This document shows, in pieces, positions 1 through 43,389 of a stretch of 43,389 bases of DNA. Source of the stretch: Prolixibacteraceae bacterium. GTDB taxonomy: Bacteria > Bacteroidota > Bacteroidia > Bacteroidales > Prolixibacteraceae. The notes under the pieces were generated by a model. The model did no database searches. It saw only the letters and a program-made list of their open reading frames with translations, and had not been told where the DNA came from. The stretch's first letter is position 1, and each line of letters starts with the position of its first letter. The stretch spans positions 1-43,389 of the forward strand of contig WTWZ01000013.1 of the NCBI GenBank assembly GCA_009773765.1, in the 5' to 3' direction. The translations under genes and the position numbers were made by a program.

Positions 1-543
1 ATTGGCATCGTTGATAGTCCCTACACCACGGATTCTAATTGTAGCACTGCCACCGGGACGGTCGGATTGCAAAACGGTAACCCCTGAAACCTGGCCCTGA
101 ACACGGTTCATCAAACTAACCGCATTTGAATTTTGGAGCTGATCTGCTGAAACTGTGGATACCGAGCCGGTTATTTCCTCTTTTAACCGGGTACCATATC
201 CTATAACAACAACCTCATCCAGGCCCACTAAGTCTTCCGCAAGAACAATGTTAATTGTAGTTTGTGTGCCAATCGCAACTTCCTGGGTTCTCATCCCGAT
301 GTACGAATACATCAGGGTTGCTGCGTCAGCAGGCATAATTAATTCATAATCCCCATCAACATTGGTTACTGTGCCGATTGTAGCGCCTTTAACAACCACC
401 GAAACCCCCGGGAGCGGGTTATTGCCTGTATCGGTAACTTTTCCCCGGATTGTTTTCTGCTGAGCGTATAATCCATTGGAAAATGACATACAAACAGCAA
501 GCAAAAGAAAGGCTAAAAAGCCTTTAAAGCATTTTTTTTCCAT
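1..543 (-). CDS. SusC/RagA-type TonB-dependent outer membrane receptor, N-terminal part
   Basis: This is the first 181 codons of a gene that runs off the left edge of the window. Translating the reverse strand from the ATG at 543 gives a signal peptide of about 27 residues (MEKKCFKGF... ending near LYAQ). A carboxypeptidase-regulatory-like beta domain follows (about residues 29-110, GKVTDTGNNPLPGVSV and VNVDGDYE-type motifs). Then come the SusC hallmark EVVVIGYGT and the start of the TonB plug (ITGSVSTVSADQL, RIRGVGTINDAN). Proteins of this family are about 1000 residues long and form the beta-barrel of SusC-SusD complexes importing glycans or peptides. The substrate cannot be read from this fragment. 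The nearby uronate genes are separated by an unrelated gene on the other strand, so I do not assign uronate glycans. Family assignment is secure. Confidence 0.93.
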   Translation of the reverse strand, partial: MEKKCFKGFLAFLLLAVCMSFSNGLYAQQKTIRGKVTDTGNNPLPGVSVVVKGATIGTVTNVDGDYELIMPADAATLMYSYIGMRTQEVAIGTQTTINIVLAEDLVGLDEVVVIGYGTRLKEEITGSVSTVSADQLQNSNAVSLMNRVQGQVSGVTVLQSDRPGGSATIRIRGVGTINDAN

Positions 544-952
544 ACATTTTTAGTTTAAATTAATTTTTAAATTGGTAAGAAATGTTTAATAAATTAAACA
601 GAATTGTTTTTGAATAATTAGTTTTTCTACATCATATTTTATTAGTTTTTAGTTAGTTTTCAAATTATTTAGTCAACCCGCTGATATTTTTATTCAATAC
701 AATTATTATTTTAACATCAAATAATTGTTAAATAAATTTAAAATTAAACAAAAATATGGGTAATGCTTCAATGATTTGTATGTTAAAAAACATATTTATC
801 TGTGAAATGGAAATTATTGAATCGCCAATTTCATAAAACCATTTAAGAGATAAGTAGTTAAGCCAAATTTTTATAACGAATTATTTTTCCTCATCAATAC
901 AGATTAAGATAAAAACATATTATACTTGCAAAAATCATAAATATCAGATTGT
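544..952. other. AT-rich intergenic region between divergent genes
   Basis: No gene is seen in these 409 bases. The region is very AT-rich and must hold the start signals of the receptor (leftward) and of the membrane protein (rightward). A sequence close to the Bacteroidota -7 element, TATACTTG, lies at 921-928, 24 bases before the rightward ATG, but I see no matching -33 element. A TAnnTTTG match on the minus strand (749-756) lacks a correctly spaced partner. Promoter assignments here are therefore weak. Confidence 0.4.
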
Positions 953-1777
953 ATGAAAGTTGTATTTTATTGGATTCTTGCAGTTTTAATCACTTTTTCT
1001 GCAATTATTTATCAGCGTAAAACCGGCCCGACTTACGATAAAAAGGTTAAAATTTCTATTGATAATCAGCCACATGAATTTAAACTCATCCGAAGCCATG
1101 GAGGTACAACCGATTGCAAAATTGAACTTACAGTACCCGGCCAGAATATCGGTGGAGTGTTGAGTTATAAAAAATACCCCACCAACGATAACTGGACGGT
1201 GGTTGAAATGAACCGCCAAAATGATAATCTGATAGGATTTCTCCCAAACTTGCCACCAGCAGGAAAATATGAATATAAAATTACCCTGAAAAAAGGCGAT
1301 CAGGAGTTTATGTTAAACGAGGGAAAACCGGTTATTATCAGGTTCAAAGGCGATGTACCGGCATGGGTTCTTGCCCCGCACGTTATCCTTATGTTTTTTG
1401 CCATGTTCTTAGGAAATGTTGCCGGGATTATGGCCATTTTCAGGCACAAAAAATACAGGGTTTATGGTACATTGACAGTAGTTTTCCTTTTTATCGGGGG
1501 AATGATTCTTGGGCCGCTGGTTCAAAACTATGCCTTTGGCGAATACTGGGCCGGTGTTCCGTTTGCCTGGGATTTAACCGACAATAAAACTTTACTGGCA
1601 TTTATTTTCTGGCTGCTGGCATTTTTCATGAACCGGAAAGAAGAACGGCCGGTTTATACCATTGTGGCATCAATTGTTATGCTGATTGTTTATTTAATCC
1701 CACACAGCATGTACGGATCGCAACTTGACCCTGAAACCGGCAAAATTATTCAGGGATGGATACAGTTGTATTTGTGA
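953..1777 (+). CDS. conserved membrane protein of unknown function
   Basis: This 274-residue protein is not recognised as a characterised family. It starts with an N-terminal hydrophobic helix (about residues 3-20). An extracytoplasmic stretch of about 110 residues follows, rich in beta-type sequence (about 25-130, ending with GDVPAWVLAPH). Four hydrophobic segments come next (about 138-162, 170-190, 213-230 and 236-256), with a conserved-looking GPLVQNYAFGEYWAGVPFAW stretch between two of them. A membrane-anchored periplasmic domain followed by a helical bundle is what can be seen. It stands alone, convergent with kduD, with a hairpin between the two. No function is proposed. Confidence 0.75.
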   Translation: MKVVFYWILAVLITFSAIIYQRKTGPTYDKKVKISIDNQPHEFKLIRSHGGTTDCKIELTVPGQNIGGVLSYKKYPTNDNWTVVEMNRQNDNLIGFLPNLPPAGKYEYKITLKKGDQEFMLNEGKPVIIRFKGDVPAWVLAPHVILMFFAMFLGNVAGIMAIFRHKKYRVYGTLTVVFLFIGGMILGPLVQNYAFGEYWAGVPFAWDLTDNKTLLAFIFWLLAFFMNRKEERPVYTIVASIVMLIVYLIPHSMYGSQLDPETGKIIQGWIQLYL

Positions 1778-1871
1778 TTGGGTGATTGTAAACAAAGGCA
1801 ATTCTCCTTCTTTCAATATCAGTTTTTGCGTTATTTTTATATCATGTGAAATCTTTAATATTCATTTCTAG

Positions 1872-1889
1872 CCTCCCCTTTCGGGGAGG
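1872..1889. terminator. bidirectional hairpin between convergent genes
   Basis: CCTCCCC and GGGGAGG arms of 7 bp enclose a TTTC loop. The hairpin lies about 95 bases after the membrane-protein stop and about 11 bases beyond the kduD stop, so it could terminate both. T-runs are weak. From general experience the GGGGAGG word family is also a common dispersed palindrome between Bacteroidota genes, so it may be a repeat rather than a dedicated terminator. Confidence 0.55.
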
Positions 1890-1900
1890 TTGGGTGCTTT

Positions 1901-2698
1901 TTAAATTTCGTTCTCGCCTTTAACATATCCGAAATTGGCCAAAATGCCACCATCAACATAAAGAATGTGCCCGTTAACAAAATCGCTGGCTTTTGATGCG
2001 AGGAAAAGTGCAGCATTCGCAACATCTTCGGGCTCTCCCCAGCGTCCTGCCGGGGTGCGTGCCATCACCAAATCGTTAAACGGGTGGTTGCTTTCACGAA
2101 TGGCTGCGGTTTGCGATGTTGCAATATAACCCGGACCAATTCCGTTAATCTGAACGTTGTATTTAGCCCATTCACAGGTCATGTTTGCAGTCAGCAATTT
2201 CAATCCGCCTTTTGCCGAAGCGTATGCCGAAACCGAATTACGCCCGTAAACGCTCATCATTGAACACAAGTTTATAATTTTTCCGGCCCGTTTGGCAATC
2301 ATTCCCGGCGCTACACGTTTAGCTATGATTAACGGCGCTACCAAATCAACATCAATCACCATTTTAAAGTCTGAAATTGCCATGTCGAGAATCGGGACTC
2401 TTTTAATAATACCTGCATTATTAACCAGTATATCAATTGTCCCAACTTCCTTTTCAATTTGCGAAATACCGCGGTCAGCAGCGGCCTCATCGGTAACGTT
2501 AAATTTCAAGGCGTAAACATCAACCCCAACTTCAGCATATTCTGCTTTGCAGCTTTTCAGTTTTTCGTCAGAAATATCGTTTACACAAATTTTTGCCCCG
2601 GCCTGGCCAAGTACTTTACCTATGGCCATTCCAATTCCATGAGTGCCACCGGTTATCAGCGCCACTTTCCCTGTTAAATCGAATAATTGCTGTATCAT
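1901..2698 (-). CDS. kduD: 2-dehydro-3-deoxy-D-gluconate 5-dehydrogenase
   Basis: This is a cytoplasmic short-chain dehydrogenase of 265 residues. KduD reduces 2,5-diketo-3-deoxygluconate to 2-keto-3-deoxygluconate with NAD(P)H in pectin/uronate breakdown. The NAD-binding TGGTHGIG motif is near residue 16, NNAG near 95, and the catalytic Ser with Tyr-Ser-Ala-Lys (YASAK) near 160-165. The frame is open far upstream, but the first 92 codons overlap kduI. The ATG at 2698 gives MIQQLFDLTGK, the usual start for this family. Only one base separates the kduI stop (TAA, 2702-2700) from this ATG, so translation is probably coupled and the two are one operon. Function is well supported by the kduI partner. 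Confidence 0.93.
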   Translation of the reverse strand: MIQQLFDLTGKVALITGGTHGIGMAIGKVLGQAGAKICVNDISDEKLKSCKAEYAEVGVDVYALKFNVTDEAAADRGISQIEKEVGTIDILVNNAGIIKRVPILDMAISDFKMVIDVDLVAPLIIAKRVAPGMIAKRAGKIINLCSMMSVYGRNSVSAYASAKGGLKLLTANMTCEWAKYNVQINGIGPGYIATSQTAAIRESNHPFNDLVMARTPAGRWGEPEDVANAALFLASKASDFVNGHILYVDGGILANFGYVKGENEI

Positions 2699-2699
2699 A

Positions 2700-3542
2700 T
2701 TATTTAAGTTCTGTTGGTTTAACTGGATCCATATCTGAATAATCAAGGTTTTCGCCAGCCATTCCCCATATAAAATTATAGTTACTGGTTCCGGCAGCTG
2801 AGTGAATCGACCAGTTGGGCGAAATAACAGCCTGCTCGTTTTGCATCCAAATATGACGCGTTTCCTGGGGCTGGCCCATAAAATGGCAAATGGCCTGCCC
2901 TTCGGGAACATTAAAGTAAAAATACACTTCATTCCTTCTGCTGTGAAGATGTGGCGGCATGGTATTCCAGACACTTCCTGGCTTCAGTTCTGTCATTCCC
3001 ATTTGCAACTGGCAGGTATCGACAACTGTATTAATAAGTAACTGATTGATTGTGCGTTCGTTTGATGTTTGCAGCGAACCCAAGTACAATTTGTTGGCTT
3101 GTCCGGGTGAAACATGTTTTACAGGATACTCTTTGTGTGCCGGTGCAGAATTGATGTAAAAGCGGGCCGGATTAGCTGCATCATCCGATTGAAAAATCAC
3201 CTCTTTGCTGCCCTTTCCAATGTACAGTGCATCTTTGAAGTTCATTTTAAAAACCACACCATCCACCTCAACCGAACCCGTGCCAGCCACATTAATTATC
3301 CCGACTTCGCGGCGCTGGCAAAAATATTCAGCTTTTAACAGGTCGATTGGTTCAAGTTTTAAACTTTCATTTAACGGAACAGCGCCGCCAACAATGAAAC
3401 GTTCGATAATTGAATAAACGAGCCTGATGTTTCCGGCATCCATTAATTTTTCAACCAAAAACTCCTTTCTGATTCTTTCGGTATCGTATTTTTTAAAATC
3501 TTCAGGATGATAATTGTACCTTTCCTCGTAAATTGTTGCCAT
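2700..3542 (-). CDS. kduI: 5-dehydro-4-deoxy-D-glucuronate isomerase
   Basis: This 280-residue protein matches KduI, the zinc-dependent cupin-like isomerase that converts 5-keto-4-deoxyuronate (from unsaturated oligouronides) to 2,5-diketo-3-deoxygluconate, the substrate of KduD. The metal-binding region is visible as [16 protein letters not shown] near residues 190-206, with two His and one Glu. Length and the N-terminal [20 protein letters not shown] pattern fit the family. It is the first gene of the kduI-kduD operon, transcribed away from the LacI-type regulator. The start at 3542 is preceded by a leader of roughly 65-70 bases from the predicted promoter at 3615-3643. Confidence 0.95.
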
Positions 3543-3614
3543 GATGTTTTGTTTTTACGTTTTCAGCAAAACCGTGTGTGTCAATAACAAAGTTGAATTT
3601 CAGGTTCATTGTTA

Positions 3615-3677
3615 CAAAAATAAAAAGATTTAACATTTCGCAATCGATTGCAAAAATAAATATTGTTGCTACTTTTG
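3615..3677. promoter_or_regulatory. divergent promoter pair with central LacI-type operator
   Basis: A perfect 12-bp palindrome GCAATCGATTGC sits at 3640-3651, with a central CG as usual for LacI-family operators and further T/A symmetry three bases out. Rightward, TTG at 3648-3650, a 19-base spacer and TACTTTTG at 3670-3677 form a Bacteroidota promoter for the regulator gene (ATG at 3695). Leftward, CAA at 3641-3643 (TTG on the minus strand), an 18-base spacer and the complement of TATTTTTG at 3615-3622 form the kduI promoter. Both -33 elements lie inside the palindrome, so one bound repressor could block both genes. Binding itself is inferred. Confidence 0.8.
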
Positions 3678-3694
3678 TTTTTTAACTTAATACT

Positions 3695-4723
3695 ATGTTA
3701 AACAATCCGGAAACCACGATTCATGACATTGCGAAAAAACTAAATCTTTCAGCATCAACAGTCTCCCGTGCGTTACAGGATAATCCTGTTATCAGTGGGG
3801 CAACCCGCAATCTGGTAAAACGAATTGCCGAAGAAATGGGTTACCTGCCCAATGTTCTGGCTGCCAATTTGCGGACAAAACGCACAAATACTATAGGTGT
3901 AATAGTACCATTAATCAACCGGCACTTTTTTTCGTCGGTAATTAGCGGGATTGAAGAGGTTGCTTACAGCCGGGGATTTGCCGTTACCTTTTCGCAATCG
4001 AACGATAAATTTGATAAGGAATGTAAAATTGCCCAGACATTTTTTGCCAACCGTGTTGATGGATTAATAGTTTCTATTGGTATGGAAACAAATTCGTTTG
4101 ATCATCTTAAATTATTTTCAGAAAGAAAAATTCCCATCGTTTTTTTCGACCGTGTTGTTGACGAAATTGAAGCGCATAAAATTGTAGTTGACGATTATGG
4201 CGGTGGTTACAGAGTTACCCAGCACCTGATAAGTCAGGGAGCTAAAATAATTGCCCATATTGGCGGGCCGTTGAATCTGAAAATTTACGAATACCGGCAA
4301 AATGGATATTGTGAAGCCCTTAAGGAAGCAGGTTTACCTGTGAACCAAACGCTAATCATCAATAACAGTCTGTCAAGAGGGGAGGGTACGAAAGCCATTC
4401 AGCAACTAATGCAGAATAGTGAAAAACCTGATGCAATTTTTTGCGCCAACGACACAACAGCACTTAGTGTAATTATATATTTACAGGAAAACGGATATAA
4501 AGTACCGGAAGATATTGCCATTGTAGGATTTAGCAATGAACCTTTTTCGGAAGTGGTTACCCCTTCAATAAGCACAGTGAAACAACCCGGCTATTTGATT
4601 GGACAGAAAGCAGCCCAACTAATTATTGAACAAATTCTGAATTGCAATCAAAATCCTGATTTTAAAACCATTGTGATGCCTACCGAACTGATTGTCAGAA
4701 ATTCATCAAGAAGAAAATTATAA
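3695..4723 (+). CDS. LacI-family transcriptional regulator
   Basis: This 342-residue protein has an N-terminal LacI helix-turn-helix (about residues 8-32: TIHDIAKKLNLSASTVSRAL), the hinge helix region (PNVLAANLRTKRTNTIG), and a periplasmic-binding-protein-like effector domain (about 65-340). The effector domain has typical RVDGLIVSIG, VFFDRVVD and PDAIFCANDTTALSVI motifs. It is divergent from kduI with a shared operator-like palindrome, so it most likely represses kduID and itself, with a uronate-derived ligand. The ligand is inference from context. The start is the ATG 17 bases after the -7 element. A hairpin terminator follows the stop. Confidence 0.92.
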   Translation: MLNNPETTIHDIAKKLNLSASTVSRALQDNPVISGATRNLVKRIAEEMGYLPNVLAANLRTKRTNTIGVIVPLINRHFFSSVISGIEEVAYSRGFAVTFSQSNDKFDKECKIAQTFFANRVDGLIVSIGMETNSFDHLKLFSERKIPIVFFDRVVDEIEAHKIVVDDYGGGYRVTQHLISQGAKIIAHIGGPLNLKIYEYRQNGYCEALKEAGLPVNQTLIINNSLSRGEGTKAIQQLMQNSEKPDAIFCANDTTALSVIIYLQENGYKVPEDIAIVGFSNEPFSEVVTPSISTVKQPGYLIGQKAAQLIIEQILNCNQNPDFKTIVMPTELIVRNSSRRKL

Positions 4724-4724
4724 A

Positions 4725-4756
4725 AAAGCCCGGCAGTTTAAAAACAACCAGGCTTT
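4725..4756. terminator. bidirectional intrinsic terminator
   Basis: AAAGCCCGG (4725-4733) pairs with CCAGGCTTT (4748-4756) with a single mismatch. On the plus strand it is followed by CAATTTTTTAT; on the minus strand the stem is followed by a T-rich stretch. It lies between the convergent regulator and ferredoxin genes and can serve both. Confidence 0.75.
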
Positions 4757-4777
4757 CAATTTTTTATCTTATCCGGT

Positions 4778-4948
4778 TTATTCGTCAATAGAAATTGCCT
4801 CTGTCGGACAAACTTCCGCACAAGAACCACAGTCGGTGCACAAGCTGGGATCAATTACATAAATATCACCCTCCCTAATTGCATCCACCGGACATTCGTC
4901 AATGCATGTCCCACATGCAATGCACTCTTCAGAAATTTTATATGCCAT
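4778..4948 (-). CDS. 2[4Fe-4S] bacterial-type ferredoxin
   Basis: A 56-residue protein is read on the minus strand from the ATG at 4948 to the TAA at 4780-4778. It contains two CxxCxxCxxxCP clusters (CIACGTCIDECP near residues 9-20 and CTDCGSCAEVCP near 38-49), each followed by an acidic/hydrophobic turn (DAI, EAI). This is the classic clostridial-type dicluster ferredoxin, a soluble low-potential electron carrier. The length is normal for the family. It is monocistronic, with its own promoter upstream (4984-5013) and a shared terminator downstream. Redox partners are not encoded nearby. Confidence 0.95.
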   Translation of the reverse strand: MAYKISEECIACGTCIDECPVDAIREGDIYVIDPSLCTDCGSCAEVCPTEAISIDE

Positions 4949-4983
4949 AATAGCGATTTTTTAGTTAAACATGTTCGTTTGCG

Positions 4984-5013
4984 CAAAAGTAATAAGTTTA
5001 AATAAAATACAAA
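4984..5013 (-). promoter_or_regulatory. promoter of the ferredoxin gene
   Basis: On the minus strand TTTG (5013-5010), an 18-base spacer and TACTTTTG (4991-4984) match the Bacteroidota -33/-7 consensus. The ATG of the ferredoxin gene lies about 35 bases downstream. Confidence 0.6.
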
Positions 5014-5160
5014 CTTCATCATTCTTTTATTTCAGGAGAATTATTGTCTGATAACATAAAATTCTGAAAATCAATTTATTAAATTATGATAATTGTTTTT
5101 TGTTTCTTCAACCTCTTTTTTACTAATTTTAGCAATCTAATTTTATCAAATTAAACTGAA

Positions 5161-5976
5161 ATGAATTTGGAATGGCTTTTGGAAATTAACCCTGTACTTT
5201 TAGCCCTGTTTGCAACCCTTTTTACATGGGGGTTAACAGCCCTTGGCGCAGCAATGGTTTTTTTCTTTAAGGAAATCAACCAGAAAGTGCTAAACTCGAT
5301 GTTGGGTTTTGCAGCCGGAGTAATGATAGCAGCAAGTTTTTGGTCGTTGTTAAATCCGGCCATCAAAATGGCTGAAGAAATGGGCAATATTCCCTGGATT
5401 CCGGCAGTAATTGGATTTTTAATGGGTGGCGCTTTTTTGTATGGAATTGACAGAATTTTACCCCACTTGCACATGGGGCTTAAAATTGACAAAGCCGAAG
5501 GGATAAAAACAAAATGGCAGCGCAGCATTCTGCTTGTTCTGGCAATAACACTACACAATATTCCTGAAGGTTTGGCAGTTGGGGTTGCGTTTGGTGTTTT
5601 GTCAAGCAATCCGGAAGTTGGCGCTTTGGCGGGTGCGATTGCCCTTGCAATAGGTATCGGGTTGCAAAATTTCCCGGAAGGGGCCGCTGTTTCTATCCCT
5701 CTGCGCCGCGAAGGGTTTTCACGGCTCAAAGCCTTTAATTACGGTCAAATGTCGGGCATAGTTGAGCCAATTGCAGCAGTTATTGGGGCGTCTTTGGTTT
5801 TACTGATGAAACCAATTCTTCCTTACGCATTATCGTTTGCAGCAGGGGCAATGATATTTGTGGTTGTTGAAGAACTTATTCCAGAATCACAAACCGGAAA
5901 TGAAACCGATTTATCAACCATTGGCGCCATGCTTGGTTTTGCCACAATGATGATGCTTGATGTCTCACTGGTGTAA
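5161..5976 (+). CDS. ZIP-family metal (zinc/iron) transporter
   Basis: This 271-residue inner-membrane protein has about eight hydrophobic segments. The metal-site motifs of the ZIP family are in two helices: HNIPEG near residue 137 and QNFPEGAA near residue 170. A glutamate-rich segment EELIPES lies near residue 240. It resembles the GufA/ZupT branch, which imports Zn2+ and other divalent cations. The ATG at 5161 is the first in frame after an AT-rich leader. It is a single gene. The metal preference cannot be decided from sequence alone. A 192-codon open frame on the opposite strand is a shadow. Confidence 0.9.
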
Positions 5977-5982
5977 AAATTT

Positions 5983-6021
5983 GTGAATGCTACAATGCTA
6001 CAATGCATGAATGCGTGAATG
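5983..6021. repeat. 8-bp tandem repeat (nnnAATGC), about five units
   Basis: GTGAATGC, TACAATGC, TACAATGC, ATGAATGC and GTGAATG follow one another with a period of 8 bases. The array lies directly after the ZIP transporter stop and before the end of the convergent nth gene. It is a short intergenic simple repeat; no function is evident. Confidence 0.75.
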
Positions 6022-6054
6022 TTAAAGAACTAAAAAGAGAAGAAAACCGGCGAT

Positions 6055-6699
6055 TCAACTTGTTTTTCCTTTTTGATAATAATTGCAAACTGTTGTTAAC
6101 CCGCATTGTTGGCATTTTGGGTTTCGTGCAACACAAACATAACGGCCATGCAGAATAAGCCAGTGATGAGCTTTCGCAATTAAATGCCCAGGAATAGATT
6201 TAACGAGTTGCATTTCGGTATGCAACGGATTTTTAGCGTTTATGCTTAACCCAATTCTGGCCGCCACCCGAAAAACATGTGTATCAACCGCCATAGCTGG
6301 TTTGTTATACACAACCGAAGCAATTACATTCGCGGTTTTACGGCCCACTCCCGGTAATTTTTGTAAATCATCCACATCATCAGGAACTATTCCATTAAAC
6401 AGTTCTATCAGCTTTTGCGCCATTCCAACCAAATGCTTTGCTTTATTATTTGGGTACGAACAACTTTTTATGTAATCTAAAACCTCTGCCGGATCAGCCG
6501 CAGCCATTTTTTCGGGCGATGGAAACCTCTTTATCAGTTCAGGGGTTATCTGGTTTACCCGCTTGTCGGTACACTGTGCCGATAAAATGACTGCAACAAT
6601 TAGTTCATAAGGATTCTTGTATTCAAGTTCAGTTTCAGCAATTGGCACCTCCCGCTGAAAATATTGAATTACAAAGCCATACAATTCTGTTTGTCCCAT
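6055..6699 (-). CDS. nth: endonuclease III (DNA glycosylase/AP lyase)
   Basis: This 214-residue protein is the base-excision repair enzyme that removes oxidised pyrimidines and cleaves abasic sites. The helix-hairpin-helix LPGVGRKTANV near residue 115 carries the catalytic Lys. The catalytic Asp is in AVDTHVFR, near 138. The C-terminal iron-sulfur loop has the exact spacing C-x6-C-x2-C-x5-C (CVARNPKCQQCGLTTVC, near 187-203). Length and motif order are normal. It is transcribed alone; its upstream region faces the serine hydrolase gene, and a TATTTTTG -7-like element lies at 6723-6716 on its strand. Confidence 0.95.
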   Translation of the reverse strand: MGQTELYGFVIQYFQREVPIAETELEYKNPYELIVAVILSAQCTDKRVNQITPELIKRFPSPEKMAAADPAEVLDYIKSCSYPNNKAKHLVGMAQKLIELFNGIVPDDVDDLQKLPGVGRKTANVIASVVYNKPAMAVDTHVFRVAARIGLSINAKNPLHTEMQLVKSIPGHLIAKAHHWLILHGRYVCVARNPKCQQCGLTTVCNYYQKGKTS

Positions 6700-6828
6700 A
6701 AAATGTTGGTTTCAGCAAAAATAGCTGATTATTTTTTTAAGGTCCCGTTTCAAAAACGGTTTTTATTTATAAATGCAGATTTTAGTATCTTCGGCCCGGC
6801 AAATTTTACATTCTGTTTTTATCATTTT

Positions 6829-8049
6829 ATGAAGGGTTACAAATACATTCTGATCATTTCCATTCTTATTTTAATTGCAATTGCATTCAAATTTCTATTA
6901 AAAACTTCGGAAATAGGAAAAAAATTAAATGAAATTACGAAAGTAAACCACGCTAAAGAAATTCAGGAAGTATTAACCAAATTCGATAGTCTGCACAATT
7001 ATAATATCACACAATCGGGCGCAGTGGGGGGTGCGGTTGTTGTTACTTACAAGGCCCAGGTTGCACTAATTAAATGTTTTGGGGTAAAAAAGTCAGGCGA
7101 AAATAACCCTGTCGATGAAAATACAGTTTTCAGGCTGGCTTCTGTTTCAAAAGCAATAACCGGCGTGCTGGCCGGTATTCTTGATGAAGAAAAAGTTTTT
7201 AATCTTAATGACAAGGTTGTTGATTATCTGCCGGAATTCAAACTTAAATTTCCGGAAAATACCCGGAGTGTCAAAGTGAGTCATTTGTTGAGCCACACAT
7301 CGGGATTAACTCCCCATGCTTTCGATATGATGGTGGAAGATAAAGTTCCGCTGGAAAAAATTATACCCCGGCTGAACGAAGTTGAAATAGTTGGCCCCCC
7401 CGGATTAAATTATGCATACCAAAATGTGATGTTTAGTTTGTACGATCCGTTATTGAATGCAAAAACAAAAAAAACCTTCCAAAAAATTCTGAATGAAAAA
7501 ATTTTTGAACCTTTCGGAATGAAAAATGCCTCTTCTGATTTCGAATCGTTTGAAAAAAATGAAAACAAAGCTTTCCCGCATATAAAAAATGAAAAAGGTT
7601 TTGTTCCTGCTCGGTTGAATGACCGATATTACATAACTGTGCCAGCCGCCGGAATTAATGCAAGTATTTCAGACATGGGACAGTTTTTAATTGCCATTTC
7701 AGGTAAGGATGATGACCTTTTTTCGGAGCAAGCACGGGAAATTGTTTTTACCCCCCATGTAGAATCGGCGCTTAGACGAACATATTACCGAAACTGGGAC
7801 AAAATTGACTCAAAACATTATGCAATTGGCTGGAGGATATTAAATTACAAAAACCGTAAAGTTGCCCACCATAGTGGTTATGTATTGGGATATCAGGCTG
7901 AAATTGCGATTTGCGCTGAAGAAGAAGTTGGAATTGCCATTCTCTCCAATTCGCCAAACAGCTTTTTTTCAGAAGTTGTTCCTATTTTTCTGAATTTATT
8001 TTTTGAACATAAAAACAAACAGGGACAGGAAAAACAAATTACACTATGA
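6829..8049 (+). CDS. membrane-anchored serine hydrolase (beta-lactamase/class C PBP-like)
   Basis: This 406-residue protein starts at MKGYKYILIIS, an N-terminal hydrophobic anchor of about 22 residues. The frame is open upstream to 6664, but that part overlaps nth and has no membrane or signal logic. The catalytic SxxK motif is SVSK (near residue 105), the second motif is YQN within YAYQNVMF (near 200), and the third is HSG near 350. These three motifs define the class C beta-lactamase-related family of peptidases, esterases and amidases. True beta-lactamase activity is not implied. It overlaps the ABC-F start by 4 bases (ATGA), so the two genes are probably co-translated. The substrate is unknown. 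Confidence 0.88.
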   Translation: MKGYKYILIISILILIAIAFKFLLKTSEIGKKLNEITKVNHAKEIQEVLTKFDSLHNYNITQSGAVGGAVVVTYKAQVALIKCFGVKKSGENNPVDENTVFRLASVSKAITGVLAGILDEEKVFNLNDKVVDYLPEFKLKFPENTRSVKVSHLLSHTSGLTPHAFDMMVEDKVPLEKIIPRLNEVEIVGPPGLNYAYQNVMFSLYDPLLNAKTKKTFQKILNEKIFEPFGMKNASSDFESFEKNENKAFPHIKNEKGFVPARLNDRYYITVPAAGINASISDMGQFLIAISGKDDDLFSEQAREIVFTPHVESALRRTYYRNWDKIDSKHYAIGWRILNYKNRKVAHHSGYVLGYQAEIAICAEEEVGIAILSNSPNSFFSEVVPIFLNLFFEHKNKQGQEKQITL

Positions 8050-9932
8050 AACCTTTCATTCAGGGAGAAAACCTGTCGAAACGATGGGGAGAAACTATGC
8101 TTTTCGAAAATATTTCGTTCACCGTTTTCGAAGGCCGGAAAGTGGCATTGATTGCAAAGAACGGCGCTGGAAAATCAACGTTGCTCGATTTACTTGCAGG
8201 TAAAGAAACTCCCGATTCAGGAAAAATTACGGTTACCAACGACATGAAAATTGGTTATTTCGAACAAATTCCCAAACTCAACCCCGAGCACACAGTTTTG
8301 GAAGAAATTTTTGTTTCGGAAAATGAAAAGCTAAAAACAATAAAAGAATTTGAACTTGCAGTTACCAAAAATAACCAGGCAAAAATTGCCGAAATTTCCG
8401 CAAAAATGGATGAACTGGGCGCCTGGGAAATTGAAGTGGAAATCAAACAAATACTAACCGAACTCAAAATTGATCTGCACGACCAAAAAATTGCAGAACT
8501 TTCAGGAGGACAGAAAAAAAGGGTGGCACTGGCAAAAGTCCTGATTGACAAACCCGACCTTTTAATTTTAGACGAACCTACCAACCACCTGGATTTGGAA
8601 ATGATTGAATGGCTGGAAAATTACCTCGACAAAACAAAAGCTACACTTTTAATGGTTACCCACGACCGTTATTTTCTCGACCGTGTTTGTAATGAGATTA
8701 TTGAAATGGAAGACAGCCAGATTTACCGGTACATGGGCAATTACTCTTATTTTCTGGAAAAACGCGATGAACGGATTGAAATGCAGCAGGCATCGGTTAC
8801 AAAGGCAAAAAACCTGTTGCGCACCGAAATCGAATGGATGCGCCGGATGCCACAGGCCCGCAGCCACAAAGCAAAATACAGGGTAAATGCGTTTAGCGGA
8901 CTCAAAGAAAAAGCCTCACAAAAAATCAATACCGATAGCGTAAACCTGAATGTAAAATCGTCGCGCCTGGGCAAAAAAATGGTGGAACTCGAAAATGTTT
9001 CAAAATCATTTCCCGGCGTTAAATTGATTGAGAATTTCAGTTACAAATTTTCGCGGTTTGAGAAGGTGGGTATTATTGGCAAAAACGGGACAGGGAAAAC
9101 AACTTTTCTGAACCTGGTTACGCAAGCGTTGCAACCCGATTCGGGTATTATTGAAATTGGACAAACCATTAAATTCGGGTACTACCGGCAGGATGGTATT
9201 TCATTCGATAACCGCGAACGTGTGATTGAAGCGGTGGCCAAAATCGCTGAATTCATAACTTTCGAAGACGGCACAAAAATGAGCGCTGCACAAATGCTGA
9301 ACTTCTTTTTATTCCCGCCCGACACTCAATACAATTATATCGAAAAACTGAGCGGCGGCGAGCAGCGAAGACTTTACCTTTGCACAGTTTTAATGCAGAA
9401 CCCCAATTTCCTGATACTTGACGAACCGACCAACGATTTGGATATCATGACATTAAATGTACTTGAAGAATATTTAAAATCGTTTGCAGGATGCGTGATC
9501 ATAGTTTCGCACGACCGCTTTTTTATGGATAAAATTGTTGGCCATTTGTTTGTTTTCGAGGGTGAAGGAAAAATTACCGACTTCCCCGGAAACTACACTA
9601 TTTACCGGAACAAACAATTGCTTGATGAGGAGCTGGAGAAATCAAAGGCACAAATGGCCACAAGCAAAAAGGAACCGGAAAAACCTCAAATTAACGATGA
9701 TTCAATTGGTCCGCAAAAAAAGAAACTGACCTTTAACGAAAAACGGGAATTTGAAGCCATTGAGAATGAAATTAAACAATTGGAAGCTGAAAAAGAAATA
9801 CTGGAAATTGCCCTAAATTCAGGCATTTTACCGCATGATGAATTGTTCCGTCAATCGGAAAAACTGGTTTTGACAAAAGAACTGATTGATAAAAAGGAGA
9901 TTCGCTGGCTTGAGTTAAGCGAACTGCTTTAA
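8046..9932 (+). CDS. ABC-F family ATPase (Uup-like)
   Basis: This 628-residue cytoplasmic protein has two ABC ATPase domains and no transmembrane segments. Domain 1 (about residues 4-250) has Walker A GAGKST, signature LSGGQKKR and Walker B LLILDEPTNHLD. The interdomain arm is at about 250-310. Domain 2 (about 320-530) has GKNGTGKTT, LSGGEQRR and LILDEPTNDLD. A lysine/glutamate-rich C-terminal coiled coil follows (about 560-620), as in Uup. ABC-F proteins act on ribosomes, relieving stalls or giving antibiotic resistance; Uup-like members are housekeeping. The start overlaps the preceding hydrolase. A terminator hairpin follows at 9979-10000. Confidence 0.93.
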   Translation: MKPFIQGENLSKRWGETMLFENISFTVFEGRKVALIAKNGAGKSTLLDLLAGKETPDSGKITVTNDMKIGYFEQIPKLNPEHTVLEEIFVSENEKLKTIKEFELAVTKNNQAKIAEISAKMDELGAWEIEVEIKQILTELKIDLHDQKIAELSGGQKKRVALAKVLIDKPDLLILDEPTNHLDLEMIEWLENYLDKTKATLLMVTHDRYFLDRVCNEIIEMEDSQIYRYMGNYSYFLEKRDERIEMQQASVTKAKNLLRTEIEWMRRMPQARSHKAKYRVNAFSGLKEKASQKINTDSVNLNVKSSRLGKKMVELENVSKSFPGVKLIENFSYKFSRFEKVGIIGKNGTGKTTFLNLVTQALQPDSGIIEIGQTIKFGYYRQDGISFDNRERVIEAVAKIAEFITFEDGTKMSAAQMLNFFLFPPDTQYNYIEKLSGGEQRRLYLCTVLMQNPNFLILDEPTNDLDIMTLNVLEEYLKSFAGCVIIVSHDRFFMDKIVGHLFVFEGEGKITDFPGNYTIYRNKQLLDEELEKSKAQMATSKKEPEKPQINDDSIGPQKKKLTFNEKREFEAIENEIKQLEAEKEILEIALNSGILPHDELFRQSEKLVLTKELIDKKEIRWLELSELL

Positions 9933-9978
9933 AAAATGATCTCTATTTCTTCTGAAACGGACGTTTTTAAAAAGAAAA

Positions 9979-10000
9979 AAGGAGACAAAATAGTCTCCTT
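9979..10000 (+). terminator. intrinsic terminator after the ABC-F gene
   Basis: AAGGAGAC and GTCTCCTT form a perfect 8-bp stem around AAAATA, followed by AGTTTCTTTCC, about 46 bases after the ABC-F stop. The T-run is interrupted but the stem is clear. Confidence 0.7.
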
Positions 10001-10191
10001 AGTTTCTTTCCAAGTAATAATTGATTTAATAATTTAGGGAAAAGCGTCCTTCCTGCTTATAGATTCTGAAAGCAGGGATAAAGTAACCCCTGATCAGCGG
10101 AAAAATTTACTGATATGCCGTGATTTATATTCGAACTAAATAAGAATAAACTTAAATTGGCCGCTATCGGTAACCAACGCAAGAATTTAGG
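10001..10191. other. intergenic stretch without a recognisable gene
   Basis: There is no ATG-started frame of useful length on either strand and no clear structure. It lies between the ABC-F terminator and the 97-bp dispersed repeat and may be decayed DNA. Confidence 0.4.
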
Positions 10192-10288
10192 ATGAAACGA
10201 GCATGACAAAATTTTGCCACACATATGGAACATTATAAAGCGAGTTACATCGAATACCTTTAAAAATTAACAATTACAATGAGATGAA
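10192..10288. repeat. 97-bp dispersed repeat, copy 1
   Basis: This stretch is nearly identical to 33828-33924: 97 bases, no gaps, 5 mismatches by direct comparison. It contains the palindrome CAAAATTTTG and GTTACATC, which in copy 2 pairs with GATGTAAC around a 12-base loop. In this copy one arm has changed (ATGGAAC). It ends just before the terminator of the candidate RNA on the minus strand. It looks like a small non-coding mobile element or the conserved end of a larger decayed one. Confidence 0.85.
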
Positions 10289-10301
10289 AAGGTTAAAAGT
10301 T

Positions 10302-10830
10302 TACAAAACAAAAATGGGAGCCATTCTGTTACGAATAGTTCCCATTCACTGGTTGCAACCGAAGTCGCTTTCAGCGCCAGGCTACTGTTATTCCGGCCGG
10401 CTTCATTTAATCTTTTCGGATTATTTGTAGCCCATAACTCTCTGGTTAAGCTTTCTACAGCAAAACCGTTAAGCTGTCCATTCGACTTTCCGGATGTCGT
10501 TATGGACGAAGTGTCGTTCAGTATCTTCCGCGTTTTCCTTTCGGTAACCGCTTCACATAATCAACTCTTCCTGGTTTTATCCATTACAAGCTGTGCAGTT
10601 GGGTAATTCAAATCGAAATTTTTATCACTCCTGCCTGATGACTCAATCTTGAAAGAACTTCTGGATTTTTCTCCCGATGATTGAATGAACTTTGACTATC
10701 CAGTAAGTCTTGTTCAAACTTCGGCTTTTCTTGTGTGCCATCCCGAAGGATGGAGAGAAATGTTCCGGTTTCAACTAAGTAACTTTCCCATTTCCACACT
10801 TTCAAAGCTGCCTTTTATCGCTCACCTGAT
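10302..10830 (-). ncRNA. candidate long structured non-coding RNA (about 0.53 kb)
   Basis: A near-perfect promoter (10835-10867) and an intrinsic terminator (10313-10346) bound this minus-strand stretch, and no ATG-started frame of meaningful length fills it. Stems read directly: a three-way junction (10733-10737 with 10795-10799, enclosing 10757-10762 with 10789-10794 and a CCATCC-TTCG-GGATGG hairpin at 10738-10753); a two-part stem at 10687-10715 (GAAC/GTTC around GACT/AGTC); a hairpin with a GAAA tetraloop at 10530-10551; a two-part stem at 10476-10507 (GTCCA/TGGAC around CGAC/GTCG); and a hairpin at 10449-10475. It does not show the conserved motifs of RNase P RNA, tmRNA or 6S RNA as I know them. 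Alternatives are a degenerate group II-intron-like RNA or a decayed gene: a 65-codon TTG-started frame lies at 10608-10805 and a stop-free stretch further on. RNA nature is inferred. Confidence 0.6.
10313..10346 (-). terminator. intrinsic terminator of the candidate RNA
   Basis: On the minus strand AATGGGA (10346-10340) pairs with TCCCATT (10319-10313). An inner ATTC/GAAT helix lies between them, and TTTGTTTTG follows directly after the stem. Confidence 0.75.
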
Positions 10831-10834
10831 GAAA

Positions 10835-10867
10835 CAAATATAGTGAAAAGAATAAGCAGTTGTCAAA
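10835..10867 (-). promoter_or_regulatory. promoter of the candidate RNA
   Basis: On the minus strand TTTG (10867-10864), a 21-base spacer and TATATTTG (10842-10835) match the Bacteroidota promoter consensus exactly. No start codon with a plausible gene follows, so the expected transcript is the structured RNA. Confidence 0.8.
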
Positions 10868-10909
10868 TTTTTTTCTTTGTTTAAATACACAATGTATCAA
10901 CATGAGTTA

Positions 10910-11431
10910 TTAACAATTGTTGAAAAGATCGTTATTAATCAGGGCTTTTAAAAGTGAAGTTGTGGATTTCCACTCGGAATCGGTAGCATGATATCCCCAC
11001 GAATGTGCAACTGTTGCCGGAGATTGCCACGGGAATTCTTCCTTTCTATTTCCAAGCGAATTGTCGCCCAGTTCTTTAAAATCAATATCCGGATCTTCTT
11101 CAATGGAAAGGCCCAATCGCGAATTTACCAAACAGTTGGGTTGCAACTCCCTGATTAACCCTTTTAGCTGAAGCAACTGCTCTTTTGTTACAACTGTTTT
11201 TGAATGGTGAATCCACATGTCGAACCAGAAAATTGAGATTTCACCATAATTGTTATCATTCCTGAGTTTTTCACCTTTCCAGTATCCTTCGGCGCCACTG
11301 TATATGCCCAAGTGGACAAACATTCCAAACCGCGAATCTGTAAACCATTTCGCCCGTTCGTTGGTTTGGGTTTGACTAAATGTTGAAATACAAATCAGAC
11401 TGAACAAAATGAGAACTGATTTTTTTTTCAT
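10910..11431 (-). pseudogene. GH29 alpha-L-fucosidase fragment, internally deleted and truncated
   Basis: This 173-codon frame begins with a signal peptide (MKKKSVLILFSLICISTFSQ) and the typical GH29 start (AKWFTDSRFGMFVHLGIYS). It then jumps after about residue 62 to a segment that belongs much later in the family (GEISIFWFDMW, the region of the nucleophile Asp; LIRELQPNCLVNSRLG; TVAHSWGYHATDSEWKS). It ends abruptly after LLKALINN. GH29 enzymes are usually 430-500 residues, so most of the barrel and the C-terminal part are missing. It cannot fold as an active fucosidase. It starts 11 bases after the nspC stop, on the same strand. The broken 3' end lies next to the candidate RNA promoter. Confidence 0.85.
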
Positions 11432-11442
11432 AACAGGGCTTT

Positions 11443-12579
11443 TTATGATAATCTTCCTTTAAAATCTTCGTAAGTGAATTTTCTTACAATTTGTAATACA
11501 TTGTTTTTTTTCCAAATGGCAATTGCCGGGTGATTTACGCCATTAAACATGGTTGTTTTAACCATGGTGTAATGAATCATATCAAGGAAAATTACTTTTT
11601 CACCCGTCTGCAATTCATGGTCAAATTCATAAACTTCCATAAAATCGCCGGCAAGGCAGCTTACCCCTCCCATCCGGTAAAGATGAATACTGTTTTCATT
11701 TGGTTCGGCGGCGCCAACAATTTTTGGGCGGTATGGCATTTCAAGCGTATCGGGCATGTGGGCGGTAAACGAAACATCAAGTATGGCTGTTTTTATGCCT
11801 TTATGTTGTACTATATCTTTTACCGTGGAAACCAAAACACCAGTTTCCCAGGCAATTGCGCTGCCCGGCTCAAGAATTACCTTAATATTATATTTCTGTT
11901 TGAAATTTTTTAATAATTGAACCAGATGATGGTGGTCATAGCCTTTTCTGGTCATTAAATGGCCGCCGCCCATATTCACCCATTTCAACTGGCGCAGATA
12001 TTTCCCGAATTTAATTTCCAGGTTTTCCAACACCTTTTCAAGGCTGTAAGAATCCGATTCACATAAAACATGAAAATGGATACCATCAATACCTTCGGGC
12101 AGTTCTTCAGGAAATTCGGCACTTCCCACTCCCAGCCGCGAACCGTCAGCAACTGGATTATACAAATCGGTGCCCACATCCGAAAATTCGGGATTAACCC
12201 GTATGCCACACGAAATGTGATGATCTGCTTTTTTTATTTCAGGATAAAATTTCTGAAACTGGTTGATTGAGTTAAAAACAATGTGGCTGCTGTAACTCAT
12301 CAACTCTTCAAATTCATTTTCGAAATAAACCGGGCAGTAAACGTGGGCGCGGGTTTTCATTTCATCAAAACAAAGCCGTGCTTCGAACAAAGAACTTGCA
12401 GTGGCGCCTTTTAAATATTTGCGAACCAAGGGGAAAGCGCCCCACATGGCAAAACCTTTAAAAGCCAGAATAATCTCAATGTCAGCTTCTTTCTGAACCC
12501 GGTTAATCAGTTCCAGATTTTTTCGCAATAGTTTTTCATCGAGAACAAATGCCGGAGAAGGTATTTTTGAGTAATCCAC
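11443..12579 (-). CDS. nspC: carboxynorspermidine/carboxyspermidine decarboxylase
   Basis: This 378-residue PLP enzyme is of the alanine-racemase-fold (type III) decarboxylase group. It removes the carboxyl group of carboxyspermidine to give spermidine. The PLP Lys lies in ILAFKGFAMW (near residue 41). Later motifs are the SSLFEARL substrate-side segment, the glycine-rich WVNMGGGHL (near 200), LEPGSAIAW (near 237) and the C-terminal GVSCLAGD with the conserved Cys (near 305). Length matches NspC. It follows the dehydrogenase gene by 5 bases, in the same operon, which supports the carboxyspermidine pathway. Confidence 0.93.
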   Translation of the reverse strand: MDYSKIPSPAFVLDEKLLRKNLELINRVQKEADIEIILAFKGFAMWGAFPLVRKYLKGATASSLFEARLCFDEMKTRAHVYCPVYFENEFEELMSYSSHIVFNSINQFQKFYPEIKKADHHISCGIRVNPEFSDVGTDLYNPVADGSRLGVGSAEFPEELPEGIDGIHFHVLCESDSYSLEKVLENLEIKFGKYLRQLKWVNMGGGHLMTRKGYDHHHLVQLLKNFKQKYNIKVILEPGSAIAWETGVLVSTVKDIVQHKGIKTAILDVSFTAHMPDTLEMPYRPKIVGAAEPNENSIHLYRMGGVSCLAGDFMEVYEFDHELQTGEKVIFLDMIHYTMVKTTMFNGVNHPAIAIWKKNNVLQIVRKFTYEDFKGRLS

Positions 12580-12584
12580 AATAA

Positions 12585-13778
12585 TTATACTTCCAAATCG
12601 ATATTAAAAACCTCGTTCCACGGTAATCCGTGCCCGCCAATTTTTTCCATAAACGGATCGGGATTAAATTCTTCAACATTGAAAACACCCTTTCCGATCC
12701 ATTTTCCGGTCAAAACCATCATTGCGCCTAACATTGCCGGAACACCGGTTGTGTAAGAGACACCCTGTGTCCCGGTTTCCTGGTATGCTAACTGGTGACT
12801 GCAATTGTTCCAAATGTAATAGGTTTGTTCTTTGCCATTTTTTATGCCTTTTATCCGGCAGCCAATCGAGGTTTCGCCAGTATAATTTTCTCCAAGATCT
12901 CCCGGATCAGGAAGAACAGCTTTTAAAAATTCGAGCGGAATAATATCTACTCCCTTGTATTTAACCGGATCGATTCTTGACATGCCAATATTCTGAATTA
13001 CACGAAGATGGGTAAGATATTCATCGCCAAAAGTCATCCAGAAACGGGCGCGTTTTAAGGTTGGATAATTTTTCACCAACGATTCCAATTCTTCGTGGTA
13101 CAAAACGTACGAATTTCGTTTTCCAATATTGGGGTAGGTAAGAGCAAGTTTTATTGCAAACGGTTCAATTTCAACCCACTGGCCATTCTCCCAGTATTTT
13201 CCCTTTTGCGTGATTTCGCGGATATTGATTTCTGGATTGAAATTGGTTGCAAAGGCCTTTCCATGGTCGCCACCATTACAGTCAACAATATCGAGATAAT
13301 GTATTTCGTCGAAATGATGTTTTGCGGCGTAAGCAGTGTAAATACTGGTAACTCCGGGGTCGAATCCGCAACCCAAAACAGCCATAATGCCCTTTTCTTT
13401 AAATCGTCCATGGTAAGCCCACTGCCAGCTGTATTCGAATTTTGCCACATCTTTTGGTTCGTAATTGGCTGTATCCAAATAATTAACGCCTGTTTCGAGA
13501 CAAGCATCCATAATCGGCAAATCCTGATACGGCAGGGCAACATTAATTACCAGCACAGGTTTAAACTGATTGATTAAAGCAACAACTTCCTGAACATTGT
13601 CGGCATCAACCTGTGCCGTTTTTATCCTTCCTTTACCAACCTCGCGCGCAATGGTTTCGCATTTCGAAACGGTCCGGCTGGCCAGCAAAATTTCAGAAAA
13701 CACATCCGGATTGTCGGCACATTTGCCTGCCACAACACGTCCCACACCACCGGCGCCAATAATGATAACTTTACTCAT
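12585..13778 (-). CDS. carboxyspermidine dehydrogenase (saccharopine dehydrogenase family)
   Basis: This 397-residue protein begins with a Rossmann NAD(P)-binding motif (VIIGAGGVGRVVAGKC, residues 4-19) and has the saccharopine-dehydrogenase family layout (NYLDTANYEP, AVLGCGFDPGVTSIY, ETSIGCRIKG, TTGVPAMLGAMMV). In the family context next to nspC this enzyme condenses putrescine with aspartate semialdehyde and reduces the product to carboxyspermidine. It is the first gene of the operon with nspC, 5 bases apart. Without the neighbour it could be read as a lysine-pathway saccharopine enzyme; the coupling to nspC makes the polyamine role much more likely. Confidence 0.9.
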   Translation of the reverse strand: MSKVIIIGAGGVGRVVAGKCADNPDVFSEILLASRTVSKCETIAREVGKGRIKTAQVDADNVQEVVALINQFKPVLVINVALPYQDLPIMDACLETGVNYLDTANYEPKDVAKFEYSWQWAYHGRFKEKGIMAVLGCGFDPGVTSIYTAYAAKHHFDEIHYLDIVDCNGGDHGKAFATNFNPEINIREITQKGKYWENGQWVEIEPFAIKLALTYPNIGKRNSYVLYHEELESLVKNYPTLKRARFWMTFGDEYLTHLRVIQNIGMSRIDPVKYKGVDIIPLEFLKAVLPDPGDLGENYTGETSIGCRIKGIKNGKEQTYYIWNNCSHQLAYQETGTQGVSYTTGVPAMLGAMMVLTGKWIGKGVFNVEEFNPDPFMEKIGGHGLPWNEVFNIDLEV

Positions 13779-13887
13779 TTTATTTTACGTTGAATTTGTT
13801 TAATAAAACCTTATTTTTTTCTTTCAATGGTATTAATTTAGTTCGGTAAAAACCTATTTTTTAAAAGAGCAAATTAAACATTTTTTT

Positions 13888-14025
13888 ATGAATAGCATGT
13901 TTCGGGATTATGAATTTAACCCTAACGGAGTGGGTTTGAGAAATGTAAATTTTATCGGGCTGCCATTTAGCGATAGTTTGGCTATAATAAGTTTTTGTGT
14001 CGTTCCCCAGAGGTTCAAACGCTAA
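13888..14025 (+). pseudogene. agmatinase N-terminal remnant
   Basis: A 45-codon frame reads MNSMFRDYEFNPNGVG, then LRNVNFIGLPFSDSLAI, then VVP, and ends with a short unrelated tail and a stop. The FNPNGVG...NFIGLPF pattern is what I recall of the start of Bacteroidota agmatinase/arginase-family proteins (normally about 300 residues or more), where VPWDVT follows. Here the similarity stops after VVP and no metal-binding part is present. It lies exactly between the carboxyspermidine operon and arginine decarboxylase, where a putrescine-forming gene would be expected. The rest of this 415-base gap (13779-14193) is AT-rich with no other gene seen. Confidence 0.65.
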
Positions 14026-14193
14026 GCCACAACTGGTTAACAAACTATGCAACCCCATACTAAAGAATTTTAATGTGATTCAGAAATTGTAAAGTACGTT
14101 CAATCCTTATTAAAAATTCCTTCATCAAAGTTTCAGAAAAAATAGTTTATTTTGTCGCCAATATTAATACCAATAATTTTTTATGATTACGTA

Positions 14194-15600
14194 ATGAAAA
14201 ATACCTATTTTGATTTGATCGAGCAAAGTTATTACTTTCCTCAGGAAGGCTTTGATTTAAGAGATGGAAGCCTCACATTTCACGGCATTTCCTTAAAATA
14301 TCTGATTAAAAAGTACGGAACACCATTCCGGTTTATTTACCTCCCGAAAATAGGCGATCAAATAAAAAAGGCGCGTAACCTGTTCAATAAGGCAATCAAA
14401 AAAAGCAATTATAAAGGCAATTATTACTATTGTTACTGTACAAAGTGCAACCACTTTTCGCATGTTATCAATGAAGCATTAAAGCAAAATGTTAATCTCG
14501 AAACTTCTTCGGCTTATGATATCGATTTGATTTTGAGTTTGTTTCGGGATAAAAAAATTGATAAAAACAGGGTTATTGTACACAATGGCTACAAAACCGA
14601 CGAATACCTTGCGAAAATTCTGAACCTGCAGGAAATTGGGTTTAAAAATAATATTGTCGTCCTCGACAGTATCAATGAATTAAAACGAATAGAAAAACTT
14701 GCCGGCGGCGTAAAGGTGAAAATCGGAATCCGTATGGCAATCAATGAGGAATCACAATCCTCATATTATACGTCGCGTTTGGGAATCAGGCACAACGATA
14801 TCCTGAAATTTTACTTAGAGAATATCAAGGATAAAGAAAATCTTGAATTTAAAATGCTCCACTTTTTCGTTGATTCAGGAATTAAGGACAGTTTATATTA
14901 CTGGGGAGAATTTCAGAAAGCGATGAAATTGTATGTGGATTTAAAAAAGCAATGCACTTCGCTTGATTCGTTTAATCTTGGTGGCGGTTTTCCTATCAGG
15001 AACCATCTTGGTTTTGAATACAATTACGAATACATGATTAACGAAATTGTAGCAGCCATTAAAGACGCCTGTGCTGTTGAAAAATTGAAGGAACCCGATA
15101 TTTACACTGAGTTTGGGAAATATACGGTTGGCGAAAGCGGGGCGATTATTTTTGAGGTTTTGGAACAAAAACAGCAAAACGACACTGAAAGCTGGTACAT
15201 TGTAAACAATAGTTTAATGAATACCATACCTGATGCGTGGTCGATTTTCGAAAAATTTATTTTACTGCCCATCAATAAATGGAACAACGAATACAAAAGG
15301 GTAAACATTGGTGGTATCAGTTGCGACCACTCCGATTACTACAACTCTGAAGATTTAAACCAGGAAGTGTTGCTCCCTGCTTATCCCGAAGAAGATGAGG
15401 AACCTTTGTACCTGGGATTTTTCCATACAGGCGCATATCAGGATGCAATCAGCGGGTATGGTGGAATAAAGCACTGCCTGATTCCATCGCCAAAACATGT
15501 AATTATCGACCGTGACGACAAAGGTAATATTGTTGATTACGTTTACCGGAACGAACAATCGGCGAAAGACATGTTTAAAATATTGGGTTACGAGAAGTAA
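14194..15600 (+). CDS. speA: arginine decarboxylase (short Bacteroidota type)
   Basis: This 468-residue type III PLP decarboxylase matches the compact arginine decarboxylases of Bacteroidota. It shows YYFPQEGF (near residue 10), the PLP Lys in YYYCYCTKCNHF (near 87), SAYDIDLI, YTSRLGIR, the glycine-rich LGGGFPIRN (near 265), TEFGKYTVGESG (near 308) and the C-terminal GAYQDAISGYGG. It converts arginine to agmatine, the entry to the spermidine route completed by the divergent dehydrogenase/NspC pair. The chosen ATG at 14194 gives MKNTYFDLIEQ; an ATG 14 codons earlier is possible but less typical. The degraded agmatinase start lies just upstream. Confidence 0.9.
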   Translation: MKNTYFDLIEQSYYFPQEGFDLRDGSLTFHGISLKYLIKKYGTPFRFIYLPKIGDQIKKARNLFNKAIKKSNYKGNYYYCYCTKCNHFSHVINEALKQNVNLETSSAYDIDLILSLFRDKKIDKNRVIVHNGYKTDEYLAKILNLQEIGFKNNIVVLDSINELKRIEKLAGGVKVKIGIRMAINEESQSSYYTSRLGIRHNDILKFYLENIKDKENLEFKMLHFFVDSGIKDSLYYWGEFQKAMKLYVDLKKQCTSLDSFNLGGGFPIRNHLGFEYNYEYMINEIVAAIKDACAVEKLKEPDIYTEFGKYTVGESGAIIFEVLEQKQQNDTESWYIVNNSLMNTIPDAWSIFEKFILLPINKWNNEYKRVNIGGISCDHSDYYNSEDLNQEVLLPAYPEEDEEPLYLGFFHTGAYQDAISGYGGIKHCLIPSPKHVIIDRDDKGNIVDYVYRNEQSAKDMFKILGYEK

Positions 15601-15682
15601 ATTTTTGTGGATAACAATATCACGAATTTATTTAAAACCGGAGGGCAACTTTTTATTTCAATTCCACCGAATAAAAATGATT

Positions 15683-16453
15683 TTATTTGAAGAAATCTGA
15701 TTCAAATTTTGCAAGCGATGTTTCATATTCATCCTGTAAAATCAACTCATTCGAAGTTAACGAGTAGCTTGTCGTTTTCTCAAAAACCTTCATAAATCCA
15801 CTTTCGATGTTGTTGCCGATACAGGCCATTTTGGTCATGGCAAACGGCGAAAACTTAATCCTGTTTCCTTCAGCCAATTCATATTTTCCGTTAAACATGT
15901 TGCAACTGCTGTTGCCGTGAACCCTGTTTTCTTCTGCTTCAAACTTTAAAAAAGCTTCTCTTTCGCTGGGTTCAACCAGTTTTCCGTTTAACCTGACTAA
16001 TTTCCAGTATTTACCTGTAAGTTCGGTTTTTTCCTTTTCAAAAATATATTTGCCGGCTAAACCGCCTGTTATTCGGCCCCCGTGTTTATCAAGGTGAAAA
16101 AGCCTGTTTTCACCCACCAGATATATTTGTTTTTCAGTATTATCAAGTGTTATTTTACTGCCGTTTTCATCCCATTTAAAAATTCCTTTGGTTTGAAAAA
16201 CTTTTTCGTCTTTACCCGGATATTGGGTTTCCAAAACGTAATTTAAATCTTTATAAAGCACAATTCTGGTTTTAATTCCCTCACAATCGGCACAAGGTAA
16301 AATCCCAAGGTAAGTACCGGGCCAGTCAATAGAAGTCATGCTGTTATCGGCGGTGGTATTTATTTCGCTGAATTGTGCTTTTTTGGTTGATTTGCACGAA
16401 ACAAAACCAACAAAAGCCATGAAAAGAATAAGAATTATATTTTGTGTTTTCAT
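15683..16453 (-). CDS. lipoprotein with NlpE-like and META (HslJ) domains
   Basis: This 256-residue envelope protein starts at MKTQNIILILF; the frame is open for 11 more codons but those precede the signal peptide. The lipobox is GFVSC near residue 20. The N-terminal domain (about 42-135) resembles NlpE, with GTYLGILPCADCEGI carrying a CxxC pair, and the C-terminal domain (about 145-250) is a META/HslJ domain (GKYWKLVRLNG, GNSSCNMFNG, MTKMACIG). NlpE-type domains are linked to copper or envelope stress sensing; META domains to stress-related lipoproteins. The actual role here is not known. It is monocistronic. Confidence 0.85.
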   Translation of the reverse strand: MKTQNIILILFMAFVGFVSCKSTKKAQFSEINTTADNSMTSIDWPGTYLGILPCADCEGIKTRIVLYKDLNYVLETQYPGKDEKVFQTKGIFKWDENGSKITLDNTEKQIYLVGENRLFHLDKHGGRITGGLAGKYIFEKEKTELTGKYWKLVRLNGKLVEPSEREAFLKFEAEENRVHGNSSCNMFNGKYELAEGNRIKFSPFAMTKMACIGNNIESGFMKVFEKTTSYSLTSNELILQDEYETSLAKFESDFFK

Positions 16454-16548
16454 TTTTAAATGTTTTGAAATATTTTTAATAACCAACTGATTTAAAAAGA
16501 AGTTTAAGGCACCAAAAACCGATCCTGTTTTATCTCAATCAAAATAGT

Positions 16549-17667
16549 TCAGTGTTTTAAAATTATCGCCAGTTCTTTGGCAAAAACCTCAACATCATTT
16601 TCGTTGTTGAAAAAACTGGCCGAAACCCTCAAACCTTCGCCCCTTGCCGAAACAAATATGTTCTTTTTAAAAAGTTCTTCGACCACCAATTTCGGGTTTG
16701 GAATTTTAGCAATCAATATTCCGCTGCGATGTTTGTCTTCTTTCTCAACAATCAGTTCAATTCCAAGCTGGCGAAGTTTTTCCTCAATTAAATGATTTAA
16801 AAACAGCACACGGCCCATCACGTTTTCGGCCCCAATTTTTGAAAACATTTTCAAAGCGCCGCCAAGTGCAAAAATGTTTGGAAAGTGCGGACAACCTGAT
16901 TCTATTACTGACGCTTCATTTTTTAGTTCGAGCGCTGTGTTGTCCATTTTCCCTGGCGTTTGAACGCTTCGCCAGCCCGCAAAAGGAAAATTGTCGTGTG
17001 CAAGCCATTTTTTGTTCACATACAAACCACCAATCCCATAACCGGCAGTTGCCCATTTCAACCCGGTAAACACCAGAAAATCGATATTACATTTCTTTAC
17101 GTCAACCGGAAAAATACCAATCGCCTGTGTTGCGTTCACCACAAAAATGAGGTTGTTTTCCTTGCAAAACCTGCCTAGTTCTTCCAAATCCTGCCTGAAC
17201 CCGGTACAGTACTGAACATAGCTTGAAATGAGTATTTTAACATCAGGGGTTAATGCTTTTTTTATATTGTTGATTGAATAACCATAGTTTTCAGGTTCAA
17301 CAAATTTTATTTCTGTTTTCTGATTTATCCACGGGAAAGTGGTTGAGGGAAACTCGTCGCGCATTGTTAAAACGGCGCCCTGGTTTTTCAGAAACTGAGC
17401 GGCTAGGTTCATCCCATGCGAAGTGTTGGTTGTAAAGCCGATTTCTTCGCGGTCAGCGCCAATAAAACCGGCGAGTTGAGATCGCACTTTTTCAGTCCGT
17501 TCAAGCCATTTGTCCCAGTAAATATCTCCAAACCCCAACATTTCGTCGTAAAAACGTTTGCTTTCATTGGCGGCGCTCAGTGAAACAGGCGAACCCCCGG
17601 CAGGGTTCAGGTAGACATATTTTTTACAAACAGGGAATTCTTCGCGTACTTTGTTCCAGTCAACCAT
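16549..17667 (-). CDS. class V aminotransferase-fold PLP enzyme
   Basis: This 372-residue protein has the fold-type I class V layout: YVYLNPAGGSPVS near the N-terminus, TTNTSHGMNLAAQFL (phosphate-side segment, near 80), then VVNATQAIG (near 180) and the PLP Lys in FTGLKWATAGYGIGG (near 205). The aspartate that normally contacts the pyridine nitrogen (VDxTQ-type motif) is Asn here, so chemistry may be altered. It resembles cysteine desulfurase/isopenicillin-N epimerase relatives, but no desulfurase Cys loop is obvious. The real reaction is unknown. It lies downstream of the beta-eliminating lyase on the same strand but after a terminator, so it is probably a separate unit. Confidence 0.82.
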   Translation of the reverse strand: MVDWNKVREEFPVCKKYVYLNPAGGSPVSLSAANESKRFYDEMLGFGDIYWDKWLERTEKVRSQLAGFIGADREEIGFTTNTSHGMNLAAQFLKNQGAVLTMRDEFPSTTFPWINQKTEIKFVEPENYGYSINNIKKALTPDVKILISSYVQYCTGFRQDLEELGRFCKENNLIFVVNATQAIGIFPVDVKKCNIDFLVFTGLKWATAGYGIGGLYVNKKWLAHDNFPFAGWRSVQTPGKMDNTALELKNEASVIESGCPHFPNIFALGGALKMFSKIGAENVMGRVLFLNHLIEEKLRQLGIELIVEKEDKHRSGILIAKIPNPKLVVEELFKKNIFVSARGEGLRVSASFFNNENDVEVFAKELAIILKH

Positions 17668-17723
17668 ATTTTTCAGTTTAAAATTTAAAGTTTAAAGATG
17701 AAAGTTTAATGTGAAAAATGCAA

Positions 17724-17752
17724 CAAAAAAAGGGAACCATTTCTGATTCCCT
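17724..17752 (-). terminator. intrinsic terminator after the beta-eliminating lyase gene
   Basis: On the minus strand AGGGAA and TTCCCT form a 6-bp stem around a 10-base loop, followed by seven T in a row. It lies about 58 bases past the lyase stop. Confidence 0.8.
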
Positions 17753-17809
17753 CTTTAATATTTTTTTTACAAAGTCTTACTACTCAATACTTTGTACTTT
17801 TTGTCTGAT

Positions 17810-19273
17810 TTACAACGAATCCCCAAAATCGGCTTTAAATTTGGCAACGAGTTTTTCCACCCAGTTGCCAACAGGTTTTAAGCGGCCCATAAAGAAACGC
17901 AGAAGCGGCGGTTCTTCCACCCATTCCAACCCACCAACCAGGTCGCGGTTATCATACAGCCATTTCACGCGGTCAATCACAAATTTGGTTTGCGAAAGAG
18001 TGAAAACCCGGCGGGGGAAAGCCAATCGTAGCAATTCAACGTCGGCGAGAATATCATTGCCGTTTTCATCGCGGATACTTGAAATTGTGCCCCGTTCCAT
18101 TCCGCGAATACCTGAAACGATAAACAATGCCGATGCAAGCGCTCCCGCAGGGTATTTCTGCTGCGGTACATGTGGGAGAAATCCCATTGAATCAATATGG
18201 CATCCAAGCGCGCCGGCAGGAGTTATTACCGGAATACCGGCTGCATCCAACGAATTTACCGCGTATTCAATAAACAGGGGCGACTGGCTGATAACAGTGT
18301 CATCGCATGTTTCATACATTCCAACTGCCAGTGCTTCAATTTCGCGGGTTGACATCCCTCCGTAGGTAGTAAATCCTTCAAAAAGAACGAGCAGGTCACG
18401 CATTTTCAAATACAAATCCTTGCTGTTGGTAACAATACCGCCACCGCGGGTTGAACTCACTTTACGGCTCGAAAAATAAACCATGTCGGCATAGCTGCAC
18501 ATTTCGCGTAAAATATCCTTAATATCAGTATTTGCAAATTCAGGTTCGCGCTTTTTAATCATGTATGCATTTTCGCCAATCAAACTGGCATCCAAAACTA
18601 TCATTGTTCCATTTTCATCGCAAACTTTTTTCACATCGCGCATGTTTTGCATCGAAAAAGGCTGGCCTCCAATCAGGTTGGTTGATGCTTCCAACCTGAC
18701 AAAAGCAACCCTTTCCGCGCCGTATTCAGCATAAACGGCTTTCAGTTTATCAATGTCAATATTCCCTTTAAATAGTTCTTTGCTGTGTATTTGAAGCGCT
18801 TTATCGGTATAAATTTCCAAAACCGTACCACCGTTAATCATCATGTGTTCTTTTGTAGTGGTAAAATGGTAGTTCATCGGAATTACATCGCCTGGTTTAA
18901 TAAACACTTTCGAAATGATGTTTTCAGCAGCACGGCCCTGGTGAACCGGCATCACGTAATGTTTTCCAAAAACATCGCGCACTGCCGCTTCCATTCTGTA
19001 AAAACTCTGCGAGCCTGCATAAGCGTCGTCGGCCTGCATCATCGAAGCTATCTGGTTGTCGCTCATTGCATTGGTGCCTGAATCGGTCAGCATATCCAGA
19101 AAAACATTGTTTGTGTCCAGCAAAAATGTATTAAAACCTGCTGCTTCCATTGCCTTCCTGCGCTCGTCAATTGGCCTTAAATGAAGTTTTTGAACAACTC
19201 TAACCTTATGCAATTCTACCGGAATTTGTTCACCACTGTAAAATTTAATGGTTGTACTGTTTTGATTTGTCAT
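17810..19273 (-). CDS. beta-eliminating lyase of the tryptophanase/tyrosine phenol-lyase family, divergent
   Basis: This 487-residue PLP enzyme is clearly of the tryptophanase/tyrosine phenol-lyase family: LLTDSGTNAMSD (near residue 61), MPVHQGRAAENI (near 110), GGQPFSMQNM, LDASLIGENAY, DMVYFSSRKVSS with the expected PLP Lys, FTTYGGMSTRE and PRRVFT. Compared with family members as I remember them, the MERG motif and FTTT segment are tyrosine phenol-lyase-like (tryptophanase has VEIG and FDTT). However, the Arg after the PLP Asp (DATR/DSAR) is Leu here, and the residues around the Lys are unusual. Annotation as tryptophanase would be unsafe; the substrate is open. It has its own promoter (19310-19339) and terminator. 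Confidence 0.85.
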   Translation of the reverse strand: MTNQNSTTIKFYSGEQIPVELHKVRVVQKLHLRPIDERRKAMEAAGFNTFLLDTNNVFLDMLTDSGTNAMSDNQIASMMQADDAYAGSQSFYRMEAAVRDVFGKHYVMPVHQGRAAENIISKVFIKPGDVIPMNYHFTTTKEHMMINGGTVLEIYTDKALQIHSKELFKGNIDIDKLKAVYAEYGAERVAFVRLEASTNLIGGQPFSMQNMRDVKKVCDENGTMIVLDASLIGENAYMIKKREPEFANTDIKDILREMCSYADMVYFSSRKVSSTRGGGIVTNSKDLYLKMRDLLVLFEGFTTYGGMSTREIEALAVGMYETCDDTVISQSPLFIEYAVNSLDAAGIPVITPAGALGCHIDSMGFLPHVPQQKYPAGALASALFIVSGIRGMERGTISSIRDENGNDILADVELLRLAFPRRVFTLSQTKFVIDRVKWLYDNRDLVGGLEWVEEPPLLRFFMGRLKPVGNWVEKLVAKFKADFGDSL

Positions 19274-19309
19274 TTTTTATCGAATTAAAGTTTCATTTTA
19301 AAAAAGGCC

Positions 19310-19339
19310 TAAAGATAAATTTTACAGAATGAAAATCAA
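19310..19339 (-). promoter_or_regulatory. promoter of the beta-eliminating lyase gene
   Basis: On the minus strand TTG (19339-19337), a 19-base spacer and TATCTTTA (19317-19310), one mismatch from TAnnTTTG. It lies about 37 bases upstream of the ATG at 19273. Confidence 0.5.
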
Positions 19340-19360
19340 GGCAAGCTGACAAATTTAGAT

Positions 19361-19393
19361 TTTGTCAAAATAAGCTGGGTTTTTCTATTTTTG
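19361..19393 (+). promoter_or_regulatory. promoter of the ubiD-family gene
   Basis: TTTG (19361-19364), a 21-base spacer and TATTTTTG (19386-19393) match the Bacteroidota consensus. The first ATG follows only 6 bases after the -7 element, so the mRNA would be nearly leaderless or use the ATG at 19409. Confidence 0.7.
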
Positions 19394-19399
19394 CTGAAA

Positions 19400-21310
19400 A
19401 TGAAAAAGATGGGAAACATTGGTTTAAGCGGAATAGTTAAAATTTTGGAAGAGGCTGGAGAACTGAAGCGCGTTAAGAATTTTGTGGACCCGGAACTTGA
19501 GATAACAGAAATTACCGACAGGTTTTCTAAACAAAAAGGCGGCGGAAAGGCCATTTTGTTTGAAAATACCGGGACTGATTTTCCGGTTTTGATAAATGCA
19601 CTTGGTTCTGAGAAAAGAATTGCAATGGCTTTCGGGCGCAATTCGGTTTACGGTTTGGAGAAGGAAATACAAAGTTTGTTTGCGGTTTTACTACAACCCA
19701 AAGACAATTTATGGGATAAATTGAAACTTCTGCCCAAATTAAAGGAGGTGAGCGAATGGATGCCCCGAAAGTTGAACCGGAAAGGAAAATGTCAGGAAGT
19801 AAAAATGGAGAATCCTGATTTAAGCAAACTTCCCGTTTTAAAATGCTGGCCTGCCGATGGTGGCCCGTTTATTACATTCCCCGGAGTGCATACAGTTGAC
19901 CCCGAAACGGGCGCGCCAAATGTAGGTATGTACCGCATGCAGGTTTTTGATAAAAATTTAACCGGAATGCACTGGCACAAACATAAAACCGGCGCCAGCC
20001 ACTTCGAAAAATATAAAAAGCTGGGGTTGAAAATGCCTGTGAGTGTTTCGCTTGGCGGCGATTTGGCCTACACTTATGCAGCCACAGCGCCAATGCCCGA
20101 AAACATGGATGAGTATTTATTAGCCGGATTCCTTCGGAAAAAACCGGTTAAACTTGTAAAATGTTTAACCAACGATTTGTTTGTTCCTGAAGACTCGGAT
20201 TTTGTAATTGAAGGATATGTTGATCCTGCGGAAGATCTGATTTGGGAAGGCCCGTTTGGCGACCACACCGGTTTTTACTCGCTGGCCGACTGGTACCCGA
20301 AATTTCATGTTACCTGCATTACGCATCGCAAAGACGCTATTTATCCGGCAACAATTGTTGGCATTCCTCCCATGGAAGATGCTTACATTGGTTTGGCCAC
20401 CGAGCGTATTTTTCTTACCCCGATTCGTATGTCGATGATTCCTGAATTGAAAGATATGACATTGCCGGTAGCCGGAGTTGCACATAATTTCACGGTGGTA
20501 AAAATCGAAAAAAGCTACCCTGGACAGGCCATAAAAGTAATGAATTCGTTGTGGGGAGCCGGACAAATGATGTTCAACAAGGTTTTGATTGTTACCGATT
20601 CAGATGTAAATATTCACGAACCGGCTGAACTGGTAAAAGCGTTTGTTAAAAATTTCGACCCCGGTTACAGTATGCATTTCTCAAAAGGACCGCTTGACGT
20701 TTTGGATCACTCATCGCAAAAATTTGCTTTTGGCTCAAAACTGGGAATCGATTTAACGGAACCTTTTACTGAAGAAATTTCGGATGAGAAAGGTAAAGAT
20801 ATGCCGGTTGAAGAAATTGACCTTGAAAAATTGAATTCAATACCTGAAATTTCAGGAACAAACTATTTACGCCCCGGATTTTCTCTCCCGGTTTTATTGC
20901 TGAGCGTGAAAAAAGATGAAAATTTCAGAAAGCAAAAACTAATTTCACAATTACTTGAAATCGACGGATTGGCGAAATTCAAAGTGCTTTTGTTTTGTAA
21001 CGAGGGCGCCGATTTAAATGATTTATTCACAATTATGTGGCTGCTGGGCGGCAACCTGGAACCTGATCGCGATGTTTCAGTTTTCAATACAAAAGACGGT
21101 GTGCCGGTAGTTTTTGTTGATGCCACATTTAAAACCAGTGAACACGACAATTTTAAACGCGACTGGCCAAACGTGGTAACCATGGACGACGGAACAATTG
21201 CGGCAATTGATAAAAAGTGGAGCGGATTGGGTTTGGGTGAGTTTATAGAAAGTCCTTCGTTGAAATTCAAAAATCTTGTTAAAGGAGAAGGAGCGGTAAG
21301 AGAAGGTTGA
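19400..21310 (+). CDS. UbiD-family decarboxylase (prFMN-dependent)
   Basis: This protein of about 636 residues belongs to the UbiD/menaquinone-decarboxylase family, whose members use prenylated FMN made by UbiX to (de)carboxylate aromatic or unsaturated acids. Family signatures include TFPGVHTVDPETG, NVGMYRMQVF, HWHKHKTGA, the active-site segment WEGPFGDHTGFYS (near 290), YPATIVGIPPMEDA and TDSDVNIHEPAE. Length is above the 490-residue E. coli UbiD and fits the longer bacterial branch. I chose the first ATG (19400), but the promoter position suggests the ATG at 19409 (MGNIGLSGIV) may be the real start. No ubiX or menaquinone gene lies nearby, so the substrate is undetermined. Confidence 0.88.
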   Translation: MKKMGNIGLSGIVKILEEAGELKRVKNFVDPELEITEITDRFSKQKGGGKAILFENTGTDFPVLINALGSEKRIAMAFGRNSVYGLEKEIQSLFAVLLQPKDNLWDKLKLLPKLKEVSEWMPRKLNRKGKCQEVKMENPDLSKLPVLKCWPADGGPFITFPGVHTVDPETGAPNVGMYRMQVFDKNLTGMHWHKHKTGASHFEKYKKLGLKMPVSVSLGGDLAYTYAATAPMPENMDEYLLAGFLRKKPVKLVKCLTNDLFVPEDSDFVIEGYVDPAEDLIWEGPFGDHTGFYSLADWYPKFHVTCITHRKDAIYPATIVGIPPMEDAYIGLATERIFLTPIRMSMIPELKDMTLPVAGVAHNFTVVKIEKSYPGQAIKVMNSLWGAGQMMFNKVLIVTDSDVNIHEPAELVKAFVKNFDPGYSMHFSKGPLDVLDHSSQKFAFGSKLGIDLTEPFTEEISDEKGKDMPVEEIDLEKLNSIPEISGTNYLRPGFSLPVLLLSVKKDENFRKQKLISQLLEIDGLAKFKVLLFCNEGADLNDLFTIMWLLGGNLEPDRDVSVFNTKDGVPVVFVDATFKTSEHDNFKRDWPNVVTMDDGTIAAIDKKWSGLGLGEFIESPSLKFKNLVKGEGAVREG

Positions 21311-21363
21311 GTAGTTATTCAACAAACAGTAAATCAGCGGTATAAATCAAATATGAAAATTTG

Positions 21364-21453
21364 AAATTCAAAAGTCGTTTGAATTTATGTACTGAAATAC
21401 AAAAAGTCGTACGTATTTATGTATATTTGCGCATAAAGTCGTTTGAATTTGTG
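21364..21453. promoter_or_regulatory. three-unit 32-bp-period repeat with palindrome and -7 element
   Basis: The word AAAGTCGT...ATTTrTG occurs at 21371, 21403 and 21435, exactly 32 bases apart. The first copy sits in a perfect inverted repeat, AAATTCAAA (21364-21372) and TTTGAATTT (21378-21386) around AGTCG. A TATATTTG -7 element (21422-21429) lies in the second unit, 40 bases before the DUF4143 gene ATG. This looks like a regulator-binding array controlling that gene; the binder is unknown. Confidence 0.7.
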
Positions 21454-21468
21454 CAATCTGAATTAGTT

Positions 21469-22773
21469 ATGGAAAGAATAGCATTACAAAAATTAAAAGC
21501 CTGGAAAAATAAAAATGACCGTAAGCCATTAATTATAAGAGGAGCCAGGCAGGTTGGTAAAACATGGCTAATGAAAGAGTTTGGTAGAATTGAATATTTG
21601 AAAACTGTATATGTAAACTTTGAGAGTTCAAAATTACTGCAATCTTTATTTATCGAAAATTTTGATATACAACGAATAATAACAGCTTTACAAATTGAGT
21701 CAGGAGTTCAGGTTGAACCCGAAAATACGCTGATAATTCTGGATGAAATACAGGAAGCAAAAGGTGCAATTACTTCGCTCAAGTATTTTTGCGAAAATGC
21801 ACCTCAATATCATGTTATCTCTGCGGGTTCTCTTCTTGGAGTAGCCCTTCACAAGGAGGTTTCTTTCCCGGTAGGTAAAGTTGAATTTTTGGATATGTAT
21901 CCATTAAGTTTTATGGAATTTTTATTGGCATTAAATCAAAAACCGTTACTCGATCTTTTAAATAGCAGAGATTGGTCGCTGATAAAAACATTTAAAGAAA
22001 AATTTATTCAATATCTCCGCCATTATTATTATGTTGGAGGAATGCCAGAGGCAGTATTTTCCTTTCGTGAAAAAAATGATTTTCAGGAAGTTCGCGAGAT
22101 TCATAAAAGGATACTTTTGGCTTACGAATTGGATTTTTCAAAACATGCACCAGTCGAAATTGTGCCAAGGATAAGATTATTATGGAGTTCTACTCTCACA
22201 CAGTTGGCAAAAGAGAATAGAAAATTTATTTATAGCGCTGTAAAATCGGGTGCACGATCGAAAGATTATGAACTGGCGCTTTCGTGGTTGGTTGATTGTG
22301 GCCTGGTTCATAAAGTTTGCCGCGTTTCAAAGCCTGGTTTTCCTTTAAAAGCTTATGAAGATTTTAATGCTTTCAAGCTATTTGTTGTTGACGTTGGAAT
22401 ATTGGCTGCAATGGGAAATATTGACGTAAAAACGTTATTGGATGGAAACCTGATTTTCGGGGAGTTTAAGGGCGCTTTAACTGAGCAATTTGTTTTACAG
22501 CAATTAGTTACAATAAACGATTTAGTTATCAATTACTGGTCGTCAGAAAAATCTTCTGCTGAGGTCGATTTTCTTATTCAATATTTAAGTAAAGTGGTAC
22601 CGGTTGAAGTAAAATCGGAAGAAAATCTGCAGGCAAAAAGTTTAAAGGTATTTTTTCAAAAACATTCTCCGGAAATATCGGTTCGGACTTCAATGTCAGA
22701 TTTCAAAAAGGAAAATTGGTTAACTAATATTCCACTTTATGCGATTAGTAAAATAACAGAAGAACTGAATTAA
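21469..22773 (+). CDS. AAA-type ATPase with DUF4143 domain
   Basis: This 434-residue protein starts at MERIALQKLKAWKNK. An N-terminal ATPase domain has Walker A GARQVGKTWL (near residue 26) and Walker B LIILDEIQE (near 89). The C-terminal DUF4143 part is at about 200-430, with a PD-(D/E)xK-like pattern EVDFLIQ...VPVEVKS near residues 365-385. Members are widespread, often present in several copies, and of unknown function; nuclease-like folds in the C-terminal part are suspected. The 36 codons before the chosen ATG cover the repeat array and promoter and are not coding. It stands alone between unrelated genes, as such accessory ATPases often do. Confidence 0.9.
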   Translation: MERIALQKLKAWKNKNDRKPLIIRGARQVGKTWLMKEFGRIEYLKTVYVNFESSKLLQSLFIENFDIQRIITALQIESGVQVEPENTLIILDEIQEAKGAITSLKYFCENAPQYHVISAGSLLGVALHKEVSFPVGKVEFLDMYPLSFMEFLLALNQKPLLDLLNSRDWSLIKTFKEKFIQYLRHYYYVGGMPEAVFSFREKNDFQEVREIHKRILLAYELDFSKHAPVEIVPRIRLLWSSTLTQLAKENRKFIYSAVKSGARSKDYELALSWLVDCGLVHKVCRVSKPGFPLKAYEDFNAFKLFVVDVGILAAMGNIDVKTLLDGNLIFGEFKGALTEQFVLQQLVTINDLVINYWSSEKSSAEVDFLIQYLSKVVPVEVKSEENLQAKSLKVFFQKHSPEISVRTSMSDFKKENWLTNIPLYAISKITEELN

Positions 22774-22775
22774 AA

Positions 22776-23240
22776 TTACGAAACCCAAACCAACTCCATT
22801 ACCTTTTCCAGCCACCGTGCATCAATTTCCGAAAAAGCTGCTTTTTCTGAACTGTCAACATCTAAAACCCCAATAATTTCGCCTTCACGGTTTTTAAACG
22901 GAACTACAATTTCAGAGTTCGAACGCGAATCGCAGGCAATGTGTCCGGGAAACTGGTGTACGTCTTCCACCACAACTGTTTCTTTTTTATTGAATGCAGC
23001 CCAACAAACGCCTTTGTCTTTTTCTAAAATCTGGCAGGCAACCGGTCCCTGGTAAATATGCACTGTCATTTCACCATTATCAATCAGGTAAAAACCTGTC
23101 CAGAAAAAATACTCCATTTTATGATGCAACACTGCTACAATAGTTGCCATTCGCGCCTGCATGTTGTTACTTTTCCTTACCAGAGTTTCCAGTTGTTGGT
23201 AAATTCGGCTGTAACGGCCCTCTTTTTTATGATCTTCCAT
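22776..23240 (-). CDS. free methionine-(R)-sulfoxide reductase (GAF domain)
   Basis: This 154-residue single GAF-domain protein starts at MEDHKKEGRYSRIYQQ; the frame is open further upstream without family similarity. It matches fRMsr enzymes that reduce free methionine-R-sulfoxide with thioredoxin. All three conserved cysteines are visible: GPVAC (near residue 74), KGVCWAAF (near 84) and HIACDSRSNSE (near 108). FPGHIACDSRSNSEIVVP and GVLDVDS are family signatures. A thioredoxin-like lipoprotein lies 3.5 kb away but is not linked. Start confidence is good because the upstream extension is atypical. Confidence 0.92.
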   Translation of the reverse strand: MEDHKKEGRYSRIYQQLETLVRKSNNMQARMATIVAVLHHKMEYFFWTGFYLIDNGEMTVHIYQGPVACQILEKDKGVCWAAFNKKETVVVEDVHQFPGHIACDSRSNSEIVVPFKNREGEIIGVLDVDSSEKAAFSEIDARWLEKVMELVWVS

Positions 23241-23377
23241 TGGTACTGTTGAAAATTTTGAACTTACGAATAAACTAAAATTGATTGGTTCCCACTCAAA
23301 AAAGTTTCGATTTTTTAGAGATATGCATTTCCCCAAATCCGGTTCAGATGAGGCGATTTATGAACACTGACCGGGAC

Positions 23378-23502
23378 TTTGACTTTCCCAAGTCAAAGTT
23401 TTTTTTAGTTATGTAACGTGGACTTGGGAAAGTCAATTTCCCCAGGTTACGGTTTTGACCTTCCCAAGTCAAAGAAATTATGTTGGACTTAGGAAAGTCC
23501 AA
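23378..23502. repeat. cluster of four related palindromes
   Basis: Four 17-21-bp copies of a GACTTTCCCAAGTC-type word lie at 23378-23397, 23420-23436 (inverted), 23454-23474 and 23483-23502. The first (TTTGACTT/AAGTCAAA around TCCC) and last (TTGGACTT/AAGTCCAA around AGGA) are perfect 8-bp inverted repeats. They sit in the upstream region of the sulfoxide reductase gene, with no gene in this 125-bp stretch. Neighbouring copies in opposite orientation could also pair with each other. Confidence 0.8.
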
Positions 23503-23517
23503 CTCCCACACTTTAAT

Positions 23518-23739
23518 TCATTTCGATAAAAGCGCTGATTTTACTTCTTCCCAACTTTTTCCCTTTAATGGATTTTTAATTGCTTCATTATTTCTTGGTT
23601 CCAATACGTTTAAAATTTCAGGTGAGAAATGATTTTCAAGACCTGGAAACTTTTGAAATATACATTTTTTGCCATGATTCCGGAATGCTGAAAACTCATC
23701 ATTAATTTCTATTTTTGCCTCCCAATAAATAATTATGCA
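23518..23739 (-). pseudogene. possible gene remnant upstream of hisS
   Basis: A minus-strand frame with no usable ATG (only a TTG start at 23748, inside hisS) reads to ...FPGLENHFSPEILNVLEP...SWEEVKSALLSK and stops at 23518. The composition looks protein-like, but the hisS promoter (23710-23717) and start overlap its 5' part. I do not recognise the family. It is either a C-terminal remnant of a lost gene or a chance frame. Confidence 0.25.
23710..23717 (+). promoter_or_regulatory. -7 promoter element of hisS
   Basis: TATTTTTG lies 22 bases before the hisS ATG and matches TAnnTTTG. The -33 position holds only a CTG-like match, so the element is supported mainly by the -7 box and position. Confidence 0.45.
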
Positions 23740-25107
23740 ATGGCACAAAAACCTTCCATCCCCAAAGGGACCCGCGATTTTTCACCAGCCGAAATGGTGA
23801 AACGGAATTACATTTTCGAAACTATCAAAGAAGTGTTCCGGTTATACGGGTTTCAGCCCATCGAAACCCCGGCAATGGAAAACCTTTCGACTTTAATGGG
23901 AAAATATGGGGAGGAAGGTGACAAATTGCTGTTTAAAATTCTGAATTCAGGCGATTTTGCCGGAAATGTGCAGGATGAAACCTGGACTGAAAAAAACTCA
24001 AACAAACTCACTTCAAAAATCTCGGAAAAAGGTTTACGTTACGATCTCACAGTGCCAACCGCACGCTTTGTAGTTCAGTACCAGAACGAAATAATTTTCC
24101 CGTTTAAACGTTACCAGATTCAGCCGGTTTGGCGCGCCGATCGACCGCAGAAAGGCCGCTACCGCGAATTTTACCAGTGCGATGTGGATGTAATTGGAAG
24201 TAACAGTGTACTTAACGAAGTTGAATTGGTGCAAATTATCGACGATGTTTTTAGCAGGTTGAAAATTCGCACAGTGGTTAAAATCAACAACCGCAAAATT
24301 TTGTCCGGAATTGCCGAAGTGATTGGCGAAAACAACCGCATAGCCGACATTACCGTTGCCATCGACAAGCTCGATAAAATTGGCCTCGAAAAAGTAAATG
24401 CCGAATTGTCAGAAAAAGGTGTTTCATCTGAGGCCATTGAAAACCTTCAGCCGATTTTGGCGCTGAAAGGCAGTACCGCAGAGAAAATTGCACAGTTGGA
24501 AAATATTCTTTCCGGCTCTGGAATTGGATTAAAAGGTATTGCTGAAATCAAAAAACTTTTTGGATATTTAGGTAATTTACAATTGAACACGGAGGTTGAG
24601 CTTGACCTAACCCTTGCCCGCGGACTGAATTATTACACCGGGGCAATTTTCGAAGTAAAGGCAAAAGATTTTGAAATGGGCAGTATTTGCGGAGGCGGAA
24701 GGTACGACGATTTAACCGGGATTTTTGGCTTGCCCAATGTTTCGGGAGTTGGCGTTTCTTTTGGCGCCGAACGTATTTACGATGTTTTGTTGCAGGCCAA
24801 TCTTTTCCCACAACATTCTGCTGAAACCACAAAAGTTTTGTTTGTGAATTTTGGTGAACGTGAAGAAGCATACTGTTTGCCTGTTTTAGCCGGTTTAAGA
24901 AAAATGGGAATTAATGCCGAAATTTTCCCCGACAGCGCCAAAATGCAGAAACAGATGACTTATGCCAATAAAAAGAATATTCCTTTTGTTGTTCTGGCCG
25001 GAGAATCTGAAATGCAGGCACAAAAATTCACACTTAAAAATATGGAAACAGGCGAACAAAATAGTGTTTCGGCTGAAGAACTGATAAATATCCTTTCCCA
25101 ATCCTGA
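23740..25107 (+). CDS. hisS: histidyl-tRNA synthetase
   Basis: This 455-residue class II aminoacyl-tRNA synthetase charges tRNA-His. It has the N-terminal [10 protein letters not shown] (residues 6-15), [12 protein letters not shown] (near 104), motif 2 region [13 protein letters not shown] (near 143), the histidine-specific [15 protein letters not shown] (near 295), motif 3 [11 protein letters not shown] (near 335) and a C-terminal anticodon-binding domain (about 365-455). Length is normal for the family. An essential cytoplasmic enzyme. It is followed by a long palindrome and then hutH, a histidine-related but probably separately transcribed gene. Confidence 0.97.
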
Positions 25108-25144
25108 ATCAAACCCGACCTTGCCGGAAATTTTACTATGTGAC

Positions 25145-25187
25145 CTATGTGCCTATGTGGTTCATTTAATACCACATAGGCACATAG
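25145..25187. repeat. 17-bp perfect inverted repeat (long hairpin)
   Basis: CTATGTGCCTATGTGGT at 25145-25161 is perfectly complementary to 25171-25187, with a 9-base loop. The arm itself is built of CTATGTG-type repeats, with another CTATGTG copy just before it. It lies between hisS and hutH, 28 bases before the hutH ATG, so it could attenuate or separate the two genes. Similar words are common between genes in Bacteroidota. Confidence 0.85.
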
Positions 25188-25214
25188 AACACATAAGTTG
25201 TAAATCTATAGAAC

Positions 25215-26717
25215 ATGGCAAAACGCATTCATAAAATCACCCCCGAAGACCTCACTTTTGATTATATTCAGGACATTCTTGAAAACGATATAAAACTGGA
25301 ACTATCCCAAGAATCTAAACAATTGATTCTGAAAAGCAAGCAGTTTCTCGACAGGAAAATAAGTGAATCGGAAAAACCCATTTACGGTATCAATACTGGT
25401 TTTGGAGCGCTTTGCAATATCGTAATATCGAATGATGAATTGAGCAAGCTGCAGGAAAATCTTGTAATCTCACACGCCTGTAATATTGGTCCCGAAGTAC
25501 CGGGAGACGTTGTAAAATTAATGTTGCTTTTAAAAGTACATGCACTTTCGAAAGGTAATTCGGCAGTGCAGTTAATTACCATTCAACGGATTATTGATTT
25601 GTTTAACAACGATGTTTTGCCACTGGTTTACGAACAGGGGTCACTCGGTGCCAGCGGCGATTTAGCGCCTCTTGCAATGCTTTTCCTACCGTTGCTTGGT
25701 TTAGGCGAGGTAAATTTTGAGGGCAAAAAAACAGATGCAAAAACAGTTCTCGAAAAATTTGGGTGGCACCCTATAAAACTGCAGGCCAAAGAAGGTTTGG
25801 CGTTGCTGAACGGAACCCAGTTTATGAGCGCTCACGGCGTTTATATGCTTCTTAAATCGTTCAGAATTGTCGATCAGGCCGACATTATCGGTTCGCTTTC
25901 ACTTGATGCTTTTGATGGTTTGCTTGAGCCTTTTTCGGAAAATATACAGCGAATCCGTCCTCACAAAGGTCAGGTTGAAACGGCTGCCAATTTCCGTCAA
26001 ATTCTGGATGGCAGCGAAATGCAGGCAAAACCAAAACCCCACATCCAGGATCCGTATTCTTTCCGCTGTATCCCTCAGGTTCACGGCGCGGTGAGGGACA
26101 CGGTGAAATATGCCGCAACAGTTTTCGAAACGGAAATAAATTCAGTAACCGACAATCCGACAGTTTTCCCCGATGATGATCTGATAATTTCAGGGGGAAA
26201 CTTTCATGGCGAACCGCTTGCACTGGCGCTCGACTTTTTGGCAATTGCCCTCAGCGAACTGGGCAGTATTTCAGAAAGACGGATTTACAGGCTTATTTCG
26301 GGAGAGCGAAATTTGCCTGCATTTCTGGTGGCAAATCCGGGATTAAACTCCGGTTTTATGATTCCGCAATACGCCGCTGCTTCAATAGTTAGTCAGAACA
26401 AACAACTTTGCACACCGGCTTCGGTCGATTCTATCCCTTCATCAAACGAGCAGGAAGACCACGTAAGCATGGGTGGAAACGCCGCCACAAAAGCATTGAA
26501 AGTAGTGTTGAATACCGAGAAAATACTCGCTATTGAACTTTACAATGCAGCGCAGGCAATGGATTTCAGACGGCCACTTAAAACATCTCCCTTTTTAGAA
26601 AGATTTTTGGAGGAATACCGCAAAAAGGTTGCTTTTGTCCGGTTCGATGTTTTGATGTACGAAGGAATAAACAAGACTATTCAGTTTTTGAATGAAACCG
26701 GTTTTAGAAGGCTGTAA
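25215..26717 (+). CDS. hutH: histidine ammonia-lyase
   Basis: This 500-residue enzyme converts histidine to urocanate and ammonia, the first step of histidine breakdown. The Ala-Ser-Gly triad that forms the MIO cofactor is in GSLGASGDLAPLA (near residue 142). Other signatures are NTGFGALCN, the selectivity segment with Ser-His (VISHACN) expected for histidine rather than tyrosine or phenylalanine, QDPYSFRCIPQVHG, FHGEPLAL and EQEDHVSMGG. Length matches the family. No hutU, hutI or hutG is in the window, so the rest of the pathway must be elsewhere or the enzyme serves another purpose. Confidence 0.93.
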   Translation: MAKRIHKITPEDLTFDYIQDILENDIKLELSQESKQLILKSKQFLDRKISESEKPIYGINTGFGALCNIVISNDELSKLQENLVISHACNIGPEVPGDVVKLMLLLKVHALSKGNSAVQLITIQRIIDLFNNDVLPLVYEQGSLGASGDLAPLAMLFLPLLGLGEVNFEGKKTDAKTVLEKFGWHPIKLQAKEGLALLNGTQFMSAHGVYMLLKSFRIVDQADIIGSLSLDAFDGLLEPFSENIQRIRPHKGQVETAANFRQILDGSEMQAKPKPHIQDPYSFRCIPQVHGAVRDTVKYAATVFETEINSVTDNPTVFPDDDLIISGGNFHGEPLALALDFLAIALSELGSISERRIYRLISGERNLPAFLVANPGLNSGFMIPQYAAASIVSQNKQLCTPASVDSIPSSNEQEDHVSMGGNAATKALKVVLNTEKILAIELYNAAQAMDFRRPLKTSPFLERFLEEYRKKVAFVRFDVLMYEGINKTIQFLNETGFRRL

Positions 26718-26722
26718 TTCTT

Positions 26723-27253
26723 TCAATTGTTAGCCGTTAAAAGCATGTTTTCAATGTTTTCCCGAAACATTTTTTTTGTGTCTTCCTTCGTGCGGGCAAT
26801 TCCCGAAGTCATTGAAGGCTTTCCTTCTTTTGGGATATAAAGAAAAGCAGGAATGCCCTGTATCCCGAATACTGCTGCCAGTTCGCGCTCTACTTCAGTA
26901 TCTATTTTGTAAATGGTTACTTTACCTGCATACTCTTTCGATAATTCTTCCAGAATTGGGGCCGCAGTTCGGCAAGGGGCACACCAATCTGCATAAAAGT
27001 CGATTAAAGCTGGTTTGGTTCCCTTAAATTTCCATTCCTTGGGTGAGTTTTCGTAATCCCAAACCTCAGCAAGAAATTTTGCTTTTGTAAGTTTTACTGT
27101 TCCACCTTCTCCCTCAGTTGATTTGGTTTGCGCCACGGTTTCAACAGGAGTGCTTTTGGCGATAATTTCGTTGCCATTACTTTTTGCCTGGCCCGCATTA
27201 CAGCTCTGCAACGAAATTACTGCAACTGCCAGCATGAATACTAACTTTTTCAT
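26723..27253 (-). CDS. thioredoxin-like lipoprotein
   Basis: This 176-residue protein starts at MKKLVFMLAVAVISLQSC, a lipoprotein signal with Cys near residue 18; 13 further upstream codons are not part of the signal. A low-complexity linker follows, then a thioredoxin fold (about 60-170) with the active-site WCAPC in DFYADWCAPCRTAAP and the cis-Pro loop GIQGIPAFLYI. It is probably an envelope-tethered disulfide reductase/oxidase. It is convergent with hutH, their stops only 5 bases apart. No terminator is obvious. Partners are not encoded here. Confidence 0.9.
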   Translation of the reverse strand: MKKLVFMLAVAVISLQSCNAGQAKSNGNEIIAKSTPVETVAQTKSTEGEGGTVKLTKAKFLAEVWDYENSPKEWKFKGTKPALIDFYADWCAPCRTAAPILEELSKEYAGKVTIYKIDTEVERELAAVFGIQGIPAFLYIPKEGKPSMTSGIARTKEDTKKMFRENIENMLLTANN

Positions 27254-27615
27254 TTTTATCAATCTATTTTTGTTTATTTCTGTTTTCCTCAAAAAAAAAT
27301 GGCTTACAAACTACCCCGCAATCGTCATTTTTAGTTTATACCAAGTAACGAATTTATTCTTATTTTATCAAAACCGACTACAATTTGTCCGTTAATTTCA
27401 GACCCTGTTTTAATTCATCTTTATCCGATATTTGTTTCATAATTGCAAATATATATATTTAGATATGTAGTTATTACTAACAATGTCCGTGCCAAATCAT
27501 TTTTTTGATTTTTGTCAGGATAAAATTTTAAAAATTGTCATTTTTTTTTGATGATCGCGCAACCTTTCATTAAAAATAAAAATCTAACTATTATAAAAAC
27601 AGAAATTAGAAATTG
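27254..27615. other. intergenic region between divergent lipoprotein genes
   Basis: These 362 AT-rich bases hold no gene. They must contain both the leftward thioredoxin promoter and the rightward NigD-like gene promoter. A minus-strand TATATTTG (27453-27446) is a possible -7 element but has no well-spaced -33 partner. The NigD-like gene may have a long leader. Confidence 0.35.
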
Positions 27616-28329
27616 ATGAAGAAAATTGTTTTTGGAATTCTGATTGGATTCTTAGTTGTATTTACAAGCTGTAACGATGATGACGGATATTCATTGGGCG
27701 ATATTTGGATAGGTTTGGGGATAGTATCAGATACCGGATTGCCCAAAATTATTATGGATGATGGAATTGAGCTGGTGCCGGTTGCCTATAACCATTATCC
27801 GTGGCGCTGCCACGATAATCCGGGTAAACCAAAAAAAATTGAGGCCGGCGACCGGGTTTTGGTCAATTTTACTGTGTTGGACGATGAAACAACCGATGAG
27901 GGCAAAGTAGTGAAATACTACGTAAAAATCAATTCGCTAAGGGAGGTTTTAATGAAGGGTCTCCTGGATATTACGCCGGAGAATGAAGACAGTATTGGCA
28001 ACGACCCGATTATTGTTCAGGATTACTGGGTTACCAATAATTTGCTGAACCTTGAATTAAAATACTGGGGAAGAAATGAAGTTCATTTCATTAACCTGGT
28101 GAAACAACCCGGAATATTAAATGCAGGGAACCAGCCTTTCGAACTGGAGTTGCGCCATAACGACAACGATGATGAGGAGGCAATTCCTTATGTTGCGTTG
28201 GTTTCGTTTAAACTCGACAGTTTACAGGTGGCCGGGCTCGATTCAGTAAGTTTTAAGGTGAAGAGTACCGATTATGATGGGAAAGTGAATGAATTTAGTG
28301 GTGTTTATAAGTATGGTGAGAGCAATTAA
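27616..28329 (+). CDS. NigD-like lipoprotein
   Basis: This 237-residue protein has a lipoprotein signal (MKKIVFGILIGFLVVFTSC, Cys at 19) followed by NDDDGYSLGDIWIGLG, the sequence typical of NigD-like proteins of Bacteroidota. It has an N-terminal OB-like part (GDRVLVNFTVLDDE) and a C-terminal beta domain (WGRNEVHFINLV...VSFKLDSL). NigD was named from a bacteriocin locus, but most members are of unknown function. The ATG at 27616 is used; a TTG one codon earlier is unlikely. It is a single gene with a terminator hairpin at 28350. Confidence 0.78.
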   Translation: MKKIVFGILIGFLVVFTSCNDDDGYSLGDIWIGLGIVSDTGLPKIIMDDGIELVPVAYNHYPWRCHDNPGKPKKIEAGDRVLVNFTVLDDETTDEGKVVKYYVKINSLREVLMKGLLDITPENEDSIGNDPIIVQDYWVTNNLLNLELKYWGRNEVHFINLVKQPGILNAGNQPFELELRHNDNDDEEAIPYVALVSFKLDSLQVAGLDSVSFKVKSTDYDGKVNEFSGVYKYGESN

Positions 28330-28349
28330 GCAGTTTTTGCTTTGTTTGG

Positions 28350-28380
28350 AATGGCGTCTGAAAGGGCGCCATTTTTTATT
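28350..28380 (+). terminator. intrinsic terminator after the NigD-like gene
   Basis: AATGGCG (28350-28356) pairs with CGCCATT (28367-28373) and is followed by TTTTATT. It lies about 20 bases after the stop. Confidence 0.8.
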
Positions 28381-28499
28381 CCCATTTTGGTCATCACCCG
28401 ACGCTGAGAGGAGTGGCGGATGAAACTCGCAACAAAAATCATTGGTTCTCTCATTCCATTTGCTTTAATTTGACGATTAAAATTATCAATTCAAAACCG

Positions 28500-30584
28500 A
28501 TGAAAAAAATAACATTTATTTCTCTGGCAGTCTTGCTGTTTTTTGGCTGCACTAAAAAAGAAACAGGTTCGACTTCGAAAAATTATCTTCCTGAAACGCC
28601 TCAGTTGACGTCCGACATTATGACACCAGAGGTTTTGTGGTCGTTTGGCAGACTGGGCGGGGCACAGGTTTCTCCTGATGGGGAAACGGTTTTATATACA
28701 GTTACCTATTATAATTTGGAAGAAAACAAATCGTACCGCGATATTTACAGTATTCAGGTTGACGGCGGCGAACCTAAAAACCTGACCAATTCTCCTGACA
28801 ATGAGTTTAATATGGTTTGGCGGCCTGATGGAAAAAAAATCGGTTATCTTTCTGCTGAATCGGGTTCTGTTCAGTTGTGGGAAATGAATCCCGACGGTAG
28901 CGGTAAAACCCGGGTTTCTGAAATTGCCGATGGAATTTCCGGTTTTAAATATTCACCAGATCAATCAAAAATATATTTTCTGAAATCTGTTAAACTTGGC
29001 CAAAGCGTTAACGATTTGTTCCCCGATTTGCCAAAAGCCAATGCGCGGCTGGAGAATGACATTATGTACCGTCACTGGGACAGTTGGCACGATTATACTT
29101 ACAACCATATTTTTTTGGCCGATTATTCGAAAGGAAAAATAACTGAAGGAAAAGATATTATGGAAGGCGAACGGTTTGATTCTCCCAATAAACCTTTTGG
29201 CGGAACCGAGCAGGTAGTTTGGAGCCCCGACAGTAAAACCATCGCATACGTTTGCAAAAAGAAAACCGGTAAGGAATATTCGCTTTCAACCAACACCGAT
29301 ATTTATTTGTACAATATTGAAAGTGGCGAAACAGTGAATTTCACCTCGGGAATGATGGGCTACGATCAAAATCCGGTTTTTTCGCCCGACGGAAAGCTCC
29401 TTGCCTGGGAAAGCATGGAACGCGATGGCTACGAAGCCGACAAAGCCAGGTTGTTTGTGGCAAATCTTGAAACTTCAGAAAAAACTGATTACACGGCAAA
29501 TTTTGACCAGAATGTTGCTGGTTTAACCTGGAGCGCCGATGGGAAATCAATATATTTTATCAGTAACATTCATGCCACCGAAGAAATTCACCGGCTCGGT
29601 TTAACAGATGGGGCAATTGCACGGTTAACCGACGGAATTCACGATTATCACAGCGTGGCAATTGCCGGAAATAAACTCGTTGCCGAAAAGGTTTCCATGT
29701 CGAACCCGGCAGAACTTTATCTGGTTGAACCGGTTACCGGCAAGGATGAGGCGTTGACCAAAATAAACAAGGGAATACTAGACCAGCTTACTTTTGGAAA
29801 AGTTGAAGAACGCTGGCTGCCGACCACCGATGGCAAACAGATGCACACCTGGGTAATTTACCCGCCACATTTCGATCCTTCAAAAAAATATCCTACATTA
29901 CTTTACAACCAGGGTGGCCCGCAAAGTACGGTCAGCCAGTTTTGGTCGTACCGATGGAATTTCCAGATGATGGCTGCCAACGGTTATATTATTGTAGCTC
30001 CCAATCGTCGCGGTTTGCCGGGTTTTGGACAGGAATGGAACGAGCAGATTTCAAAAGATTACGGCGGACAAAACATCAAAGATTTGCTGACTGCGATTGA
30101 TGAAGTTTCAAAAGAACCTTTTGTTGACAGGGATAAACTTGGAGCAGTTGGCGCAAGTTACGGCGGTTTTTCGGTGATGTACCTGGCTGGAAACCATGAA
30201 AAAAGATTTAAAGCTTTTATTACGCATAATGGCATTTTTAACTTCGAACACATGTACACTTCAACCGAAGAAATGTGGTTTGTAAACTGGGATTACGGCG
30301 GCGCTTACTGGGATAAAACAAATGCTGCTGCTCAGCGTTCGTACTCTTTTTCTCCTCATAAATTTGTGCAAAACTGGGATACACCCATTTTAATTGTGCA
30401 GGGTGAAAAAGATTACAGGGTACCTTCGGAACAGGGAATGGCAGCTTTTAACGCTGCTGTTTTGCGCGGCATTCCAGCGCAAATGCTCTATTTTCCCGAA
30501 GAGAACCACTGGGTTTTGCAACCTCAGAATGGAATTCTCTGGCAGCGCGTTTTCTTTAACTGGCTGGATAAATATTTGAAATAA
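28500..30584 (+). CDS. S9-family prolyl-oligopeptidase-like lipoprotein peptidase
   Basis: This 694-residue protein has a lipoprotein signal (MKKITFISLAVLLFFGC, Cys near 17); the frame is open 29 codons upstream without signal logic. The N-terminal half (about 50-420) is a propeller of WD40-like/PD40 units (QVSPDGETV, WRPDGKKIGY, WSPDSKTIAY, FSPDGKLLAWE). The C-terminal alpha/beta-hydrolase domain carries GASYGGFS with the nucleophile Ser near 552, the Asp in GEKDYRVP and the His in EENHWVL. It is probably a periplasmic or surface dipeptidyl/oligopeptidase. It is followed after 9 bases by the oxidoreductase gene and then malQ, in an operon whose metabolic logic is unclear. Confidence 0.92.
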   Translation: MKKITFISLAVLLFFGCTKKETGSTSKNYLPETPQLTSDIMTPEVLWSFGRLGGAQVSPDGETVLYTVTYYNLEENKSYRDIYSIQVDGGEPKNLTNSPDNEFNMVWRPDGKKIGYLSAESGSVQLWEMNPDGSGKTRVSEIADGISGFKYSPDQSKIYFLKSVKLGQSVNDLFPDLPKANARLENDIMYRHWDSWHDYTYNHIFLADYSKGKITEGKDIMEGERFDSPNKPFGGTEQVVWSPDSKTIAYVCKKKTGKEYSLSTNTDIYLYNIESGETVNFTSGMMGYDQNPVFSPDGKLLAWESMERDGYEADKARLFVANLETSEKTDYTANFDQNVAGLTWSADGKSIYFISNIHATEEIHRLGLTDGAIARLTDGIHDYHSVAIAGNKLVAEKVSMSNPAELYLVEPVTGKDEALTKINKGILDQLTFGKVEERWLPTTDGKQMHTWVIYPPHFDPSKKYPTLLYNQGGPQSTVSQFWSYRWNFQMMAANGYIIVAPNRRGLPGFGQEWNEQISKDYGGQNIKDLLTAIDEVSKEPFVDRDKLGAVGASYGGFSVMYLAGNHEKRFKAFITHNGIFNFEHMYTSTEEMWFVNWDYGGAYWDKTNAAAQRSYSFSPHKFVQNWDTPILIVQGEKDYRVPSEQGMAAFNAAVLRGIPAQMLYFPEENHWVLQPQNGILWQRVFFNWLDKYLK

Positions 30585-30593
30585 ATCTGTTCA

Positions 30594-31691
30594 ATGCAAA
30601 AAATACATGTCGGATTTTTAGGGGCAGGCGGAATTGCCCAGGCTCATGTTTATTCAATTCAGGCGCTGAAATTTTACTATTCCGAAGTTCCTGAAATTAT
30701 TCTGGAGTCGGTGGCCTCTGCCAGAAAAGAAAGCCGCGAAAATTTTGCCCAAAAATTTGGATTTGCCAATGCCGAAACGGTTGAAGAATTTGCAGCAAAT
30801 GAAAAATTGGATGCGGTTTTTATTCTTGGCCCGAATAAAGTTCATTTTGGGCATTTCAAACTGGCCCTGCAAATGCCCAACGTAAAATACATTTATCTTG
30901 AAAAACCCGTTTGCTCAAGACTTGAAGAAGAAAACGAAATGAAAAAGCTGCTTGCAGAAACCGATTCTTCCATAAAAATTCAGGTTGGGTTTCAATATTT
31001 GCAAACTTCGTCAGTACGCGAGGCATTAAAATTTTGGAAGTCGGGCAAACTGGGGAAACCCATTCATTTCGATTTAAAATATTACCACGGCGATTATTTG
31101 CAAACTGCATACCGTGAAAAACGTGGCACCCGTTTAACGCCAGCGCCCGATGGCGGTGCAATGGCCGATTTGGGCTCGCACGGAATTAGCCTCATAATGG
31201 CATTTTTAAACGAAGAACTCGAAATTACATGCGCATTACAAGGTGGTAGTTTTGCCGATGTTCCGGTTGGTTCCGATTTATTCAGCTCGATTTCCCTGTT
31301 TGACCCAAAAACAGGGGCAGTGGGAAATATGTCCGCCAGCCGTGTTAGCTCGGGTTCAGGCGATTTGGTTTACCTCGAAATTTATGCCGAAAAAGGAGCA
31401 ATCCGTTATTCATCGCAGACTTCAGAATATTTTGAATATTATCTGGAAGGCTCAAATCAGTGGATAAAACAAATGGTGGGCAGCAATTACAAACCGGTTA
31501 CCAGTTTTCCGTCGGGCCACGTACCGCCGGGTTGGCTGCGTTCGATGGTCCATGCGCATTACCGCTTTTTTACCGGCGACGATGCAACTTCATTTAACAC
31601 CGATTTAAACCATGGCCTTGCAGTACAGCGGATAGTACGCGAAACTGCTGGCCATTTAACCATTTTCAGAAAAAAATTCAAAAATGAGTAA
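30594..31691 (+). CDS. Gfo/Idh/MocA-family oxidoreductase
   Basis: This 365-residue protein has an N-terminal Rossmann fold with GAGGIAQAHV (residues 10-19), FILGPNKVH and the family EKP motif in YLEKPVC (near 102), followed by the alpha/beta substrate domain (about 130-360) with GGAMADLGSHG. NAD(P)-dependent sugar or inositol dehydrogenases make up this family; the substrate is not predictable. No signal peptide is present, so it is cytoplasmic. It lies 9 bases after the peptidase gene and overlaps malQ by 8 bases, so it is translated with malQ. A link to alpha-glucan metabolism is possible but only inferred. Confidence 0.9.
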   Translation: MQKIHVGFLGAGGIAQAHVYSIQALKFYYSEVPEIILESVASARKESRENFAQKFGFANAETVEEFAANEKLDAVFILGPNKVHFGHFKLALQMPNVKYIYLEKPVCSRLEEENEMKKLLAETDSSIKIQVGFQYLQTSSVREALKFWKSGKLGKPIHFDLKYYHGDYLQTAYREKRGTRLTPAPDGGAMADLGSHGISLIMAFLNEELEITCALQGGSFADVPVGSDLFSSISLFDPKTGAVGNMSASRVSSGSGDLVYLEIYAEKGAIRYSSQTSEYFEYYLEGSNQWIKQMVGSNYKPVTSFPSGHVPPGWLRSMVHAHYRFFTGDDATSFNTDLNHGLAVQRIVRETAGHLTIFRKKFKNE

Positions 31692-33432
31692 CAGAAAAGG
31701 GGGGATTTTGCTGCACATTACTTCGCTGCCGGGAAATGAGGGAACAGGTACACTTGGAAAAAATGCCTTCCAGTTTGTCGATTTTCTGGAAAAATCGAAA
31801 CAAACATTGTGGCAGATTCTTCCGCTGGGGCAAGTTGGATATGGCGATTCGCCCTACCAGTGTTATTCGGCATTTGCCGGAAATATACAGCTCATCGATC
31901 TTGAATTGCTGATAAAAGATGGCTTGCTGGAAAAAGCGGATTTGAAAGCAAGTACACCCTTCGACTCCGCTCAGGGTGACTGTCAGGCTGAAATACATAC
32001 GAAGGCTAAAACACCCTTGGACTCCGCTCAGGGTGACTGTCAGGCTGAAATACATACGAAGGCTAAAACACCCTTGGACCCCGCTCAGGGTGACAGTCAG
32101 GCTGAAATACATACGAAGGCTAAAACACCCTTGGACTCCGCTCAGGGTGACAGTCGGTCGGAGTATCGGAACGCCAGTCAGGCTGAGCGTAGTCCCCGCC
32201 TGCCGGACGGGCAGGAAAGCCTGATCACGGAAACAAATCAGAAAGCAGATTTTGAAGCAGCGCGTAAATGGAAACTGCCTTTATTGAAAAAAGCGTACAA
32301 TAATTTTCAGAAAAATACCGAACCTTTTATACAGGAATACTTTTATTTTCAGTACGAACACAAATGGTGGCTCCATGATTTCACGCTTTTCATGGCTTTA
32401 AAAGATTATTTTAAAGGTGAAAGCTGGAGTGAATGGCCGGATGAAATTAAATTCCGCAAGCCCGAAACCATAAAAAAATATTCAGAATTGCTGAAAGCGG
32501 AAATTGATTTCCGGGTGTTTATGCAGTGGCAGTTTTTCAGGCAGTGGCACCGGTTAAAAAAGTATGCCAACGAAAAGGGCGTTGAAATTATTGGCGATGT
32601 GCCTTTGTATGTTTCAACCGACAGTGCCGATGTTTGGTCAAATACCGATATTTTTCTTTTGGACGAAAAGTTGAACCCCACTTTTGTTGGTGGCGTTCCG
32701 CCCGATTATTTCAGTAAAACCGGCCAGTTGTGGGGAAACCCGGTATTTAACTGGCAGCGGCTGGAAGAAAGGCAGTTCGACTGGTGGATGTTGCGCCTGC
32801 GGTTTAACATCAATATGTTTAACCTTGTGCGCATCGACCATTTCAGGGGGCTCGAATCATACTGGTCGGTGCCGGCAGGCGAAAAAACCGCAATTAACGG
32901 AAAATGGGAAGCGGCAAAAGGTTATCAACTTTTATTGAAATTCAGGCATGAATTTGGCAGTTTGCCCTTTATTGCCGAAGATTTGGGAGTGATTACCAAC
33001 GAGGTTAAAAAGCTGCGCGACGATTTGCACCTGACAGGAATAAAAGTGTTGCAGTTCGCGTTTGGTTCGGATGCCAAAAACGAAAACCTACCGCATAACT
33101 ATAAACCCAACTTTTTGGCTTGCACCGGCACACACGATAATAACACCACTCGCGACTGGATGACTTCGGCAAAAAAAAAGGAGAAAAAGATGATTCAGAA
33201 ATATCTTGGCGAACCTGAAAGTGCATTACAAAATGCAATTGAAATGGTTTGGTCTTCAACAGCAAAAATGGCAATTATGCCCATGCAGGATTTGCTGGGA
33301 CTTGGCGCCGAAGCACGGATGAACATTCCCGGAACCGCAACAGGCAACTGGGGCTGGCGTTTTGAGTGGAAACAAATACTGCCTCAACATACTAAAAACC
33401 TGAAAGAATTGACGGAGAAGTATAACCGTTGA
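31684..33432 (+). CDS. malQ: 4-alpha-glucanotransferase (amylomaltase) with repeat-encoded insertion
   Basis: This 582-residue GH77 enzyme transfers alpha-1,4-glucan segments in maltodextrin/glycogen metabolism. It has the N-terminal GILLHITSLPG, GDSPYQCYSAFAGN, IGDVPLYVSTDSADVW, the nucleophile Asp in VRIDHFRG (near 379), the acid/base Glu in FIAEDLG (near 425), THDNNTT (near 483) and GTATGNWGWRF. Family length is about 500 residues; the excess comes from about 90 residues (roughly 90-180) encoded by tandem 57-bp repeats (31954-32151) plus further palindromic sequence up to about 32230. The insertion is in frame and lies in the peripheral region before KWKLPLLKKAYNNF, so activity may survive. 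It overlaps the preceding gene by 8 bases. Confidence 0.93.
   Translation: MSNRKGGILLHITSLPGNEGTGTLGKNAFQFVDFLEKSKQTLWQILPLGQVGYGDSPYQCYSAFAGNIQLIDLELLIKDGLLEKADLKASTPFDSAQGDCQAEIHTKAKTPLDSAQGDCQAEIHTKAKTPLDPAQGDSQAEIHTKAKTPLDSAQGDSRSEYRNASQAERSPRLPDGQESLITETNQKADFEAARKWKLPLLKKAYNNFQKNTEPFIQEYFYFQYEHKWWLHDFTLFMALKDYFKGESWSEWPDEIKFRKPETIKKYSELLKAEIDFRVFMQWQFFRQWHRLKKYANEKGVEIIGDVPLYVSTDSADVWSNTDIFLLDEKLNPTFVGGVPPDYFSKTGQLWGNPVFNWQRLEERQFDWWMLRLRFNINMFNLVRIDHFRGLESYWSVPAGEKTAINGKWEAAKGYQLLLKFRHEFGSLPFIAEDLGVITNEVKKLRDDLHLTGIKVLQFAFGSDAKNENLPHNYKPNFLACTGTHDNNTTRDWMTSAKKKEKKMIQKYLGEPESALQNAIEMVWSSTAKMAIMPMQDLLGLGAEARMNIPGTATGNWGWRFEWKQILPQHTKNLKELTEKYNR
31954..32151 (+). repeat. 57-bp tandem repeat, about 3.5 units, inside malQ
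   Basis: Units start at 31954, 32011, 32068 and 32125 (the last only 27 bases). Each has a core with CACCCT and AGGGTG arms around a CTCCGCTC centre, joined by a 30-base linker starting TGTCAGGCTGAAA. Translated, each unit adds 19 residues (TPLDSAQGD, QAEIHTKAK). Another palindrome, CCTGCC/GGCAGG (32199-32215), follows. The cores resemble intergenic Bacteroidota palindromes that have entered the gene and multiplied. The reverse strand is also open here. Confidence 0.92.
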
Positions 33433-33464
33433 GTTGGCTGCTGGTTTCTGGCAAATGGCAGTGG

Positions 33465-33493
33465 GCGCTTAGCGATTTCGAACCGCTAAGCGC
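33465..33493 (+). terminator. hairpin after malQ
   Basis: GCGCTTAGCG and CGCTAAGCGC form a perfect 10-bp stem around ATTTCGAAC, 32 bases after the malQ stop. It is followed only by TTATATTCC, so termination may be modest. Confidence 0.65.
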
Positions 33494-33582
33494 TTATATT
33501 CCTGGGATTTATGGTTCCGTTCAAAAGAAAATTATCCTCTCTTTACTGTAAAGAAAAACAACAAGTTGTGACAACTTAGTAG

Positions 33583-33732
33583 ATGTTAATGATGAGCGAT
33601 GCAGACATTGCCTCCGGAAATGTTGTTTCTGAAGCGGAACTGGATAAAAAGGGCACTAATTGGTGTATTGAAAATTGTCTGGACTGCAACGGCACTAAAA
33701 CAGCGGAATTTCATTTTTCAATACTGCAATGA
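33583..33732 (+). CDS. hypothetical small protein or gene remnant
   Basis: A 49-codon frame (MLMMSDADIASGNVVSEAE start, with WCIENCLDC and FHFSILQ) lies in the 521-base gap between malQ and glgP (33433-33953). Three cysteines in CIENCLDC suggest a metal or disulfide site if it is real. A second frame overlaps and ends with a lysine-rich ...LKQRIENLKTLPNI, so a frameshifted remnant is also possible. I do not recognise the family. The rest of the gap holds the malQ hairpin and repeat copy 2. Confidence 0.25.
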   Translation: MLMMSDADIASGNVVSEAELDKKGTNWCIENCLDCNGTKTAEFHFSILQ

Positions 33733-33827
33733 GAGAAACAAAAGTAATTTGTACCCTAAAAAACTAAATTCGAGCTTAAAACAAAGAATTGAAAACCTCA
33801 AAACACTTCCAAATATTTGAACATTCA

Positions 33828-33924
33828 ATGAAACGGGCATGACAAAATTTTGCCACACAGATGTAACATTATAAAGCGAGTTACATCGAATACCTTTAAA
33901 AATCAACAATTATAATGAGATGAA
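33828..33924. repeat. 97-bp dispersed repeat, copy 2
   Basis: Same orientation and length as 10192-10288, with 5 mismatches. This copy keeps the full GATGTAAC/GTTACATC inverted repeat around ATTATAAAGCGA and the CAAAATTTTG palindrome. It lies 29 bases past the glgP stop. The sequences flanking the two copies differ, which sets the boundaries at about 97 bp. Confidence 0.85.
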
Positions 33925-33953
33925 CAAAGGCGTCCGAAATCAGTTGCCAAATT

Positions 33954-36530
33954 TTAAATCCAGCGAACATACCTAAAATCCTGACGGTGTGCCAGGTTCT
34001 CATTTTTTGCAAACAACCTGAACCCATAATTGAAAGTTCCCGGATGGTTGGGGTGCAAATTGTGTTTGTAACAACAAATGGTCCCTTCGCAATTTTCGGC
34101 TAAAAGTTCAACAGTTTCTATAATACGCGCTGGTTTTCTATTTTCGTTTTCAGTTATAACCAGTTCCAGGCCAATCTCCCTGCACGACAAGCCTTTTAAA
34201 TCGATATAAACTTTCACAGGGTATTCCTGCCCGATTTTCATTTTATTGGTAATACCATCAGAAATTTCAATATTTTTAACTTCGATTGAATTCCAGGCCG
34301 AACTGATTTTGAATTTCCATGCAGCCATTTCCCTGGCCATTTTGAAATCATCGGCTTTTACCCGTGTTGACCGTTCAAATTGCTTATTATAGTAGCGATC
34401 CTGATAATCGCGTATCATGCGGGCAGTGGTAAAATTCGGAGCTACTTCGGCTATGGTATTTTTAATATATCCCACCCATTTTTCGGGAACGCCTTCTTTA
34501 TTGCGGGAATAAAAGGAAGGGACTATTTCTTCTTCAAGGATATTGTAAATGGTTTGGGCATCCAACTCATCCTGGAAATCCTGATATTCGAAAGACCTTT
34601 CAGCAGGTAGCGCCCAGCCGGCATTCATCCTGTAGCCTTCAACCCACCAGCCATCGAGAACTGAGAAATGAAGCGTTCCATTCATCACCCCTTTTTCGCC
34701 GCTTGTTCCTGACGCTTCCAGTGGGCGGGTTGGCGTGTTTAACCAAACATCAACACCCTGAAGCAGCATTTTGGCCAGGTTCATGTCGTAATTCTGCACA
34801 AATAATATTTTTCCCCTGAACTCTGGCAGTTGCGATATCTCAACAATGTTCTTTATCAGATCCTGCCCGGCTTTGTCAGCCGGATGTGCCTTCCCTGCAA
34901 AAATAAACTGAACCGGGCGGTTTGGGTTATTTACAATTTTTGCCAGCCGCTCTAAATTTCTGAATAACAAATATCCCCTTTTATACGTGGCAAATCTTCG
35001 CGCAAATCCAATGGTAAGCGCTTTCGGATCGAGTTTCCCCAATATTTCAGTAACCGTCTTTGGGTTTTGGTGGCGTTTAATCCAACTATCCGAAAAACGT
35101 TGCTTTACATAATTGATGGATTTCAGCCGCAGCTTTTCACGAATATTCCAAATTTCATCGTTGGGAATATGGTGGACATTTTTCCAAACTTCAAAATTTA
35201 GCTGATTCGCCGAGAAATCTTCCCCGAAGTATTTATTATGAATTTCTTTCCACTCGGGCGCAGCCCATGTAGAATAATGAACGCCGTTTGTAACATACCC
35301 TATTGCCAGCTCTTCTTCCAAAAAACCGGGATACAGGTTTTTGAGCACCATTTTGCTGACATCGCCATGCAACATGCTGACACCGTTAATTCCCTGAGAA
35401 AGGTTACAAGCCAGATAGCTCATGTTAAATTGGTCCTCGTTTACATTGGCCTTGCCCAACATTAAAAATTCGTCCCAATTTAAACCCAGTCTGCCAGCAA
35501 AACCTTCCATATAATGTTTCAGCAAGTCCACATGAAACGAATCGTGTCCGGCAGGCACCGGAGTATGCGTGGTGAACACAGTTGACACCCTCGCCACTTC
35601 CTTTGCCTCGGCAAATGTGAGCCCATGATTTTTTGTTAAACCTGCAATTCTTTCGATGCCGATAAATGCAGCGTGCCCTTCGTTGCAATGATAAACGTCC
35701 GAATTATGTCCAAGTTTATGTAAAGCCCGGATTCCACCAAGCCCAAGCAACATTTCCTGTTTAAGGCGGTTTTCATTGTCGCCACCATATAAATGATGGG
35801 TAATGGTGCGGTCGTGTTCCTCATTTTCGGGATGATCGGCATCAAGGAGGTACAGGTTTATACTTCCTACTTTTACCTGCCAAACCCTGGCTATTAAATT
35901 TCTTCCGGGGTATTCAACCTGTACTGAAATCCATTCGCCATTTTCATCAATCGCCGGTTGCACAGGTATTTTCGAAAAATGCTGAGCCTCGTAATTTGCA
36001 ATTTGTTCGCCATTTATACCGAGTGTTTGTTTAAAATAACCGTATCGGTACAATAATCCAACTGCCACCAGGTTAACTTTCGAATCGCTGGCCTCTTTCA
36101 GGTAATCGCCCGCCAGGATTCCAAGACCCCCCGAAAATATTTTGAGGCTGTCGTGAAGCCCGTATTCCATGCTGAAATAGGCAATTTCCGGCCCATTCCG
36201 TTTCTTCCGTTCATCGAGGTAGCGTTCCAAAAGATTTGCCGAACGTTGCATTTTTTCAATAAAGGGCTTATCTTTTTCGAGTTGAAGAAAACGTTTGTAG
36301 CTTACTTCTTCCAGCATAACTATTGGGTTATGGTTACATTCTTCCCAAATATTACCATCGATATATTGAAATAATTCCCGAACTTCTGTATTCCAAACCC
36401 ACCATAAGTTTCTGGAAAGTTCCCTTAAAGGGTTTAAACTTTCCGGCAGGTCCGATTCAACTATAATTTTTTTCCAAACCGGCTCTTGCACATCCGGTTT
36501 TGCAACGAACCTTACTCCTTCTGACTCCAT
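33954..36530 (-). CDS. glgP: alpha-glucan phosphorylase (GT35)
   Basis: This 858-residue cytoplasmic PLP enzyme releases glucose-1-phosphate from glycogen or maltodextrins. It belongs to the bacterial/archaeal type with an N-terminal helical extension (LRELSRNLWWVWN near residue 37). Signatures are YFSMEYGLHDSLKIFSGGLG (near 120), THTPVPAGHD (near 325), YVTNGVHYSTW, FARRFATYKRGYL and the C-terminal catalytic segment EASGTSGEKGVMNGTLHFS with the expected PLP Lys. Length is normal. It faces malQ, which supplies longer linear glucans, and the GH57 gene lies further upstream. A minus-strand TATTTTTG (36581-36574) upstream may be its -7 element. Confidence 0.94.
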   Translation of the reverse strand: MESEGVRFVAKPDVQEPVWKKIIVESDLPESLNPLRELSRNLWWVWNTEVRELFQYIDGNIWEECNHNPIVMLEEVSYKRFLQLEKDKPFIEKMQRSANLLERYLDERKKRNGPEIAYFSMEYGLHDSLKIFSGGLGILAGDYLKEASDSKVNLVAVGLLYRYGYFKQTLGINGEQIANYEAQHFSKIPVQPAIDENGEWISVQVEYPGRNLIARVWQVKVGSINLYLLDADHPENEEHDRTITHHLYGGDNENRLKQEMLLGLGGIRALHKLGHNSDVYHCNEGHAAFIGIERIAGLTKNHGLTFAEAKEVARVSTVFTTHTPVPAGHDSFHVDLLKHYMEGFAGRLGLNWDEFLMLGKANVNEDQFNMSYLACNLSQGINGVSMLHGDVSKMVLKNLYPGFLEEELAIGYVTNGVHYSTWAAPEWKEIHNKYFGEDFSANQLNFEVWKNVHHIPNDEIWNIREKLRLKSINYVKQRFSDSWIKRHQNPKTVTEILGKLDPKALTIGFARRFATYKRGYLLFRNLERLAKIVNNPNRPVQFIFAGKAHPADKAGQDLIKNIVEISQLPEFRGKILFVQNYDMNLAKMLLQGVDVWLNTPTRPLEASGTSGEKGVMNGTLHFSVLDGWWVEGYRMNAGWALPAERSFEYQDFQDELDAQTIYNILEEEIVPSFYSRNKEGVPEKWVGYIKNTIAEVAPNFTTARMIRDYQDRYYNKQFERSTRVKADDFKMAREMAAWKFKISSAWNSIEVKNIEISDGITNKMKIGQEYPVKVYIDLKGLSCREIGLELVITENENRKPARIIETVELLAENCEGTICCYKHNLHPNHPGTFNYGFRLFAKNENLAHRQDFRYVRWI

Positions 36531-36732
36531 TTTGCTATATTAAATTCAACTTATCTAATCATATTTTGAGGTGCAAAAATATACTTTCTGTTTACAAACG
36601 TTACGAAAACACTATTAAATTATGGTTGAATCAGTATAAATATGTTTTGAAAGCAGGCCGGAGATTATTGTTTAAAGCTGTTTCCTGGCAACAATACTAT
36701 TGCAAAGCAATTTATATTCAAACGATTAGCTA

Positions 36733-36833
36733 CTAACCACAGCAGTATCTATATTTTTTCCCACTTCCACACAAACAAGGGTCATTCCTTTCAGGTTTTT
36801 TGGCAGCAGTATCCGTTTATTCAATTTATTCAT
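36733..36833 (-). pseudogene. frameshifted SEC-C motif mini-protein
   Basis: On the minus strand a frame ending at the TAG (36735-36733) reads PERNDPCLCGSGKKYRYCCG, a perfect zinc-binding SEC-C motif (CxCx8CC). It has no start codon: a stop at 36819-36817 lies just upstream, and the nearest ATG (36833) is in another frame and gives MNKLNK. A one- or two-base indel would join them into a protein of about 33 residues. It lies directly after the hybrid kinase stop. It is either a small broken gene, a leftover tail, or a sequencing error in the A-rich stretch. Confidence 0.6.
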
Positions 36834-36838
36834 ATTTA

Positions 36839-38449
36839 TTACTGGGAATACTTTTGTATTAATTTAACTAATTCATCTTTCTTTATTGGTTTTGATATAT
36901 AATCGTTGCATCCTGCTGCGATTGCCTTTTCCCTGTCGCCCGATAACCCATAAGCTGTTTGCGCAATGATAACAACATCATTATTAAATTGACGGATTTG
37001 TTTTGTTGCCTCATACCCATCCATTTCAGGCAATTTAATATCCATCAGTATATGGGTAATACCGGGGTTTATCCGGCATAATTCAACTGCTTCTTTGCCA
37101 TTTACAGCCCTCAAAATTTTGTTGTCCTTATTCAGTATAATATCTAAATATGTATAACTGTAATGATCGTCTTCTACGATTAATATATAGGGGATTTTAT
37201 TTTTCATAAAATTAAGTGTTGTACTTTTCTGAATTTTGGGAGTTGTGATAATTTTATTTGGTAAGGTTAAAATAACTGTAGTCCCCAAATTTTTTGCCGA
37301 TTCCAACTGAATGTTGCCCCCAAGCAAATCCATCATGCCTTTGGTAATAGCTAATCCCAGCCCACTGCCTTCGTAACCGCGCGTATTTGTTCCATTTTCC
37401 TGCATAAAACTATCGAAAATGCCCGCTTTTGCCCCCTCTGAAATTCCAATTCCCGTATCTTTTACAAATATTGAAACCCCATCTTCATTAATTTCCAAAC
37501 CCAATGTAATGCTTCCTTTTGAAGTAAATTTTATTGCATTGCCAACCAAATGGGAAATACATTTTTGCAGCATTTCTTCATCTGTTTTTATAAAAACCTT
37601 TTCAGGATTATGGGGAACCTGAATGTTAAATTCCAGATTTTTTTTTGTGCAGTGGCCCCTGAAACCGTGATAAATAGTTGTAAGTAAATTAAAAACATCA
37701 ACAGGATTAGGACGCGCTACTAAATTACCTGAAACAATCAGGGAAATATCCATAAAATCAGTTACTGTATTTATCAGCCTTTCGCCGCTTTGATTAAGAA
37801 TATCAAGGAATTCCTCTTTGTTCTCCTTTGTAATATCGGGTTGAATAACGAAGTTGGCAAAACCCAGGATACCATTCAGCGGGGTCCTGATTTCGTGCGA
37901 TATATTATTCAAAAAAGCGGTTTTCAGGCGGTCGCTGGCCTCTGCTTTGTATATTGCTATTTTCAACTCGGCAATCGTATTTTCCAGCTCTGCAGTCCTT
38001 TCTTTTACCATTGCATCTAAAAGCAAGTTTTGATTGTTTAATTGCTGATGAAGGAAACGTTTTTTAAGTAAATTTTTAATTCGCAGGTCAACTTCAACCA
38101 AGTCGAAGGGTTTTGTCAGAAAATCGCTTGCCCCGCCCGAAAGGGCTTTTAATTTGGATTCAGGGTTAACATCGGCAGTTAGTATAAGAATGGGCAGATA
38201 GTCGTTGTCAGGGATCAGTGGTTCTAATTGTTCCATCACCTGGAACCCGTTCAGGTGTGGCATCATCAGGTCGAGCAACAGCAAATCGGGATTTAACCCT
38301 TTAAATACATCAACAACCATCCGCGGATCGGTAATTGACTTTAAATTAGTATATTTTTGCCGGATTAAAAGCCCCTCAAGAATATCAATGTTTTCCTGCT
38401 TGTCGTCGATAATCAGGATACACGCGTTTTTTAATGTTGAATCAATCAT
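36839..38449 (-). CDS. soluble hybrid response regulator-histidine kinase (REC-HisKA-HATPase-REC)
   Basis: This 536-residue protein has no transmembrane segment. An N-terminal receiver (about 8-125, phospho-Asp in LLLLDLMMPHLNG, Lys in LTKPFD) is followed by a coiled coil (130-170). A HisKA domain has the His in FLNNISHEIRTPLNG (near 183). A HATPase domain has N box HLVGNAIKFTS, VKDTGIGIS and GSGLGLAI (about 285-395). A second receiver (about 418-533) has Asp in HILMDIKLPEMDG and Lys in ISKPIKK. It follows the large membrane kinase by 77 bases on the same strand and probably acts with it in a phosphorelay. The output is not encoded here. Confidence 0.93.
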   Translation of the reverse strand: MIDSTLKNACILIIDDKQENIDILEGLLIRQKYTNLKSITDPRMVVDVFKGLNPDLLLLDLMMPHLNGFQVMEQLEPLIPDNDYLPILILTADVNPESKLKALSGGASDFLTKPFDLVEVDLRIKNLLKKRFLHQQLNNQNLLLDAMVKERTAELENTIAELKIAIYKAEASDRLKTAFLNNISHEIRTPLNGILGFANFVIQPDITKENKEEFLDILNQSGERLINTVTDFMDISLIVSGNLVARPNPVDVFNLLTTIYHGFRGHCTKKNLEFNIQVPHNPEKVFIKTDEEMLQKCISHLVGNAIKFTSKGSITLGLEINEDGVSIFVKDTGIGISEGAKAGIFDSFMQENGTNTRGYEGSGLGLAITKGMMDLLGGNIQLESAKNLGTTVILTLPNKIITTPKIQKSTTLNFMKNKIPYILIVEDDHYSYTYLDIILNKDNKILRAVNGKEAVELCRINPGITHILMDIKLPEMDGYEATKQIRQFNNDVVIIAQTAYGLSGDREKAIAAGCNDYISKPIKKDELVKLIQKYSQ

Positions 38450-38526
38450 ATCTGTTGTCTTTAAGGTAAGTGATCATTAAAGTAAAAATGGTATAATGAG
38501 TTTAATATTTGCATATCGATCAGTGG

Positions 38527-41500
38527 TTATTTCATTGTTATTGTTTTATCTATAACATTTAATAATTCTTCTATATCAAGTGGTTTCGTTATATAACTTT
38601 TTGCACCCATTTTTAACAATTTTTCAATTTGTTTGGGCATGGCATCGGCGCTTAAAACGATTATCGGAATGGATTTTGTGTTTTTGTCGGCCCTTATTCT
38701 TTTTAAAACTTCGCTTCCGTGGAGGTCGGGCAAATCGAGGTCCAGCAAAATTAAATCCGGTTTATATTCAATTGCAAAATTTACTGCATTTTCCCCTAAC
38801 ATTTCAATTATCAGGTTTATTCCGGGGCGATGTTTGCCAAGTACCTGCTTAACTAATTCTATATTTGAATAGTTGTCTTCAATGTACAGAAGTTTGCCGC
38901 TTATGGTTGATTTTGCATGTTCCGGTTTGGTTTCGCTTATGCGGTTTTGGGTTTCCGCCGGACTTTCGCATTCCGGAAGTTCTATCCAGAATGTACTCCC
39001 CCTGCCAATTTTACTTTCTACCCCTATTGCGCCGTGCATGGCCTCAGTTAGTCTTTTTGTTACGGCTAATCCCAAACCAGTACCTTCTATTTCTGAAATG
39101 TCCGATCCAACTCGCTGAAATGGAATAAAAAGTTTCTCCAGGTCTTTTTTTTCTATGCCTTTCCCGCTGTCAGCCACACTGATTCTTAATTTGTTTTTAT
39201 AAATAGCCTGCGCGGGCCCATTGTTTGCAGGGTCCATTTCATCTGCCGGATGCCGGCTGCATATTACTTTTACGCTGCCATCCGGCCGGTTGTATTTCAC
39301 TGCGTTATTTAACAAATTCAGCAATACCTGTTTAAGTTTCTGCGAATCAGCGTTAACATGGAGATTACATTCAGGCGATTTTATGAATTCCATATTTACC
39401 TTACGCTCAACTGCAAGGGGGTTTATAATATCCATCGCCTCGGTAATTATTCTGGCAATATGAACAGGTTCCATGGAAATGGTGAGTTTTCCGGATTCAA
39501 TCCGTGAAAGGTCGAGTATTTCGTTGATTAATTTGAGCAGGTGTTTCCCGCTTTTCCTGATGTGCTGGACTCCTTTAGACAGTGAAGGTTCAAGCTCATC
39601 CATTTCCATCAGTTGGGCAAACCCAAGTATTGAATTTAAAGGTGTCCGGAGTTCGTGGCTCATTCGCGAGAGAAATTCACTTTTTGAAAGATTGGCATTT
39701 TCGGCTTCAGTCTTTGCTAATTTAAGCTGTTCTGTCCTTTCTTCAACTTTCATTTCCAGTGAAGCATTTATCTGGCGGATTTTTTCTTCATTATTTATCC
39801 TTGCCATAACATTACTGAAAAGCGAGGTAATAATTTCAATGCCCCTTTGAAGCGATTCGGGCATAGAGGTAAGAGTGCGGGAGGCCAAATTGATGCACCC
39901 TATTACTTTTTCTTTCTGTATAACTGGTAAAATAGCAACTGATTGTAAGCCCTCGGCACGCTCTGCCTCACCTAATCCTACCGGAAGTTCGGAGTATTTT
40001 ACAAATGCCGGTTTGGCAAGTTTCACAAACTTTACATTGGGCGAATCTTCATCGTAATGTGAAGTAACAGAAACAAACTGCTTTGAAAGCCCTTTGTGGT
40101 AAACCATATCGAGGTTTTTTTGCACCTCATCGAACATATATATTGCGCCGCATTCCATCCCTGAAATATCAGACAATGAATTCATCGACACCTCGTAAAG
40201 TTTTTTTAAGGTATTGACCCTGCTCAGTGTTAATCCAAGATTGCGCTGCAGGATAAAAAATTTCTCTTGTTTTTTTCGTTCAGTTATATCTCTTGATGAG
40301 GCAATGATAGCCCCTAAATCAGGATCGTCGAACCGGTTTGTGCCAACAGACTCCAGCCAGCGGTATGAACCGTCCTTATGGCGATGCCGTAATTCGGCAT
40401 GAACTGTTTTCCCTGGACTGGCGAAAATATCGGCATACACTTTTTCAAGTTTTTTCAAGTCTCCGGGATGTACATAATCCATCGCTTTCGCTCCCAGATA
40501 TTCTTTATCGGAGTAACCCAGAATTGTTTCGTTGCTGGGACTAACGTATTCTATCCTGCCGTCTTTTCCTGTAAGTGTGATAATATCATTCCCTTGTTCA
40601 ATCAGCGAGCGGAACCGTTTTTGTACATGTAATAATTTGATCTCGGCAAGTTTAACATCGGTAATATCATTCGACAGAATTAAAACACCTTCCGGCACCG
40701 ATTGTATTCCAAGCTGAAACCAGCCAGGTGCCCCATCGGGGAAATAATACTTATTTTCCATGCGGTGATCCACTTTTTCTTCCATGCAGCGTTTAATTCT
40801 TTCAAACACTTCGGTACTTTCAATACCTGGCCACATATCCATATACCTGTTGCCAATCAATTCTTCATTTGGCCTTTGGTTATGCTTTTCGGCCTCTTTG
40901 TTTATGTAAATGTATTCCCAGTTGTGCCCGATAATCTGGCATCCTTCCATCATATTGTCCAGCGTTGAGCGGTAACGTTTTTCGCTTTCTTCAATCGCAA
41001 GGGTTTTTACCTTCACACGCACCTCAAGTTCTTCATTTAATTGCAGCAATGCTTTTTCTGCTTTTCTCCTGCCTGAAATATCTTTTTTTACAAAAAAGAA
41101 AATAACAGACATAAGAATCAGTTGCAGGGCAAGGTTTAATCGGATAATAAAAATTGTATCGGCTGCATTTTGGTATTCAATTTCCTTCTGATCGTGATAT
41201 TGATTAATTTCTTCGTCTTTTATATGGGTTACAAGCAGGTTTATTTCATCGCTTATCCTTTTCCCTTTCAGGGTTGAAAGTAATTGATAAGCAGCATCGG
41301 GCCCTGCTGTTTTAAACGTCCCCACCAGTAATTCTGAAAATTTAATCCTTTCTTCAATCAGATTATATAAAATTAAAATCTCCCCCTGCTGTTCCGGGTT
41401 ATCCTTTACCAGGCTGTTCAATTCAGCATAACCCTGACGCATATTTTTTTTTGATTGATCCCAGGCTTCTAAGAATTCTTCATCGTTCGAGATTAGATAT

Positions 41501-42327
41501 CCGCGGTCGCCGAATGTTAATTCGTTTGCCCCGGATACTATTTGCCACAGTTTTTCCCTTACCTGTTGTGCGTGTACTAACCTGTAAGACGTAGCTTTTA
41601 ATTTTTGGATGTTTGAAACAGAAATGAGCGATACAATCATAATAAGGACCGAAATAAAGGTCAGGCCGGCCAGTACCTTGTATTCAAGGGCAGGCAGTTG
41701 TTTTTTACGATTGAACATGGAAAAAAACATCCCGGTGCAAAAAACAATAAAAAGTATTGAATTATTAAAAGGCATATTGGTATAAGCGGCCAGGCCGGTA
41801 AGCTCTTCAAGTCTTAAAATATATCCGGTAAGCCCGGTAACGCTGATAGTAAAAGCTGCCATCAGCAAAAATACCTGCACAAAGTTTTTTTGAAATTTTG
41901 GAAACGAATTAATAAAAAGTACCAGGCCTATCAAAACAAAGTTTAAGGAAGTGTTAGGCGCCATGCGGCCCGGAAAAACAGCGCCGGTTGCACCTTTTTC
42001 ATCGCGAAAGAGAAATTCATCAATCCCGAGATTTACCCCTGCAACATACTGAAATAAAACAGCAAGCCCAAGCAAAGCTGTAACCACAGAAAAAATCCGT
42101 GCAAATAAAACAGAAAGCTTGTAGTTTTCCTGCTGGAGCAAAATAAGGGCAAAACCCGAAAAAATAAACGACAACGCTGAGTTTACCATCATGGTGGTTC
42201 CGCCCAGGCCAAAGGTTTTAAGCGTATAACTATCAAACTGCCAGCCAATAAGGACTACCATCCCGGCAAGTGCTGCAAAAATACCTGAAGCGATTGCAAA
42301 ATTTGAACGTGCGAATTTTGACAACAT
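38527..42327 (-). CDS. membrane hybrid sensor histidine kinase (7TM-CHASE3-PAS-PAS-GAF-HisKA-HATPase-REC)
   Basis: This 1266-residue protein starts with about seven hydrophobic segments (residues 10-205, MASE-like). A further membrane segment and a CHASE3-like extracytoplasmic helical domain follow (about 215-400, ANELTFGDRGYLISNDEEFL), then another membrane helix. Two PAS domains (about 450-570 and 575-700, the second with the DITERK end), a GAF domain (about 705-850), and a coiled coil come next. HisKA has the His in FLSRMSHELRTPLNS (near 890), HATPase has LLNNAVKYN, VADSGKGI and GTGLGLAV, and the C-terminal receiver has Asp in LILLDLDLPDLHG (near 1195). It lies upstream of the soluble hybrid kinase. 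The signal is unknown. Confidence 0.93.
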   Translation of the reverse strand: MLSKFARSNFAIASGIFAALAGMVVLIGWQFDSYTLKTFGLGGTTMMVNSALSFIFSGFALILLQQENYKLSVLFARIFSVVTALLGLAVLFQYVAGVNLGIDEFLFRDEKGATGAVFPGRMAPNTSLNFVLIGLVLFINSFPKFQKNFVQVFLLMAAFTISVTGLTGYILRLEELTGLAAYTNMPFNNSILFIVFCTGMFFSMFNRKKQLPALEYKVLAGLTFISVLIMIVSLISVSNIQKLKATSYRLVHAQQVREKLWQIVSGANELTFGDRGYLISNDEEFLEAWDQSKKNMRQGYAELNSLVKDNPEQQGEILILYNLIEERIKFSELLVGTFKTAGPDAAYQLLSTLKGKRISDEINLLVTHIKDEEINQYHDQKEIEYQNAADTIFIIRLNLALQLILMSVIFFFVKKDISGRRKAEKALLQLNEELEVRVKVKTLAIEESEKRYRSTLDNMMEGCQIIGHNWEYIYINKEAEKHNQRPNEELIGNRYMDMWPGIESTEVFERIKRCMEEKVDHRMENKYYFPDGAPGWFQLGIQSVPEGVLILSNDITDVKLAEIKLLHVQKRFRSLIEQGNDIITLTGKDGRIEYVSPSNETILGYSDKEYLGAKAMDYVHPGDLKKLEKVYADIFASPGKTVHAELRHRHKDGSYRWLESVGTNRFDDPDLGAIIASSRDITERKKQEKFFILQRNLGLTLSRVNTLKKLYEVSMNSLSDISGMECGAIYMFDEVQKNLDMVYHKGLSKQFVSVTSHYDEDSPNVKFVKLAKPAFVKYSELPVGLGEAERAEGLQSVAILPVIQKEKVIGCINLASRTLTSMPESLQRGIEIITSLFSNVMARINNEEKIRQINASLEMKVEERTEQLKLAKTEAENANLSKSEFLSRMSHELRTPLNSILGFAQLMEMDELEPSLSKGVQHIRKSGKHLLKLINEILDLSRIESGKLTISMEPVHIARIITEAMDIINPLAVERKVNMEFIKSPECNLHVNADSQKLKQVLLNLLNNAVKYNRPDGSVKVICSRHPADEMDPANNGPAQAIYKNKLRISVADSGKGIEKKDLEKLFIPFQRVGSDISEIEGTGLGLAVTKRLTEAMHGAIGVESKIGRGSTFWIELPECESPAETQNRISETKPEHAKSTISGKLLYIEDNYSNIELVKQVLGKHRPGINLIIEMLGENAVNFAIEYKPDLILLDLDLPDLHGSEVLKRIRADKNTKSIPIIVLSADAMPKQIEKLLKMGAKSYITKPLDIEELLNVIDKTITMK

Positions 42328-42469
42328 AGTTGGTTTTTTCGTTTTTTTTATTATTTCCGTTTGACTGTAAATATAATACAGAAGTTGGTTATTCCTAATT
42401 TTCCCTGTATTTTAGGGCCGGGTGTTTCCTGTTTGTATTTATATATAATTTTCCTTACTAAGTTTCATT

Positions 42470-43389
42470 TCAACCCTGTTTTTTCCTTTTTCCCCTTTTT
42501 TGCAAAACTAAAACTTCGGTTTCCAGTTTTTTGATTTTTGCCTCTTTTTCGAGTATAATTTTTTGAAGCGAGGCAATATCGTTTTCAAAGGCATTTTCAG
42601 GAACGAAACTATTCAGCCTGATTTTAAAGTCGCTTAATACATTCATATAATTGATGAAAGCCTCGTATGGAGAATCGAACGGGTTAAAATTGCTGTGCAC
42701 TTCGCCATCGGAAAAGTATTTTGTTGACATGTAATAAAAATGGTCGCTTACCTGCAGATAGTTCCAATCCTTATTCAATTCAGTGTCGGAACATTTTTTC
42801 ATTTGGCCCCGAAGATTGTACAGTTTTTCAAATGCTTCCTTCTGCATCCCGTTTCCGAGCCATGCGGTTAAATCGCGCTCTTCATCGGCCCACGAAATCG
42901 GGTACGGCACACTCACTGCTGAAACAGGTTGTAAATCTTCAATAACCTCCGAAGGAGTGGCAAATTTCAGCGTAGTATGATTTGCCATTTTTAAAACAAA
43001 ATTTTCCAGAAAATCAAATATCCCGCTCTCTTTAGGTTGCCTCTCGCCAAATGATTCGTAGCTCAGAAATAAATTGAATACTTCTTCTTTCGGATTTGCT
43101 TTTTCGAGCCAGTCAACAAATTTATCGGCAGTCAGCGGATAATCAGCCCAATTGGTATTAGAAAACCGGAACGCAATATCGTCGCTGAGTTTAAAATTCC
43201 GCATCAGTACTTTTAACCTGGGGTTAATTGCATTGACATAAACATAATTCGGGCTTTTCCAACCCAAAACATGTTTTGCACCCTCGGTAAGTATTGCATT
43301 ATAACCCATTTCAGCTATTTGTGCCCCGATTTCGTCGGAATAAATCATCTCTGTATTCCTGAAGACACGCGGTTTTTGGCCGAAAAGCC
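42470..43389 (-). CDS. GH57 alpha-amylase/glucanotransferase, C-terminal part
   Basis: The frame is open to the right edge, so this is a partial gene of 305 codons plus stop whose start lies outside the window. Just inside the edge it reads LFGQKPRVFRNTEMIYSDEIG and continues with AEMGYNAILTEGAKHVLGWKSPNYVY, FRFSNTNWADYPL and LFLSYESFGERQP, all typical of the GH57 barrel of bacterial alpha-amylases. The C-terminus has helices with a Lys-rich coiled coil (KEAKIKKLETEVLVLQKR). It degrades or remodels alpha-1,4-glucans in the cytoplasm and fits with glgP and malQ. It is separated from them by the two kinase genes. Confidence 0.92.
   Translation of the reverse strand, partial: LFGQKPRVFRNTEMIYSDEIGAQIAEMGYNAILTEGAKHVLGWKSPNYVYVNAINPRLKVLMRNFKLSDDIAFRFSNTNWADYPLTADKFVDWLEKANPKEEVFNLFLSYESFGERQPKESGIFDFLENFVLKMANHTTLKFATPSEVIEDLQPVSAVSVPYPISWADEERDLTAWLGNGMQKEAFEKLYNLRGQMKKCSDTELNKDWNYLQVSDHFYYMSTKYFSDGEVHSNFNPFDSPYEAFINYMNVLSDFKIRLNSFVPENAFENDIASLQKIILEKEAKIKKLETEVLVLQKRGKRKKQG

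Follow-up and report, generated by a model that had tools for sequence, protein, structure and literature searches.

To our knowledge, bacteria have few classes of large structured RNA, and several of these are still without a function. OLE RNA (ornate large extremophilic) of the Bacillota is described as a large non-coding RNA of about 600 nt with an intricate conserved fold, and the raiA motif RNA occurs in the Actinomycetota as well as in the Bacillota. In the Bacillota, the raiA motif RNA, or ModT, is reported as a widespread structured non-coding RNA (PMC11706538); GOLLD and ROOL are large ornate bacterial RNAs reported to form homo-oligomers (PMC12286853), and circularly permuted group II RNAs have been described at ~900 nt (PMC8637638). 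Here we describe a locus in a Prolixibacteraceae bacterium, within a window (the whole stretch of DNA that was analysed) of 43,389 nt. The minus strand very probably encodes a folded RNA of half a kilobase that has no protein product and is served by a promoter, a terminator, and a control site of its own; this RNA is found in many Bacteroidia and matches none of the known RNA families (Table 1). The existence of the RNA gene is near-certain; its function we infer.

Like OLE RNA, the predicted RNA is a large non-coding RNA with an intricate conserved fold, but it has no Rfam match and belongs to the Bacteroidia instead of the Gram-positive bacteria. It shares with the raiA motif RNA the character of a widespread structured non-coding RNA, but differs in its phylum, in having no Rfam match, and in its greater length. 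GOLLD and ROOL are likewise large, but the present RNA has no Rfam match, and no copy of it was found in the phage, plasmid, and viral-contig collections. Group II introns are also large multi-branched RNAs, and the 5' GUGAGC of the present RNA resembles the GUGYG start of such introns; in contrast, the present RNA has no Rfam match and no D5-like motif, is low-copy with its own promoter, and measures ~526 nt. Judged from sequence, it resembles OLE, GOLLD, and ROOL in manner, being large, stand-alone, covarying, and non-coding, which is a likeness in the way of working and not a kinship.

A search with Rfam 15 (4227 models), whose library includes OLE, GOLLD, ROOL, raiA, and group II models, gave no gathering-level match in the window. 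At the locus, two chance-level matches were found (E 1.7 and 4.9), the better being tfoR with 14.4 bits vs the 70 needed, and 20 homolog-bearing loci yielded only two overlapping sub-threshold Acido-Lenti-1 matches (L102, E 0.35 and 0.38), outside the RNA. The first-pass annotation had read the locus as a candidate undescribed long structured RNA with its own promoter and terminator, without the motifs of RNase P RNA, tmRNA, or 6S RNA, and the Rfam negatives and the covarying homologs support this reading. The bacterial RNase P RNA of this genome (RF00010 match) lies elsewhere (C112:79264-79673, 219 bits), ARAGORN reported no tmRNA in the window, and Rfam gave no tmRNA match. Rfam gave no 6S match in the window, and RF00013 was unmatched genome-wide; since it also missed a control genome from Bacteroides, this model has poor sensitivity in the present setting. 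No description of the present RNA was found in the open-licence PMC literature, and the terms "bacteroid" and "flavobacter" are absent from the main text of the non-coding RNA surveys PMC11109978 and PMC8632094. Because none of the tested classes matched, we regard the RNA as new at the level of the RNA class and not of mechanism, the large structured non-coding RNA as a broad kind being already known.

Table 1. Features of the predicted RNA gene and its upstream control region (window positions)
Feature	Position	Strand	Evidence
Predicted ~526-nt non-coding RNA, conserved 5' end AUCAGGUGAGC through terminator T-tract	10305..10830	-	Homologs and alignment, covariation, promoter and terminator positions
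-33 element TTTG	10864..10867	-	Sequence, homolog promoters
-7 element TATATTTG	10835..10842	-	Sequence, homolog promoters
5' core: P1 strand UCAGGU, loop strand GAGCGAUAAAA, P2 strand GGC	10809..10830	-	P1 partner 10377-10382; both-side P1 changes, 163 copies
Three-way junction with UUCG-capped arm	10733..10799	-	Helices 4, 5, 7: both-side changes in 7 pairs
Large internal domain containing several hairpins, closing pairs GAAGU/ACUUC; greatest length variation between families	10508..10722	-	Helices 8-22; core-to-core distances
Two stem-loops, 10507-10476 and 10475-10436	10436..10507	-	Helices 23-27: both-side changes in 11 pairs
3' core: P2 strand GCC, loop strand GGAAUAACAGUA, P1 strand GCCUGG	10377..10398	-	Alignment, P1 counts, profile
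3' hairpin with UUCG loop	10347..10376	-	Helices 31-32; also counted in 52 diverse homologs
Terminator hairpin AATGGGAACTATTC/GAATGGCTCCCATT and T-tract	10305..10346	-	14 pairs, 97.9% of cells paired; sequence also alike across families
Palindromic operator, TTTTCAACAATTGTTAATAA on the minus strand (consensus TTATYAACAATTGTTRATAA)	10907..10926	.	Homolog promoters, genus genomes; overlaps end of fucosidase-fragment ORF
Two more box-like repeats, TGTTGATAC and TGTGTATTT, between palindrome and promoter	10883..10902	-	Sequence; box arrays in homolog promoters

The promoter proposed at first, TTTG-N21-TATATTTG, is present with the exact N21 spacing, and the predicted RNA begins just downstream of it. 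The proposed intrinsic terminator likewise stands, its stem pairing 10346-10333 with 10326-10313, followed by TTTGTTTT at 10312-10305. Among 163 copies of the RNA, TTG-N18..23-TAnnTTTG lies upstream of the conserved 5' motif and ends 4-5 nt before it in 130; in 156, the 3' core leads into a T-rich tail. The GC content is 0.43 in the RNA vs 0.24 just upstream and 0.33 downstream.

No ATG frame of useful length had been seen in the first reading, and the longest sense frame, which starts with TTG, indeed has 65 codons. Each of the other aligned homologs (26/26) has at least one stop in the matching stretch, in L030 at the first codon only; of the 361 interior gap runs, 285 have a length not divisible by three, and Pfam gave no match for four translations of the RNA locus. 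A coding or decayed gene was rejected on these three grounds. The longest ORFs are somewhat longer than in shuffles on both the sense strand (mean 57.8 vs 47.7 codons) and the antisense strand (74.3 vs 57.1), which we attribute to composition, and a long ORF overlaps the RNA in 3 of 124 loci.

BLASTN (E<=0.001) found a match in 69 of 149 genomes, the own genome included, most of them single-copy, and in 33 of the 36 other genomes of the genus. Many of the distant matches were confined to the two ends of the query. When 40 loci, distant and nearer, were fetched, the end motifs lay on the same strand, 285-561 nt apart, in 37; the three exceptions were L051, at a contig edge, and L053 and L054, without the motif pair. 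We built a covariance model of the 3' 113 positions, in which the terminator stem supplies the only base pairs, and which is therefore driven by sequence. Counting weak matches without an extracted locus and the own genome each time, this model matched 96 of 393 genomes of the order (55 of 206 genera), 33 of 295 genomes in the class sample, and 9 of 395 in the phylum sample. The 5' core was found by motif in 24 of 28 order-level loci from the 3' model (L074-L101; missing in 4), in 7 of 9 class-level loci (missing in 2), and in 31 of 40 wider loci, which come largely from the same genomes as the order- and class-level loci. The exact 5' pattern occurs in 104 stretches of a GTDB-based collection, 92 of which have both cores; all are Bacteroidota by title among the 80 matches listed of the 104, except one labelled Chlorobiota. 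The named hosts include Draconibacterium, Maribellus, Sunxiuqinia, Mariniphaga, Tangfeifania, and Prolixibacter, and a Flavobacterium record (L153) is without the core pair and therefore probably a chance match. The viral contigs gave no match to the exact 5' pattern, and phages and plasmids gave no blastn match to the window copy. Of the genera sampled in the order, about one in four has homologs, as do parts of the class. The absence from most sampled genomes of the order, class, and phylum and from 3 of the 36 other genus genomes argues against an indispensable role.

Two copies of the RNA stand ~0.5-2.3 kb apart in seven loci (L038, L040, L048, L049, L068, L071, and L093), each copy preceded by a promoter-like sequence; the two in L049 are unequal, with 561 vs 467 nt between the cores.

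The 5' and 3' ends of the RNA are predicted to pair as P1 and to enclose a nearly invariant internal loop. In P1, UCAGGU (10829-10824) pairs with GCCUGG (10382-10377), 5' CAGGU facing 3' (A/G)CCUG. The 163 copies carry AGGU/CCUG (89), AAGU/CUUG (46), AGGU/UCUG (22), and other combinations in the remaining six copies, of which one has AGAU/UCUG and one is mismatched. Both strands of the internal loop between P1 and P2, GAGCGAUAAAAG and CA.AAUAACNGUA, are nearly invariant in the 163 copies, a set selected by the 5' and 3' motifs with one substitution allowed in each, so that the conservation of those motifs is inflated. P1, the loop, P2, the 3' hairpin, and the terminator are all kept in compact relatives of 292-337 nt, and the length variation is greatest in the middle of the RNA.

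The RNA has a minimum free energy of -151.4 kcal/mol (z = -3.4), and one of 100 shuffles folded equally well. Several elements drawn first from the single sequence are present again in the consensus of 27 homologs: the three-way junction, whose UUCG-capped arm is 10753-10748/10743-10738, and two double stems, one at 10717-10685 and one at 10507-10476. In contrast, the GNRA hairpin placed at 10530-10551 keeps three pairs (10545-10543/10538-10536) and loses the rest in this consensus, and the hairpin placed at 10449-10475 is recovered as a stem, but a larger one, 10475-10436. RNAalifold on the 27 full-length homologs gave 122 pairs, with both-side changes in 53, and a second consensus of the same homologs contains 143 pairs in 33 helices with 95.3% of cells paired. 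Both-side changes occur in 58 of the 143 pairs vs 27.7 +/- 2.6 in 500 shuffles; sliding the partners by one to three columns leaves at most 22 such pairs vs the 58 in register.

Since the second consensus was derived from the same alignment, a cross-clade test was made, in which 79 homologs were split into two tree clades (39 and 40), the structure was taken from one clade, and the pairs were counted in the other; for the null, the substitutions of each column were redistributed over the tree in 60 sets. The paired cells amounted to 80.9% (null 69.8 +/- 1.6) and 84.7% (null 74.1 +/- 1.4), and the double-change cells to 460 (null 125.5 +/- 20.5, maximum 175) and 421 (null 92.7 +/- 15.2, maximum 125). 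The structure of one clade predicts the pairs of the other far beyond the tree-aware null, in both directions. In a strict all-pairs test on the 79 sequences at E = 0.05, 6 pairs pass, 5 in the structure, 1 adjacent to it, and 0 elsewhere; with only 6 passing, the power for single pairs is low. The 3' part alone, in 52 diverse homologs, shows both-side changes in 23 of 32 pairs vs 14.4 +/- 1.8 in shuffles, and 87.9% of its cells are paired under the RNAalifold structure. Homologs are numerous, their pairs covary, and no reading frame is kept.

The comparison of homologs shows an RNA gene that is conserved, non-coding, and stand-alone and that carries control sequences of its own; its transcription and its action in trans we infer. 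Our preferred reading, which we hold to be rather probable, is that this stand-alone gene produces a large structured trans-acting RNA, either an RNP scaffold or an RNA-only assembly, at a level set by the protein of the operator. The predicted RNA would act in trans as a stable RNA. A protein would bind the conserved P1/P2 loop, with the RNA as the scaffold, or alternatively the RNA would assemble on its own, and the operator's protein would set its level. The variable internal domain would be peripheral, with the core and the 3' hairpins forming the functional part.

A large base-pairing regulatory RNA, whose exposed loops pair with target mRNAs and whose fold only presents and stabilises them, would likewise have its own promoter and terminator, no tie to a neighbour gene, and conserved A-rich loop strands. 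However, the length and the 33 helices seem to exceed what base pairing would need, the most conserved loop sits between two closed helices, and covarying helix makes up much of the length; we consider this explanation unlikely. We find it slightly less likely still that the RNA represents a new ribozyme class, in which the nearly invariant P1/P2 internal loop would be the active site and the peripheral helices would stabilise it. The large size, the multi-branched architecture, the tetraloop-capped stems, and the nearly invariant loop strands GAGCGAUAAAA and AAUAACNGUA would suit a catalyst, but a protein-binding core would equally fit such conservation, and neither a substrate nor a cleavage site is suggested.

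The strand of the nearest ORFs relative to the RNA was compared in 124 loci: upstream, 96 share its strand and 28 do not; downstream, 64 share it and 59 do not, and 1 locus has no downstream ORF. A cis-acting role, as a leader or riboswitch-like element for the gene that follows, would be consistent with the terminator hairpin at the RNA end and with the same-strand downstream ORF in 64 of the 123 loci having one, but the 64:59 orientation, the neighbours varying among lineages, and the convergent next gene in the window make it highly improbable. No conserved partner gene recurs across lineages at a fixed place in 78 loci, and any RNP partner for the preferred trans-acting RNA is therefore a guess. 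The largest neighbour clusters, namely saccharopine-dehydrogenase-like (13 loci), ABC-F (11), decarboxylase-like (11), and DnaG-like (10), appear to reflect lineage synteny.

A decayed mobile element, such as the degenerate group II intron that had been the main alternative at first, or a dead gene is hardly credible, for although second copies lie nearby in a few genomes and an apparently shortened fucosidase ORF stands directly upstream, there is no Rfam group II match, no D5-like motif (0 matches in L001 with a self-made pattern), and no match in viral contigs (exact 5' pattern) or in phages and plasmids (blastn), the copy number is low (mostly one per genome, sometimes two), the promoter and terminator are conserved, and compensatory change is strong across clades.

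Some features of the neighbourhood are worth recording. The DnaG-like ORF, which we take to be a DnaG-like primase, lies downstream and antisense in L052, L114, L119, L122, L125, L126, L128, L132, L133, and L136, and its midpoint is 1.0-2.1 kb from the RNA 3' core in 8 of these 10 loci, probably through lineage synteny. Upstream of the RNA in the window, a 173-aa ORF at 10910-11431 (-) matches only positions 200-305 of the 345 of Alpha_L_fucos; a longer related fucosidase ORF is found upstream of the RNA in several relatives, e.g. L061, and the ORF is apparently shortened in the present genome. The RNA operator overlaps its end. Pfam domains were found in the neighbours at 8046-9932 (+), 12585-13778 (-), 11443-12579 (-), and 14152-15600 (+). 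An ATPase gene is convergent to the RNA, and a saccharopine-dehydrogenase-like gene and decarboxylase-domain genes lie nearby; we presume that the ATPase is of the ABC-F type and that the dehydrogenase and decarboxylase neighbours resemble a polyamine pathway.

The palindrome TTATYAACAATTGTTRATAA upstream of the putative trans-acting RNA occurs with at most one mismatch in 101 of the 163 homolog promoters (62 exact and 39 with one mismatch), vs 0 of 163 after one mononucleotide shuffle of each promoter, where none fell below four mismatches. In 141 of the 163 copies, its best match begins 95-97 nt upstream of the 5' motif, and the window palindrome (10926-10907) differs from it at one position. 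With at most one mismatch, it is found in 32 of 37 genus genomes and at the RNA in 31; in G022 it stands only before mraZ, and the RNA there is cut by a contig edge. A second site precedes mraZ in the own genome and accompanies the second RNA copy in G019; in G024 and G030, the second site falls elsewhere. The palindrome is nearly unique in each genus genome.

In 20 of 21 genomes, the half-site GTTRATAACTC lies at about the same place upstream of mraZ, the gene that opens the division and cell-wall cluster, vs 1 occurrence in 800 kb of background (both strands). The full palindrome with one mismatch precedes mraZ in the own genome and in G022. In the own genome, this near-perfect palindrome (L255 1501-1520; G000 C42:81660-81679) is ~150 bp upstream of the listed mraZ ORF start. 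In addition, three-box arrays of GTTNATAA-like boxes occur in 70 of the 163 RNA promoters vs 3 in 1600 kb of background strand, for which two other genus genomes were used. The half-sites TTATYAACA are one or two positions off the DnaA box consensus TTATCCACA, which is an E. coli consensus, and DnaA is reported to act at the B. subtilis ftsL promoter (PMC8203912). For DnaA as a possible regulator, no supporting box array was found at the own dnaA locus, in 15 genomes by the three-box pattern, or near the GC-skew minimum of G034.

A position of the RNA at the replication origin was considered and rejected, the skew minimum of G034 being at ~2.235 Mb vs the RNA at 0.645 Mb. The skew of G008 is noisier, with sign changes at ~3.4-3.7, 4.5-4.8, and 5.1-5.3 Mb and the RNA at 4.678 Mb, and G008 alone would not exclude the origin.

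As a candidate regulator of the RNA, the most promising lead is a protein that also acts on the division operon. We offer, as a possible but doubtful extension, that the RNA is a new large bacterial class of a standing comparable to OLE and ROOL, and serves many Bacteroidia as an RNA machine, be it an RNP core, an RNA-only assembly, or a ribozyme, under a palindrome-plus-repeat operator that resembles a DnaA-box array; as the operator half-site is common to the mraZ division-operon promoter, the level of the RNA would then follow the cell cycle.

A conserved large RNA without a known job seems to have been overlooked here, and Rfam-based annotation can miss an RNA gene that is present in 33 of the 36 other genomes of a genus. 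The cultured hosts (Draconibacterium, Maribellus, Prolixibacter, and Sunxiuqinia), together with the compact versions of ~300 nt, would give a tractable entry to its function, and the operator, which points to a regulator, may provide another entry to what such RNAs do.
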